A stretch of 46,068 nt of DNA from Anaerolineaceae bacterium (GTDB lineage: Bacteria > Chloroflexota > Anaerolineae > Anaerolineales > Anaerolineaceae): assembly GCA_002702705.1 (NCBI GenBank), contig PABH01000003.1, positions 1-46,068 of the forward strand. The letters run 5' to 3'. Below, in pieces: positions 1-46,068 of this stretch. Position 1 is the stretch's first letter. Each line of letters opens with the position of its first letter. The notes beneath the pieces were generated by a model. That model was not told where the DNA came from. It made no database searches and saw nothing but the letters and a program-made list of their open reading frames with translations. The translations under genes and the position numbers were made by a program.

Positions 1-5
1 CTGAT

Positions 6-27
6 CTCCTCTTTTAGTTCCATTATA
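6..27 (-). promoter_or_regulatory. Possible -10 box and ribosome binding site of a gene lying left of the window
   Basis: On the minus strand TATAAT (22-27) is followed by GAGGAG (6-11), which looks like a -10 box with a ribosome binding site for a minus-strand gene whose start lies outside the window. No convincing -35 was found, so this is weak. Nothing else was recognised in bases 1-142. Confidence 0.25.
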
Positions 28-142
28 GCGAGGGTGTTCAGATTGCCGCTATTTCGATTTCGCCAACAGTATCGCAAGCAACGGGGTTTTCATTTTGAGG
101 TTTTTTTAAAAGAAAAACTAGCGGGATGTGCCGTGTGCTGGG

Positions 143-1306
143 TTACGCTTCCTTATGATTTAACATCCTGAGTGCAGCCTGGGCAAAAATGGCGGCGCCA
201 ATCGGCATACAGTTCTCATCCACATCAAATTTTGGGTCATGGTGGCGGCGAGTATCACCCTCAATTTCACAACCCAGCATAAACATGGCGCCTTTGGATT
301 TTTCCAAAAAATAACCAAAATCCTCGGCTCCCATTTCCACATCAGGTACGGAAACGTTTTGTTTGCCAACAATGTTTCCAGCGACGTCGTTTAATAATGC
401 GACAATTTCTTCATTATTATGCATGGGTGGATAGCCTTTTTGGAGGATGAGCTCATAATCCCCTCCCATCGCCTTTGTGATTTCCATGATATTTTGAATT
501 TCAGTATGAATATGCTCCTGCACTTCCGGGTTTAAGAAACGAATGGTTCCAGATAGATCAACGAATTCCGGAATAACGTTATCAACCTGGCCGCCGTGGA
601 TTGATCCAATACTGATGACGGCGGAATCAAAGGGGCGCAGCCGACGTGAGACGATCCCGTGTAAAGCCAGGATGATATGTCCACTGATAAAGATTGGATC
701 CACTACCTTATGCGGTGTGGAACCGTGGCCGCCTTTGCCAATGATCTTGGCATAAAACGTATCTGCTCCGGCAGAAGCAAAATCCGTAGCGATTTCAATT
801 TGACCGGTTGGCAAGGAAGCGTTTGTATGCAGTGCCAATGCATAATCTACATCCTGGATCGCACCATCCTGTATCATTCGCTGAGCACCACTGAAGCCTT
901 CTTCATCCTCAGCTTCTTCTGCAGGCTGGAACAAAAAGCGAATCGTTCCGGTAAATTGTTCATCTTTTAATAATTTTGCCGTTCCCAAAGCAATCGCTAC
1001 GTGTACATCATGTCCACAGGCGTGCATCACACCTTTATTTTTGGATTTATAAGGTACCTTGTTGGCTTCTTTGATAGGAAGAGCATCCATATCCGCTCGA
1101 ATCGCAACGACGGGTTTCCCTTCGCCGAGTTCAGCCACGACGCCTGTTTTTCCTACACCGGTCCGGACGCGGTAACCCATTTTTTTCATAATGGAAGTTA
1201 TGGTTTCAGCGGTGCGGAATTCAGCGAAACTTAATTCCGGGTGACTGTGGATTTCTCGCCGCCATTCACTCATTTGTTTTTGTAATAATCTGGCTTTTGA
1301 TAACAT
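143..1306 (-). CDS. M20-family metallo-amidohydrolase / N-acyl-amino-acid hydrolase
   Basis: 387 aa, the usual length for the M20D amidohydrolases (hippurate, N-acetyl-amino acid and IAA-amino acid hydrolases), which cleave acyl groups or small amides from amino acids with a binuclear metal centre. Visible motifs: ADMDALP (71-77), the metal-binding HACGHDVH (95-102, Cys97 and His99), the catalytic Glu pair in FQPAEE (near 130-131), a lid/dimerisation domain in the middle, MGAEDFGYF and RHHDPKFDVDE near the C-terminus. No signal peptide, so cytoplasmic. The ATG at 1306 has AAGGA about 8 nt upstream. It is the last gene of the minus-strand peptide-transport operon, 161 nt behind the creatininase-family gene, and probably finishes hydrolysis of imported amides or dipeptides. 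The exact substrate cannot be read from sequence. Confidence 0.88.
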   Translation of the reverse strand: MLSKARLLQKQMSEWRREIHSHPELSFAEFRTAETITSIMKKMGYRVRTGVGKTGVVAELGEGKPVVAIRADMDALPIKEANKVPYKSKNKGVMHACGHDVHVAIALGTAKLLKDEQFTGTIRFLFQPAEEAEDEEGFSGAQRMIQDGAIQDVDYALALHTNASLPTGQIEIATDFASAGADTFYAKIIGKGGHGSTPHKVVDPIFISGHIILALHGIVSRRLRPFDSAVISIGSIHGGQVDNVIPEFVDLSGTIRFLNPEVQEHIHTEIQNIMEITKAMGGDYELILQKGYPPMHNNEEIVALLNDVAGNIVGKQNVSVPDVEMGAEDFGYFLEKSKGAMFMLGCEIEGDTRRHHDPKFDVDENCMPIGAAIFAQAALRMLNHKEA

Positions 1307-1467
1307 ATGAAAATCCTTATTATGTTGAATTCTGTGATGGTTATTTGAAAAAAAGATATCAGCTTGTTATGAATGCTTTTGGTATTAGGTCTCTAATAAT
1401 ACAATTATATAAAAAAAATGAAAACCCTATATGTGAAGGAGGTTTTCGTGATCTGAAATTTGCAAGC

Positions 1468-2292
1468 TCAGTGGTGATCCACACGCTGCTTAATTGGAAT
1501 TGTACGGAATTCGCGTACCAATTCCAAAAAATTTGTTACCGTTTCCTCAAAAGCCAATTTGCCAAATTCAGCTGTTGCCACGCTTGCGTCACCACAAACT
1601 CCATTATTAGACATACCAGACCAATACCCAAGCCAGCTAAATGCAGTTGGTTCAGGATAATCCCAGTTAAAATATTTTAGTTTGATTTGACCCATATCTC
1701 GTTCTGCTTTGTCCATATCTACCGTTTCTGGCAGCATATACAACATCACAGCTGTTTCAAATTCACCGGCATGAGCAATACTGCCATAGCCCCCTTTTCG
1801 GTGTTTTTCGATTACATCGGCTGCCAGAGTGGGGTTAATAGCGGCGTTTATCGTTGTATTTCCACATACAATGCCCGTTTCCAGCACGCATTTTCGTGCT
1901 GCCAGGTCGGTTATGGCTTGGTTGGAACCGTGTCCATTCACTATCAGGATATGAGTAAACCCGTGCCGGGCAACTGAGATGGCTGTCTGGGTAACGTAAG
2001 CCAAGCAAGTTTCGATATTTATACTGATCGTACCTGGAAAATCCATATGATGTTCATCTAAGCCATATGGGATAGTTGGCATCACCAGTAAATCTCCTTC
2101 ACTTCGTAATGCGGTTTCTTTTAAGATACCTTCCAAAATATCATTATCCGTAGAGAGAGGCAAATGCAGGCCGTGATCTTCTACTGCGCCAAAAGGAATG
2201 GCCACAACGGGTTGGGGTTTTCGCCCAATCACCTCTTTCATTTGCGGCCAACTTAGACGGTCATAACTCCATTGGTTTTGATGAGTATTCAT
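1468..2292 (-). CDS. Creatininase-family amidohydrolase
   Basis: 274 aa from the ATG at 2292, chosen because GGAG lies 6 nt upstream; an in-frame GTG at 2304 is the alternative. The creatininase superfamily are binuclear Zn/Mn amidohydrolases that open cyclic amides such as creatinine, or act on formamides. Family motifs are present: EDHGLHLPLSTD (38-49; Glu38, His40 and Asp49 as metal ligands), NGHGSN in the middle, and HAGEFET with a ligand glutamate. Cytoplasmic, no signal peptide. It sits between the S9 peptidase (19 nt upstream) and the M20 hydrolase. With an MttB-family methyltransferase at the head of the operon, an N-methylated or cyclic amide substrate is an attractive inference, but many members of this family are not creatininases. 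Confidence 0.85.
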   Translation of the reverse strand: MNTHQNQWSYDRLSWPQMKEVIGRKPQPVVAIPFGAVEDHGLHLPLSTDNDILEGILKETALRSEGDLLVMPTIPYGLDEHHMDFPGTISINIETCLAYVTQTAISVARHGFTHILIVNGHGSNQAITDLAARKCVLETGIVCGNTTINAAINPTLAADVIEKHRKGGYGSIAHAGEFETAVMLYMLPETVDMDKAERDMGQIKLKYFNWDYPEPTAFSWLGYWSGMSNNGVCGDASVATAEFGKLAFEETVTNFLELVREFRTIPIKQRVDHH

Positions 2293-2311
2293 AAGATTCT
2301 CCACATAATCA

Positions 2312-4108
2312 TTATTCTAAATATTTTGCCAGAAACTCAGCTCTTCTTCTTTTTGCGTCTACCTGATTTTCTACCTTTAATAAGGCGTGACCCTCCCCTT
2401 CATACGCGTGATATTCACATACCTTGCCCAGGGATAACAACTTTTCTTGTGCTTGTAAAGATTCACTGGCCGGACAGCGCACATCATTTGCACCACACAA
2501 CAACTGCACGGGAGCTTGAATCCGATCCAAGAAGAAATAAGGAGAACGCTGGTACCATAGATCATAGTCTTTTTCCGGATCACCAAAGTTTTCCCGATCC
2601 CAGTGCTGTAAGTCCTGGCGGGAATTTTTATGGCTGGTGAACCAGTTCAAGAATGGCACAGCAGCAGAACCAGCTGCCCAACGATTTGGAAATTGTGTCA
2701 GGCAGGTCATGGTCAGGTAACCACCCCAGCTGCGGCCTGTCACTGCAATCCGGCGTGGATCAGCCAATCCCTCGCGTTCGAGGAAATCTGCGCCGGCAAC
2801 CACATCTTCGGTATCCACACCACCCAAATCAAAACGACTGGCAAGCTGCCAATCCCGGCCATAACCGGTTGATCCACGGTAATTCGGTGCTAATACCACC
2901 CATCCTCGGCTGAGCATGTGCTGCACCAATGGGTCCCAGGTAATTTGGGTCAGCCAATTTGGGCCACCGTGAACAATGACAACAGCTGGAGGTAATGTGT
3001 CTGATTTTGGCGGTCGGTAGAGTAAAGCGGGAACCATCGCCCCATCCAGACTGGGGTAATCTACCTGTCGTGGCATTCCAAAATTTCCTTTGGAAAATTG
3101 ATCTGGCAGGGAAAAGGTTAATTGGTTAAACTCACCGCTTTTGATGTGTAACTTCCAAAGATCACACGGATGGCGCGGGTTATCAAAAACAAAAATAATC
3201 GATTCCCCATCGGGTGTAAACGTTGGCTCATAAATCACCCCAGGTTCGATTTGATAGGTATCTACTTTCTTTTGGTCTACAGCCTGGACAGCCAGGTAAC
3301 TATCCGGCCCATAACTCAGTACGTAAACCATTTTTTTTCCGTCCGGAGAATATTGTGGGTGTTCTTTTTCCCCATCTCCATCAGTCAACCAAGATATTTT
3401 TTGGGTAGCCAGGTCAAATAAACCGATTTGGTAGGTTCCAGAAAAATTGGAAGCAAAACATACCTGATCGCTAGCTGGTGAAAATTGACTCCCTTTGGCA
3501 TTGATCACTTCCCCGTCCTGGCTAATTACCATTGGCTCACCACCATCAACCGGAACGATGGTTGTACGATAGTCCTGACCCTCCGCTTCGGAGATGACTG
3601 CCAGATGTTTTCCATCCGGTGACCAGTGTACCACCCAGTCCGGGCGCGCTTGATCGAGCACTTTACGGGCTTTCCCTCCGGCAGCAGGCATGATGTAGGT
3701 ATCAAAACGTCCGTCTCGATCGGAACAAATCGCGATCTGTTTTCCATCAGGAGACCAGGCGAAGGATGTTGTTAACGCCTCCGGTGTATCCGGGGTAAGA
3801 TTGGATTGTATGCCATTTTTAAAATTGTAACAGTGCAGATCATAATTCTCTCCGCCATCCAGATCCACCACAAATGCCAAATTTTTTCCATCCAGACTGA
3901 AGCGCGGGGCAAATTTTGCCCCTTCACCACTTGAAATCTGCTTGGGTTTGCTGTTTGGTTGGGTTAAATCCAGACAAAAAATTTCCCAGCGACCATTCGG
4001 ATTGCTTGAAAAGGCAACCAAAGAACCATCGGGTGAAATATCATATCCTAAGTCAGGTTCAACATACGGAACACGCATCAGGGTTTCTAAATCAAGTATT
4101 TTGGACAT
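2312..4108 (-). CDS. S9-family prolyl oligopeptidase-like serine peptidase
   Basis: 598 aa. Residues 1-330 are a PD40/WD40-like beta-propeller with repeated SPDG motifs (for example near 25, 119, 163 and 254), which gates access to the active site in this family. Residues 350-598 form the alpha/beta hydrolase domain: HGGPN oxyanion region at 380, nucleophile Ser460 in GRSWGGYL, Asp542 in GAND and His574 in EGEGHA. No signal peptide, so it probably acts on short peptides in the cytoplasm after import by the adjacent Opp-type transporter. ATG at 4108 is preceded by AAGGAA. It ends 19 nt before the creatininase-family gene and begins 15 nt after oppF, so it is part of the operon. It resembles acylaminoacyl-peptidases and dipeptidyl peptidases; specificity is unknown. 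Confidence 0.92.
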   Translation of the reverse strand: MSKILDLETLMRVPYVEPDLGYDISPDGSLVAFSSNPNGRWEIFCLDLTQPNSKPKQISSGEGAKFAPRFSLDGKNLAFVVDLDGGENYDLHCYNFKNGIQSNLTPDTPEALTTSFAWSPDGKQIAICSDRDGRFDTYIMPAAGGKARKVLDQARPDWVVHWSPDGKHLAVISEAEGQDYRTTIVPVDGGEPMVISQDGEVINAKGSQFSPASDQVCFASNFSGTYQIGLFDLATQKISWLTDGDGEKEHPQYSPDGKKMVYVLSYGPDSYLAVQAVDQKKVDTYQIEPGVIYEPTFTPDGESIIFVFDNPRHPCDLWKLHIKSGEFNQLTFSLPDQFSKGNFGMPRQVDYPSLDGAMVPALLYRPPKSDTLPPAVVIVHGGPNWLTQITWDPLVQHMLSRGWVVLAPNYRGSTGYGRDWQLASRFDLGGVDTEDVVAGADFLEREGLADPRRIAVTGRSWGGYLTMTCLTQFPNRWAAGSAAVPFLNWFTSHKNSRQDLQHWDRENFGDPEKDYDLWYQRSPYFFLDRIQAPVQLLCGANDVRCPASESLQAQEKLLSLGKVCEYHAYEGEGHALLKVENQVDAKRRRAEFLAKYLE

Positions 4109-4123
4109 GGTTTTTCCTTATTT

Positions 4124-5101
4124 TTACACCTCGTGGCAAGCCACCCAATGATTGGGTTTGACTTCCCGCCAAACGGGGGGCTCCACTTTGCAGTGGGGTT
4201 GTGCGATTGGGCAGCGTGGATGGAAACGGCAGCCGGGAGGTGGATTGGCCGGGCTGGGTGGATCACCTTCCAAGATGATTCGCTTCCGGGCACGAGTGAC
4301 TCGCGGGTCTGGCACCGGCACAGCAGAAAGCTGCGCCTGGGTGTAGGGATGCAGCGGATCATCATAAAGATCGTCCCTGTTGGCCAATTCTGCCATTGCC
4401 CCCAAATACATGACGGCGACCCGGTTGCAAATGTGCCGCACCATGCTTAGATCATGGGCGATAAAGAGATAGGTTAATCCAAGCTGATCTTGTAGATCTT
4501 CTAACAAGTTTACAATTTGGGCTTGGATGGAAACATCCAGCGCTGAGATTGGTTCATCACACACAATAAATTTTGGATCACTGGCTAAAGCACGGGCTAT
4601 CCCAATCCGTTGGCGCTGTCCACCGGAAAATTCATGAGGATAACGATTCATATAATTGGCATTCAAATGAACGGTCTCAAGTAAATTTTCTACCCTTTCT
4701 AGATAAGCACTTTCACTTTGAGTTATTGTGTGTACCCGCAGCGGTTCCCCTATGATACGAGAAATCGTCCAGCGTGGGTTAAGGGAAGCGTATGGATCTT
4801 GGAAGATCATCTGTAAGTGTTTCCTCAAGGTTCGCATCGTTTTTGGTTTGATCTCTGTCAGATCTTGTCCGTCAAAAATTACTTTACCGGCCGTCGGTTT
4901 ATAAAGTTGGATAAGGGTACGTCCTGTAGTTGTTTTACCGCAGCCGCTCTCCCCCACCAATCCTAAGGTTTCACCAGGGTAAATATCAAAACTGACATCA
5001 TCCACTGCTTTGACAGCTCCCACAACCCGCTGGATTAAAATCCCTTTGGTAATCGGAAAGTATTTCTTAAGATGGCGGACCTGAACAAGTGGTTCTGTCA
5101 T
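4124..5101 (-). CDS. oppF: Oligopeptide/dipeptide ABC transporter ATP-binding protein (OppF/DppF type)
   Basis: 325 aa, one of the two ATPases driving a peptide importer. Visible: Walker [10 protein letters not shown] (50-58), ABC signature [15 protein letters not shown], Walker B IVCDEP, H-loop IAHD, and the C-terminal oligo/dipeptide domain with [10 protein letters not shown] and three cysteines in GCRFHPRCP and HC. The start at 5101 is preferred over a longer frame because its ATG overlaps the oppD stop codon (ATGA) and the protein begins MTEPLVQV, as typical for the family. Cytoplasmic and membrane-associated. Gene order in transcription is binding protein, oppB, oppC, oppD, oppF, the classical Opp/Dpp arrangement. 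Confidence 0.93.
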
Positions 5102-6096
5102 AATGAACGTTCCTTTCCAGTATTCACATCCACCCAACAGGCAGCTTTATGATCGTTATTTACCATTATTAATGGTGGGTTTTCTAACCGGCAGCGGTCA
5201 ACAACGAAATTACAGCGTGGAGCAAATGGGCAGCCGAGCATGATGGTTACCCCATCTGGGGGAAAACCAGGTATCGTTGCAAGGCGTTCGCCACCCCCGC
5301 GACTGCTATCCACTCTTGGTAAGGATCTAAGAAGGGAAAGTGTGTAGGGATGGCTGGGTTTTTCATACAAATCAAACACATCAGCTTCTTCCACTATGTA
5401 ACCCGCATACATCACAATCATGCGGTCTGCCAAATCAGCAATGACTCCAAGATCATGTGTAATCCAAATGACAGCCATACCCAATTCAGCCTGCAGGCGT
5501 TTGGTGAGTTCGACAATTTGAGCTTGAATGGTGACATCCAAGGCTGTGGTAGGTTCATCAGCGATTAAAATATCCGGCTCGCACGCCAACGCCATCGCAA
5601 TCCCGACTCGTTGGCGCATACCGCCAGAAAATTGATGTGGATATTCTTTGATCCGTTGATCCGGATTGGCAATACCTACAAGGTTTAAAAGCTCAATGGT
5701 TCGTTTTTCGGCTTGTTCACGCGAAAAACCATTATGTACCATCATCGCTTCACCGATTTGCCTGCCAATCGTTAATACCGGGTTGAGTGAAGTCATTGGA
5801 TCTTGAAAAACCATGCCAATCTCTGCTCCGCGGATATGTTCCATTTTTTCTTCGCTGACTTCTAATAGATTTTGCCCCTTAAATAAAATTCTGCCGCCAG
5901 TAATCTCACCTGGAGGATTGGGAATCAGACGCATCACGGATAACATACTGACGCTTTTCCCGCAGCCACTTTCTCCAACAATTCCCAGGGTTTTGCCTGC
6001 TTCCACTGAATAGGAAATGCCATTAACAGCGTTGACAACGCCCCCTAAGGTGTGGAATTTAACTTCTAAGTTTTCTATCTTTAAGATTGTTTCCAT
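5098..6096 (-). CDS. oppD: Oligopeptide/dipeptide ABC transporter ATP-binding protein (OppD/DppD type)
   Basis: 332 aa. Walker A GESGCGKS near 41-48, signature [15 protein letters not shown], Walker [13 protein letters not shown], switch His in ITHDLGV, and a C-terminal oligopeptide domain with the cysteines of [19 protein letters not shown] and AACW. It should pair with OppF to power the permease dimer. TAGGAG lies just before the ATG at 6096. It overlaps oppF by 4 nt and follows oppC by 9 nt, so translation is probably coupled. The protein sequence cannot discriminate di- from oligopeptides or other small solutes such as nickel, opines or glutathione. Confidence 0.93.
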
Positions 6097-6105
6097 TTTC
6101 CACTC

Positions 6106-7059
6106 CTATCCGGCATCCACCAGAGCATGCGGATCAACTGCATCCCGTAAGCCATCTCCAACAAAGTTGATCGACAGCACTGTCAGTACAATTAATAAAC
6201 CGGGAAATATCCATAACCAAGGGGCCGTTTCCACATAGTTATAAGCTCCTTCAAGCATATTTCCCCAGGTAGCCGTCGGTGGTTTTACCCCCAACCCGAG
6301 AAAACTGATATACGCTTCAGAAAGAATAGCATTTGCTACACTTAACGTGCCCGAAACTATGATTGGCGCAATGCTGTTCGGTAAAATATGTTGGAAGATG
6401 ATTGAAAAATTAGACGTACCGGTTGTATGTGCTGCTAACACAAATTCCCGCTCTTTCAGGGATAAGAAATTGGCACGCACAATTCTAGCCAGATACATCC
6501 AACTGGTTAATCCAATGATGACTATGATTACAACCACACTACCGCTAAACTGCCGGCCAAAAAGATTAATATCAGGTACGGATCCTCCGAAAAATTTAGC
6601 CATAACGAGTAGTAAAAACAATTGAGGGATGTTAAACATGGCTTCAGTAAATCGCATCAACAACCCATCAATCCATCCTCCGTAATATCCAGCGATTGCC
6701 CCGATTAATACACCAAGGACAACTTCGACCACAACTGCCGCCAGACCAATCAACAAAGAAATCTGTCCACCGTAAATGGTACGGATCAGAATATCACGTC
6801 CAACGGTATCGGTTCCAAACGGATTTTCAGCCGAGGGAGGGTTAAGGCGTAGTTTTGTGTTGGTGAAGTTCGCTTCTGCTTCGGTGAAGATAAAAGCACC
6901 TCCGAATGAATATAAAATTAAAATAACAAGCATAATCAGCCCAAAGACGGCCATTTTATGTCGAACAAACCGCATACGCATTAATTGTCCTGGTGTAAGC
7001 GCTTCGGTTTTGAACTCTTCCTGAATTTTTATTACATCACTCTCAGCAGTTCCCATCAT
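6106..7059 (-). CDS. oppC: Oligopeptide/dipeptide ABC transporter permease (OppC/DppC type)
   Basis: 317 aa integral membrane permease. The N-terminal cytoplasmic segment is followed by a first TM (about 35-57), the periplasmic segment with NPFGTDTVGRDI typical of OppC, and five further TM helices; the cytoplasmic coupling loop (EAA motif) is around HILPNSIAPIIV. Two consecutive ATG codons (7059 and 7056) follow AGGAGG; either may be used. It lies between oppB and oppD in the same orientation and forms the heterodimeric channel with OppB. Confidence 0.92.
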   Translation of the reverse strand: MMGTAESDVIKIQEEFKTEALTPGQLMRMRFVRHKMAVFGLIMLVILILYSFGGAFIFTEAEANFTNTKLRLNPPSAENPFGTDTVGRDILIRTIYGGQISLLIGLAAVVVEVVLGVLIGAIAGYYGGWIDGLLMRFTEAMFNIPQLFLLLVMAKFFGGSVPDINLFGRQFSGSVVVIIVIIGLTSWMYLARIVRANFLSLKEREFVLAAHTTGTSNFSIIFQHILPNSIAPIIVSGTLSVANAILSEAYISFLGLGVKPPTATWGNMLEGAYNYVETAPWLWIFPGLLIVLTVLSINFVGDGLRDAVDPHALVDAG

Positions 7060-7099
7060 TTAAACCTCCTGTTTATGTTCTCCGGCTTTTTTGAAATAT

Positions 7100-8134
7100 T
7101 TATGAATACCGGATCCTTGGATCCAGCCAGGCATAAATGATATCGGTAATTAACTGAGAAAGAATAACAGCCACCGAAATCATCATTAAGATACCCATCA
7201 CCACAGGTGTATCCGACCGAGAGAGGTGATCAATGAACAAACGTCCCATCCCCGGCCACGCAAAGATGCTCTCTGTTACTACGGCACCGCCTAATAATAA
7301 GGGTACGTCTAAACCGACGATCGTCACAAGAGGTAAGGCCGCGTTTTTGAGTGCATGCCCGGTGATAACCATCCGGTTTGGCAGTCCTTTGGCGCGAGCG
7401 GTACGAATATAATCCTCACTAATTACCTCAAGCATCTGTGAACGTACAAACCGGCTGTAGCCAGCTGCGGTGATGACCGTTAAACTAAAAATGGGTAAAA
7501 TCATGTGCTGAATTACCTGCCCTGTTGTTTTTCCTACTTTTGGGTCGAACATACCAACCGTTGGAAGGTAAGGTAGGCCCCATGCTTTAAAATTAACCCC
7601 AAAAATATACATGGACACCAAGGCAATAAAAAAGATTGGCATAGAATAACCAATAAATGAAAGACCAGTGATGATATGATCGGTTGCGGAATATTGGCGT
7701 AAGGCAGAATACACCCCAACCGCGAGTGAGAGCGCAATGACGATAATTTCTGTTGGAATCATTAATAATAATGTGTTAGGCAATCGATCTAAGATGATGT
7801 CTGTGACTTCTTTTCCCCGCTGTACCATCGAAGTACCAAAATCACCCCGTAAAATTCCTTTGCGAGTCCCTTGTGTTTCTGCGGTGCCATCCCCATCGAG
7901 ATCCACTTTGGTCCAATCGTTACCAATCAGCCAAAACAGATATTGTTTATAGATCGGTTGATCTAAACCCAATTGACGGGATAATCGCTCACGATCCTCT
8001 GGCCGCGTTACTCTTCGCCCACCCATCGTCGACAGCGGATCACCGGTATTTATCATCAATACAAATAAAAGCACACTGATGATAAATAATAATGGTATTG
8101 CTTGTAGTATTCTGCGGATGATATAACGTGTCAT
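7100..8134 (-). CDS. oppB: Oligopeptide/dipeptide ABC transporter permease (OppB/DppB type) with a DxDxDG loop
   Basis: 344 aa, six predicted TM helices, N-terminal MTRYIIRRILQAIPLLF typical of OppB. The first extracytoplasmic loop is lengthened and contains VDLDGDGTAE (77-86), a short acidic DxDxDG stretch that resembles a dockerin/EF-hand calcium loop. The EAA coupling loop lies around HALKNAALPLVTIVG. GGAGGAATC precedes the ATG at 8134. It is located 93 nt after the binding-protein gene and 40 nt before oppC in the operon. The loop insertion is the only unusual feature; comparable insertions occur in related permeases of Chloroflexota (recalled, not checked). Confidence 0.92.
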   Translation of the reverse strand: MTRYIIRRILQAIPLLFIISVLLFVLMINTGDPLSTMGGRRVTRPEDRERLSRQLGLDQPIYKQYLFWLIGNDWTKVDLDGDGTAETQGTRKGILRGDFGTSMVQRGKEVTDIILDRLPNTLLLMIPTEIIVIALSLAVGVYSALRQYSATDHIITGLSFIGYSMPIFFIALVSMYIFGVNFKAWGLPYLPTVGMFDPKVGKTTGQVIQHMILPIFSLTVITAAGYSRFVRSQMLEVISEDYIRTARAKGLPNRMVITGHALKNAALPLVTIVGLDVPLLLGGAVVTESIFAWPGMGRLFIDHLSRSDTPVVMGILMMISVAVILSQLITDIIYAWLDPRIRYS

Positions 8135-8227
8135 GATTCCTCCGGAAACAATTGGGGTATAAAACGTGTTATTTTAATTACCGGGATACTTATAGTATCC
8201 CGGTAATTACATGTTTACGGAACAAAT

Positions 8228-9949
8228 TTAATTTGCAAAATCCCATTCCCAAATATTATAGAATGGTGTCACACCAGAAAATTTCACACCGGTGAGATTG
8301 GAGTTAACTACCCATAAATCAGGGTCTGAATAGATGCCGTACCAGAGCACATTATCGTGCATATACTTGGTGATTTCATGGAAGATAGCCTGGCGTGCGG
8401 CAGGATCTGTTTCGACCAGTTGTGCCTGGAATAAAGCGTCTAACGCTTCATCACATCCGTAGTAGTTATATCCATAGGGGTTTTCTTCACTGGGTAACTG
8501 GTCACATAACCAATAATCCGTATCCGGATCCGGGAAGTAAGTGCTGTCTGACCATTCCATGATATCTTGTTCACCAATTGCCGGTGGCGCGCCATCAGCA
8601 TAACCACCGAAAAAGATATCAGAATCCTGACTTTCAATCGCCAGATCAATACCGATTTCCCTCAATTGTTGTTGAGCAACAGCTTGAATATCCTGACGGA
8701 TTTCACGAATGGTCGTTCCGTGAACCAGGACTAGTGGATTTCCATCTAAATCTTCACGAATTCCATCTCCGTCACTATCGACATAACCAGCATTTTCCAG
8801 TTTGGTTTTTGCCGCTTCTGGATTATATTCCCACGGAACGATATCGGGAGAAACATAGGCACCACCTGCAATCGGGTCCCAGAGTGTTTCTATAGGGTGG
8901 GTTAAACCTAGCAGTAAGTCATCCGAAATCGCTTGGCGATCCAATGCCATGGCAATCGCCTGGCGAACTTCCACATCTCGAATAGCTGGGCTTGCCATTT
9001 CACGGAAGTTTATAAACCAACCTTCTGCATAGCCACTGTCTACAGTAAAGACGGTTAGTCCTGCATCCTGGAATGTGGGTACGTCTGATGCTGGGATGAA
9101 AGTACCCAGATCAGCATCACCGGCTAAAAGAGCGGCGGTTTGAGCCGCATCATCTGGTACAAATTGTAGGAAAACATCATCAATTTTAGCGATGCCTTTC
9201 CAGTAATTTTCATTTTTTGTGAACCGCATATAACTACCAGATTCCCACTCATCCAAAACATAAGGACCACAGCCGACAGTCGGATTCATGTTCCAATCTG
9301 CACCCATCATTGAACCTTCTGCATCATAAACGGGTTGTAAGATGTGTTTGGGTAAAATACCGCGCCAAAAATTGGCTTCCCATGCTGCAAAAGGTTCTGG
9401 GAAATTCATCACGACGGTACGCTCATCTGGTGCTTCCACAGAGGTTAATGCGTCATATGGATATTTTGAATTAACAGAGTTGGCGTCATCCATCAGCATA
9501 TCGTAAGTGAATTTAAAATCAGCTGAAGTGAGCGGTGTACCATCAGACCAAACGATATCGTCACGTAGGGTAAGGGTGATTGTTAAACCATCATCAGAAA
9601 TTCCCCCATTTTCTACACTCGGAATTTCTTCAACCAGATTAGGATAAGCAATATTTTGATCATCATATTCCCATGCCCAACACAGGTAAAGCTGTTGTAA
9701 GGTTGCCGAAAACCACATATTGGTATAAAAAGGATGTAAGGAATCTGGTTCCTGAGTCCAGGCAAAGGTCACAACCTTTGGTTCCATTGCTTCTTCCATT
9801 GGCGTTTCGGCAGCGGGTTCTTCCATCGGTTGCTCTGCGGAAGGTTGTTCAGCGGCGGGTTCTGGAGTTGCTGCTGGGCTACAGGAAGTCATTACCATCG
9901 AAAATACAATCAGTATTGTCATCAGCGTAAGCCATAACTTTATCTTCAT
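8228..9949 (-). CDS. Peptide ABC transporter substrate-binding lipoprotein (SBP_bac_5 family)
   Basis: 573 aa extracytoplasmic solute receptor. A signal sequence ends in lipobox VMTSC (Cys23), then a low-complexity Pro/Glu/Ala linker (about 24-56) that tethers the domain. The family 5 fold starts at VTFAWTQEPDSLHPFYT and continues with VWSDGTPLTSADFKFTYDM, GCGPYVLDEWESG and VRQAIAMALDR. A DSDGDGIREDLDG stretch in the second half resembles a calcium-binding loop. AGGAGG precedes the ATG at 9949. It is the first transporter gene, 121 nt downstream of the mttB-like gene. Ligand unknown: peptides are the default, but family members also bind nickel, opines or betaine-like solutes. Confidence 0.93.
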   Translation of the reverse strand: MKIKLWLTLMTILIVFSMVMTSCSPAATPEPAAEQPSAEQPMEEPAAETPMEEAMEPKVVTFAWTQEPDSLHPFYTNMWFSATLQQLYLCWAWEYDDQNIAYPNLVEEIPSVENGGISDDGLTITLTLRDDIVWSDGTPLTSADFKFTYDMLMDDANSVNSKYPYDALTSVEAPDERTVVMNFPEPFAAWEANFWRGILPKHILQPVYDAEGSMMGADWNMNPTVGCGPYVLDEWESGSYMRFTKNENYWKGIAKIDDVFLQFVPDDAAQTAALLAGDADLGTFIPASDVPTFQDAGLTVFTVDSGYAEGWFINFREMASPAIRDVEVRQAIAMALDRQAISDDLLLGLTHPIETLWDPIAGGAYVSPDIVPWEYNPEAAKTKLENAGYVDSDGDGIREDLDGNPLVLVHGTTIREIRQDIQAVAQQQLREIGIDLAIESQDSDIFFGGYADGAPPAIGEQDIMEWSDSTYFPDPDTDYWLCDQLPSEENPYGYNYYGCDEALDALFQAQLVETDPAARQAIFHEITKYMHDNVLWYGIYSDPDLWVVNSNLTGVKFSGVTPFYNIWEWDFAN

Positions 9950-9971
9950 TTTTAATCCTCCTAATTTTTGA

Positions 9972-10028
9972 TTAAAAAACTTGGTGGGCCAATATAGACC
10001 CGGTGAACAGTTTCTGGAAGCGATTCAT
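9972..10028 (-). CDS. Possible 18-codon leader ORF between mttB and the binding-protein gene
   Basis: In the 121-nt gap, AAGGAGGTGC on the minus strand is followed 12 nt later by an ATG opening an 18-codon frame (MNRFQKLFTGS...) that ends at 9972. The strong Shine-Dalgarno sequence has no other gene to serve. The spacing is long and coding capacity is tiny, so it may be a translational leader, the remnant of a longer gene, or chance. Confidence 0.2.
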   Translation of the reverse strand: MNRFQKLFTGSILAHQVF

Positions 10029-10070
10029 ATTTCGATTTGCACCTCCTTATTGGGTAAATGCAGGGATAAA

Positions 10071-11510
10071 TCAATTGCTGAACTCCCGATGGATTGGATT
10101 CAACACCAATGCTTCCTTGGCAGCCTGCATAATCTTGTTTAATTCTTTATCTTGATTTTTATCCAGTGGTGTTACCTCATGTTTCTGTAATAAACGTTCC
10201 GCTTCAACTTGGGCGTTGTTTGCAAATTCTTTTCGTCCTGATTGATCCCATTCTGAAAAACTGCTTCGTTCACTTAATTTTGTAAAAAGGATTTCGCCTG
10301 AGCGAAGGTAGTTGATGGAGTGCCTTTCCGCGATATAAGTGTGTGTTGAATTCATTACTTCATTAATTACATCTACCGCAAGAGAATCCTCATTGACCAA
10401 AAAACCGCGTTTTGCCCTACCGATGCCGGCAGCAATTTCGTTATCACATACCATTTGTGCATAAGACCCCATTACACCTGCATCCATTTCGCCAATGCCG
10501 GAAAGTTCATCAGCTCCGGCAAGCGCTGGAAGTAATGCATTTAATGCGCGCTCATAACCGTTTTGGAGATCCAATGTGTGCGCATTGGTGGTAAAACCAT
10601 ACACGTTCACTGGAAGCCCATAATAGTGGCTAATCTGTACGGTGGCCGCGGAGGCTAATCCCAACTCCACCCCACCCCAAACAGAATTTCCGGTGCGTGG
10701 TTCCATCATTGCCAGGCGTCCGCAGTAAATGATAGGTAAACCTGGATTGATAAGCTGTGAAATTGTAATCGAGGCCAATATCTCAGCGTTTTGTTGAGTA
10801 AGTGCTCCAGCAATAGAAAAAGGTGCGGTTGTCCCTGCTGTGGGACACGGTAAAGGACCAAAAGGAATACCATGGTAGGCAATTTTCATCATGGAATCAA
10901 CTAAATTGTTTGGAAAGTTTAATGGGCTGACCGGAGAAGCACTTAGGGTTAAAACTTCACTTGCTTGACCAATAACTTCAGCCATTCGGACAACAAAATT
11001 TACTTCCTGTGCTGTGTGTACTCCAGGACCTTGAACAGGTTTAGTGGTAAATGGAAGGGTTTCACGGTACATGGCGATTGACATCAAAGCACCTGGCACA
11101 TCCTGCGGGGTAAAAAATGGTGTAATTGTAGAAACCTGGTCTAGCGCATCTAAAAGGCGAGTACTATCATTTACATCTTTTACAACAGCAGCACGGGGGT
11201 AACCGGTCTTCGGATCAAAAACATCTCTGGCGCCGCCCAAATTATGCCAGTGCAAATTATCATCTCCTAAAGCAACTGTCGTACCACTACGCCCCTGAAT
11301 TGTTACCTTTTTGCCACATTCTTGCAGAGCTTTTTCTACTAAATTAGTAGGCATCAATACCCTTCCATTTTTCAGACTGCCACCAGCATCCAAAAGGAGG
11401 GAACGCATCTCGGTGTGAGTCAGGATAATCCCAGTTTCAGCCAATACACGGAGGGAAGCGTGATGAATGGATTCAATCTCTGCTTGTGATAGTATTAACC
11501 AAGGCTTCAT
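10071..11510 (-). CDS. MttB-family (trimethylamine:corrinoid) methyltransferase, non-pyrrolysine type
   Basis: 479 aa from the ATG at 11510, which has AAAGGA about 8 nt upstream; an upstream in-frame start would add 14 residues with no ribosome binding site. The family transfers a methyl group from a quaternary or tertiary amine to a cognate corrinoid protein. The body shows the MttB TIM-barrel pattern: N-terminal LSQAEIESIHHASLRVLAETG, LGGARDVFDPKTGYPRAA, ALTQQNAEILASITISQLINPG, and SGIGEMDAGVMGSY with the region that holds pyrrolysine in true MttB. No in-frame TAG occurs, so this belongs with glycine betaine or carnitine-type demethylases (MtgB, MtcB and relatives). No corrinoid protein or activator is in the window. 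It is the promoter-proximal gene of the ABC-transporter operon and is divergent from an Lrp/AsnC regulator. Confidence 0.85.
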   Translation of the reverse strand: MKPWLILSQAEIESIHHASLRVLAETGIILTHTEMRSLLLDAGGSLKNGRVLMPTNLVEKALQECGKKVTIQGRSGTTVALGDDNLHWHNLGGARDVFDPKTGYPRAAVVKDVNDSTRLLDALDQVSTITPFFTPQDVPGALMSIAMYRETLPFTTKPVQGPGVHTAQEVNFVVRMAEVIGQASEVLTLSASPVSPLNFPNNLVDSMMKIAYHGIPFGPLPCPTAGTTAPFSIAGALTQQNAEILASITISQLINPGLPIIYCGRLAMMEPRTGNSVWGGVELGLASAATVQISHYYGLPVNVYGFTTNAHTLDLQNGYERALNALLPALAGADELSGIGEMDAGVMGSYAQMVCDNEIAAGIGRAKRGFLVNEDSLAVDVINEVMNSTHTYIAERHSINYLRSGEILFTKLSERSSFSEWDQSGRKEFANNAQVEAERLLQKHEVTPLDKNQDKELNKIMQAAKEALVLNPIHREFSN

Positions 11511-11591
11511 ACGATTTTCCTTTATTGGAAGGATTTTATGAATATGGAGCAAAATTATTCAGCAAGATTGTTATTATGCCAATACACAAAA

Positions 11592-11607
11592 CACCCCTAC
11601 AGGGGTG
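11592..11607 (-). terminator. Terminator-like hairpin in the mttB leader (possible attenuator)
   Basis: On the minus strand a CACCCC-TGTA-GGGGTG hairpin is followed by TTTTGTG. It lies about 155 nt downstream of the predicted transcription start and about 80 nt before the mttB start codon, so it would stop transcription of the operon unless an alternative structure forms. Upstream leader bases GGTGC could pair with GCACC of the left arm. The T-tract is short, so an ordinary stable hairpin is also possible. Confidence 0.45.
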
Positions 11608-11647
11608 CTTACCATTGATTTTGGATGTTTATCCATATCGGCTTTGT

Positions 11648-11664
11648 TGGTTAATCATTAACCA
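11648..11664. repeat. 17-bp perfect palindrome in the mttB leader
   Basis: TGGTTAAT-C-ATTAACCA, 8-bp arms around one base. It lies in the transcribed leader of mttB, about 100 nt after the predicted start site, and could be a second operator for the neighbouring Lrp/AsnC protein or an RNA hairpin. Confidence 0.4.
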
Positions 11665-11767
11665 TGACAGGAAATATACCATCCCAGCACCTGGAACCCC
11701 ATGGAATCCATTCCTGCAAATATTTTTTTGTATCGCATAAGTGACAAATGGCAACTTTGATAAAAAA

Positions 11768-11796
11768 ATTATAACGAAACGCGTGACGAAAGTCAA
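11768..11796 (-). promoter_or_regulatory. Sigma-70-like promoter of the mttB/ABC-transporter operon
   Basis: On the minus strand TTGACT (11791-11796), a 17-bp spacer, then TATAAT (11768-11773). The match is close to consensus and predicts a start near 11761, giving a 5' leader of about 250 nt before the mttB ATG. Confidence 0.7.
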
Positions 11797-11807
11797 TAAA
11801 ATATATG

Positions 11808-11843
11808 ATATTCGTAAAAAACACGTTGATTTATTGCGAATAT
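11808..11843. promoter_or_regulatory. Inverted repeat between divergent promoters, candidate Lrp/AsnC operator
   Basis: ATATTCG (11808-11814) and CGAATAT (11837-11843) are a perfect 7-bp inverted repeat 22 bp apart. The right arm lies in the spacer of the regulator promoter and the left arm just upstream of the mttB -35, so one bound protein could control both directions. A further GCGAAT/ATTCGC pair (11836-11841 and 11872-11877) extends the pattern. Confidence 0.45.
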
Positions 11844-11854
11844 TAGTGTATAGT
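11826..11854 (+). promoter_or_regulatory. Promoter of the Lrp/AsnC regulator gene
   Basis: TTGATT (11826-11831), 17-bp spacer, TATAGT (11849-11854). Start predicted near 11861, about 70 nt before the ATG. It overlaps one arm of the inverted repeat, consistent with autoregulation. Confidence 0.6.
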
Positions 11855-11931
11855 AGACTTTGTTCCGTTTAATTCGCATTTTTTATTGGCTAGGGATTAT
11901 AAAATGTATGGAAAGTTGAAGGTGATTGTCG

Positions 11932-12399
11932 ATGGATAAAATTGATTTAATTATTCTAAACACCTTGCAAAAAGACGGCAGAACCCCTTTTACCCAAATC
12001 GCAAAAAGTGTTGGTGTTGCTGAATCCACTATCAGAAGCCGTTATGCCAGTTTAGTAGAGCGCGGCATTCTGCGGACAATTGCTATGATTGACCCATTTT
12101 CGATAGGGTATAATTCCCCCGCATTAATTGGTATCTCTGTTGAACCTGGGATTATCAATGCTGTGGCAGAAACCATAAAGTCCATGCCTGAGGTAAGTTA
12201 TTTGGTATTAACCATGGGGGGATTTGATTTAATGGTGGAGGTATTTTGCCGAGATCGCGTTCACCTAACGGAAGTGATTACGGATAAAATTCAATCAATT
12301 AAAGGTGTTCGATCCACCGAAACCTTAGTGATCGGTAAAATCTTTAAATATAGTTATTTGTGGCAACCGGAGATGGAAGTATCTACTAAACAAAAGTAA
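11932..12399 (+). CDS. Lrp/AsnC-family transcriptional regulator
   Basis: 155 aa. N-terminal winged helix-turn-helix (about 2-60: DKIDLIILNTLQKDGRTPFTQIAKSVGVAESTIRSR), then the RAM/AsnC ligand-binding domain (about 65-145), which in the family binds amino acids and drives dimer and octamer assembly. The ATG at 11932 follows AAGGTG at 7 nt; an earlier in-frame TTG has no such site. The gene diverges from the mttB/peptide-transporter operon, and the shared control region holds an inverted repeat, so it is the obvious local regulator, with the imported or released amino compound as a possible effector (inference). It ends convergently with the Crp/Fnr-type gene. Confidence 0.88.
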   Translation: MDKIDLIILNTLQKDGRTPFTQIAKSVGVAESTIRSRYASLVERGILRTIAMIDPFSIGYNSPALIGISVEPGIINAVAETIKSMPEVSYLVLTMGGFDLMVEVFCRDRVHLTEVITDKIQSIKGVRSTETLVIGKIFKYSYLWQPEMEVSTKQK

Positions 12400-12476
12400 T
12401 AACAAGAGATAAATTCAATTTTTTTGATATTAAAAACGAATGAATAAAAGTCTCCAGACAATTTCCTGGGATTTGT

Positions 12477-13160
12477 TTAATGATTTTGAGAAATCGTCCT
12501 CAATTCATCACGATTGGTAATGCGAAATTCGGTGCGGGTAATCTCCAATACACCATCATTGGCAAAACGGTGCAAAAATCGGCACACCATCTCTCTGGTA
12601 GATCCGATTCGGGCGGCCATTTCATCCAGCGTTAATGATCGGGTGATGGTTTCTGATTGGTTTTCTTGATGTGATTCCAATAGGAATTTAGCCAGGCGGC
12701 TCCCCACTGGCTGGAAAGTCATCTCTTCCAAAATTTCACTGGCGCGTGTCATTTTGGTGATCATTAATCGCGTTAATTCCCATGAAAATTCCCCTGATTC
12801 TTTTAAAATATCTAATACACTTTCGCGAGACCATAAATAAGTTTCGGAACCCTGACAGGCTTCAAGCGTGACAGGCATCGGCATATTTTCATAAAAAAAA
12901 GCCAAGCCCCAAAAAATATCTCCGGGATAAAAAGTGGTGACAACCAAACTTCTGCCTGCGGCAGATTCTTTCACCGCTTGAATGCTGCCGCTGCCAATCA
13001 CAAATAAGTATGGCCACAAATCACCATAAAAACTTAAAATCTGTCCTTTTTTATATCTTTTGGGTATGGCTGCCTGTTTAAAAATGGCTCGTTTTTCTTT
13101 GGGAATCTTGTTTAGGATTTGATTATGGGTGAATAAATATGTAAGTGTTTCCATAACCAT
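12477..13160 (-). CDS. Crp/Fnr-family transcriptional regulator
   Basis: 227 aa. Residues about 20-135 form the cyclic-nucleotide-binding-like sensor fold (KGQILSFYGDLWPYLFVIGSGSI, PGDIF), then the long dimer helix, then a Crp-type HTH (LTLDEMAARIGSTREMVCRFLHRFANDGVLEI). The recognition helix has the Glu-x-x-x-Arg pair (REMVCR) that reads TGA cores in CRP, FNR and DNR sites. The N-terminal cysteine cluster of FNR is absent, so a bound [4Fe-4S] is unlikely; DNR-like heme/NO sensing or another ligand is possible. ATG at 13160, with a second ATG two codons later; neither has a clear ribosome binding site. The gene diverges from the 13335-19826 cluster, whose main operon carries a TTGAC-N4-GTCAA box, making it the best local candidate regulator. 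Confidence 0.88.
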   Translation of the reverse strand: MVMETLTYLFTHNQILNKIPKEKRAIFKQAAIPKRYKKGQILSFYGDLWPYLFVIGSGSIQAVKESAAGRSLVVTTFYPGDIFWGLAFFYENMPMPVTLEACQGSETYLWSRESVLDILKESGEFSWELTRLMITKMTRASEILEEMTFQPVGSRLAKFLLESHQENQSETITRSLTLDEMAARIGSTREMVCRFLHRFANDGVLEITRTEFRITNRDELRTISQNH

Positions 13161-13207
13161 ACTATAGCAGGAAATCGCAAAATGAAGGAGGGAAAATAGG
13201 TTTGCAG

Positions 13208-13221
13208 TTTCCCTTTGGAAA
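13208..13221. promoter_or_regulatory. TTTCC-N4-GGAAA inverted repeat in the Crp/Fnr divergent region
   Basis: Perfect 5-bp arms with a 4-bp gap, the same geometry as FNR/DNR sites but with different half-sites. It lies 48 bp upstream of the regulator start and could be its own operator. A CGCGA-A-TCGCG palindrome follows at 13226-13236. Confidence 0.35.
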
Positions 13222-13334
13222 GAGCCGCGAATCGCGCTGAATTTTGGATTCGGTAGGTTAAATAAATTTGCCTAAGAGCAAAGAATTTCTTCTAGTAAAA
13301 GCCAATAATGGTATAAAAATCTCGAGAGGTTTAA

Positions 13335-13745
13335 ATGAACTCAAAATATATTTTGATCCTTCTAATGTGTATGGTTGGGTTAACTGCCTGCCAACCCGCT
13401 GAGCCAATTTGTATAAAGGATTCCATTCGATATGTGGATTCGGTGCAGCAGTTACCCCCGCTTACAGCGCCCCCAGCCGATTCTGAGAAATCTCAGATAC
13501 CGATTGAAATCAAGGGAAAAACGATCTTATTTGACGATGTGATTTCCGGTCCCCTATGTAATAACCATCTCAGCGGAAAAGTCTACATCACCTGTGATCT
13601 GGACATTGTAGCTTCGAAAGTGGCTCCTAATTTTTTGGATGGTTGCGATTTTGAGGTGGAACCTGGCAGCGAAGTGGTTGTGGCATCTCATAATAATGCC
13701 GTTTATTACAAAGGTTGTGATTCTTGTCATAAATCCAGTCAGTAA
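13335..13745 (+). CDS. Small lipoprotein with a C-terminal heme-binding CxxCH motif
   Basis: 136 aa, family not recognised. The signal peptide ends in lipobox GLTAC (Cys19), so the protein should be anchored to the outer face of the membrane. The mature chain is about 117 aa, beta-rich in appearance, with cysteines at 26, 75, 87 and 104 and a CDSCH motif at 128-132, only four residues from the C-terminus. No methionine follows, so an axial ligand other than His132 would have to come from elsewhere. If heme is attached it would be a monoheme c-type lipoprotein; otherwise the cysteines may bind another metal. It is the first plus-strand gene after the Crp/Fnr regulator, 85 nt before an 8-TM protein gene, with a weak terminator between. 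It may be an electron-transfer partner of the downstream heme protein (inference). Confidence 0.75.
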   Translation: MNSKYILILLMCMVGLTACQPAEPICIKDSIRYVDSVQQLPPLTAPPADSEKSQIPIEIKGKTILFDDVISGPLCNNHLSGKVYITCDLDIVASKVAPNFLDGCDFEVEPGSEVVVASHNNAVYYKGCDSCHKSSQ

Positions 13746-13755
13746 TTTGGCTGAT

Positions 13756-13776
13756 TTGCTTTAAAGCAATTTTTTT
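13756..13776 (+). terminator. Weak intrinsic terminator-like sequence
   Basis: TTGCTTT-AAAGCAA palindrome followed by seven T residues, right after the CxxCH lipoprotein gene. The stem is only 4 bp once a realistic loop is allowed, so termination would be partial. Confidence 0.35.
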
Positions 13777-13830
13777 ATGTTTGGTTTGTGATATTTTGAA
13801 CTTATCATAGTTGAATGAAAGGATCTTAAG

Positions 13831-14610
13831 ATGGAGAAAAAGAATCTGTGGGGTGGAATTTTTGCGAGCGTCGCTGCGTTGATAGGGCTGATTGGCCACT
13901 TTGTTTTGTTTTTTCAATGGTATGTAGCGGGTATGTCTGCTGAGTCGGCAGAGCCGGGTTGTGAAATATTATTAAAATTCCTCCATCCCGGTTTGGCAAA
14001 TGTGGGTATTTTAGCCGCTGTTTTTTTTGCAGTCAGTGCGTATGGGTTTTTCACAAGCAAAAGCTGGGCTTTGTTATTATCCACGATTGGCATCGTCCTG
14101 GCTTTACTGGCAAGCTGGTTCATCAATGTGCCCTTTATGGCCGCAGGTTTACCACCCATTTATTTCACTTTATTCGTCCCCTATCTCTTGTTTTATTTCC
14201 TGATGTTAAAGTGGATTGGCGGTGTATCCTGGGCGAGAGTCTTATTAGCTTTAGGAAGCGGCATGGCGTATATCTTTTGTTTTATGAATGGGGTTTCCAG
14301 CACCAGCCGGATTGTAACGGTAGGGGCACCCCTCTTTGTCCTGGTCGTTGGGTTACATTGGTTTGCTATGATCGGTTGGGCTGTATTCACTGTTGGGGTT
14401 GTTATTAAACCGAAATCTTGGTTAATTCCCTTGGGATTAGTTTCCGGCATGATTGAATTATTTGTCGGATTCCCGCTGGCTTTTGAGACAGGGCTGCAGT
14501 TAGGACGATTTTCCCTATTTTCACTTGCGCCGATTTCCTGTTTGATACTAGTTGTTTTATTGATATGGCCGAATATATTTCAGCGTCTGACGTGTCTTGC
14601 AAAAAAATAA
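13831..14610 (+). CDS. Polytopic membrane protein of unknown function (8 TM)
   Basis: 259 aa, not recognised. About eight hydrophobic helices (roughly 8-30, 55-73, 80-98, 108-127, 137-153, 163-190, 198-220, 230-248). Histidines in or next to the membrane occur at 23, 52 and 176 (GHF, LHPG, GLHWF), which could serve as heme or metal ligands, but this is speculation. The ATG at 13831 is preceded by AAAGGATCTTAAG. It lies between the CxxCH lipoprotein and the heme-copper-oxidase-like gene, all on the plus strand, with a 38-bp palindrome separating it from the latter. The location suggests a role in the same membrane complex or its assembly. Confidence 0.75.
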   Translation: MEKKNLWGGIFASVAALIGLIGHFVLFFQWYVAGMSAESAEPGCEILLKFLHPGLANVGILAAVFFAVSAYGFFTSKSWALLLSTIGIVLALLASWFINVPFMAAGLPPIYFTLFVPYLLFYFLMLKWIGGVSWARVLLALGSGMAYIFCFMNGVSSTSRIVTVGAPLFVLVVGLHWFAMIGWAVFTVGVVIKPKSWLIPLGLVSGMIELFVGFPLAFETGLQLGRFSLFSLAPISCLILVVLLIWPNIFQRLTCLAKK

Positions 14611-14636
14611 GTTTGAGTCTTCCTGAGATGGTAATT

Positions 14637-14674
14637 GAAATGATCCGGTAGTAGATCTACTACCGGATCATTTC
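14637..14674. terminator. 38-bp perfect palindrome, probable bidirectional terminator or protein site
   Basis: Two 19-bp arms (14637-14655 and 14656-14674) are exact reverse complements with no loop bases; the centre reads GTAGATCTAC. It lies 27 bp after the 8-TM gene and 21 bp before the FNR-like box. As RNA it would form a very stable hairpin, but no clean T-tract follows, so a role as a processing site or a dyad protein site is equally possible. Confidence 0.5.
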
Positions 14675-14694
14675 GAAAACCAATTTGTTTTGAA

Positions 14695-14736
14695 TTGACT
14701 TTTGTCAATGAAAAACATTGTGAAAATAGGTACGAT
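14695..14736 (+). promoter_or_regulatory. FNR/DNR-like box with class II promoter of the heme-protein operon
   Basis: TTGAC-TTTT-GTCAA (14695-14708) is a perfect inverted repeat with the 5-4-5 geometry of FNR/DNR/NNR sites. TACGAT at 14731-14736 is a good -10 box, placing the start near 14743 and the centre of the box at about -41.5, exactly the class II activator position; no -35 is visible. The Crp/Fnr gene at 12477-13160 is the likely binder. Its presence argues against the longer reading frame that starts inside it. Confidence 0.6.
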
Positions 14737-14770
14737 AATAAAATACTCGTATTATGGTGGAGGAAAGCCA

Positions 14771-16255
14771 ATGCAGACTCTTTTAAATCGGTTTAATTAT
14801 CTTTTTCGCTCAACCAAAGGGCTGATTCTGGTCGGGATCGCTATGACCGCTTTAGTATCAGCCTTATTCGGTATGTTATCCGGGCCAATGGCAGATTGGG
14901 GCGTAAAGGATGTAATTGTGAAATTGTTTGGCATGAAATTGGTGGAGGCTGAACGGGAAGGTCGTTTGATCATCCTTTATCACAGCATCGCTATGATTGT
15001 CGTCGCGATTGAAACCTATATGATTACTGATTTATTACCTATGCGGAAAAACCATCAAGTCACAATTAACAGCACGATAACAATTGGGTATCTGGCAGTA
15101 GTGTTTGGCGGCTTGCCGTTTGCTTATTGGGGACACAGCTGGCCTTTCCATGGTTTGTATATCGCTGGTTTGTCATTGATCTTTTTTTCTGGTTGTTATT
15201 TGGTGTATGCCCTGTGGCCCTGGCGAAAAGAATTCCACATTACGGATAAAGCCTATGCTCACACCCGGCGTGGGGTTAACTTGGAAAGGGTAGCTTTCTT
15301 TACGATGGCGGTTGCCACCCTGGCTTCCGCTTTGTTCGGGGCAGTACCCGGTTCATTTTACGGTAATGGTTTTGAAACCTTTCTGGCGGAGAATGTGGTG
15401 CGCGAGCCCCACAAGTCCACATTGGATCTTTCGATTATCGGTCATTTACACATCATGCTGGCCCTGATCGCGATTGCTGCAACTCTCATCATCTGCCGAT
15501 ATATGGATTTTAAAGGCATCTGGCACAAACTCGCCATGCCTTTTATGATCTTTGGTTCGCTGGTACTGGCGATGGGTACCTGGCTGGTTGTTCCGTTTGA
15601 GAGCATGGCGCACATGATCATCTATGGTGGTTCAACGATTGCCATGTTAGGTGCGTTATTTTTGGTGATCTATTCCTGGCGTAAATTAATTCGAGAAGGT
15701 TTGGCAGAAAAGGGTATCAAAAAGGGAAATTTTTTTCAGGCAATCGCTGCTTTGTTAAGAGATCCAATCAAGTTTGGCGTAACCTGGCAAATGGTATTTA
15801 TGAATTTTGTTGTCAGCGGCGTTGGTATTTTTGTAGCCGTAAAATTGGATGAAATTTTTCGGGTGTGGCAGTTTATGGATGAACGCTCCATCCTGACCGG
15901 CCACTGGCATATTCTGGCTACCCTGACGGCCACCATTCTGCTCTTGTATTACGCCGATCTGGCCGGATTAAAAGGCAAAGTCCGCCAGTGGTTTGGCTGG
16001 TTGCTGATCATATTTTCCGATTTGGCGTTTGGGGCGGTCACAGTCTATGAAATGCGCCGCCTGATTGTGGAGGAAGCCAGCCAACAGCCTTTAATTAATC
16101 TGACAACGCTGCTGGGTGATATTGGTCTGGGTGTCGTTTTGTTAGTATTGGCAGCTTTAATGATGTGGCGCTTGATTGACCTCTTTAAAAAGAAAGGGCG
16201 CTGGACAAAAGAAGAATCGGAACGACTTGATCCTTCGATGGAGGTGGAACCATGA
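14771..16255 (+). CDS. Twelve-TM heme-copper-oxidase subunit I-like protein lacking the canonical Cu-B ligands
   Basis: 494 aa from the ATG at 14771, supported by GGAGG 7 nt upstream. Twelve TM helices. The chain shows three 4-helix units: ALVSALFG (27-34) recurs as TLASALFG (183-190), and His71 lies 41 residues after the shared Ser just as His227 does in the second unit. Membrane histidines are at 71 (helix II, YHSIAM), 225 and 227 (helix VI, GHLHIM), 281 (start of VIII) and 378 and 380 (helix X, GHWHIL). Pseudo-threefold symmetry with heme ligands on helices II, VI and X and an HxH on X is the plan of heme-copper oxidase and NO reductase subunit I. The HPEVY motif of helix VI and the HH pair of helix VII are absent, so Cu-B as known cannot form. 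The operon includes heme O synthase. Possible roles: divergent NO or O2 reductase, or a diheme quinol-linked cytochrome b. The gene overlaps the next by 4 nt. Confidence 0.7.
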   Translation: MQTLLNRFNYLFRSTKGLILVGIAMTALVSALFGMLSGPMADWGVKDVIVKLFGMKLVEAEREGRLIILYHSIAMIVVAIETYMITDLLPMRKNHQVTINSTITIGYLAVVFGGLPFAYWGHSWPFHGLYIAGLSLIFFSGCYLVYALWPWRKEFHITDKAYAHTRRGVNLERVAFFTMAVATLASALFGAVPGSFYGNGFETFLAENVVREPHKSTLDLSIIGHLHIMLALIAIAATLIICRYMDFKGIWHKLAMPFMIFGSLVLAMGTWLVVPFESMAHMIIYGGSTIAMLGALFLVIYSWRKLIREGLAEKGIKKGNFFQAIAALLRDPIKFGVTWQMVFMNFVVSGVGIFVAVKLDEIFRVWQFMDERSILTGHWHILATLTATILLLYYADLAGLKGKVRQWFGWLLIIFSDLAFGAVTVYEMRRLIVEEASQQPLINLTTLLGDIGLGVVLLVLAALMMWRLIDLFKKKGRWTKEESERLDPSMEVEP

Positions 16256-17148
16256 AACACAGATTCTTGTTAATTATGATGGTATCCGTTTTTCTGATTG
16301 GCTCATGCCAACCGGTAGATTTAAATGCTCCCGCCCCTGTGTTTGATACAGGTTTTAATGAACAATCCTGGGCTTTTATTCCAGCTGGTAGTTTTGTAGA
16401 AGGCCAGTTTAATCATCCCGCCCAGATTGATTATGATTACGAAATGATGGTAACCGATGTAACCAACCAGCAATATGCGGATTATTTAAATGTAGCGTTG
16501 GCAGATGGTACCATCAAACAAGCAGGTAACCAGATTGTTGGGTATTATGCTGGTGATGAATTTAACGAAGGCCGTCACGAAGAACAAATACTGGAAGGTG
16601 ATTATCTCCATATTCCCCTGGATAACCCCGCGCTCCGTTTGCAAATGGAAAATAATCAGTTTGCAGCGAAAAGTGATTGGGCCAACCATCCCATGACAAT
16701 GGTATCCTGGTTTGGGGCTCAATCCTATTGCAAATATTATGGCTGGCGTTTGCCCACCGAATTGGAATGGGAAAAAGCGGCCCGCGGACTGGATGATCGA
16801 CCCTTCCCCTGGGGACATGAATTGGAAAGGAATAACGCCAATTTTACTTCCAGCCGTGATCCGTTTGAAGATATGTCTTCTTTTGGTTCGCGTACTTCTC
16901 CGGTTGGTTTTTATAATGGAAACACCTACGCCGGGTATCAAACCATCGATTCACCCAGCCCGTATGGTTTATATGATATGGCTGGCAATGTCTGGCAGTG
17001 GACAGCGGATATTTATGACCAGCAGCACTATCGTTACATGCGCGGCGGCAGTAAGGATATTTACCCTGGCAATCTCAGAATATGGGCCAGGAACAATGCC
17101 ACCCCTACCTTTGTAAGCCCTGCGGTTGGGTTTCGGTGTGTCCGATGA
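16252..17148 (+). CDS. Formylglycine-generating-enzyme-fold (SUMF) lipoprotein
   Basis: 298 aa. Lipobox IGSC (Cys19) predicts an extracytoplasmic lipoprotein. Residues about 40-298 form an FGE-sulfatase/SUMF domain: FIPAGSF, MMVTDVTNQQYADYLN, HPMTMVSWFGAQSYCKYYGWRLPTELEWEKAARG (147-179), YDMAGNVWQWTADIY (241-255), MRGGS (263-267) and C-terminal VGFRCVR. Only Cys160 and Cys296 remain in the mature part, without the paired active-site cysteines of true formylglycine generators, so a structural, binding or different oxidative role is likelier. The ATG overlaps the preceding stop (ATGA), and its own stop overlaps ctaB, so it is translationally coupled inside the heme-protein operon and probably works on or in the same complex. 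Confidence 0.85.
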   Translation: MKHRFLLIMMVSVFLIGSCQPVDLNAPAPVFDTGFNEQSWAFIPAGSFVEGQFNHPAQIDYDYEMMVTDVTNQQYADYLNVALADGTIKQAGNQIVGYYAGDEFNEGRHEEQILEGDYLHIPLDNPALRLQMENNQFAAKSDWANHPMTMVSWFGAQSYCKYYGWRLPTELEWEKAARGLDDRPFPWGHELERNNANFTSSRDPFEDMSSFGSRTSPVGFYNGNTYAGYQTIDSPSPYGLYDMAGNVWQWTADIYDQQHYRYMRGGSKDIYPGNLRIWARNNATPTFVSPAVGFRCVR

Positions 17149-18026
17149 AAATTTCAACAATAATTGTCGTCTCCTCTAAAATTAAAACCAAATTGCGAAT
17201 CTATTGGCAGTTGATCAAAAGCCTACAAACGGGTTTGCTGCTCATCACGGGGTTGGCAGGTTATCTCAGTGCGAAATGCCCGGTGCGTGATATTCCCCTC
17301 CTTTTATCCGTATCTAGCAGTTTGTTTTTGGCCATCAGTGGCAGCACTGTCTTGAATATGTGGTATGACCGCGACATCGATAAAAAGATGGATCGTACTT
17401 GTTACCGTCCATTGGCATCCGGTCAGATTTCTCAGCAGGAAGGCGTTTGTTTAGGCTTAGTCCTTTCAATAGTTGGCATTGGATGGGCAGCCAGCACGAA
17501 TTTGTTGTTTGGACTGGTTGTAACTGCTGGTTTGTTTTTCGATGTGGTCATTTACACCATTTGGCTCAAACGCCGCACAAGCTGGTCGATCGTATGGGGT
17601 GGCTTTGCAGGGGCGATGCCCGTATTGGCCGGCAGAGTGTTAGCGATTGGTTTTTTTGATTGGGTCGGGGTGGTGTTGGCATTGGGTGTTTTATTTTGGA
17701 TTCCAACCCACATTATGACTTTTAACATCAAATATTTTGAAGATTACAATAAAGCTGGAATTCCCACTTTCCCTGCACGGTACGGGTTTCAATTTACGCG
17801 ACAGGCGATCGCAATTTCCAGTATTCTAGCTGCGTTAATGATGGCTGCTGCGGGGTATGGAATTGGTTTATTGTGGGGCTACATGCGGCTCCTGGCCGTA
17901 CTTTCTGCTGGTTTATTGCTGTTGGCAGGGGTAAGTGTTTTTCGCCCTTCCGAAACGGTCAATTTTGGTTTGTTTAAATACGCGTCCATCTACATGCTGG
18001 GTTCGATGATACTGATGACTATTTAA
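17145..18026 (+). CDS. ctaB: Protoheme IX farnesyltransferase (heme O synthase)
   Basis: 293 aa from the ATG at 17145, which overlaps the upstream stop codon (ATGA); a longer frame reading back into that gene is rejected. UbiA-superfamily prenyltransferase with about nine TM helices. First Asp-rich motif NMWYDRDIDKKMDRT followed by CYRPL (71-90), the form N-x3-D-x3-D-x4-RT-x2-RP typical of CtaB/CyoE; second motif near YFEDYNKAGIPTFPARYG; WIPTHIMTFNIKY corresponds to the WxPHFW region. The enzyme converts heme B to heme O in the cytoplasmic membrane, used only by heme-copper-type oxidases. No ctaA or Cox subunits are nearby, so its partner here should be the 12-TM heme-binding candidate two genes upstream. 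Menaquinone or other UbiA functions are less likely given the motifs. Confidence 0.85.
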   Translation: MKISTIIVVSSKIKTKLRIYWQLIKSLQTGLLLITGLAGYLSAKCPVRDIPLLLSVSSSLFLAISGSTVLNMWYDRDIDKKMDRTCYRPLASGQISQQEGVCLGLVLSIVGIGWAASTNLLFGLVVTAGLFFDVVIYTIWLKRRTSWSIVWGGFAGAMPVLAGRVLAIGFFDWVGVVLALGVLFWIPTHIMTFNIKYFEDYNKAGIPTFPARYGFQFTRQAIAISSILAALMMAAAGYGIGLLWGYMRLLAVLSAGLLLLAGVSVFRPSETVNFGLFKYASIYMLGSMILMTI

Positions 18027-18035
18027 CAGGTGTGC

Positions 18036-18641
18036 ATGAAAAAAATTAGCCTGGTAAACCGGTTCCTTTTACTTCTAATGGTTTTACTGGCAGCCTATGA
18101 AGTGGTTACCAGTGGTTCAGATATTTTTCCGTGGGTAACCTGGTCCTTTACGGTTGGTTTTGGGGTATTAGTGATCGCCGGATTGCTGCTGATAATTCTC
18201 GGTTATCCTGTTTTAAAAAACCGGCTGGTTATTGTTTTATCTACGCTGATTCCACTCTCGTTTTCCTTAGGTTTGGTGGCTCGATTTTTACCGGAATTTC
18301 GTTCAGGTTTTCTGGTTTTTGTTATGGTTGGCTTAGGATTGGTGATTTACACACGTTTTGTTAGAGTCAATCGATTTGCGATCCCTGTGGTGGCAGTCGT
18401 ACATGGTTTGTCCGGTGTTACTTTGTTTCTGTTTCCGTTTTACTTGGTTTTTTCTCGCCTGGTCAATTGGGGCGTAGTATGGATCAGTGTCGGCAGTTTA
18501 TTAATCGGCTCGGGTGGTTTATTGTTAACGTTTTTAAAAACTGACACACCGCTTCTTTCGGAAGATACTATTTTAACCATCTTTCCAACTGTACTCTTGT
18601 TAACGACAATTTCTTTTGCCTTAAGCATGGTGGTAATTTAA
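18036..18641 (+). CDS. Membrane protein of unknown function in the heme-protein operon
   Basis: 201 aa from the ATG at 18036, with AACAGG upstream; a GTG two codons earlier is possible. About six TM helices, short loops, no recognised domain. A conserved-looking stretch VVHGLSGVTLFLFPFYLVF contains the only membrane histidine. It starts 9 nt after ctaB and ends 4 nt before the next gene. No function can be assigned from sequence; co-transcription suggests a subunit or assembly factor. Confidence 0.72.
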   Translation: MKKISLVNRFLLLLMVLLAAYEVVTSGSDIFPWVTWSFTVGFGVLVIAGLLLIILGYPVLKNRLVIVLSTLIPLSFSLGLVARFLPEFRSGFLVFVMVGLGLVIYTRFVRVNRFAIPVVAVVHGLSGVTLFLFPFYLVFSRLVNWGVVWISVGSLLIGSGGLLLTFLKTDTPLLSEDTILTIFPTVLLLTTISFALSMVVI

Positions 18642-18645
18642 TCAA

Positions 18646-19113
18646 ATGAAGATTCTTAAAGTCTTAAAACCTAACGTGAACAAAATTTGGTTGATTGTTT
18701 TGGCGGGGCTGATGTGGTCCGGCGTTGGTATATTATTAAACCGGTTTGCTTCCCAATGGCTGGGATTGGAGGAGATAAAAAACCAATTCTTTATTGTGTT
18801 TTTGGGGTTTATCCTGGCTGTGTTAATTTACCGTTTTGGCTTTTCAAAGGTCGCTCGGAAAAATATCTGTCGTATTAACAATTATTTATCCGAAAGAGTT
18901 TGTTTATTTGCCTTTCAGCAGTGGAGCAGTTACCCATTGGTAGTTTTTATGATTGGGTTGGGTGTGGTTTTACGGGTTTATTCACCGATACCGAAACCTT
19001 GGTTGGCGGTTTTGTATATTGGGATTGGCGGGGCATTATTTCTTTCCAGTTTTCATTATCATTTTGTCTTGTTTAACCGGATTTTTCGACACCAGAAAAA
19101 TCCGGTTACTTAA
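18646..19113 (+). CDS. Four-TM membrane protein of unknown function
   Basis: 155 aa, basic N-terminus, TM helices around 13-31, 47-65, 92-110 and 119-138. Notable segments: GLMWSGVGILLNRFA, SPIPKPWLAVLYIGIGGALFLSSFHYH. A similar pattern seems familiar from uncharacterised small membrane proteins of anaerobes, but I cannot name a family. The ribosome binding site is weak, and translation is probably coupled to the preceding gene 4 nt away. Confidence 0.68.
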   Translation: MKILKVLKPNVNKIWLIVLAGLMWSGVGILLNRFASQWLGLEEIKNQFFIVFLGFILAVLIYRFGFSKVARKNICRINNYLSERVCLFAFQQWSSYPLVVFMIGLGVVLRVYSPIPKPWLAVLYIGIGGALFLSSFHYHFVLFNRIFRHQKNPVT

Positions 19114-19136
19114 AACCTATTCTCAGGAGGAATGGC

Positions 19137-19826
19137 ATGTCAAAAGCTAAGTGGTGGGTCAAAGTACTTAATATTATTGGAATCGTGTTGATGGGGTTAA
19201 CGGCTGTGGCGACCGTCATGGCCGGAATCGGAACAACCTGTGTTGCTCTGGCTGCTGAAAATTACAGCAGTAAAATGGCATTGATTGCCCCCTATAAATG
19301 GGTGTATGTGTTGTTTGTGTTGATTACAACAGCCGTGGGCGTGATGGGTGTTCGGGCAACAATCATGTTAATCAAACGAAAACCCGGCGCTTATTCGTTT
19401 TCTCTGATTACCTTAATGGCAGGCATCGTGATCAATGTGATTCACGTTGTGGTTTCGCGTGCCATCCGCGGTAGTTCCATGCCAACGGATGGAATCGTAT
19501 ATATTACGGTGTTTACCTTGATCATATTTTTCATTTTCCGCATTCCTGGCATTTGGAAGGAGTATTCCCGCCAGGAAACGGATCACGAGGACGATGGCCG
19601 ATTGGCTGCTGCTTTTACATTGGTTGCCTGTGGTGTTTCCGTTTTAATTGCACCTGAATGGTTCGCCGTATCCCATACTTTCGAACCCGGTGGATTTAAT
19701 TGGGCAAATGCCTGGCCGCTGCAAATGAGTTTAACGGGAATTCTGCTGGTACTGGGTGGACTCTCACTCGCGGTACTACCTTACCTACGGACTCAACAAC
19801 CCAAACCGTTTACGATCAAAAGATAA
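19137..19826 (+). CDS. Six-TM membrane protein of unknown function, last gene of the heme-protein operon
   Basis: 229 aa with AGGAGG before the ATG. TM helices at about 10-35, 53-75, 84-106, 116-135, 155-177 and 190-212. Cytoplasmic loop around residues 140-152 is charged (EYSRQETDHEDDGR). Histidines near membrane ends (INVIHVV, VSHTF) could be ligands but nothing diagnostic is visible. Followed by a strong bidirectional terminator, so this is the end of the operon that begins with the 12-TM protein. Confidence 0.7.
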   Translation: MSKAKWWVKVLNIIGIVLMGLTAVATVMAGIGTTCVALAAENYSSKMALIAPYKWVYVLFVLITTAVGVMGVRATIMLIKRKPGAYSFSLITLMAGIVINVIHVVVSRAIRGSSMPTDGIVYITVFTLIIFFIFRIPGIWKEYSRQETDHEDDGRLAAAFTLVACGVSVLIAPEWFAVSHTFEPGGFNWANAWPLQMSLTGILLVLGGLSLAVLPYLRTQQPKPFTIKR

Positions 19827-19858
19827 TTCTCAGTTTAATCTATAACCTAACCTACACA

Positions 19859-19898
19859 GCAAAAGAACTGCTAGGATTATCCTAGGCAGTTCTTTTGC
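19859..19898. terminator. Bidirectional intrinsic terminator between convergent genes
   Basis: An 18-bp stem with one bulged C, loop TTA, begins GCAAAAGAACTGC and ends with its complement, so both strands finish the stem with a T-rich arm. It separates the heme-protein operon from the convergent thioesterase gene. Confidence 0.75.
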
Positions 19899-19940
19899 GA
19901 CATAAAATCATAACAAATTAAGAAAAAAGAAAAAAATTCC

Positions 19941-20363
19941 TTAAGGCATTCTTTTAAGTTGGGTTGCACGTTTTTGTAATTCCTGCTCTGCTTCGGTAGA
20001 AGGTTCAATCGTAATGCCATGTTTAACGGGCTTCCCATCTTTATCCACATGAATAAAAGTGATAAAACCTTCTAAAACCTCATGTTTTTGGGTGGACATA
20101 TGAATATGGGCGACTAAACTTGTGTTTCCGGCATGAACGATCCGACTTTCCAGGCAAACCACCTCACCTTTCCGAACCGGATGTGAAAATTGCATATTGT
20201 GGATTTGTAAACAAACGATATTTTCTGGGTTTGTAAGATTTGCTGCGGAAACAAATCCGGATTCAACAAACCATTCGGCTGTCCTACCAGCATATAAAGT
20301 CCCATGATGATTTAGATCCTCGCCTTTCACCAGGCGATTCGTTTTGTATGTTTTGAAACTCAT
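19941..20363 (-). CDS. Acyl-CoA thioesterase (hotdog fold)
   Basis: 140 aa from the ATG at 20363, preceded by AGAGGT; a longer frame adds 13 residues of unlikely N-terminus. Single hotdog domain of the YciA/BACH acyl-CoA hydrolase type, with VKGEDLNHHGTLYAGRTAEWF (the Asn-His-x-Gly active-site region), CLQIHNMQFSHPVRKGEVV and a central FITFIHVDKDGKP strand. It would hydrolyse acyl-CoA thioesters in the cytoplasm; chain length unknown. It stands downstream of the flavodoxin/TetR pair, with 141 nt between, so it may have its own promoter. Confidence 0.82.
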   Translation of the reverse strand: MSFKTYKTNRLVKGEDLNHHGTLYAGRTAEWFVESGFVSAANLTNPENIVCLQIHNMQFSHPVRKGEVVCLESRIVHAGNTSLVAHIHMSTQKHEVLEGFITFIHVDKDGKPVKHGITIEPSTEAEQELQKRATQLKRMP

Positions 20364-20394
20364 GAATTTACCTCTACTAAAACAATAATGAATT

Positions 20395-20424
20395 CTGAAC
20401 AAGTAATGCTTACCAAGTGTTCAG
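20395..20424. promoter_or_regulatory. Inverted repeat upstream of the thioesterase gene
   Basis: CTGAACA (20395-20401) and TGTTCAG (20418-20424) are exact reverse complements 16 bp apart, about 30-60 bp upstream of the start codon. The position suits an operator; the binding protein is unknown. Confidence 0.3.
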
Positions 20425-20504
20425 TAATGCAATTATAATCCCAAATAGAGGCGAATAATTTAATAAGAGTGTTCTGTAGTTAACTGAAAAAAGAATAATT
20501 TATA

Positions 20505-20999
20505 TTATTTTACTTTTATGGCTATACGCATGATTTTGTGTGCCCACTGCCCAGCTTTTTTCTCCTCCCCCTCGCCTAATGGTCCTTCTGATTCATCAAC
20601 AAAAAAACCCATGCCCGGATGAATGATGGAAAAACCGTTGTGCTTCACAATCTTTTCCATTGAGTCCAAAGCATAACCTCGGAATTTCACAAAAAAGTTT
20701 AGAATTTTATTGTTGATTTTTTTTATATCCATCCGTGTATCGAAACAAACAATTTGTAAATGAGGAAAGTCTACAGCTTGAATGTTTTGTAAAACATTTT
20801 TTATTGGTTTTGTAGGTTCAAATCCTCTGGTTGGTGATCCCACCACCAAAAGTTGCAAATCTTTCAGAACGACAGGTTTTAATTGATTGACTGAAATAAT
20901 TTGTACCTCATACCTCTCTATAAGGTTCGCGCCAATTATTTCGGCCATTTTTGCTGTATTCCCAAAAAAAGAATCGTAAACTACACAGGCTTTCATCAT
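20505..20999 (-). CDS. Flavodoxin-family protein
   Basis: 164 aa. N-terminal FMN phosphate loop VVYDSFFGNTAKMAEIIG (6-23), then LLVVGSPTRGFEPTKPIK with the aromatic/glycine loop that covers the isoalloxazine ring. Length matches short-chain flavodoxins; a low-potential electron carrier or a flavodoxin-like reductase is expected in the cytoplasm. Tandem ATG codons follow GGGAG. It lies 66 nt downstream of the tetR gene on the same strand and is probably co-transcribed with it from the operator-bearing promoter. Confidence 0.82.
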   Translation of the reverse strand: MMKACVVYDSFFGNTAKMAEIIGANLIERYEVQIISVNQLKPVVLKDLQLLVVGSPTRGFEPTKPIKNVLQNIQAVDFPHLQIVCFDTRMDIKKINNKILNFFVKFRGYALDSMEKIVKHNGFSIIHPGMGFFVDESEGPLGEGEEKKAGQWAHKIMRIAIKVK

Positions 21000-21065
21000 A
21001 AATTAACTCCCTTTACCCTGGTTCTAAATCATTCCCAATTATTACTTTTGAATTTTACGCCCTTT

Positions 21066-21683
21066 CTAACCATTGTCAGAAACTTCCCTTAATAAATACT
21101 CAATCATAAAGTCCAATTCCTCAATAGCAGCTTCAATGGTTAATTCCTCATAGTCAGAAAAATGAAGGCTTAACAAGCCATATAAAGAAAAAATTAATGT
21201 TTTTATGATTAAGTTTGTTTCTTCGCGGGTATACTTACCGCTATTAAAAACAAATTCAAACGTCCCTGCATATTGTTCCTCAAAGTTGAGTTCGTTAACT
21301 ATCGTTTGATTTGGTTTGTCTTCTTTATTTAAGTGATGAAAATAAAAGAAACGATATACATGTGGATTTTCTATAAAATACCCCACAAAAGATCGAAATA
21401 CTTTTTTAACCCCCAGAATATTCCTTACTTTATCCACGTTCTCAGATTGGATATATTTCAAAATATCCAGTATCATGATGTCGCGTGTATACCAAAGTAA
21501 TTCATCCAGACTTTTAAAATGATTATAAAGCGAAGCAAATGAGTATCCTGCTAAAGCAGCCACCTTTCTTACAGATACGGACTCAACCCCATCTTGTAAA
21601 ATCATTTTTTTTGCAGTTTCTGCAAAATAAAGTCTTACACGTTCTGACTTGGGATTCATCGTTTCATTATCTGTTTCAACCAT
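21066..21683 (-). CDS. TetR/AcrR-family transcriptional regulator
   Basis: 205 aa. N-terminal TetR HTH (about 15-70: ETAKKMILQDGVESVSVRKVAALAGYSFASLYNHFKSLDELLWY), with a helical C-terminal ligand/dimer domain that I cannot match to a specific subfamily. AGGTGA lies just upstream of the ATG at 21683. Its promoter contains a 17-bp perfect palindrome just downstream of the -10 box, so it very probably represses itself and the following flavodoxin gene. Confidence 0.88.
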   Translation of the reverse strand: MVETDNETMNPKSERVRLYFAETAKKMILQDGVESVSVRKVAALAGYSFASLYNHFKSLDELLWYTRDIMILDILKYIQSENVDKVRNILGVKKVFRSFVGYFIENPHVYRFFYFHHLNKEDKPNQTIVNELNFEEQYAGTFEFVFNSGKYTREETNLIIKTLIFSLYGLLSLHFSDYEELTIEAAIEELDFMIEYLLREVSDNG

Positions 21684-21715
21684 ATTTCACCTGTTTTATA
21701 ACATCATTATATTTT

Positions 21716-21760
21716 TTATAACACTGTTATAATTCTATCGAGGGTCGAATTTTTTGTCAA
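21716..21760 (-). promoter_or_regulatory. tetR promoter with a perfect operator palindrome
   Basis: On the minus strand TTGACA (21755-21760), a 17-bp spacer, TAGAAT (21732-21737), then a perfect 17-bp palindrome TTATAACA-C-TGTTATAA (21716-21732, plus-strand reading) covering the start site. A related TTATAACA half-site occurs again a few bases downstream. Binding there would block transcription, as usual for TetR autorepressors. The rest of the gap up to 22021 is AT-rich and shows nothing else recognisable. Confidence 0.75.
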
Positions 21761-22021
21761 TATCCAAATCCAGGTAAATTGGTAGCAAGCAGGGTCAAGA
21801 AACTTCATACCGAACCAGATATGATTTGAGGGAAAATTAATTTGGTACCCAATAAGGAAACAATATTAGAAATTTAGCGGTGAAAATATTTATTTATTTA
21901 AATTGAGAATTAAATAACCTTGATAATGGCTACACGAAATTATAAGGTATAAGTCGTAAATATCAAAACTCAGTTTAAAATTAGTTTGAAATTAATTTGT
22001 TTTTTCTTCTATTTCATATGG

Positions 22022-22050
22022 TTGACAAGAATTTCTGGCGCTCGTATACT
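22022..22050 (+). promoter_or_regulatory. Strong promoter of the HIT-family gene, near-leaderless
   Basis: TTGACA (22022-22027), 17-bp spacer, TATACT (22045-22050). The start is predicted near 22057, only about 8 nt before the ATG at 22065, and no ribosome binding site is present. Confidence 0.65.
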
Positions 22051-22064
22051 TCTATTACAAACTT

Positions 22065-22553
22065 ATGACCTCACTAATTCACCAACGAATACAAGCTGCC
22101 CGTCAGGGAAAAAACCCAACTGTTATTTGCCGGGTACGATCCGGCTGGGTTTTGTTAGGAGATGTACAGTTTTTACCAGGTTACTGCCTGCTGTTAGCTG
22201 ATCCTATTGCTTCTGATCTAAATACCCTTTCTCCCGATCAGCGAAAAACATTTTTGTATGAGATGAGCGTTATTGGAGATGCGTTAATGGTCATTCTGGA
22301 TGCCTACTTGATTAATTACGAAATTTTAGGCAACAGCGACCATGCGCTACACGCACATATTTTTCCCCGATATATGCGTGAACCAGATGATTACAGAAAA
22401 AAACCTGTTTGGTTTTATGACAGTCACAATGCACCACAGTTTGACCCAATCAAACATAAAAACCTGATGGATCAAATTCATGCATATCTCAAAGCCCAAC
22501 ATCTAACTTTACCCGAACCGGATAAAAACCAATTGCGGTTGTTTAATATATAA
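22065..22553 (+). CDS. HIT-family (histidine triad) nucleotide-binding hydrolase-like protein
   Basis: 162 aa. The histidine triad is DHALHAHIFPRY (His-x-His-x-His type, near 108-119), which in the family binds nucleotide phosphates and carries the catalytic histidine. The N-terminal ARQGKNPTVICRVRSGWVLLGDVQFLPGYCLLL is characteristic of a diadenosine-polyphosphate-hydrolase-like subgroup of HIT proteins. Cytoplasmic. No Shine-Dalgarno precedes the ATG, and the predicted transcript starts about 8 nt upstream, so translation may be leaderless. It stands alone between the divergent tetR gene and the sigma-factor operon. Confidence 0.8.
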   Translation: MTSLIHQRIQAARQGKNPTVICRVRSGWVLLGDVQFLPGYCLLLADPIASDLNTLSPDQRKTFLYEMSVIGDALMVILDAYLINYEILGNSDHALHAHIFPRYMREPDDYRKKPVWFYDSHNAPQFDPIKHKNLMDQIHAYLKAQHLTLPEPDKNQLRLFNI

Positions 22554-22879
22554 ATACCAGGACAAACGCCGTTCGCCCTTAAGTGTTTTGCTCTGTGTAC
22601 TCGGTGTTCCCTGTGGTGAAATTCTTTGCGAAATTTGTAGGGAACGCGGCTTTCGTATCGCTGCGAAATTGTTTCGCATTTTGTAAAAAAATCTATCTGA
22701 CTTACTGGACTTGCCCTTACCATTTTTTCTTCGAGTTCCCTAGTACCCTGCAGTGTTATTCACATAATTGTTGGGCATCCGACAAAATGAGGCGTTTCTT
22801 CTTGTCCCTTTTTGTGTTTTTTTCCGTCTTATATATAAAAACCTGCAGGGTTTTGTGAAAACATACGGAAAGGAATTTC
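22554..22879. repeat. Intergenic region with hairpins, possible dispersed repeat
   Basis: No gene was recognised. The stretch includes CTCTGTGTACTCGGTGTTCC and GTGGTGAA (about 22596-22620), which resembles a dispersed non-coding repeat that I recall from many bacterial genomes. A perfect hairpin TGCGAAA-TTG-TTTCGCA lies at 22662-22678, and a further TTTGCGAAA at 22625-22633. The promoter of the sigma-factor gene should lie in the AT-rich last 80 bases, but no convincing boxes were found. Confidence 0.35.
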
Positions 22880-23455
22880 ATGGCAGAAAGCAAAATTGGT
22901 TTAACATCTCAACTATTTAATCATGAATCAGATGAATTAAAATTGATTCAAATCGTAAGAGAAAATCCCAGGGCATTTGGAGAACTATACAAACGGTATG
23001 TAGAAAAAGTTTTTCGCTATCTTTACAGCCGGATCGGGAATGTGCAGGAAGCAGAAGATGTGACGGCACAGACATTTTTATCGGCTTATGAGTCCTTTCA
23101 TACATTTCGACAGGATGGACTTTTTGCCTCTTGGCTCTTCATGATTGCACGCAATAAAGCAATGGATCATTTCCGGCAGCGCAATCAGTTTTCAGTCTTT
23201 GAGGAAACACAAACGATTTCTCCTGAAGATGATGTGTTAACAAAGGTCATTCAAACAGAAAGAATCAATGCATTATCCGAACTTATCCAGGCCTTATCAG
23301 AAGATGAGCGCGAATTGCTCCGCCTGCGGTTCCTGGCTGAATTGAGTTTTCGAGAAATTGCTCATTTCCTTCATCGGAAAGAAGATACGGTCAAAAAATC
23401 AGTCTACCGGTTACTGGCACGGTTACACAGCCAGTTGGAGGTTTCAAATGAATGA
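22880..23455 (+). CDS. ECF-type RNA polymerase sigma factor (sigma-70 family)
   Basis: 191 aa with sigma2 (about 28-95: AFGELYKRYVEKVFRYLYSRIGNVQEAEDVTAQTFLSAYESF, then ASWLFMIARNKAMDHFRQRN) and sigma4 (about 130-185: LIQALSEDERELLRLRFLAELSFREIAHFLHRKEDTVKKSVYRLLARL), and no sigma3, as in group 4 factors. It directs RNA polymerase to alternative promoters in response to a signal. GGAAAGGA precedes the ATG. Its last 8 nt overlap the gene for a membrane protein that is the likely anti-sigma factor. Confidence 0.92.
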   Translation: MAESKIGLTSQLFNHESDELKLIQIVRENPRAFGELYKRYVEKVFRYLYSRIGNVQEAEDVTAQTFLSAYESFHTFRQDGLFASWLFMIARNKAMDHFRQRNQFSVFEETQTISPEDDVLTKVIQTERINALSELIQALSEDERELLRLRFLAELSFREIAHFLHRKEDTVKKSVYRLLARLHSQLEVSNE

Positions 23456-25721
23456 AAAAAATATAACCCCTCAATTTGAAGAAGAGATTCGACAAGCTTT
23501 TTTTATTCCACCCGTCCGGTCTGAGTTCGTAAATCAACTTTACTCAGATTTAAATCATCATGTGGATAATAAACCCAACCAAACCATCCGTTTTGGGGGG
23601 ATTCGTCCGACCCGGCTGGCAATTATTACCATTTTTTCATTGGTTTTCATCAGTATCCTTATCATCAGCCCGCAACGAGTGGTGGAAGCCTTACGAAGCT
23701 TAATCGGGTATATTCCCGGTGTGGGGCTTGTCGATCAAAATGCCCCAATCCGCGTCCTGGCCGAACCGGTAACCATTACGCGCGATGAGATTTCGATTAC
23801 AGTGGTTTCCGCTATATTAACCGGAGATCAAACGTTTATTGAATACCGTATATTTGGTGTGCCAGCTTCAGCCTATCCAAATAATGAAAGTCAAGCAGGG
23901 TGTACTACAACCGAATATTTGCTCCTGCCGGATGCCACCCGGCTTGATCGAGTCCAAAATGGCTTTAAACCCGTTCCGCAAGGAATTAATTCAGCAGACT
24001 TGGTCTTACCCTGTATCTTTAATACCCTGCCTGGGACAACCCCAGAAAACTGGGAATTTCCACTTCTGTTTACAGCCGCTCCCCCTGATTTGACCGTTAT
24101 GCCGGTAACTGAGATTTCCCCCACGCCACAGGCATTCAACACCCAACACCCACTTGAAGAAAGCAACCCAACGTCTGCACCAACCGCCAACCCGGTAACC
24201 ATCTCAAAAGAAATAAAAACGGAGGATGGGTATATCCTGGTCGGCCAGTTCCAGCCGCATACCGCTTCCGGTGAATCTTTTCAGCTTAATGGTGCGATGC
24301 ATATCACGGATGTTTCGGGAAAAACAGTCTCTTATTCCTACCCTCAAGATGTGAATGAAGCACTCAGTCCGGTAGATGGAGGTAACTTCAATTTCGGCTG
24401 GGCTGCACAATTTGATGCCGCAGGGCTGGCCTATCCACTAACTGTGCAGTTCTCGGGCACGCCATTATTTCCCGCTGACCCAGAGTCAATCGCCATATTC
24501 ACCTTTGATGCTGGCCCTAACCCGCAGCCTGGTCAGAAATGGACACCCAACCAGGACATTCAACTCGCGGGGCATACCCTCAAACTGATCTCGATTGTGT
24601 CTGATTCTCGGGAGGGATACTCCTTCCAGTTTAAGGTTGATCCCAATGTATCCCATGCCGATCTACAGATCATGGACTACATGCCGGTCGGCGGCGGGGG
24701 AGGTAGCGACCCGGATAATGGTATCTTTACAACAAGCTTGAGTTATGCACAACTTCCTGCGGGTGAATTAACGATTGTTTTATCCAATCTGATATTAATC
24801 GGTGACCCGGTCACCTATCAGCAAGAATGGTCCCCGGCTTCGCCGCGAACCGATCTACCGGCAGATCCAACACCCCAACCTGGTCTGTGTCTGACAGCAG
24901 ATGCATTATTAAACGTACAGCCAGCTCCTGAGATGTTCATCAATGGAAAAGCCCTCATCTATGAAAAATTGGATACAGGTACCTGGGGACTTGCTGTCTA
25001 CAATCTGGATGGAAGTCAAAAACAAATCGTGGTCCCAAATGGAAATTGGGGATCACTTTCGCCAGATGGCAGCCAGGTAGCTTATTCTTCCACAGACAAC
25101 AGTATTCATATTGTTAATCTAGCAACACAGACAGAGTTTATCTTGCCAGGTACCGGCGGGTTCAATCTGCACTGGTCGCCGGATGGAAATCAGATCGCAT
25201 ATATCGGTATGGGCAGTAATACGATCAACAGTGTATTTGTGATCAATACGGATGGAAGTGATCTGCGCCAGATTTCCGATATGAGCTATGAAAGTATTGT
25301 CGGCTGGGGGCCTGATGGAAATCAATTATTGTATACTGTACCCTATATGGGTGGAAGTGCCTGGAAAGTATTTGTCTATGATTTCTTAAATGGAACATCA
25401 ACGGAACTGTTCACAATTGAGAATGGGACATCCAAATTCCTAAATCCTAAGCTATCATCTGATGGAAACTGGATTGTATATCGCGGACAAGATAATAGTA
25501 GCCTGTACCGCGTGCGCAAAGATGGTAGTGATATGGATTTATTGGTAGATAATATCAATGCTGTTGGAGTTGAATGGAGCCAATCAGGATGGCTGGGTGT
25601 AAGCCTGCAGAAAGCAAATCCTGAAGAGTCCACAATCGTTATAATCAAACCAGACGATTGCACAGCATATGTATTGCCACCTGCCCTGCATGGACAATTG
25701 GAAGGTTTATTTGTCCCCTAA
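23448..25721 (+). CDS. Membrane-anchored anti-sigma-like protein with extracytoplasmic PD40 beta-propeller
   Basis: 757 aa from the ATG at 23448, with GGAGG upstream and an 8-nt overlap with the sigma gene; a longer frame lying in the sigma gene is rejected. Residues 1-55 are cytoplasmic (FEEEIRQAFFIPPVRSEFVNQLYSDL), one TM spans about 56-75, and the rest is outside: a beta-rich region with DUF4179-like appearance (about 85-480, split by a Pro/Thr linker near 220-250), then PD40/TolB-like propeller repeats (about 520-757: SPDGSQVAYSS, HWSPDGNQIAYIG, GPDGNQLLYT, SSDGNWIVYRG). No zinc ZAS motif is visible. The position and topology suggest that the cytoplasmic tail holds the sigma factor and the propeller senses an envelope signal (inference). 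Confidence 0.78.
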   Translation: MNEKNITPQFEEEIRQAFFIPPVRSEFVNQLYSDLNHHVDNKPNQTIRFGGIRPTRLAIITIFSLVFISILIISPQRVVEALRSLIGYIPGVGLVDQNAPIRVLAEPVTITRDEISITVVSAILTGDQTFIEYRIFGVPASAYPNNESQAGCTTTEYLLLPDATRLDRVQNGFKPVPQGINSADLVLPCIFNTLPGTTPENWEFPLLFTAAPPDLTVMPVTEISPTPQAFNTQHPLEESNPTSAPTANPVTISKEIKTEDGYILVGQFQPHTASGESFQLNGAMHITDVSGKTVSYSYPQDVNEALSPVDGGNFNFGWAAQFDAAGLAYPLTVQFSGTPLFPADPESIAIFTFDAGPNPQPGQKWTPNQDIQLAGHTLKLISIVSDSREGYSFQFKVDPNVSHADLQIMDYMPVGGGGGSDPDNGIFTTSLSYAQLPAGELTIVLSNLILIGDPVTYQQEWSPASPRTDLPADPTPQPGLCLTADALLNVQPAPEMFINGKALIYEKLDTGTWGLAVYNLDGSQKQIVVPNGNWGSLSPDGSQVAYSSTDNSIHIVNLATQTEFILPGTGGFNLHWSPDGNQIAYIGMGSNTINSVFVINTDGSDLRQISDMSYESIVGWGPDGNQLLYTVPYMGGSAWKVFVYDFLNGTSTELFTIENGTSKFLNPKLSSDGNWIVYRGQDNSSLYRVRKDGSDMDLLVDNINAVGVEWSQSGWLGVSLQKANPEESTIVIIKPDDCTAYVLPPALHGQLEGLFVP

Positions 25722-25732
25722 TCCCTTTGGGG

Positions 25733-25763
25733 TCATAAGGGCATCCGTTGGATGCCCTTATGA
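25733..25763. terminator. Intrinsic terminator between convergent genes
   Basis: A perfect 14-bp stem TCATAAGGGCATCC with loop GTT, then TAAAAATG. It lies 12 nt after the anti-sigma-like gene and 38 nt before the end of the convergent mannosidase gene. The T/A flanks are short but the stem is strong. Confidence 0.65.
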
Positions 25764-25801
25764 TAAAAATGCTCACCTATTGATTCTTTTCTAGTGTTGT
25801 A

Positions 25802-28327
25802 CTATTTTTTCATTTCCAATAAATCAATTTCTTGCCAATTAATCTTTCCATCCTCTTTGCGAACCAAAAAACTTCTGACCTGGTATGGTTGCAAATCAAA
25901 ATACTGCGTATCCTCTTCTAGACATACTTTCGCTTTTGTCTTTTTTCCCACAGTTTCAATTAAACGCAAAACAATTGCATCTCCAACCTCTGCCTTTTTT
26001 AATGCCCCCAAAATTACAGTTTTCGGCTCAATTTGTAAAAAGGGCTTTGGAGAGATTTGTGCATATTCTGAAAAAGTAGGTGGATAAAAAACAAAAAACC
26101 TTTCAAACGGTTGGTTTAACAATAAAGCCGCTGAAATAAATTCTGATGTTGTTTTCTCAGAATCAAAACCAGCTAATATTCTAAAACTTGTATCAATTTG
26201 CTCCTGATCCATCCAGGTATAAGACTTGGTCGTATCCAAAGCAGGGCCACCTTCCCAGGCAATATGAACCGCACCCCTGCTAAGACTTAATTCCAACGTG
26301 CCACGATGGTTAACATCAAAACCGGATTGCCCAGAATTTGCTAGTCCAATCGATATATTTTCATTCTCTAATCGAATCCAACACCCGTATGGATATTCTG
26401 TACCATCAGGCTCCGGTTGTGATACCCCATAAGCTGTTTCACAAGTAACCTTAACCTGAGGCACATCAAAAGGACAAACCAGTTTAATCATCTTAGATCG
26501 AGCAGCCATATACAAACGAACATTAACGTCAATATAAGGTAAGTCAGTATAAAAAGTATATTGAATTGAAGCCCTGGAATACTGCCAACCTACCAAACAT
26601 TCCACCGTTGTAAAAACTGGTCCTGAATGAAGCACTCGTAATGCTGGCCCTAGGGCTCCCTCCAACCCATTAAATTCACCAACCTGCTTGGGTGATAATG
26701 CTGAAAAAGAACTAATGGGGTCATTATACCGATACTTGCACTCTCCCCCCCAGGCATCTGTGGAATCATCCATCGCAAAAAGCTGAACCGCTGTTGATAA
26801 TAAATTTTTTCCTTGATCCCGGAGAAATAATTTGTTTAAAGCTGCCTTTTCCCGAGTAAATTCAACTTTCCAAAACGGTGTTTCCAGATTTATATTATCT
26901 ACATTTTCATGAATAGTTATTATATTTTGATCCGTCTTATTGGTTTTTTCATTGCGGACTTCATATCGTCGGAAACTCATTGCCGGTATATCAGCGATAA
27001 ATCCTATGTAAGGCTGCCAGCTTGTTGTTAACAATATTTGTGGTCCGCCTTGTTCCTGATGTGCGACAACCTGGTCTTGATCATCATACAAAACCAATGG
27101 CTTTCTTTCCGGTGTAGAGTTATGTTCTCTTAAGATATTAATGCCAACAGGGCCACGCAAAGCATAAGGATGTGGATTAAAAACATATATCGGAATAGAA
27201 CCTGGTGTATTCGGTACGGCAGGAAGTAAATGATGCTGCGCTTTGATGATCATTTTACGAGCCGAATTACGGACACTGCCAAAAATATCCATTACTTCCG
27301 GGACGGCTTCTTCCAAAATCGTTCCACTGGCAGTGTCATGGAAAGTATTAAATAATAAATCTTTCCAACTTTGGCGAAGTTTTTCTGCCGGATAGTCAGC
27401 CTGGTTCCGCCACCAGGCGATTGTTGATTCAGATTCTGCAGAAGCCAATAATGATTCACATTCCCTGATAGCACGTTTAATCGGGGCTACAGAAGTATAC
27501 GTTCCGGAATGTGTTCGTTGTAATGCTCCGAAATATACAGGCAAATTATCAATATTTGGTCGAATTCCTTCCAAAAAACCTTCCGGAGTACTATGCCGGA
27601 TTTCATAATCTGAGCCAACATGTTTGTTTATTAACTCGCGAAAACGGTACAAATCTTCACGGGTTGCACCACCCCCATGATCTCCCAATCCCCACAACAC
27701 CAAAATGTCCCGGTCCAACTCCCGAGCCAATTTAAGTCCCATTTCAGCTTTTTCCTGAGCCTGCCCCGGAGCATTCGCGTTATAAAAACCAGTTACAGGT
27801 CGAATCGCCACAATTTCAGATCCATCACATCCTCGCCAACGGTACAATGGAGCTGGTAAATCAAGTTTATGCTGCATTGGGCGACAGTGGATATACAATT
27901 CATATCCTGCTTGTTTTAACAATTGTGGAAAACCGGCAGGATGTCCAAAGGTATCAAAATTATAGGCTACCCTTGGTCGTGCACCAAATTTCTCATAAAA
28001 ATAATTTCGTCCTAATAATATATGGCGAATCAGTGTTTCTCCCCCACCAACATTTAAATCCGGTTGTAAAAACAATCCACCTGCAATAAACCAGCGTTTT
28101 TCAATTACCAGTTTCTGAATTCTTTTAAATAATAGTGGATCATATTCTTCAACCCATTCATATAATAAACTTTCATTGTGATTAAATACAAATTCGGGAA
28201 ACTCGTCTAACAAATCTGCTGCAGTATGAAAAGTTGATATTGCTTCCCGTAAACCTTCTTTCCAGGTCCACATCCAGATCGGATCAAGATGAGCATTACA
28301 CACAAGGTGGACAACATGTTGAGTCAT
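25802..28327 (-). CDS. Glycoside hydrolase family 38 alpha-mannosidase
   Basis: 841 aa. N-terminal GH38 catalytic domain: HLDPIW (His13 and Asp15 as zinc ligands), FNHNES, and NFDTFGH with Asp125 as probable nucleophile; then a helical middle domain (about 270-360) and the C-terminal beta-sandwich domains of the family (about 380-841). No signal peptide, so intracellular hydrolysis of alpha-mannosides, such as mannosyl-glycans taken up by the cell. Length fits family members of bacteria. ATG at 28327 with GGGA upstream. It stands alone on the minus strand after the halogenase-like gene and a terminator, with no mannoside transporter next to it. Confidence 0.9.
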   Translation of the reverse strand: MTQHVVHLVCNAHLDPIWMWTWKEGLREAISTFHTAADLLDEFPEFVFNHNESLLYEWVEEYDPLLFKRIQKLVIEKRWFIAGGLFLQPDLNVGGGETLIRHILLGRNYFYEKFGARPRVAYNFDTFGHPAGFPQLLKQAGYELYIHCRPMQHKLDLPAPLYRWRGCDGSEIVAIRPVTGFYNANAPGQAQEKAEMGLKLARELDRDILVLWGLGDHGGGATREDLYRFRELINKHVGSDYEIRHSTPEGFLEGIRPNIDNLPVYFGALQRTHSGTYTSVAPIKRAIRECESLLASAESESTIAWWRNQADYPAEKLRQSWKDLLFNTFHDTASGTILEEAVPEVMDIFGSVRNSARKMIIKAQHHLLPAVPNTPGSIPIYVFNPHPYALRGPVGINILREHNSTPERKPLVLYDDQDQVVAHQEQGGPQILLTTSWQPYIGFIADIPAMSFRRYEVRNEKTNKTDQNIITIHENVDNINLETPFWKVEFTREKAALNKLFLRDQGKNLLSTAVQLFAMDDSTDAWGGECKYRYNDPISSFSALSPKQVGEFNGLEGALGPALRVLHSGPVFTTVECLVGWQYSRASIQYTFYTDLPYIDVNVRLYMAARSKMIKLVCPFDVPQVKVTCETAYGVSQPEPDGTEYPYGCWIRLENENISIGLANSGQSGFDVNHRGTLELSLSRGAVHIAWEGGPALDTTKSYTWMDQEQIDTSFRILAGFDSEKTTSEFISAALLLNQPFERFFVFYPPTFSEYAQISPKPFLQIEPKTVILGALKKAEVGDAIVLRLIETVGKKTKAKVCLEEDTQYFDLQPYQVRSFLVRKEDGKINWQEIDLLEMKK

Positions 28328-28486
28328 AATTTGTTTCCCTTTGTTTTTAAGCTGTATTTTTCATTTTGAAAGTAAATAGACGAAGCCAAAAATTAATGAG
28401 TTAATGCACATCCAAAAAATATGGCTACATTTAATTGAATGCTAAATGCACATAAATTTTACTTTATCTCAAAGCAAATTGAAAAC

Positions 28487-28504
28487 CCCGCAGCTTGCTG
28501 AGGG
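28487..28504 (-). terminator. Intrinsic terminator after the halogenase-like gene
   Basis: On the minus strand CCC-T-CAGC-AA-GCTG-C-GGG is followed by GTTTTC; one mismatch in the stem. It sits 45 nt after the halogenase-like stop codon and before the mannosidase gene. Confidence 0.5.
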
Positions 28505-28549
28505 CAGTTCATATTATATTTTGTTGTTAGCGAAAAAAAGTCAAAACAT

Positions 28550-30019
28550 CTAACGAGAAACGTTTGTTCTCCCCAAACCAAACACTGGCTTGGTTTGAAC
28601 ATACAGTCCATTCACCGCGTTTTCCGCGTCAAGTGTAAACATTCCTTCCACCGAGTCAAAGAAATTAGCATTCGCGCGGGCATTCTTTAATTCATCGCCA
28701 TCCAATGTTGCTAGTTTTAACTTGTCCTTACGATATTTCAGATTATCGTCAATCCGCTTTGTCATTTCTTCCATGATAACATGGTGAGTACCTGTCGTTT
28801 GCACATCCTCTAAGTCTTTCACACCAGTTACTAAGTTCAGAAACGCAAATTTTAAGTGATCTGCCGGTACATCTTGCTGTGTGATGCGCTGTGCTTCCCA
28901 GAAGTATGATTCCTTCGTCCGTCCCACATCATAAAAGGCAGATAAAAACACCAGAAATCGTAAATAAGCCTGGCGGTAACTGCTCTCAAAAAAGGACTGA
29001 GCTTCTTCTTCCCCAACCTCTTCCCGGAAAATACTGGTGATCGAAGCTGCCGCCATCATGGCGCTCATCGTCGCCAAATGAACACCACTGGATAACAACG
29101 GATCCAAAAAACAGGCCGCATCACCTGTTAAGAAATAACCTGGACCACAAAAGCGCTCAGAAGCATAAGAATAATCCGTTTCACTCACAACAGGTGAAAT
29201 TAATTCCGCGTCTTTGGTTATTCGCTGCATCAGAGGTGAAGCTTGTAGGGCTTTTTCATAAATCTGGTCTAATGATTGTCCACGTTGTGCCTTTATACTG
29301 TCCTTATGAACCACAGCCCCAATACTCATCGTGCCGTCAGAAAGTGGTATTCCCCATAACCATCCATCGGGAATAGAGCCAACTGCGATGTCACCCTCTC
29401 GTCCGGTAGCAAGTCGGTCAGTATTTTTCCAATAACCCCATACCCCCACATTTTGAAAAACTTGATGGTATTTTCGATTGTTTAAATAATGGTTTGCCAT
29501 CAAGCCGTTCCGTCCGGAAGCGTCGATCATAAAGTCAAATTCTATCGTTCCTTGTAAGGGAGTACCATTATTGCTTTTTCTTATCCAAGACGCTCGAACT
29601 GGTCTTTCACCATCAAATTCCAGGCTGCGTACTTCTGTTTCTTGAAAAACAAACGCACCCTGTTCTGCGGCGTGATTAATTAACATTTCATCAAATTCCG
29701 CCCGCGTAACTTGATATGCATAAGTAGCATCACCACTCAACTCACCAAAATTCAATGCCCAGGTTTCTTTGCCCCACTCCAAATATGCACCGTGTTTGCG
29801 TTGAAAACCAAATTTATCCATCTTCTCGCGCGCACCGATTAGGTCAATGATTGGTAAAATGGTTGGCAGCAGTGATTCCCCAATATGGTAACGGGGAAAT
29901 TTATCTTTCTCAAATAATGTTACATGATGCCCCTGACGGGCCAATAAAGCAGCAGCCGTAGAACCAGCCGGACCGCCGCCAATGATAAGCACTTGTGTTT
30001 TTTTGGGTAGGGAAGACAT
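28550..30019 (-). CDS. FAD-dependent halogenase-like monooxygenase
   Basis: 489 aa. N-terminal FAD site VLIIGGGPAGSTAAALLARQG (about 10-30), FPRYHIGESLLP (41-52), a Lys in GFQRKHGAYLEWG (Lys75) at the place of the catalytic lysine of variant-B flavin halogenases, GWLWGIP (the WxWxIP signature that prevents monooxygenation), and DAACFLDPLLSSGVHLA. These features separate it from geranylgeranyl reductases, which share the overall fold. Family members use FADH2 and O2 to chlorinate or brominate phenols or pyrroles, usually on a carrier protein. Neither a flavin reductase nor a biosynthetic gene lies next to it. AAAGGT precedes the ATG at 30019. Function as a true halogenase is an inference; oxygenase or reductase relatives exist. 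Confidence 0.78.
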   Translation of the reverse strand: MSSLPKKTQVLIIGGGPAGSTAAALLARQGHHVTLFEKDKFPRYHIGESLLPTILPIIDLIGAREKMDKFGFQRKHGAYLEWGKETWALNFGELSGDATYAYQVTRAEFDEMLINHAAEQGAFVFQETEVRSLEFDGERPVRASWIRKSNNGTPLQGTIEFDFMIDASGRNGLMANHYLNNRKYHQVFQNVGVWGYWKNTDRLATGREGDIAVGSIPDGWLWGIPLSDGTMSIGAVVHKDSIKAQRGQSLDQIYEKALQASPLMQRITKDAELISPVVSETDYSYASERFCGPGYFLTGDAACFLDPLLSSGVHLATMSAMMAAASITSIFREEVGEEEAQSFFESSYRQAYLRFLVFLSAFYDVGRTKESYFWEAQRITQQDVPADHLKFAFLNLVTGVKDLEDVQTTGTHHVIMEEMTKRIDDNLKYRKDKLKLATLDGDELKNARANANFFDSVEGMFTLDAENAVNGLYVQTKPVFGLGRTNVSR

Positions 30020-30070
30020 ATAGACCTTTTTAATATTAAGATAATATTTATCAACAATTAATTATGGTTA

Positions 30071-30098
30071 ATCTTAACGAATCAACAAAGATTGTCAA
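30071..30098 (-). promoter_or_regulatory. Probable promoter of the halogenase-like gene
   Basis: On the minus strand TTGACA (30093-30098), a 16-bp spacer, TAAGAT (30071-30076). The start would lie about 45 nt before the ATG. Confidence 0.45.
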
Positions 30099-30190
30099 TT
30101 CTTTGTATATTGGATATGAGTTTTAGAATCAAAAAATATTCAAAAAATTGCTTTATCCCACTTAATTTTTCGATTCATTGTAAAATAAAT

Positions 30191-30217
30191 GTGTGACAAT
30201 TCATCACACGATATAAT
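30191..30217 (+). promoter_or_regulatory. Histidine-kinase promoter with GTGTGA/TCACAC inverted repeat
   Basis: TATAAT at 30212-30217 is a perfect -10 box. Upstream, GTGTGA (30191-30196) and TCACAC (30204-30209) form an inverted repeat with a 7-bp gap that covers the -35 and spacer, so a bound protein would most likely repress. The sequence TGTGACAA here is the complement of TTGTCACA found twice before the cytochrome genes. Confidence 0.55.
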
Positions 30218-30236
30218 TTATTGGAGAATATTATCT

Positions 30237-32336
30237 GTGAACCCTGTTTGTTGGTTTAATAAAATCCTGAACAAATTCCTTAATTCCTATTCCCTCCGAA
30301 CTCAAATAATTATCAGCTTTGTTGTATTGACCATTTTCAGTGTAACTGCCGTTGGACTAACTGCACTTCAGTTAAACTATCGATACCTTGAAAATGACAA
30401 ACGTACACAAAGTATGAATATGATTCGGAAATATTACCAGGCCCAAGAACATGAAATAACCAATATGGTTGTATTGGCAGCCTCACGTCCTTCATTAGCT
30501 GCACTATTGCAACAAAAAGACTCCGTTGCCTTGAAGGATTATTTAGCGGAGTTTTTAAATGGTATGACCCATATTGATACCATTGTTGTTTGTGACGCTA
30601 ACGGGCAATTATTGGCATCCACCCCCAATGCCCCCCAAATCAAAAACTGTGATTATGAAACAAATCCACTTTATAAGGTCATTTATGAAGATGATACACC
30701 GCAAGCATGGCTTTTACGAGGGCGCCAAATTCGCAATCAGAACCAAACAATAGGGACCGTTATGTTAGGCCTTCAGCTGGATAATGCTTTTTTAGTTGAA
30801 ATGTGTGATACCTGCAACCTATACCATACACTTATCCATGAAGGCCAGGTGGTTGCTACCAGCTTTGGACCAAATTATTCTAAAAAAAGCAGTCTACAAA
30901 TTATGCCTGCCACCTTAGCAGATGAGCAGTTTCAAGAAAGTTTTACTATTCAGGATCACGAGTATTACGTGTCGCACTTTCCTTTAAATGGGAATGATTT
31001 AACCGTAGAAGTAGCATTGGATATAACCACAATTAAACAAGACCAAAGGCAACAAGAATTATTTTTATCGATCGTTATTCTCGTTGTTATATTTTTCTCA
31101 GTTTTATTTGCCATTTTCCTTGCGCAATGTATTCAACGACCATTAGCTCAATTGGTCCGAAAAACGAATATGATTGAAAACCCTGACTTATCCAAACCAA
31201 TTCGAGTTGATACAAAATTGGAGGAAGTTGTTGAACTTTCATCTGTTCTGGAAGAATCACGCAGCCGAATTCAAACTGCTCTTGCTTCATTGCAAACAGA
31301 AAAACAATGGAATGATCTCCTGCTGCAATCAATAATGGAGGGAATCATTATCCTCAATCAAGGGCGAATAATCTACTTCAGCCCAGGAGCAGAACGAATT
31401 ACAGGCTGGACTGATAAAGAAGTCCTCGATTCGTCCATTAACGATATACTAAAGCCCGCCGAGAGTACAAACTCATTTTTAAGCCTTCTCCCCTCCCTTG
31501 GTGATAAGCTGCGGCAATCATTTATTTTAAAGGAAGAACAAAAGAAAATTCTCGCTATTACGCATGCCAAATTACCAGTAACCGAAAATGGAGATGCTGC
31601 CACGGTGCTGGTATTGCGGGATGTAAGTGAAGAAGAAGCATTAAATCATTTGCTCGGTTCATTCCTTGGTAATATTACCCATGAATTCCGCACTCCTCTT
31701 TCTGCATTAACAGCTTCAATTGAAATATTATTGGACGAATCAGATGATCTGACACAACTTGAAATGAAGGAACTATTACGATCCATCCATCTCAGTATCC
31801 TCAACTTAGAAAACCTAATCGATAACCTATTGGAAGGCTCAAGTATCGAAACCGGTAGATTTAAAGTCAGCCCTCAACCAACAGAAATTCGAAATGTAAT
31901 ATCCACAGCAGCTTCTACAATGGAACCACTGTTGAAAAAATATGGTCAAAACTTAAAAATCAACCTACCTGAATCATTACCACTCGTATTGATCGATGCA
32001 AGACGTATCTCACAAGTTATTATAAATTTATTATCCAATGCCAGCAAATATGGTCCAACCGACACGGATATTGTTCTTTCGGCGCAGGTTATGGATAATT
32101 CGATAGAAATTAGTGTGAGTGATCAAGGGGCGGGCGTGCCAATAGAGGTTCGAGATAAAATTTTTTCAGGTATAGTAATTCCCAGCCAAAACGGTGTGTT
32201 ACAAAAAGGAGCTCGTTTGGGTTTGATGGTTACCCATGCTATTGTTAAAGCACATCAGGGAGAAATCGGTGTACGTGAAAATAGCAGTGGTGGAGCAGAA
32301 TTTTGGTTTACAATACCTATTATAGGTGAAGAATGA
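30237..32336 (+). CDS. Membrane sensor histidine kinase with HAMP and PAS domains
   Basis: 699 aa from the GTG at 30237, preceded by GGAG at 10 nt and close to the -10 box; a longer frame would start upstream of the promoter. TM1 about 22-45, an extracytoplasmic sensor domain 50-270 of CACHE-like appearance with CDTC at 190-193, TM2 about 275-297, HAMP 298-350, PAS 355-465, HisKA with the phospho-acceptor His482 in THEFRTPLSA, and HATPase (NLLSNASKYG, DQGAGVP, GARLGLMVTHAIV). It phosphorylates the adjacent response regulator, whose ATG overlaps its stop codon (ATGA). Context points to control of the downstream cytochrome/NrfD complex by a redox or ligand signal. The CxxC pair outside the membrane is a possible redox or metal switch (inference). 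Confidence 0.9.
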   Translation: MNPVCWFNKILNKFLNSYSLRTQIIISFVVLTIFSVTAVGLTALQLNYRYLENDKRTQSMNMIRKYYQAQEHEITNMVVLAASRPSLAALLQQKDSVALKDYLAEFLNGMTHIDTIVVCDANGQLLASTPNAPQIKNCDYETNPLYKVIYEDDTPQAWLLRGRQIRNQNQTIGTVMLGLQLDNAFLVEMCDTCNLYHTLIHEGQVVATSFGPNYSKKSSLQIMPATLADEQFQESFTIQDHEYYVSHFPLNGNDLTVEVALDITTIKQDQRQQELFLSIVILVVIFFSVLFAIFLAQCIQRPLAQLVRKTNMIENPDLSKPIRVDTKLEEVVELSSVLEESRSRIQTALASLQTEKQWNDLLLQSIMEGIIILNQGRIIYFSPGAERITGWTDKEVLDSSINDILKPAESTNSFLSLLPSLGDKLRQSFILKEEQKKILAITHAKLPVTENGDAATVLVLRDVSEEEALNHLLGSFLGNITHEFRTPLSALTASIEILLDESDDLTQLEMKELLRSIHLSILNLENLIDNLLEGSSIETGRFKVSPQPTEIRNVISTAASTMEPLLKKYGQNLKINLPESLPLVLIDARRISQVIINLLSNASKYGPTDTDIVLSAQVMDNSIEISVSDQGAGVPIEVRDKIFSGIVIPSQNGVLQKGARLGLMVTHAIVKAHQGEIGVRENSSGGAEFWFTIPIIGEE

Positions 32337-33004
32337 AAGTATTAATTGTAGATGATGATCGCACTTTAGCCGATGTAATTGCTTTTACCTTCAAACGGGA
32401 AGGGTTTGAAGTGATTCTGGCAGAAGACGGAGAATTGGCCTATCAAAAATGGGAAACAGAACACCCGGATTTAATCATCCTAGATGTAAATATCCCAAAA
32501 GAAGATGGCTTCAGCATCTGTAAACGTATTCGTGAACAATCTGACACGCCCATTATTCTATTGACCGTCCGCAGTGATGAAGAAGATATTCTAGGGGGAT
32601 TCCAGTTAGGAGCGGATGATTATATCACCAAACCTTTCAGCCCACGCCAATTGATGGCAAGGGTACGCGCCGTTTTGAGGCGCTCTAAAAAGAAAAACCC
32701 TACCACTGTTCGGCAAGTTGGTAATATCAGTCTAAACCTCAATCGCCATGAACTAAGTTTTGATAATCAACAACCCATCCAATTATCTGGTCTCGAATTG
32801 CGTTTAATGGACTGCCTAATGATCAATGCTGGGCAAATTGTTACTTCGGAAATTATCATTGATCACGTGTGGGGGCCCCAAGGTGGCGATATGGATATGG
32901 TTCGTCAGCTAGTACATCGTTTGCGGTTAAAAGTGGAAAAAGATTCTCAAGCTGCTATTAATAATGTACCTGGCTTAGGCTATGAATTGATTTACAAAAA
33001 ATGA
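32333..33004 (+). CDS. OmpR/PhoB-family response regulator, partner of the sensor kinase
   Basis: 223 aa. Receiver domain 1-115 with acidic pocket Asp7-Asp9, phospho-acceptor Asp51 (LDVNIP), LLTVR and TKPFSPRQL; winged-helix DNA-binding domain about 128-222 ending PGLGYEL. Translationally coupled to the kinase by a 4-nt overlap. It is closely similar to the second regulator at 36755, sharing long identical stretches such as RSDEED, GADDYITKPFSPRQLMARV and WGPQGG. It probably binds the repeats upstream of the cytochrome genes. Confidence 0.92.
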   Translation: MKVLIVDDDRTLADVIAFTFKREGFEVILAEDGELAYQKWETEHPDLIILDVNIPKEDGFSICKRIREQSDTPIILLTVRSDEEDILGGFQLGADDYITKPFSPRQLMARVRAVLRRSKKKNPTTVRQVGNISLNLNRHELSFDNQQPIQLSGLELRLMDCLMINAGQIVTSEIIIDHVWGPQGGDMDMVRQLVHRLRLKVEKDSQAAINNVPGLGYELIYKK

Positions 33005-33189
33005 ATACCCCAAATTAGGTATATCTGTTGGCAAATTTTTTGGGAAAAGAATATCAATTGCTCCATGGCTTTCAATTTAGGTTGGGATCAAAAGTATAAA
33101 CAATACCAATCCATATTAATAGTCAAGAACTTCATTCGCTGGAAATTTTTTTCCTTTTTGGAAACCACCACAATCCTGGTTAATTTTCC

Positions 33190-33239
33190 TTGTGAAAATT
33201 GTCACAACTTTGTCACACCCCCATAACAACTATTGTTAT
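33190..33239 (+). promoter_or_regulatory. Composite control region of the cytochrome/NrfD operon
   Basis: Three elements in 50 bp: TTGTGA-N6-TCACAA (33190-33207), a palindrome matching the CRP/HcpR consensus; TTGTCACA repeated at 33199-33206 and 33210-33217, an 11-bp period as for tandem OmpR-family sites; and ATAACAA-CTA-TTGTTAT (33223-33239), a second perfect palindrome. A weak TATACC follows at 33237. The remaining sequence between 33005 and 33328 is AT-rich with no gene. Confidence 0.55.
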
Positions 33240-33328
33240 ACCCAAACCATAAAATAAAAATAGTTCAAAAATAAACAGTTTGCTTCATAATTTTGCAGCT
33301 GTTTTCTTAATGGGATACGAGGTGAATT

Positions 33329-33598
33329 ATGTTTTATTTTGTGATTGGTGCACTCGTGGTCGGTTACCTGATTTATAGTGGATTATGTAAGCTTAAATCC
33401 AAACCTTTAAAGATCACTTGCCCCTGCACTTTCGTTGCTGCTTCTGCGGTCGCCGCGGCACTTTATATGACGGACCATAAGGTCTTAGCTTGGATTGTTT
33501 TGTTATTTGGCATCTATCTTTTTGCCATCTCGCTCATGGCTCTTCGGAAAGTGTCTCTTCGAAAAATCGATATGACAAGTGAGATGATTAAACAATAA
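33329..33598 (+). CDS. Small membrane protein of unknown function
   Basis: 89 aa with GAGGTG upstream of the ATG. Three short hydrophobic segments (about 2-18, 31-47, 51-69), a CPC motif at 31-33 and a charged C-terminus. No family recognised. It is the first gene after the composite control region, 43 nt before the octaheme cytochrome, so it may be an accessory or assembly subunit of that complex. Confidence 0.65.
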   Translation: MFYFVIGALVVGYLIYSGLCKLKSKPLKITCPCTFVAASAVAAALYMTDHKVLAWIVLLFGIYLFAISLMALRKVSLRKIDMTSEMIKQ

Positions 33599-33641
33599 TC
33601 TATTCACATTAAATTCATAATAAATTAAATAAAGGGAAATT

Positions 33642-34712
33642 ATGGCTGAAAAATCTTTTCAGAAGCGTATTTTTACGTGTATATTTATTATTTGTTTTTG
33701 CGGATTAATGTTGGGTGGTATCACAGTCAGTGTTCAGGCACAAGGCATTCCGGAAAACGAAACCTGTTTAGCGTGTCATGATCAACCCGATTGGGAATGG
33801 AAACTAGCCAATGGGGATATTTTAAATCTATCGGTTAGCGGACAGGTCTTTGATCAATCTGTACATCAGAATATGCAGTGTATAGAATGCCATATCGGGT
33901 ATGAAGATTTCCCTGCCCCACATAACCAGATCACAGCTACCAACAAACGCCAGTATATGGTGAGTTATCATGACACTTGCCAGAAATGTCACAGTGAACA
34001 ATTTAATCAAGTTTCTGGAAACGTCCATGAGGAACTTTATCAATCGGGCAACCTGAATACACCAATTTGTGCCGATTGTCACCAACCTCACAGCCAACTT
34101 CACATGAGTGAAATTGATCAACCGAGAGAAAGCGGTCAAATCAGCTGGAAATCACAAATGTGTGCTGACTGCCATGAAAAAGATTTTGAAAATTATACTG
34201 ATAGTGTACATGGAGCAGGTTTACTGGAAGGAAACGATGACATGCCGGAATGTGTGGATTGCCATCACGTTCACCAAATCTGTGATCCCGGTCAAAATAA
34301 CTTCCGTAAAGAATCAGTAGATACTTGTGCCAAGTGCCATACCAATAATGACATCATGGCAAAATACGGATTGGAAACCAATGTGTTGGATACGTACATG
34401 GTTTTCCATGATACGACTGTCACCTTAACTGAAGATTATGACCCCGACTCATTAACCAACAAACCTACTTGTTATGATTGCCACGGCATCCATGAAGTTG
34501 GAAATATAACCCCACCACCCATTGAGGCAAATATTTCCGCTTTGACACTCTATCCCGAAGTGGAAGTGAAAAAAGCCGGTCCTCCTGTTCAAAATGTGGG
34601 CGTCACTGGTGTAGTCGTGGGTTTGATTCTTGGAATCGTGGGTACCCTGACAATCAAAGCTCTGATTATTGAGAAACGAGAAGAAATTAACAGTGAGGGA
34701 ACAAAATCATGA
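33642..34712 (+). CDS. Octaheme c-type cytochrome with C-terminal membrane anchor
   Basis: 356 aa. Signal peptide about 1-33 (cleavage after VQA), then eight CxxCH heme sites starting at Cys42, 80, 113, 143, 174, 204, 229 and 277, with many extra histidines (for example His150, His190, His209 and His211) able to give bis-His ligation, and a TM near 321-343 that anchors it with a short cytoplasmic tail. Periplasmic or outer-face electron transfer is expected. The last hemes sit far apart while the first six are evenly spaced, as in NrfB/NapC-like multiheme cytochromes; no Lys-type (CxxCK) heme of NrfA or other catalytic mark is visible. Its stop overlaps the following iron-sulfur gene (ATGA). 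Confidence 0.92.
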   Translation: MAEKSFQKRIFTCIFIICFCGLMLGGITVSVQAQGIPENETCLACHDQPDWEWKLANGDILNLSVSGQVFDQSVHQNMQCIECHIGYEDFPAPHNQITATNKRQYMVSYHDTCQKCHSEQFNQVSGNVHEELYQSGNLNTPICADCHQPHSQLHMSEIDQPRESGQISWKSQMCADCHEKDFENYTDSVHGAGLLEGNDDMPECVDCHHVHQICDPGQNNFRKESVDTCAKCHTNNDIMAKYGLETNVLDTYMVFHDTTVTLTEDYDPDSLTNKPTCYDCHGIHEVGNITPPPIEANISALTLYPEVEVKKAGPPVQNVGVTGVVVGLILGIVGTLTIKALIIEKREEINSEGTKS

Positions 34713-35563
34713 CGATGGATCGCAGAGATTTTCTTAAAACAACGGGTATGGGATTATCCAGCTTAATGGTCATCCCTGGTATCAAATCGAAATCCAGTTC
34801 TGGAAACAACGAAGACAGCTTTGGCATTTTGTATGATGCCACCGCCTGCATTGGCTGTCGCGAATGTGAAAATGCATGCAAAGACCGCCGCGGATTAACC
34901 CCGCAAGGCGAAGCAGACCTGAATGCCGATACCTGGACAATTGTAAAACTTTACCAAAATCAAGAAGAAAACTCGGACTATTCCTTTATTAAACGAAATT
35001 GTATGCACTGTGTAGATCCGGCTTGTGTATCAGCCTGCCCGGTAGGCGCAATGCAAAAAACAGCAGAAGGTCCGGTTATTTATGACGAAACCATCTGCAT
35101 CGGCTGCCGATACTGCATGGCCGCCTGTCCTTTTGATGTTCCAAAATATGAGTGGGATGAAGTTTTCCCACGCGTACAAAAATGTGATTTCTGTGCAGAT
35201 CGCCTGCGAGATGGTGAAATTCCAGCCTGCGTGGCTGCCTGTAAAGTAGGAGCCATAAAATTTGGCAAACGTTCGGATTTACTAGCCGAAGCACACCAAC
35301 GTATTCAAGACAACCCGGAACGATATATTAATTATGTCTATGGCGAAAAAGAAGTCGGCGGCACCTCGGTTATGTATATCTCCAAAGTACCTTTCGAGAA
35401 GCTCGGTTTACCTGTTCTTTCCAGCAGCTCCCTGCCTTCATTAACCTGGCCTTGGATGAAAGCTGTACCTGGTGTAGCGGTTGTGGTTGCCAGTCTGATG
35501 ACATTTTTATACTGGATTACTGGCCGTAAAATGAAAATCGAATCAGTAAAAGTGGAGGAATAA
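34709..35563 (+). CDS. Tat-exported ferredoxin-type subunit with four [4Fe-4S] motifs (HybA/NrfC-like)
   Basis: 284 aa. Tat signal DRRDFLKTTG (4-13). Sixteen cysteines form four binding sets: 47/50/53/57, 98/101/106/110, 130/133/136/140 and 159/162/174/178, the DmsB/NrfC/HybA pattern. A C-terminal TM (about 243-265) anchors it to the membrane as in HybA. It would conduct electrons between the multiheme cytochrome and the NrfD-like quinone subunit on the outer face of the membrane. Start at 34709 overlaps the cytochrome stop; a second in-frame ATG two codons on is possible. Confidence 0.9.
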   Translation: MTMDRRDFLKTTGMGLSSLMVIPGIKSKSSSGNNEDSFGILYDATACIGCRECENACKDRRGLTPQGEADLNADTWTIVKLYQNQEENSDYSFIKRNCMHCVDPACVSACPVGAMQKTAEGPVIYDETICIGCRYCMAACPFDVPKYEWDEVFPRVQKCDFCADRLRDGEIPACVAACKVGAIKFGKRSDLLAEAHQRIQDNPERYINYVYGEKEVGGTSVMYISKVPFEKLGLPVLSSSSLPSLTWPWMKAVPGVAVVVASLMTFLYWITGRKMKIESVKVEE

Positions 35564-35564
35564 G

Positions 35565-36758
35565 ATGGCAACGACATTACCCAAAAAGAACACCCAACCA
35601 ATAGGGGCTGGCACCATCGGCATGGCCTTTTTTGCACTGCTCGGTCTGATTCTGGTAGTCTATCGCTGGACGGTTGGCCTGGGTGCTACCACAGCTCTCA
35701 CCGATGCACGCGGTTGGGGAATCTGGATCAGCTTTGATGTATTATGCGGTATCGCTCTGGCAGCTGGTGCATTCAGCATCGCTGGTATCGTCTATGTGCT
35801 TCATTTGAAAGAATTCTATCCAATCTTGCGTCCCACCGTGTTAACCGGCTTTTTAGGTTATGCCCTTGCAGCCTTTGCCATTATGGTAGACCTCGGTTTC
35901 CCGCAGCGAATTTATTATATGATCTTTAATTGGAATGTGCACTCGCCGCTATTTGAAGTTGGCTGGTGTGTCATGATTTATGCCACCGTGTTAGCACTTG
36001 AAATCTCACCAATTGTATTTGAGCGTTTTAACATGAAAGCACCCTTAAAGATCATCCGATCCATCACCATTCCGCTTGTTATTCTGGGTATCGTACTCTC
36101 AACCATGCACCAAAGTTCATTGGGCACACTATTTGTCCTTATGCCGCATCGTGTTCACCCGCTTTGGTATTCTGGCATCTTGCCAATATTGTTTTTTGTC
36201 TCAGCCATTGCAGCAGGTTTAGGCATGGTAATTGTGGAATCTACGCTGACTGGTTTTGGCTTAAACCACAAAACCGACACCAAATTGCTGGGTAAAGTTG
36301 CCAAAATTATCCCCTTTGTGTTGGGTCTTTATCTCGTCCTCAAATTGGGTGATCTGTTCATCTCTGGGGATGGTGCTTATATATTCTCTTCCGGTAATCT
36401 CAGCTTCCTATTTTGGGCAGAAGTGTTAATTAACATCATCATCCCGATGGTATTGTTGTCCATCCCGAGTGTACGTCGAAAACCAATGCAGATGTTTGCC
36501 GCAGCACTGTTAGTGGTTGTTGGATTATTAATGAACCGTTTCAACATCAGTCTGGTAGCTTTTTCCGCTGGAGCCTACATGCCCAGTTGGCTGGAACTAT
36601 TTGTCACAATCGGCATGATTGCTATTGGGGCACTGGTCTTCACCCTGGCAGCACGATATTTGGCCGTTTTCAGCCACACCACGGAAGAAAAAACAAAATC
36701 ATCTATTTCAGATGGTTCATTAAAGGAAGCAGTATCATCTAATCCGAGTAATAAATGA
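35565..36758 (+). CDS. NrfD/HybB-type polytopic quinone-interacting membrane subunit
   Basis: 397 aa, about ten TM helices, HybB-like: YRWTVGLGATTALTDARGWGIWISFDVLCGIALAAGAFS near the N-terminus and VEIGWCVM-like EVGWCVMIYATVLALEISP. No heme is expected; the family exchanges electrons with menaquinone. It starts 1 nt after the iron-sulfur gene and overlaps the following regulator gene (ATGA). Together the three genes make a cytochrome/FeS/NrfD module as in Hyb, Nrf, Hmc or Qrc complexes, but no molybdopterin, hydrogenase or nitrite-reductase catalytic subunit is present. Confidence 0.88.
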   Translation: MATTLPKKNTQPIGAGTIGMAFFALLGLILVVYRWTVGLGATTALTDARGWGIWISFDVLCGIALAAGAFSIAGIVYVLHLKEFYPILRPTVLTGFLGYALAAFAIMVDLGFPQRIYYMIFNWNVHSPLFEVGWCVMIYATVLALEISPIVFERFNMKAPLKIIRSITIPLVILGIVLSTMHQSSLGTLFVLMPHRVHPLWYSGILPILFFVSAIAAGLGMVIVESTLTGFGLNHKTDTKLLGKVAKIIPFVLGLYLVLKLGDLFISGDGAYIFSSGNLSFLFWAEVLINIIIPMVLLSIPSVRRKPMQMFAAALLVVVGLLMNRFNISLVAFSAGAYMPSWLELFVTIGMIAIGALVFTLAARYLAVFSHTTEEKTKSSISDGSLKEAVSSNPSNK

Positions 36759-37453
36759 AAACGTTGATCGTTGAAGATGATAAAACGCTGGCTGACATCC
36801 TGGCGTTTACCTTCATCCGGGAAGGGTTCACCGTTATCCAGGCTGATTGTGGCCAGAGCGCGCTAACCCTATGGGAACAAGACCAACCCGATCTGGTAAT
36901 TTTGGACGTCAATATTCCCATCCCGGATGGCTTCAGCGTGTGTGAGACAATTCGTAAAAAACTAGACACACCCATCATTATCCTTACGGTGCGCTCGGAC
37001 GAAGAAGATATCGTTCATGGATTAGATTTAGGTGCAGATGACTATATTACCAAACCTTTCAGCCCGCGCCAACTCATGGCGCGGGTACATGCTGTATTAC
37101 GGCGTACAACTGAAGAACCTACCCAATCCTATCGCCAGGTTGGACACATTGCTCTAGACCTGGCTGGTCGATGCTTAAAAATCGGAGAATTTGCACCGGT
37201 CAGCCTCACCGCCCTGGAATGCCGCCTGATTGACTGCCTGATGATTAACGGAGGATTGATTGTTACACCGGAAGCTCTTATCAACCATATTTGGGGGCCG
37301 CAGGGCGGCACGAATGATATGCTCCGCCAATTGATCCACCGATTCTGTAAAAAAATCAAATCGATCTCCCCCAACTGTATCATCATCGAAAATACCCCTG
37401 CGTTAGGGTATAACTTGGTAATCTCTACAAAAGAAAATGCAAAATTGGTTTAA
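36755..37453 (+). CDS. Second OmpR/PhoB-family response regulator, paralogue of the first
   Basis: 232 aa, receiver domain with phospho-acceptor Asp51 and GADDYITKPFSPRQLMARV, winged-helix domain ending TPALGYNLV. Closely similar to the 32333 regulator throughout, clearly a duplication. No kinase gene accompanies it. The ATG overlaps the stop of the NrfD-like gene, so it is made together with the complex and could compete for the same kinase or sites, giving feedback on the operon (inference). Confidence 0.9.
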   Translation: MKTLIVEDDKTLADILAFTFIREGFTVIQADCGQSALTLWEQDQPDLVILDVNIPIPDGFSVCETIRKKLDTPIIILTVRSDEEDIVHGLDLGADDYITKPFSPRQLMARVHAVLRRTTEEPTQSYRQVGHIALDLAGRCLKIGEFAPVSLTALECRLIDCLMINGGLIVTPEALINHIWGPQGGTNDMLRQLIHRFCKKIKSISPNCIIIENTPALGYNLVISTKENAKLV

Positions 37454-37695
37454 GGATTAATTACTGGCTGTCCCATTACCTCCTGCTTGCCAGTTCTTCC
37501 ATTTTAATAAGGTCAGATTTGATTTAATAATTGTATTTATTTTTTTCGTGTTTATAATAATTATATCGGTGGAGAAAACCCTTCTAAAACTCAATTTTTT
37601 ACAACACAATTAAATAAAGACACACTTTACAGGTATTAAACCTTTTTCATTTAGGGTTAATTTTCCATATCCTAAGCATATAAGGAAAAACCATA

Positions 37696-39120
37696 ATGAA
37701 GAAAAAAAAGATAATACCACTTGTGTTTTTGATCAGTTTTTTGCTGGTCACATTTTTGATTCAAAAGAACGGCGAACAAGTTCTTGCCGCACCCGACAAC
37801 AACCCATACCTTCAAAGTACACCGGGGTTAGACCCCGTTCCACTTTCGGAGTATGAGATCAGTTTTACGGAGTATGTTGAAGGCTCTGGATCCGGAGGTA
37901 CAAGCTGTATTACCAGAGGGGTCAAGTTCACCAACAAAGGCAACCGTTCAATGAATATCTTCCTTTATTATGTAAATCAAGATGGCACTACATTTACCCT
38001 CGAATCAGGTTTGGTAACAGCTAACAGTTCAAATACAGTACCATTAGATTTGGGTGTCATTCGTGTGGGTGGAACGGGCAATACACCTGGTTATGTCTTA
38101 CCCTATTCAGCTACAGCAATGTACCCTGACAATTTAATCGTTATGGAGCATCAAACGATTGTGCACCCTTGTGATGGTTATCTGGGTGTGGTGGTAAGTG
38201 GAAATAATTACCAAACCCCTGCAAACGAACCAACCGTACCAACCCAACAAACCCCGGAAACTTTACCAACCCAAGGACTGGCAGGAGCGAATGCGCTAGA
38301 AGAAACCGAAACATCAGATGAAACAGCGGTTTTGTTGTATGTGCTTTTTACGGGGTCGATCGATGGATTTGAAAATACACCTGCAGGGCAAAACCTTACC
38401 CTTGAGCAGCGTATGCATATTCGTAATTCACTGATAGCCATGGGGCTATTATTACCAAGTGAAATTGATTTTTATGTCTATCCCGAGGGCCATCCGTGCG
38501 AGGGATACACATCCCGGAATATATGTGAGGGCATTTTAGAAAATAAAAAAAATGAAATCGCTGAGCAACTTGTGATTCAAGAGATAGCTGATCGAGCGGC
38601 AGAACAGGCATTATTGCGTCAACGTGCCCAGCGGATAGTAACCGAAGAAATTTCAAATCTGTGGTCCTTCTGGGATTATATTAAAAACTCCGGTGATATT
38701 TTGTTCTCATCCGACCCATTGGAAGCATCCTATGAAAAACTAAGCGATAAGGCCAAAGATGAGGTTAAAAACAGGATCAATGAGCGTATTAAAGCAAATA
38801 CAGATAACCAAGTCAGTATATTTGACATAAAATCTTATGATGATGTTATCAAAGATGGGGTTAAATTAGTTACTGACCTTGCGACGATTCGTAGTGCAGA
38901 TGATTATGAATATTACCGGGAGATTTATAATACCCAAGTTCAAGCGACTGTTAAACCGGAAGACAGCCCTGACGTTGTTGAGCAAAAACGCTTACTAGCA
39001 CACCAAGCCGCAATGGATCAGTTAACCGCATACATTAAAAATGGATTCCCTGGTCGCGCTGCCTATTTACAAGCATATGACCGTGCCTTTATCCGTCTTA
39101 ATCGTTTATATGGGGAGTAA
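37696..39120 (+). CDS. Secreted protein of unknown function
   Basis: 474 aa. Signal peptide about 1-32 (cleavage near VLA-AP). Residues 50-175 look beta-rich, with a cysteine at each end (GTSC, HPCDG); a Pro/Thr linker follows (about 177-200), then a mainly helical region 210-474 with HPCEGYTSRNICEG and a charged coiled stretch (near 275-320). No family recognised. AAGGAA precedes the ATG. It forms a pair with the next secreted gene 5 nt downstream. The GC and codon style match the neighbours. Confidence 0.75.
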   Translation: MKKKKIIPLVFLISFLLVTFLIQKNGEQVLAAPDNNPYLQSTPGLDPVPLSEYEISFTEYVEGSGSGGTSCITRGVKFTNKGNRSMNIFLYYVNQDGTTFTLESGLVTANSSNTVPLDLGVIRVGGTGNTPGYVLPYSATAMYPDNLIVMEHQTIVHPCDGYLGVVVSGNNYQTPANEPTVPTQQTPETLPTQGLAGANALEETETSDETAVLLYVLFTGSIDGFENTPAGQNLTLEQRMHIRNSLIAMGLLLPSEIDFYVYPEGHPCEGYTSRNICEGILENKKNEIAEQLVIQEIADRAAEQALLRQRAQRIVTEEISNLWSFWDYIKNSGDILFSSDPLEASYEKLSDKAKDEVKNRINERIKANTDNQVSIFDIKSYDDVIKDGVKLVTDLATIRSADDYEYYREIYNTQVQATVKPEDSPDVVEQKRLLAHQAAMDQLTAYIKNGFPGRAAYLQAYDRAFIRLNRLYGE

Positions 39121-39125
39121 TAATT

Positions 39126-40127
39126 ATGAAAAAAACCTTTTCGATAAAAACATTGGCCATAATTTTTTTAATCCAAATTTTATCATTAGGAACTGCGTCA
39201 GGGAACCCCGTGTCTGCTCAAGGTGCTGGTCCGGATGTAAAACTAATCAGTGATCAAAGTTTATTAACCATTGATACAATCCAAATCTCCGGAAGCACAT
39301 TACAAATGGAATGCAAATTTCCCCTTGAAATGGATCAGCAAACCTTTATGGCGCGTTTATTAACAGCCATGTATCTCTCTTCTTATAATCGCCCTAATGT
39401 GAGCCAAATATCTGTATTAATTTCATTTATGGAAAAACCTTTTTCCTTGCTTTCTGTGTCAAAAGAGAATGTCATAGCTGCATACACAGAACAAATGGAT
39501 CCACAAGAATTTCTTGATACTATGATCATAGAAGATCGCCGTCCAACACAATCAATATTTTTTGATGAACTATATAAGCTAGGTATTACCCTTAACGATT
39601 TTTCCATTGATGGAAATCAGTTATATATCAAATACTTTTCCGAACCAATTCCTGACAAGTTAACAGTTTTTGAAGATTGGATTTTTATTCTAAATCTCAC
39701 TGCAAATTTATATCCACAAATTCAGGAAACAACCATTGATATTTTTGTTCCTAAAAATCTAAGTCAAGTGATTACCACTATCAACATGGATGAATACAAT
39801 CGTTATACAAATGGACAAATCAATATCCTGGATTTTATGACTACCTTAAAATTCAGTTATGGAGCAGAACTTAATCAAGCAGTTCAAGGGCCGGAGGAAA
39901 TACCAGCCAAAAATCCACCTCAAAACCACACCAATTCCATTCTCGGCACTGTTTTTTGCAGCGGAATTTTCTTTCTCCTATTTCTCATAGGTTTAGGTAT
40001 TGGTTTGTACTTATTGATTACCAAAAAATCGACACTATGGGGAATTATCTTAATTATCCTGGTTGCGATCCCCTCCTATATCCTAATGATGATTTTTATT
40101 GGATCCTATATTTATAATAATGGGTAG
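39126..40127 (+). CDS. Secreted/membrane-anchored protein of unknown function
   Basis: 333 aa. Signal peptide about 1-33 (VSA-QG), an extracytoplasmic alpha/beta region 36-255 and two C-terminal TM helices (about 274-297 and 301-325) separated by a short KKS turn. No domain recognised. GGAGT lies before the ATG. It begins 5 nt after the previous secreted gene and is surely co-transcribed; together they may form a cell-surface assembly. Confidence 0.72.
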   Translation: MKKTFSIKTLAIIFLIQILSLGTASGNPVSAQGAGPDVKLISDQSLLTIDTIQISGSTLQMECKFPLEMDQQTFMARLLTAMYLSSYNRPNVSQISVLISFMEKPFSLLSVSKENVIAAYTEQMDPQEFLDTMIIEDRRPTQSIFFDELYKLGITLNDFSIDGNQLYIKYFSEPIPDKLTVFEDWIFILNLTANLYPQIQETTIDIFVPKNLSQVITTINMDEYNRYTNGQINILDFMTTLKFSYGAELNQAVQGPEEIPAKNPPQNHTNSILGTVFCSGIFFLLFLIGLGIGLYLLITKKSTLWGIILIILVAIPSYILMMIFIGSYIYNNG

Positions 40128-40267
40128 TCGTTGTACTCATTTTTCATAGAAACTAACACGTTTATTGTTATGGTAAAGCTGATTTTAAAAAAATGAACAT
40201 CGTAAAACCATAAGCGAACAACCCCACACTTCCAACATCGAAATTCAATTTAAGCCCCTGTAATAAT

Positions 40268-40296
40268 TTGGACTGCATAAAACAGCATGCTATAAT
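40268..40296 (+). promoter_or_regulatory. Strong extended -10 promoter of the ParB-like/Usp gene
   Basis: TTGGAC (40268-40273), 17-bp spacer ending TGC, TATAAT (40291-40296). The extended -10 (TGCTATAAT) and near-consensus boxes predict a start about 35 nt before the TTG start codon. Confidence 0.7.
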
Positions 40297-40337
40297 CACA
40301 AAAACCATTCGTTGTTTTGCTAATCAGGAGTTAAACC

Positions 40338-42092
40338 TTGCCCGAAAAGGAATCAAGCAATAAGTATTTCCTCGCCTTACAGGATTTTTATTCCGCCCAG
40401 CGCCATGCAGCTGTGGATGAGGTGGTTTCGCGCTTGACAGGAGCTCCATCCGAGATGCTGCAATATGAAGACATCCGGCGGCGGTTTCGGGTGATGGAGT
40501 CATCCGAACGGGTATTAAAGGATATACCACTTGATGCAATCGTAGGCTCTGTTAGCCGCCAAAACGACTTCACTCGTAAATTACACCCGCTTAATCCAAC
40601 TTCGAAAGAACGTTGGGCAAAAGTTAAAACGCTCGTTGAAACAATGGAAGGTTTACCTCCAATTGAGGTTTATCAAGTAGGTGAAACCTATTTTATTATC
40701 GACGGCCATCACCGGGCATCCGTAGCCAGAGAGCTTGGCTACACGAATATTGAGGCTTATGTACGCCCTGTTTCCATCCGCGTTCCCATCAAACCGGACG
40801 ACGATCTTGAAGATTTAATTTTAAAATCGGAATATGCTGACTTTTTAAGTAAAACCGGACTGGATGAAACTTATCCACAAGCAGAGTTGTTGGGAACGCT
40901 GCCAGAAGCTTATCCTTTCCTGTTAGAGCAAATCGCGCTTCACCAGCATCTGGTAAATCAAAAAGGAAGACACCACCTTGATTTTAAAGAAGCTGCTCAA
41001 GATTGGTATGAAAACGTCTATTTTCCGGTAATAAAAATCATTCGTAACCGTAACTTAATGCGTAAATTCTCAGACCGGACAGAAATTGACCTGTATTACT
41101 GGATTATGGATTATCAATTCCGCCGAGAGCAAGAATTAGGATGGGAACTTAATCCTCGGGATGCGGTTGAAAACCTGACGTTTTATTATTCAAGAACCCT
41201 GGGCGACCGCCTGGCTCGCTTAAAAAAGAAAATCCTCAATCTTCTGATACCAGAACCATTGGAACCCCCCTTACCACCGGGATTTTGGCGGCAAAATCGG
41301 CGAACACCCGAAGAAACCAAACAAAGCTTATTTGACACCATTCTGGTCACACTTCCAGAATGGGACCAGACATGGAAAGCAATGTTGGTGGCGATATTCC
41401 TGGCAAAAAATGATCACGCCGTGATTAATGGGTTGACCATCATTAAGGATGATGTTCCCATTTTAAGCCCACAGCTGCAACCCATCCGAGAGCGATTTCA
41501 AAAAATTTGCCAAAAGGCTGGTGTAGAGGGCAAACTGGCGATGGAACATGGCAAGGTTACCCGTGTAATTTATGAACGCAGTTTCTGGGTTGATTTAACG
41601 ATCGTCCCTTTGAACCATCCTGCCCCGCTGGATATTCTCCATCGCTTAAGATCCGGTACTCGGACTCTCATCCGCCGCAGTGCATCCCCCGTATTATTTG
41701 TTCCCTCAGATGCGCCAAATGAAATTCACAGCATTTTGGTTGCCTATGGCGGGGGGCGGCTTTCTGATGAAGCACTTTATATGGCAGCTTATCTCTGCAT
41801 ACGATTTACAATGGATTTAACTATCATCTCCATTGGTAAAAACAATGAAGAATCTCACCAATATATTCAACGGGCTAAAAAATATTTGGAAAGTATACAG
41901 TTTTCCGACGTAACATACCTGGAAAAAACTGGTGACCCCAGCCAAAACATCCTGAGTACCAGCGAAGAAATAAAATGTGACGCTATTCTTATGGGTGGTT
42001 ATGAAAGTGGGATCTTTAAAGAACTATTATTCGGGAGTACAGTCGATCAGGTATTAAATAAAACCAATCGTCTGGTAATGATCTGCCGGTAA
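40338..42092 (+). CDS. ParB-like domain / universal stress protein fusion with a TTG start
   Basis: 584 aa. The start is TTG at 40338, preceded by AGGAG at 7 nt; no ATG in a suitable place exists. Residues about 55-145 are a ParB/sulfiredoxin-like domain (ETMEGLPPIEVYQVGETYFIIDGHHRASVAREL, with DGHHR at 122-126). Residues about 150-320 form a helical DUF4032-like region (FKEAAQDWYENVYFPVIKIIR, SDRTEIDLYYWIMDYQFRRE). Residues about 325-584 hold one degenerate and one better universal stress protein (Usp) domain; the second ends LLFGSTVDQVLNKTNRLVMICR. The fusion suggests nucleotide-linked signalling or DNA/NTP-binding coupled with stress response (inference). It ends 5 nt from a convergent gene. 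Confidence 0.8.
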   Translation: MPEKESSNKYFLALQDFYSAQRHAAVDEVVSRLTGAPSEMLQYEDIRRRFRVMESSERVLKDIPLDAIVGSVSRQNDFTRKLHPLNPTSKERWAKVKTLVETMEGLPPIEVYQVGETYFIIDGHHRASVARELGYTNIEAYVRPVSIRVPIKPDDDLEDLILKSEYADFLSKTGLDETYPQAELLGTLPEAYPFLLEQIALHQHLVNQKGRHHLDFKEAAQDWYENVYFPVIKIIRNRNLMRKFSDRTEIDLYYWIMDYQFRREQELGWELNPRDAVENLTFYYSRTLGDRLARLKKKILNLLIPEPLEPPLPPGFWRQNRRTPEETKQSLFDTILVTLPEWDQTWKAMLVAIFLAKNDHAVINGLTIIKDDVPILSPQLQPIRERFQKICQKAGVEGKLAMEHGKVTRVIYERSFWVDLTIVPLNHPAPLDILHRLRSGTRTLIRRSASPVLFVPSDAPNEIHSILVAYGGGRLSDEALYMAAYLCIRFTMDLTIISIGKNNEESHQYIQRAKKYLESIQFSDVTYLEKTGDPSQNILSTSEEIKCDAILMGGYESGIFKELLFGSTVDQVLNKTNRLVMICR

Positions 42093-42097
42093 AAAAT

Positions 42098-42685
42098 TTA
42101 TAAAATTTCAAAAAACTCATCATCATCCATGATGGGAATAATCCAATCCGTCAACCGTTGAATCGTATCCAATGCGGCTATTTCCACCCAGTGATCATCA
42201 GGATAATGCGGGTCAATTCGTTTCGTTTGAAATAAACGCTCTTGTTTATCAATCAGAGTGAATTTTAACATCGGAAAAAATGAAGCATTTTCCATAATTG
42301 TACTGACAACACTTCCTTTTGACATTCCACTTATCCCCGCTAACATATCTGCCAAAAAATCCACATCGGATATGCTGCTCTCATATACCACAATCTCATT
42401 CTTTTTTACATCGACTCGGTAGAGGATCTTTTTAGGATGCTGGTTAATCGCTTTTTCCACATAAGCCCGTTCTTCTGGTAAGATGATTTGCGGAACAATT
42501 TTCGCCAGAGATACCTGACCATTTACATTTTCCTTAATTTCATATCCCTCCGGCACTTCTTCCACTGGTTCCCCTTTAGGCTCCACTTCAAAAATATATC
42601 GTTGTTTCCCGGTCTTTGTAACGGTTGAACAAAGATAATAAGTTTTTCCTTTCCGATTTGTATAAGTAATCAATTCATTTTTCAT
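42098..42685 (-). CDS. Conserved-looking protein of unknown function
   Basis: 195 aa from the ATG at 42685, with GGAG 8 nt upstream; an upstream in-frame GTG is less likely. Cytoplasmic, no TM. N-terminal YTNRKGKTYYLCSTVTKTGKQRYIFEV (a small beta-rich segment), then a helical/mixed part rich in acidic residues and ending DDDEFFEIL. I do not recognise a family. It is transcribed towards the Usp gene and stands about 210 bp downstream of the cupin gene on the same strand. The 42686-42895 gap has TTTTCACTGTTCACTG repeats but no gene. Confidence 0.7.
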   Translation of the reverse strand: MKNELITYTNRKGKTYYLCSTVTKTGKQRYIFEVEPKGEPVEEVPEGYEIKENVNGQVSLAKIVPQIILPEERAYVEKAINQHPKKILYRVDVKKNEIVVYESSISDVDFLADMLAGISGMSKGSVVSTIMENASFFPMLKFTLIDKQERLFQTKRIDPHYPDDHWVEIAALDTIQRLTDWIIPIMDDDEFFEIL

Positions 42686-42895
42686 CGAATAATCTCCCAC
42701 AAAAAATATCCCTGTGGTCTTTAGCGAAGCTGGTGGTTAAATTGTGTTTTTGTTGGGCTCGTGGCTATCACATCGCCATAAAATCAAACATCATCTCGTA
42801 AAAGCGCGATTTGGTACACCGGCTTTGCCCAACCTAAAATTTCCGAAAAGATGTTCACTTTTCACTGTTCACTGCCTGTGCCCAAGGATATTTAC

Positions 42896-43243
42896 TTACT
42901 GCGCTCTCCCGAAATCATCCTCTAACCGCACAATATCATCTTCCACACATATCCCAAACTGAGTCTCAATGAACACCAGGAAATCTTCACGGTCATTTTC
43001 TACCCGGTGTACCTGCCCCTTTTTAATAAAAATCACATCTCCAACTGCAATGGATTTCGTAGATTCATCCAAAGTGACCTGTCCACCGCCCTGAACAACA
43101 ACCCAATGTTCAGCACGTAAAGCATGTTTTTGTAAGGATAAGCGTTTTCCCGGATTAACAACAATTCGTTTAACCCGGTAACCTGGTTCATTTAAATATT
43201 CTTCCCAACGTCCCCAAGGACGGTTATCTGAATCAATCATCAT
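42896..43243 (-). CDS. Cupin, mannose-6-phosphate isomerase type II-like
   Basis: 115 aa single cupin. It starts with the RPWGRWEEY motif of the C-terminal isomerase domain of ManC/AlgA, then VKRIVVNPGKRLSLQKHALRAEHWVVVQGGG (metal-binding His/Glu/His pattern) and GDVIFIKKGQVHRV. Interconverts mannose-6-phosphate and fructose-6-phosphate if active, which would suit the mannosidase in the window, but free-standing cupins of this type often act on other sugars. Ribosome binding site AGAAGGG. Located 76 nt after the EamA transporter gene on the same strand. Confidence 0.8.
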   Translation of the reverse strand: MMIDSDNRPWGRWEEYLNEPGYRVKRIVVNPGKRLSLQKHALRAEHWVVVQGGGQVTLDESTKSIAVGDVIFIKKGQVHRVENDREDFLVFIETQFGICVEDDIVRLEDDFGRAQ

Positions 43244-43319
43244 TTCATTTCCCTTCTTAATTTAATATTCAGTACCAATTGTACCCGGCAAAACAAGAGT
43301 TTCCAACCCATATTAAAAA

Positions 43320-44366
43320 CTATCCTGGCTCGGTATGTGTATGCCGGTGATGTAAATCCGGTAAGTGCGGATGGTTATGGTGAAATGTTTTGTGTTCATG
43401 AAAATGAGTATGTCGAATTTTCAAGGGTAACCCCGTATGATGGTGAAAATGATGACCATCATCATGGCTGTGAACATGTTCATGCTGCAGATCGGAATGG
43501 ATATGATTATGATTGTGATTTTCTTTGAATAATAATAAAAATACAAGGACTAACAAAAAAGCACCTGCTAATTGTGCGAACGTGATTTTTTCACCCAAAA
43601 AGATAGCGGCTAAAAACACACCAAAAAATGGTGCGCTGGAGAAGAACATTTGACTGCGTGTTGCACCTAAATTTTGTGCTGAAAGGATATATAAGACGAT
43701 ACTAAAACCATAAGAAAAAACACCAATAAATATACTACCAGCCAATTGAAATCCATTCGCAATCCATGGCGCGAGGAGTAACCCGATGGTCAAATTGACT
43801 GTTCCTGCTACAACTCCTTTCCAAAATGTGCTTTGTGCTGGGGTGATCTCATCAATTAACGCTGTAAAATGATTATCCAAACCCCAACAAGTTGTTGCCA
43901 AAGCGATTAACAAGCCAGCCTTTACTCCAGCAATCCCCTCCCCCCAGGCTAAGATCACAGCTGCAAGAATCGTACCTGCTACAGCCAACCAGCCATTTTT
44001 TGTCAGGTAATCCTTAAATAAGATATGCCCCAATACTGCAGTGGTAACTGTTTCAAGCGTTAACCACATAGAAACCGAAGCAGCCGATGCGAGTTTTAGA
44101 CCAGCTAATAAAAACAATGGCCCAAACACACCACCGAAAATAATGGCACCAACCAGATAAATACGGCTTTTTCCTACCATTTTCCAGGGCAAAAGAAACT
44201 TATTTTCTTTAATGAGGATACCACTCACCCCCATTGCAGCCCCCAAATATAATAACCCTGCCAATTGAAAAGTGGAAAACACATTCATTAATGGTTTACT
44301 TAAAGGTGATGCTGCTCCAAACAAGATTGCAGAAAATATTGCTAATAAGTAAAAATACCGCTTCAT
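43320..44366 (-). CDS. EamA/DMT-family transporter with a histidine-rich C-terminal tail
   Basis: 348 aa. Ten TM helices in two EamA repeats (1-140 and 150-282). The C-terminal 65 residues (284-348) contain 25 histidines in H-x-H runs, which is typical of Ni/Co/Zn handling proteins and unlike most DMT members. It probably exports or imports metal or a metal complex, or uses the tail to sense metal (inference). AGGAG precedes the ATG at 44366. It diverges from the iron-sulfur protein gene and is followed by the cupin gene. Confidence 0.85.
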   Translation of the reverse strand: MKRYFYLLAIFSAILFGAASPLSKPLMNVFSTFQLAGLLYLGAAMGVSGILIKENKFLLPWKMVGKSRIYLVGAIIFGGVFGPLFLLAGLKLASAASVSMWLTLETVTTAVLGHILFKDYLTKNGWLAVAGTILAAVILAWGEGIAGVKAGLLIALATTCWGLDNHFTALIDEITPAQSTFWKGVVAGTVNLTIGLLLAPWIANGFQLAGSIFIGVFSYGFSIVLYILSAQNLGATRSQMFFSSAPFFGVFLAAIFLGEKITFAQLAGAFLLVLVFLLLFKENHNHNHIHSDLQHEHVHSHDDGHHFHHHTGLPLKIRHTHFHEHKTFHHNHPHLPDLHHRHTHTEPG

Positions 44367-44413
44367 ACAGCTCCTGATTTTTAAGTAACATAATACCCTA
44401 AAGATTATAATTG

Positions 44414-44478
44414 AAACAGGGAATTTCTCTGGTATCTTTTTTAATTTCTCTGTGTTATAACATTAAAGTTCCCTGTTT
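44414..44478. promoter_or_regulatory. Nested repeats in the divergent EamA/iron-sulfur control region
   Basis: A 10-bp inverted repeat AAACAGGGAA (44414-44423) / TTCCCTGTTT (44469-44478) encloses a direct repeat AATTTCTCTG (44422-44431 and 44443-44452), 21 bp apart, two helical turns. TATAAC at 44456-44461 could be a -10 box. The arrangement suggests an operator for the downstream iron-sulfur gene or for both genes. Confidence 0.35.
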
Positions 44479-44503
44479 AAAAAAACAGATCGGAGTTTTC
44501 ACG

Positions 44504-45433
44504 ATGAAAAATAATCCCATGCGATGGTTCATGTCAAAGACCACGAAAGATTTTTATGATGTATCTCGCCAACGCAAAGAACACACCTTTTCCAAGTTTT
44601 TACATGGATATATCTACGCTCGCTTTCCCTATCTCTATATCGGCATGGGCAAAGGTGACCATCCCTGGCGGAAACGTGTTGAGCCGTTAATTACCTTCTG
44701 GAACAAACTTAACCCGCCCCAACACATACCCAGCCGTGAACACGATGTAAACCTACCCAGCCATACTCATGCCGATGAATATCATGGCAAAGCAATCCCA
44801 TTACAAACAGCTAAAGAATTAGTCTCTATCAAAGAACCCATTCAAATAGAAGACCTTGAAAAAGTGGTTCCCTACACGCAAGCGCGAGCAATTATTATGG
44901 AAAATCCGGATCATATCGCTGTATTGGATTGCCCCTGCCGTGCCTACGTCGAGAATCCATGCCTGCCGATGGATGTCTGCCTGATTGTGGGCGAACCATT
45001 TGCCAGTTTTATTGTAGAACATCAACCGAACAAAAGCCGTTGGATTTCACAGAAAGAAGCCATCCAGATTTTAGAACAAGAAGACCAACGTGGGCACGTG
45101 CATCATGCTTTCTTTAAAGAAGCCATGTTAGGGCGTTTTTACGCCATCTGCAATTGTTGTGACTGCTGCTGCGGGGCGATGATGTACCATAAACAAGGAG
45201 TACCCATGTTAGCCTCCTCTGGTTACCTGGCAGAAATTGACCAGGACTTATGCCTGCAATGCGGCAGCTGCCATTCTTATTGCCAATTTGGCGCACTTAA
45301 TTTTTCCGATTCCGGGGAAAACCAGGTAGATACGGAACTTTGTATGGGCTGCGGTATCTGTGTTAGCAAGTGTGATCAATCCGCTATCGAACTCGTACTG
45401 TCTCCCGAAAAAGGTATTCCGTTAGAAATTTAG
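44504..45433 (+). CDS. Cysteine-rich iron-sulfur protein with C-terminal 2x[4Fe-4S] ferredoxin domain
   Basis: 309 aa from the ATG at 44504, with GGAG 8 nt upstream; a longer frame in the control region is rejected. Residues 140-160 hold CPCR-x7-C-x5-C (143, 145, 153, 159). Residues 216-223 read CNCCDCCC, an extraordinary run of six cysteines in eight residues. A bacterial ferredoxin domain follows: Cys250/253/256/260 and Cys280/283/286/290. His198, His200 and His201 lie between. No signal peptide or TM, so cytoplasmic. It resembles uncharacterised 4Fe-4S oxidoreductase-like proteins of anaerobes that combine the CPCR and CNCC motifs; reaction unknown. It is divergent from the His-rich EamA transporter, which may supply or remove its metal (inference). 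Confidence 0.82.
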   Translation: MKNNPMRWFMSKTTKDFYDVSRQRKEHTFSKFLHGYIYARFPYLYIGMGKGDHPWRKRVEPLITFWNKLNPPQHIPSREHDVNLPSHTHADEYHGKAIPLQTAKELVSIKEPIQIEDLEKVVPYTQARAIIMENPDHIAVLDCPCRAYVENPCLPMDVCLIVGEPFASFIVEHQPNKSRWISQKEAIQILEQEDQRGHVHHAFFKEAMLGRFYAICNCCDCCCGAMMYHKQGVPMLASSGYLAEIDQDLCLQCGSCHSYCQFGALNFSDSGENQVDTELCMGCGICVSKCDQSAIELVLSPEKGIPLEI

Positions 45434-45535
45434 CTAAGTAATCAAAAACCTTTAAATTTCTCAACAGCTCTGTAACTTTGGTTTTTTTCGTGATTTTATC
45501 TTCTGGTACCTTTTTATAGATATTTCGCCAGAAAA

Positions 45536-45558
45536 CCCCGAAGTCTTTAGCTTCGGGG
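45536..45558. repeat. Hairpin at the left end of the IS200/IS605-type element
   Basis: CCCCGAAG-N7-CTTCGGGG, a perfect 8-bp stem, followed by ATGAATGGCGG. It lies 71 bp before the tnpB start. Hairpins like this mark the ends of IS200/IS605 elements, where single-stranded transposase recognises them, so this is probably the left end. Confidence 0.6.
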
Positions 45559-45629
45559 ATGAATGGCGGATTTTTAATGGGAAAAGTGTGGACATTTTTG
45601 CTAATTTTGTTCTATAATCGTCTATAAAT

Positions 45630-46068
45630 ATGCTGACACGAAAAGCCTACCGCTACCGAATATATCCGACCGCTGACCAAGAGCAGATTTTTGCTCACAA
45701 TTTTGGTCAGGCGCGGTTTGTCTACAACCATTTTCTCGCGGAACGCATGGACTTTTACAAAAAGCATAAAAATGAAAAGAAAAAGGGTCTTAATTACAAC
45801 GACAACGCAGTGGCGTTGAAAAAAATGAAAAGAGACCCACAATTCGACTGGTTGAAGATAGCACATTCGCAAGTGCTTCAGCAGTCACTCAAAGACCTTG
45901 ACCAAGCCTATCAGAACTTTTTCACCAAACGTGCAAAATTTCCAAAGTTTCACAAGAAAAACAGCAAACAATCTGTTCGATATATGCAGTATGTTTTCGT
46001 AGGCGAAAACGAAATCACTTTCCCGAAAATTGGAAAGGTAAAGGCGGTTATCCACCGCCCGTGCGAAG
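45630..46068 (+). CDS. tnpB: TnpB (OrfB) of an IS200/IS605-family element, cut by the window edge
   Basis: The first 146 codons are open from ATG 45630 to the last base with no stop. The N-terminus MLTRKAYRYRIYPTADQEQ, GQARFVYNHFLAERMDFYK, LKKMKRDPQFDWLKIAHSQVLQQSLKDLDQAYQNFF and KFPKFHKKN is the classic TnpB/OrfB helix-turn-helix start. TnpB is an RNA-guided nuclease, ancestor of Cas12; the RuvC and zinc-finger parts and the right-end omega-RNA would lie to the right. No tnpA was seen upstream, so it may be a tnpB-only element. Whether the gene is intact cannot be judged. Confidence 0.88.
   Translation, partial: MLTRKAYRYRIYPTADQEQIFAHNFGQARFVYNHFLAERMDFYKKHKNEKKKGLNYNDNAVALKKMKRDPQFDWLKIAHSQVLQQSLKDLDQAYQNFFTKRAKFPKFHKKNSKQSVRYMQYVFVGENEITFPKIGKVKAVIHRPCE

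Follow-up and report, generated by a model that had tools for sequence, protein, structure and literature searches.

Heme-copper oxidases (HCOs) and nitric oxide (NO) reductases, the enzymes that reduce oxygen and NO in respiration, are counted in genomes largely by sequence profiles. Their subunit I has 12 helices in three four-helix units, with a His on helix II and HxH on helix X for the two hemes and a second-metal site formed by one His on helix VI and an HH pair on helix VII. In oxygen reductases, a Tyr is cross-linked to a CuB histidine. Departures from this metal site are known, as Asp is the active-site residue of gNOR-type NO reductases (PMC8756737). Here we describe a conserved, unnamed membrane protein family that matches none of the profiles we tried, but is predicted to share the subunit I fold while its likely metal-binding histidines are arranged differently. 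The genetic neighbors in some lineages point to a role in handling NO, and the family may be an overlooked branch of this superfamily. In the open literature searched, we found no paper whose title or abstract start describes it (papers consulted: PMC8756737, PMC11388526, PMC5320621 and PMC1274295), although we cannot say that it is unpublished.

The gene lies in a 46,068-nucleotide stretch of Anaerolineaceae bacterium DNA (contig PABH01000003.1 of assembly GCA_002702705.1; hereafter, the window), where it encodes a 494-residue protein whose ATG is preceded by GGAGG, a good ribosome-binding site. The gene is single-copy in this genome. An earlier note, made from the sequence alone, had described a repeat (ALVSALFG starting at residue 27 and TLASALFG at 183), equivalent histidines 41 residues after the shared serine (S30 to His71 and S186 to His227), HxH pairs at 225/227 and 378/380, and the absence of a helix VII HH pair and of the HPEVY motif. 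All these features were confirmed. The features of the locus are listed below.

Table. Features of the window (position 1 is its first letter). Family numbers are our own labels; "by eye" marks features recognized by inspection.
Position	Strand	Feature	Support
12477..13160	-	Crp/Fnr-type regulator, divergent from the operon	PF13545, PF00027; family in 43 loci
13335..13745	+	small lipoprotein-like protein with CDSCH (CxxCH) near its C-terminus	
13831..14610	+	hydrophobic protein (by eye), family 6, upstream	
14771..16255	+	predicted HCO-fold 12-helix membrane protein, 494 aa	
14981..14983	+	codon of invariant His71 (helix II)	
15149..15151	+	codon of invariant His127 (start of helix IV)	
15443..15451	+	codons of His225-Leu226-His227 (helix VI HxH)	
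15611..15613	+	codon of invariant His281 (start of helix VIII)	
15902..15910	+	codons of His378-Trp379-His380 (helix X HxH)	
16252..17148	+	SUMF1/FGE-like protein with lipobox-like start, directly downstream	PF03781, E 4e-39
17082..18026	+	heme O synthase (CtaB/CyoE); the true start may lie later, as the frame overlaps the gene before it	TIGR01473, 225.2 bits over cut-off 210.3
18030..18641	+	hydrophobic protein (by eye), family 3	one invariant His (H125, 71 of 71)
18646..19113	+	hydrophobic protein (by eye), family 10	
19137..19826	+	hydrophobic protein (by eye), family 5	
33642-36758		multiheme cytochrome c, HmcB/HybA-like iron-sulfur protein and HmcC/NrfD-like membrane protein in a row	
43320-44366		permease-like protein with a very His-rich C-terminal tail (by eye)	

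To determine how widespread the family is, we searched other genomes. Relatives were present in 17 of 400 genomes of the phylum and, with a profile, in 55 of 298 genomes of the class, but in only 2 of 247 in the phylum of a Desulfuromonadaceae member. A pattern scan of genome contigs found 286 relatives, of which the best 80 were kept, including records titled Aminicenantes, Neomarinimicrobiota, KSB1, Ignavibacteria and Desulfuromonadaceae at about 60% identity. One scan of viral contigs found no relative. In a FastTree of 106 rows, in which some genomes appear twice and two records titled Bacillota and Symbiobacterium were not included, 12 sequences from outside Chloroflexota, one of them from a record titled only "bacterium", formed one clade with support 0.989, as expected of a transferable, selected function.

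We next asked which residues are conserved. In 107 aligned rows, 99 of them distinct after removing rows 98% or more identical, seven of the 13 histidines (71, 127, 225, 227, 281, 378 and 380) were invariant down to about 32% identity, while the other six varied. The only departures were gaps in two fragments (loci L015 and L191; L and G numbers are our labels for loci and genomes) and an E127 in fragment L191. This conservation, calculated without weighting rows for relatedness, held in a distant clade at 31-44% BLAST identity. His127 was not among the histidines listed in the earlier note. Other near-invariant residues include R65, Y70, R173, E207, R211, D331, E371, W379 and W410.

Sequence comparisons did not link the family to known proteins. 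Pfam and NCBIfam returned only insignificant matches, no PF00115 match at E <= 1 was found for 17 members, and neither a single sequence (phmmer) nor a profile (hmmsearch) found a credible relative in the PDB. Comparison by hhalign of family alignments of 75, 89 and 107 rows with 50 COX1-type proteins, in sets of 31, 15, 4 and 25, gave nothing significant. Two of these proteins, whose longest frame was not the COX1 frame (L135 in the sets of 15 and 25, L138 in the set of 4), stayed in these inputs and in the alignment of ligand columns described below, and we drew nothing from them.

In contrast, structure prediction supported the subunit I fold. Two template-free AlphaFold2 models, made with 17 and 88 sequences (pLDDT 79.0 and 84.6; pTM 0.84 and 0.89), gave 12 long helices, which in the second model span residues 15-37, 59-88, 93-119, 124-147, 171-195, 217-244, 250-271, 277-313, 332-357, 367-398, 402-427 and 435-472. 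In both models, His281 starts helix VIII, not helix VII. The best Foldseek matches in the PDB were ba3, cbb3, aa3 and NOR chains, most with probability 0.9 or more and with TMq between about 0.34 and 0.62, while unrelated helical proteins in the list had TMq of 0.30 or less. The E-values were modest, with one match below 1e-3 with the first model and none with the second. VIA-align 2, a second look at the Foldseek candidates, listed only HCO/NOR enzymes in its 50 entries (Z 20.1-23.6), with aa3 and ba3 at about 21. Thus, we are confident in the predicted fold, but less so in common descent, which rests on the predicted fold alone since no sequence homology to COX1 was detectable.

The closest match was cbb3 oxidase subunit I, CcoN (8smr_E; Z 23.6, rmsd 4.0 over 400 residues). 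Like CcoN, our protein has a His on helix II and HxH on helix X, although its helix II His seems, on weak evidence, to sit at a different repeat position. However, identity is 9%, there is no HH on helix VII and no Tyr four residues after a helix VI His, helix VI carries HxH, and Pfam recognized no CcoO or CcoP in the window's operon. The NO reductases cNOR and qNOR (NorB; 4xyd_A, Z 20.9, and 3o0r_B, Z 20.3) have the fold predicted for our protein and possibly, by gene context, the same substrate, but our protein lacks the HH pair and a helix VI of the HLWVEG kind (seen in L144/L145), and no NorC was recognized in the window's operon. We also considered a distant relationship to NnrS, apparently a membrane heme protein of NO stress, similar in kind and context. 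This is very unlikely, as no PF05940 match was found in the 17 members scanned and no NnrS match over the cut-off in 30 genomes that each hold the protein (one match, in G694, was below it).

To compare the arrangement of the histidines with that in known enzymes, we aligned the family's own repeat units by hhalign. His225/His227 aligned with His378/His380 (E 1.5e-7 for this one pair, probability 94%, 57 columns), and, weakly, His71 with His227 and His127 with His281 (E 0.0054, probability 7%, 129 columns). A mostly basic residue 21 places after His71, His227 and His380 agrees with this register (positions 92, 248 and 401; K or R in 82, 91 and 95 of 107 rows). The same test on the set of 25 canonical COX1-type proteins aligned the helix II His with the first His of helix X (E 5.4e-14) and the helix VI CuB-His with the second (E 6.6e-5), and the set of 15 agreed for both pairs (E 4.5e-12 and 7e-4). 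Some results did not fit: in the set of 31 A-family proteins, the helix II His fell on the second His of helix X at an insignificant E of 0.08, and helix II against VI was off by one residue in the set of 15. In this register, canonical enzymes have histidines at II(-2), VI(0) and X(-2,0) plus HH on VII, while this family has II(0, weakly), VI(-2,0) and X(-2,0), no HH, and histidines opening helices IV and VIII. Position 69, the equivalent of the canonical helix II ligand in this register, is Leu or Val in all 106 rows with a residue. Direct alignments to canonical helices were insignificant and disagreed by two residues, and thus did not fix the absolute register.

The earlier note had suggested that the protein may be a deep branch of the superfamily with a different second metal, or a bis-heme cytochrome. 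Both the predicted fold and the invariance of the histidines support its interpretation, although our data do not decide between the two. The note should be corrected in that the relationship is not detectable by sequence and in that the helix II His seems, on weak evidence, to sit at a different repeat position from the canonical one, so that heme ligation may not be the textbook one. A deep branch in which all three repeat units carry a conserved histidine in register would make the question of how the two-site enzyme arose from a threefold ancestor directly testable. We set aside a reading in which His225 and His227 bind one ion, since residues i and i+2 of a helix should point to opposite sides.

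A bis-heme electron-transfer cytochrome (quinol to periplasmic acceptor) without a catalytic metal, with the SUMF1-like protein or the CxxCH lipoprotein as partner, is possible, since two HxH pairs plus His71 suffice for two bis-His hemes and multiheme c genes lie in the flanks of L206 (same family in L028 and L089) and L062. We consider it doubtful, as heme O appears to be used only in HCOs and His127 and His281 would be left without a role. A further, rather unlikely reading is that the cofactor sites are rotated by a third of a turn, or that a third site exists. Read strictly, the register would have His227 and His378 ligate a heme in pore B, while His71 and His225 (with His127) would form a second site in pore A, which appears to be empty in oxidases of known structure. 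The protein would then be an HCO-fold enzyme using a pore that its known relatives do not appear to use.

To obtain evidence on the cofactor, we examined the operon. The gene was called in 75 of 81 loci (window included); in the other six, an overlapping frame or another start was chosen, and these were left out of the counts. The SUMF1-like gene was next in 67 of the 75 loci and ctaB was second in 60, although contig ends cut some. In three distant-clade loci (L188-L190), ctaB was directly downstream without the SUMF1-like gene. Of 55 genomes with the protein, 10 had no COX1 match, and the five of these with known completeness are 93-99% complete. None of the 10 had a CtaA match, but this absence is not specific, as two genomes that have COX1 (G192 and G713) also lack it. 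In six of the eight COX1-less genomes whose flanks we looked at, ctaB was beside the gene, while in the other two it was not seen. Since heme O appears to be made for HCOs, this argues that the protein carries heme O, which we consider probable, although this is inferred as no method used here shows a cofactor.

The small lipoprotein-like protein has seven conserved Cys and a C-terminal CxxCH or CxCH-like motif (12 of 12 keep the Cys and His columns; CxxCH strictly in 6 of 12), and is a possible monoheme or metal electron carrier. Apart from this small CxxCH protein family, found in 11 loci, no cytochrome c or CuA subunit was recognized in the window's operon. The conserved His of the family 3 hydrophobic protein is its only fully conserved polar residue, and relatives often lie on both sides of the oxidase-like gene.

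In some lineages, the gene sits near NO or nitrite genes. In a KSB1 locus (L066), nrfH, nrfA, Crp/Fnr, ferredoxin, cupin and YgbA (PF11756) genes lie upstream, with a Rrf2-like tblastn hit at 8420-8812. This resembles the HcpR regulons of Desulfuromonas and Geobacter, which include nrfHA and a ferredoxin-type protein (PMC1274295), and YgbA belongs to the NO-responsive NsrR regulon of E. coli (PMC5320621). Rrf2 and YgbA genes occur in L055, and L057 has a Rrf2-like gene directly upstream and a DUF438-hemerythrin-PAS gene downstream. In G144 (L200), nrfHA is about 3 kb away. Of 16 distant-clade loci, which come from a few families, 7 have DUF438-hemerythrin and 4 a gNOR-like COX1, and in L196 a flavodiiron-like gene is directly beside the gene. 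Full-length NrfA (E < 1e-60) occurred in 18 of 25 positive and 8 of 22 negative genomes (Fisher p 0.02), although these were hand-picked and not corrected for kinship.

Other observations speak against this link. Most Anaerolineae loci show only the core operon, with no recognized nitrogen gene. The window's own genome has no full-length NrfA, and in its operon Pfam finds no nitrogen gene, only a generic Crp/Fnr regulator. By tblastn, nrfA was near the gene in 1 of 98 loci, plus L200, which was added later because nrfA had been seen on its contig. NosZ was found in 1 of 15 genomes, and none of five HcpR/DNR/FNR-type patterns occurs in 13 regulator-operon spacers.

A model that we favor, but only tentatively, is that the protein is a catalytic-type subunit with the predicted HCO subunit I fold, carrying hemes, one or more of them heme O made by the neighboring CtaB, held by histidines on helices II, VI and X. 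In this model, the usual three-histidine copper site is replaced by a site built from a histidine of helix VI and those that open helices VIII and IV, as proposed without measured ligand distances. The protein may take electrons from the quinol pool or periplasmic cytochromes and reduce NO to N2O, for detoxification or respiration in anaerobes. Heme binding, the second metal, the substrate and the electron donor are all inferred.

An oxygen reductase or O2-scavenging oxidase of anaerobes with the same fold and a rewired site is a less likely alternative. The predicted fold and the heme O synthase would fit, flavodiiron and hemerythrin neighbors also fit O2 handling, and 45 of the 55 positive genomes also carry COX1. 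However, there is no HH pair and no Tyr four residues after either helix VI His (229 is M in 107 of 107 rows; 231 is A or T in 103 of 107), although a Tyr from helix VII, as seems to occur in cbb3, was not tested. In addition, the YgbA, nrfHA and gNOR-like neighbors favor NO, and 10 of 55 hosts have no COX1 match.

The gNOR-like neighbors raise the possibility that the protein is a non-catalytic NO/O2 sensor or an accessory subunit of another oxidase. The gNOR-like subunit I gene lies beside ours in L183, L186, L187 and L195, in L186 (4635-6689) with a CoxB-like gene (NCBIfam match below its cut-off), and a DUF438-hemerythrin-PAS gene is present in three of the four loci. The L186 protein has Asp in the columns of both the CuB histidine and the cross-link Tyr, and the others are relatives at 83-86% identity. 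Although it too departs from the canonical metal site, the L186 protein is COX1 by Pfam (E 3.8e-63) and keeps HH and the canonical helix X, while ours is not recognized by Pfam. An accessory or sensory role is unlikely, as no other oxidase is recognized in the window's operon and 10 of 55 genomes have no COX1 match.

The alignment of ligand columns also revealed three COX1-profile matches (L136, L137 and L139, on G099:C16, G021:C7 and G008:C1; E 4e-13 to 1e-23) in which the aligned ligand columns of helices II, VI, VII and X hold no histidine. These are possibly heme-free COX1 paralogues in Chloroflexota. Elsewhere in the window, the multiheme cytochrome c and its two neighbors lie between two response-regulator-like genes and form a quinone-linked electron-transfer module.
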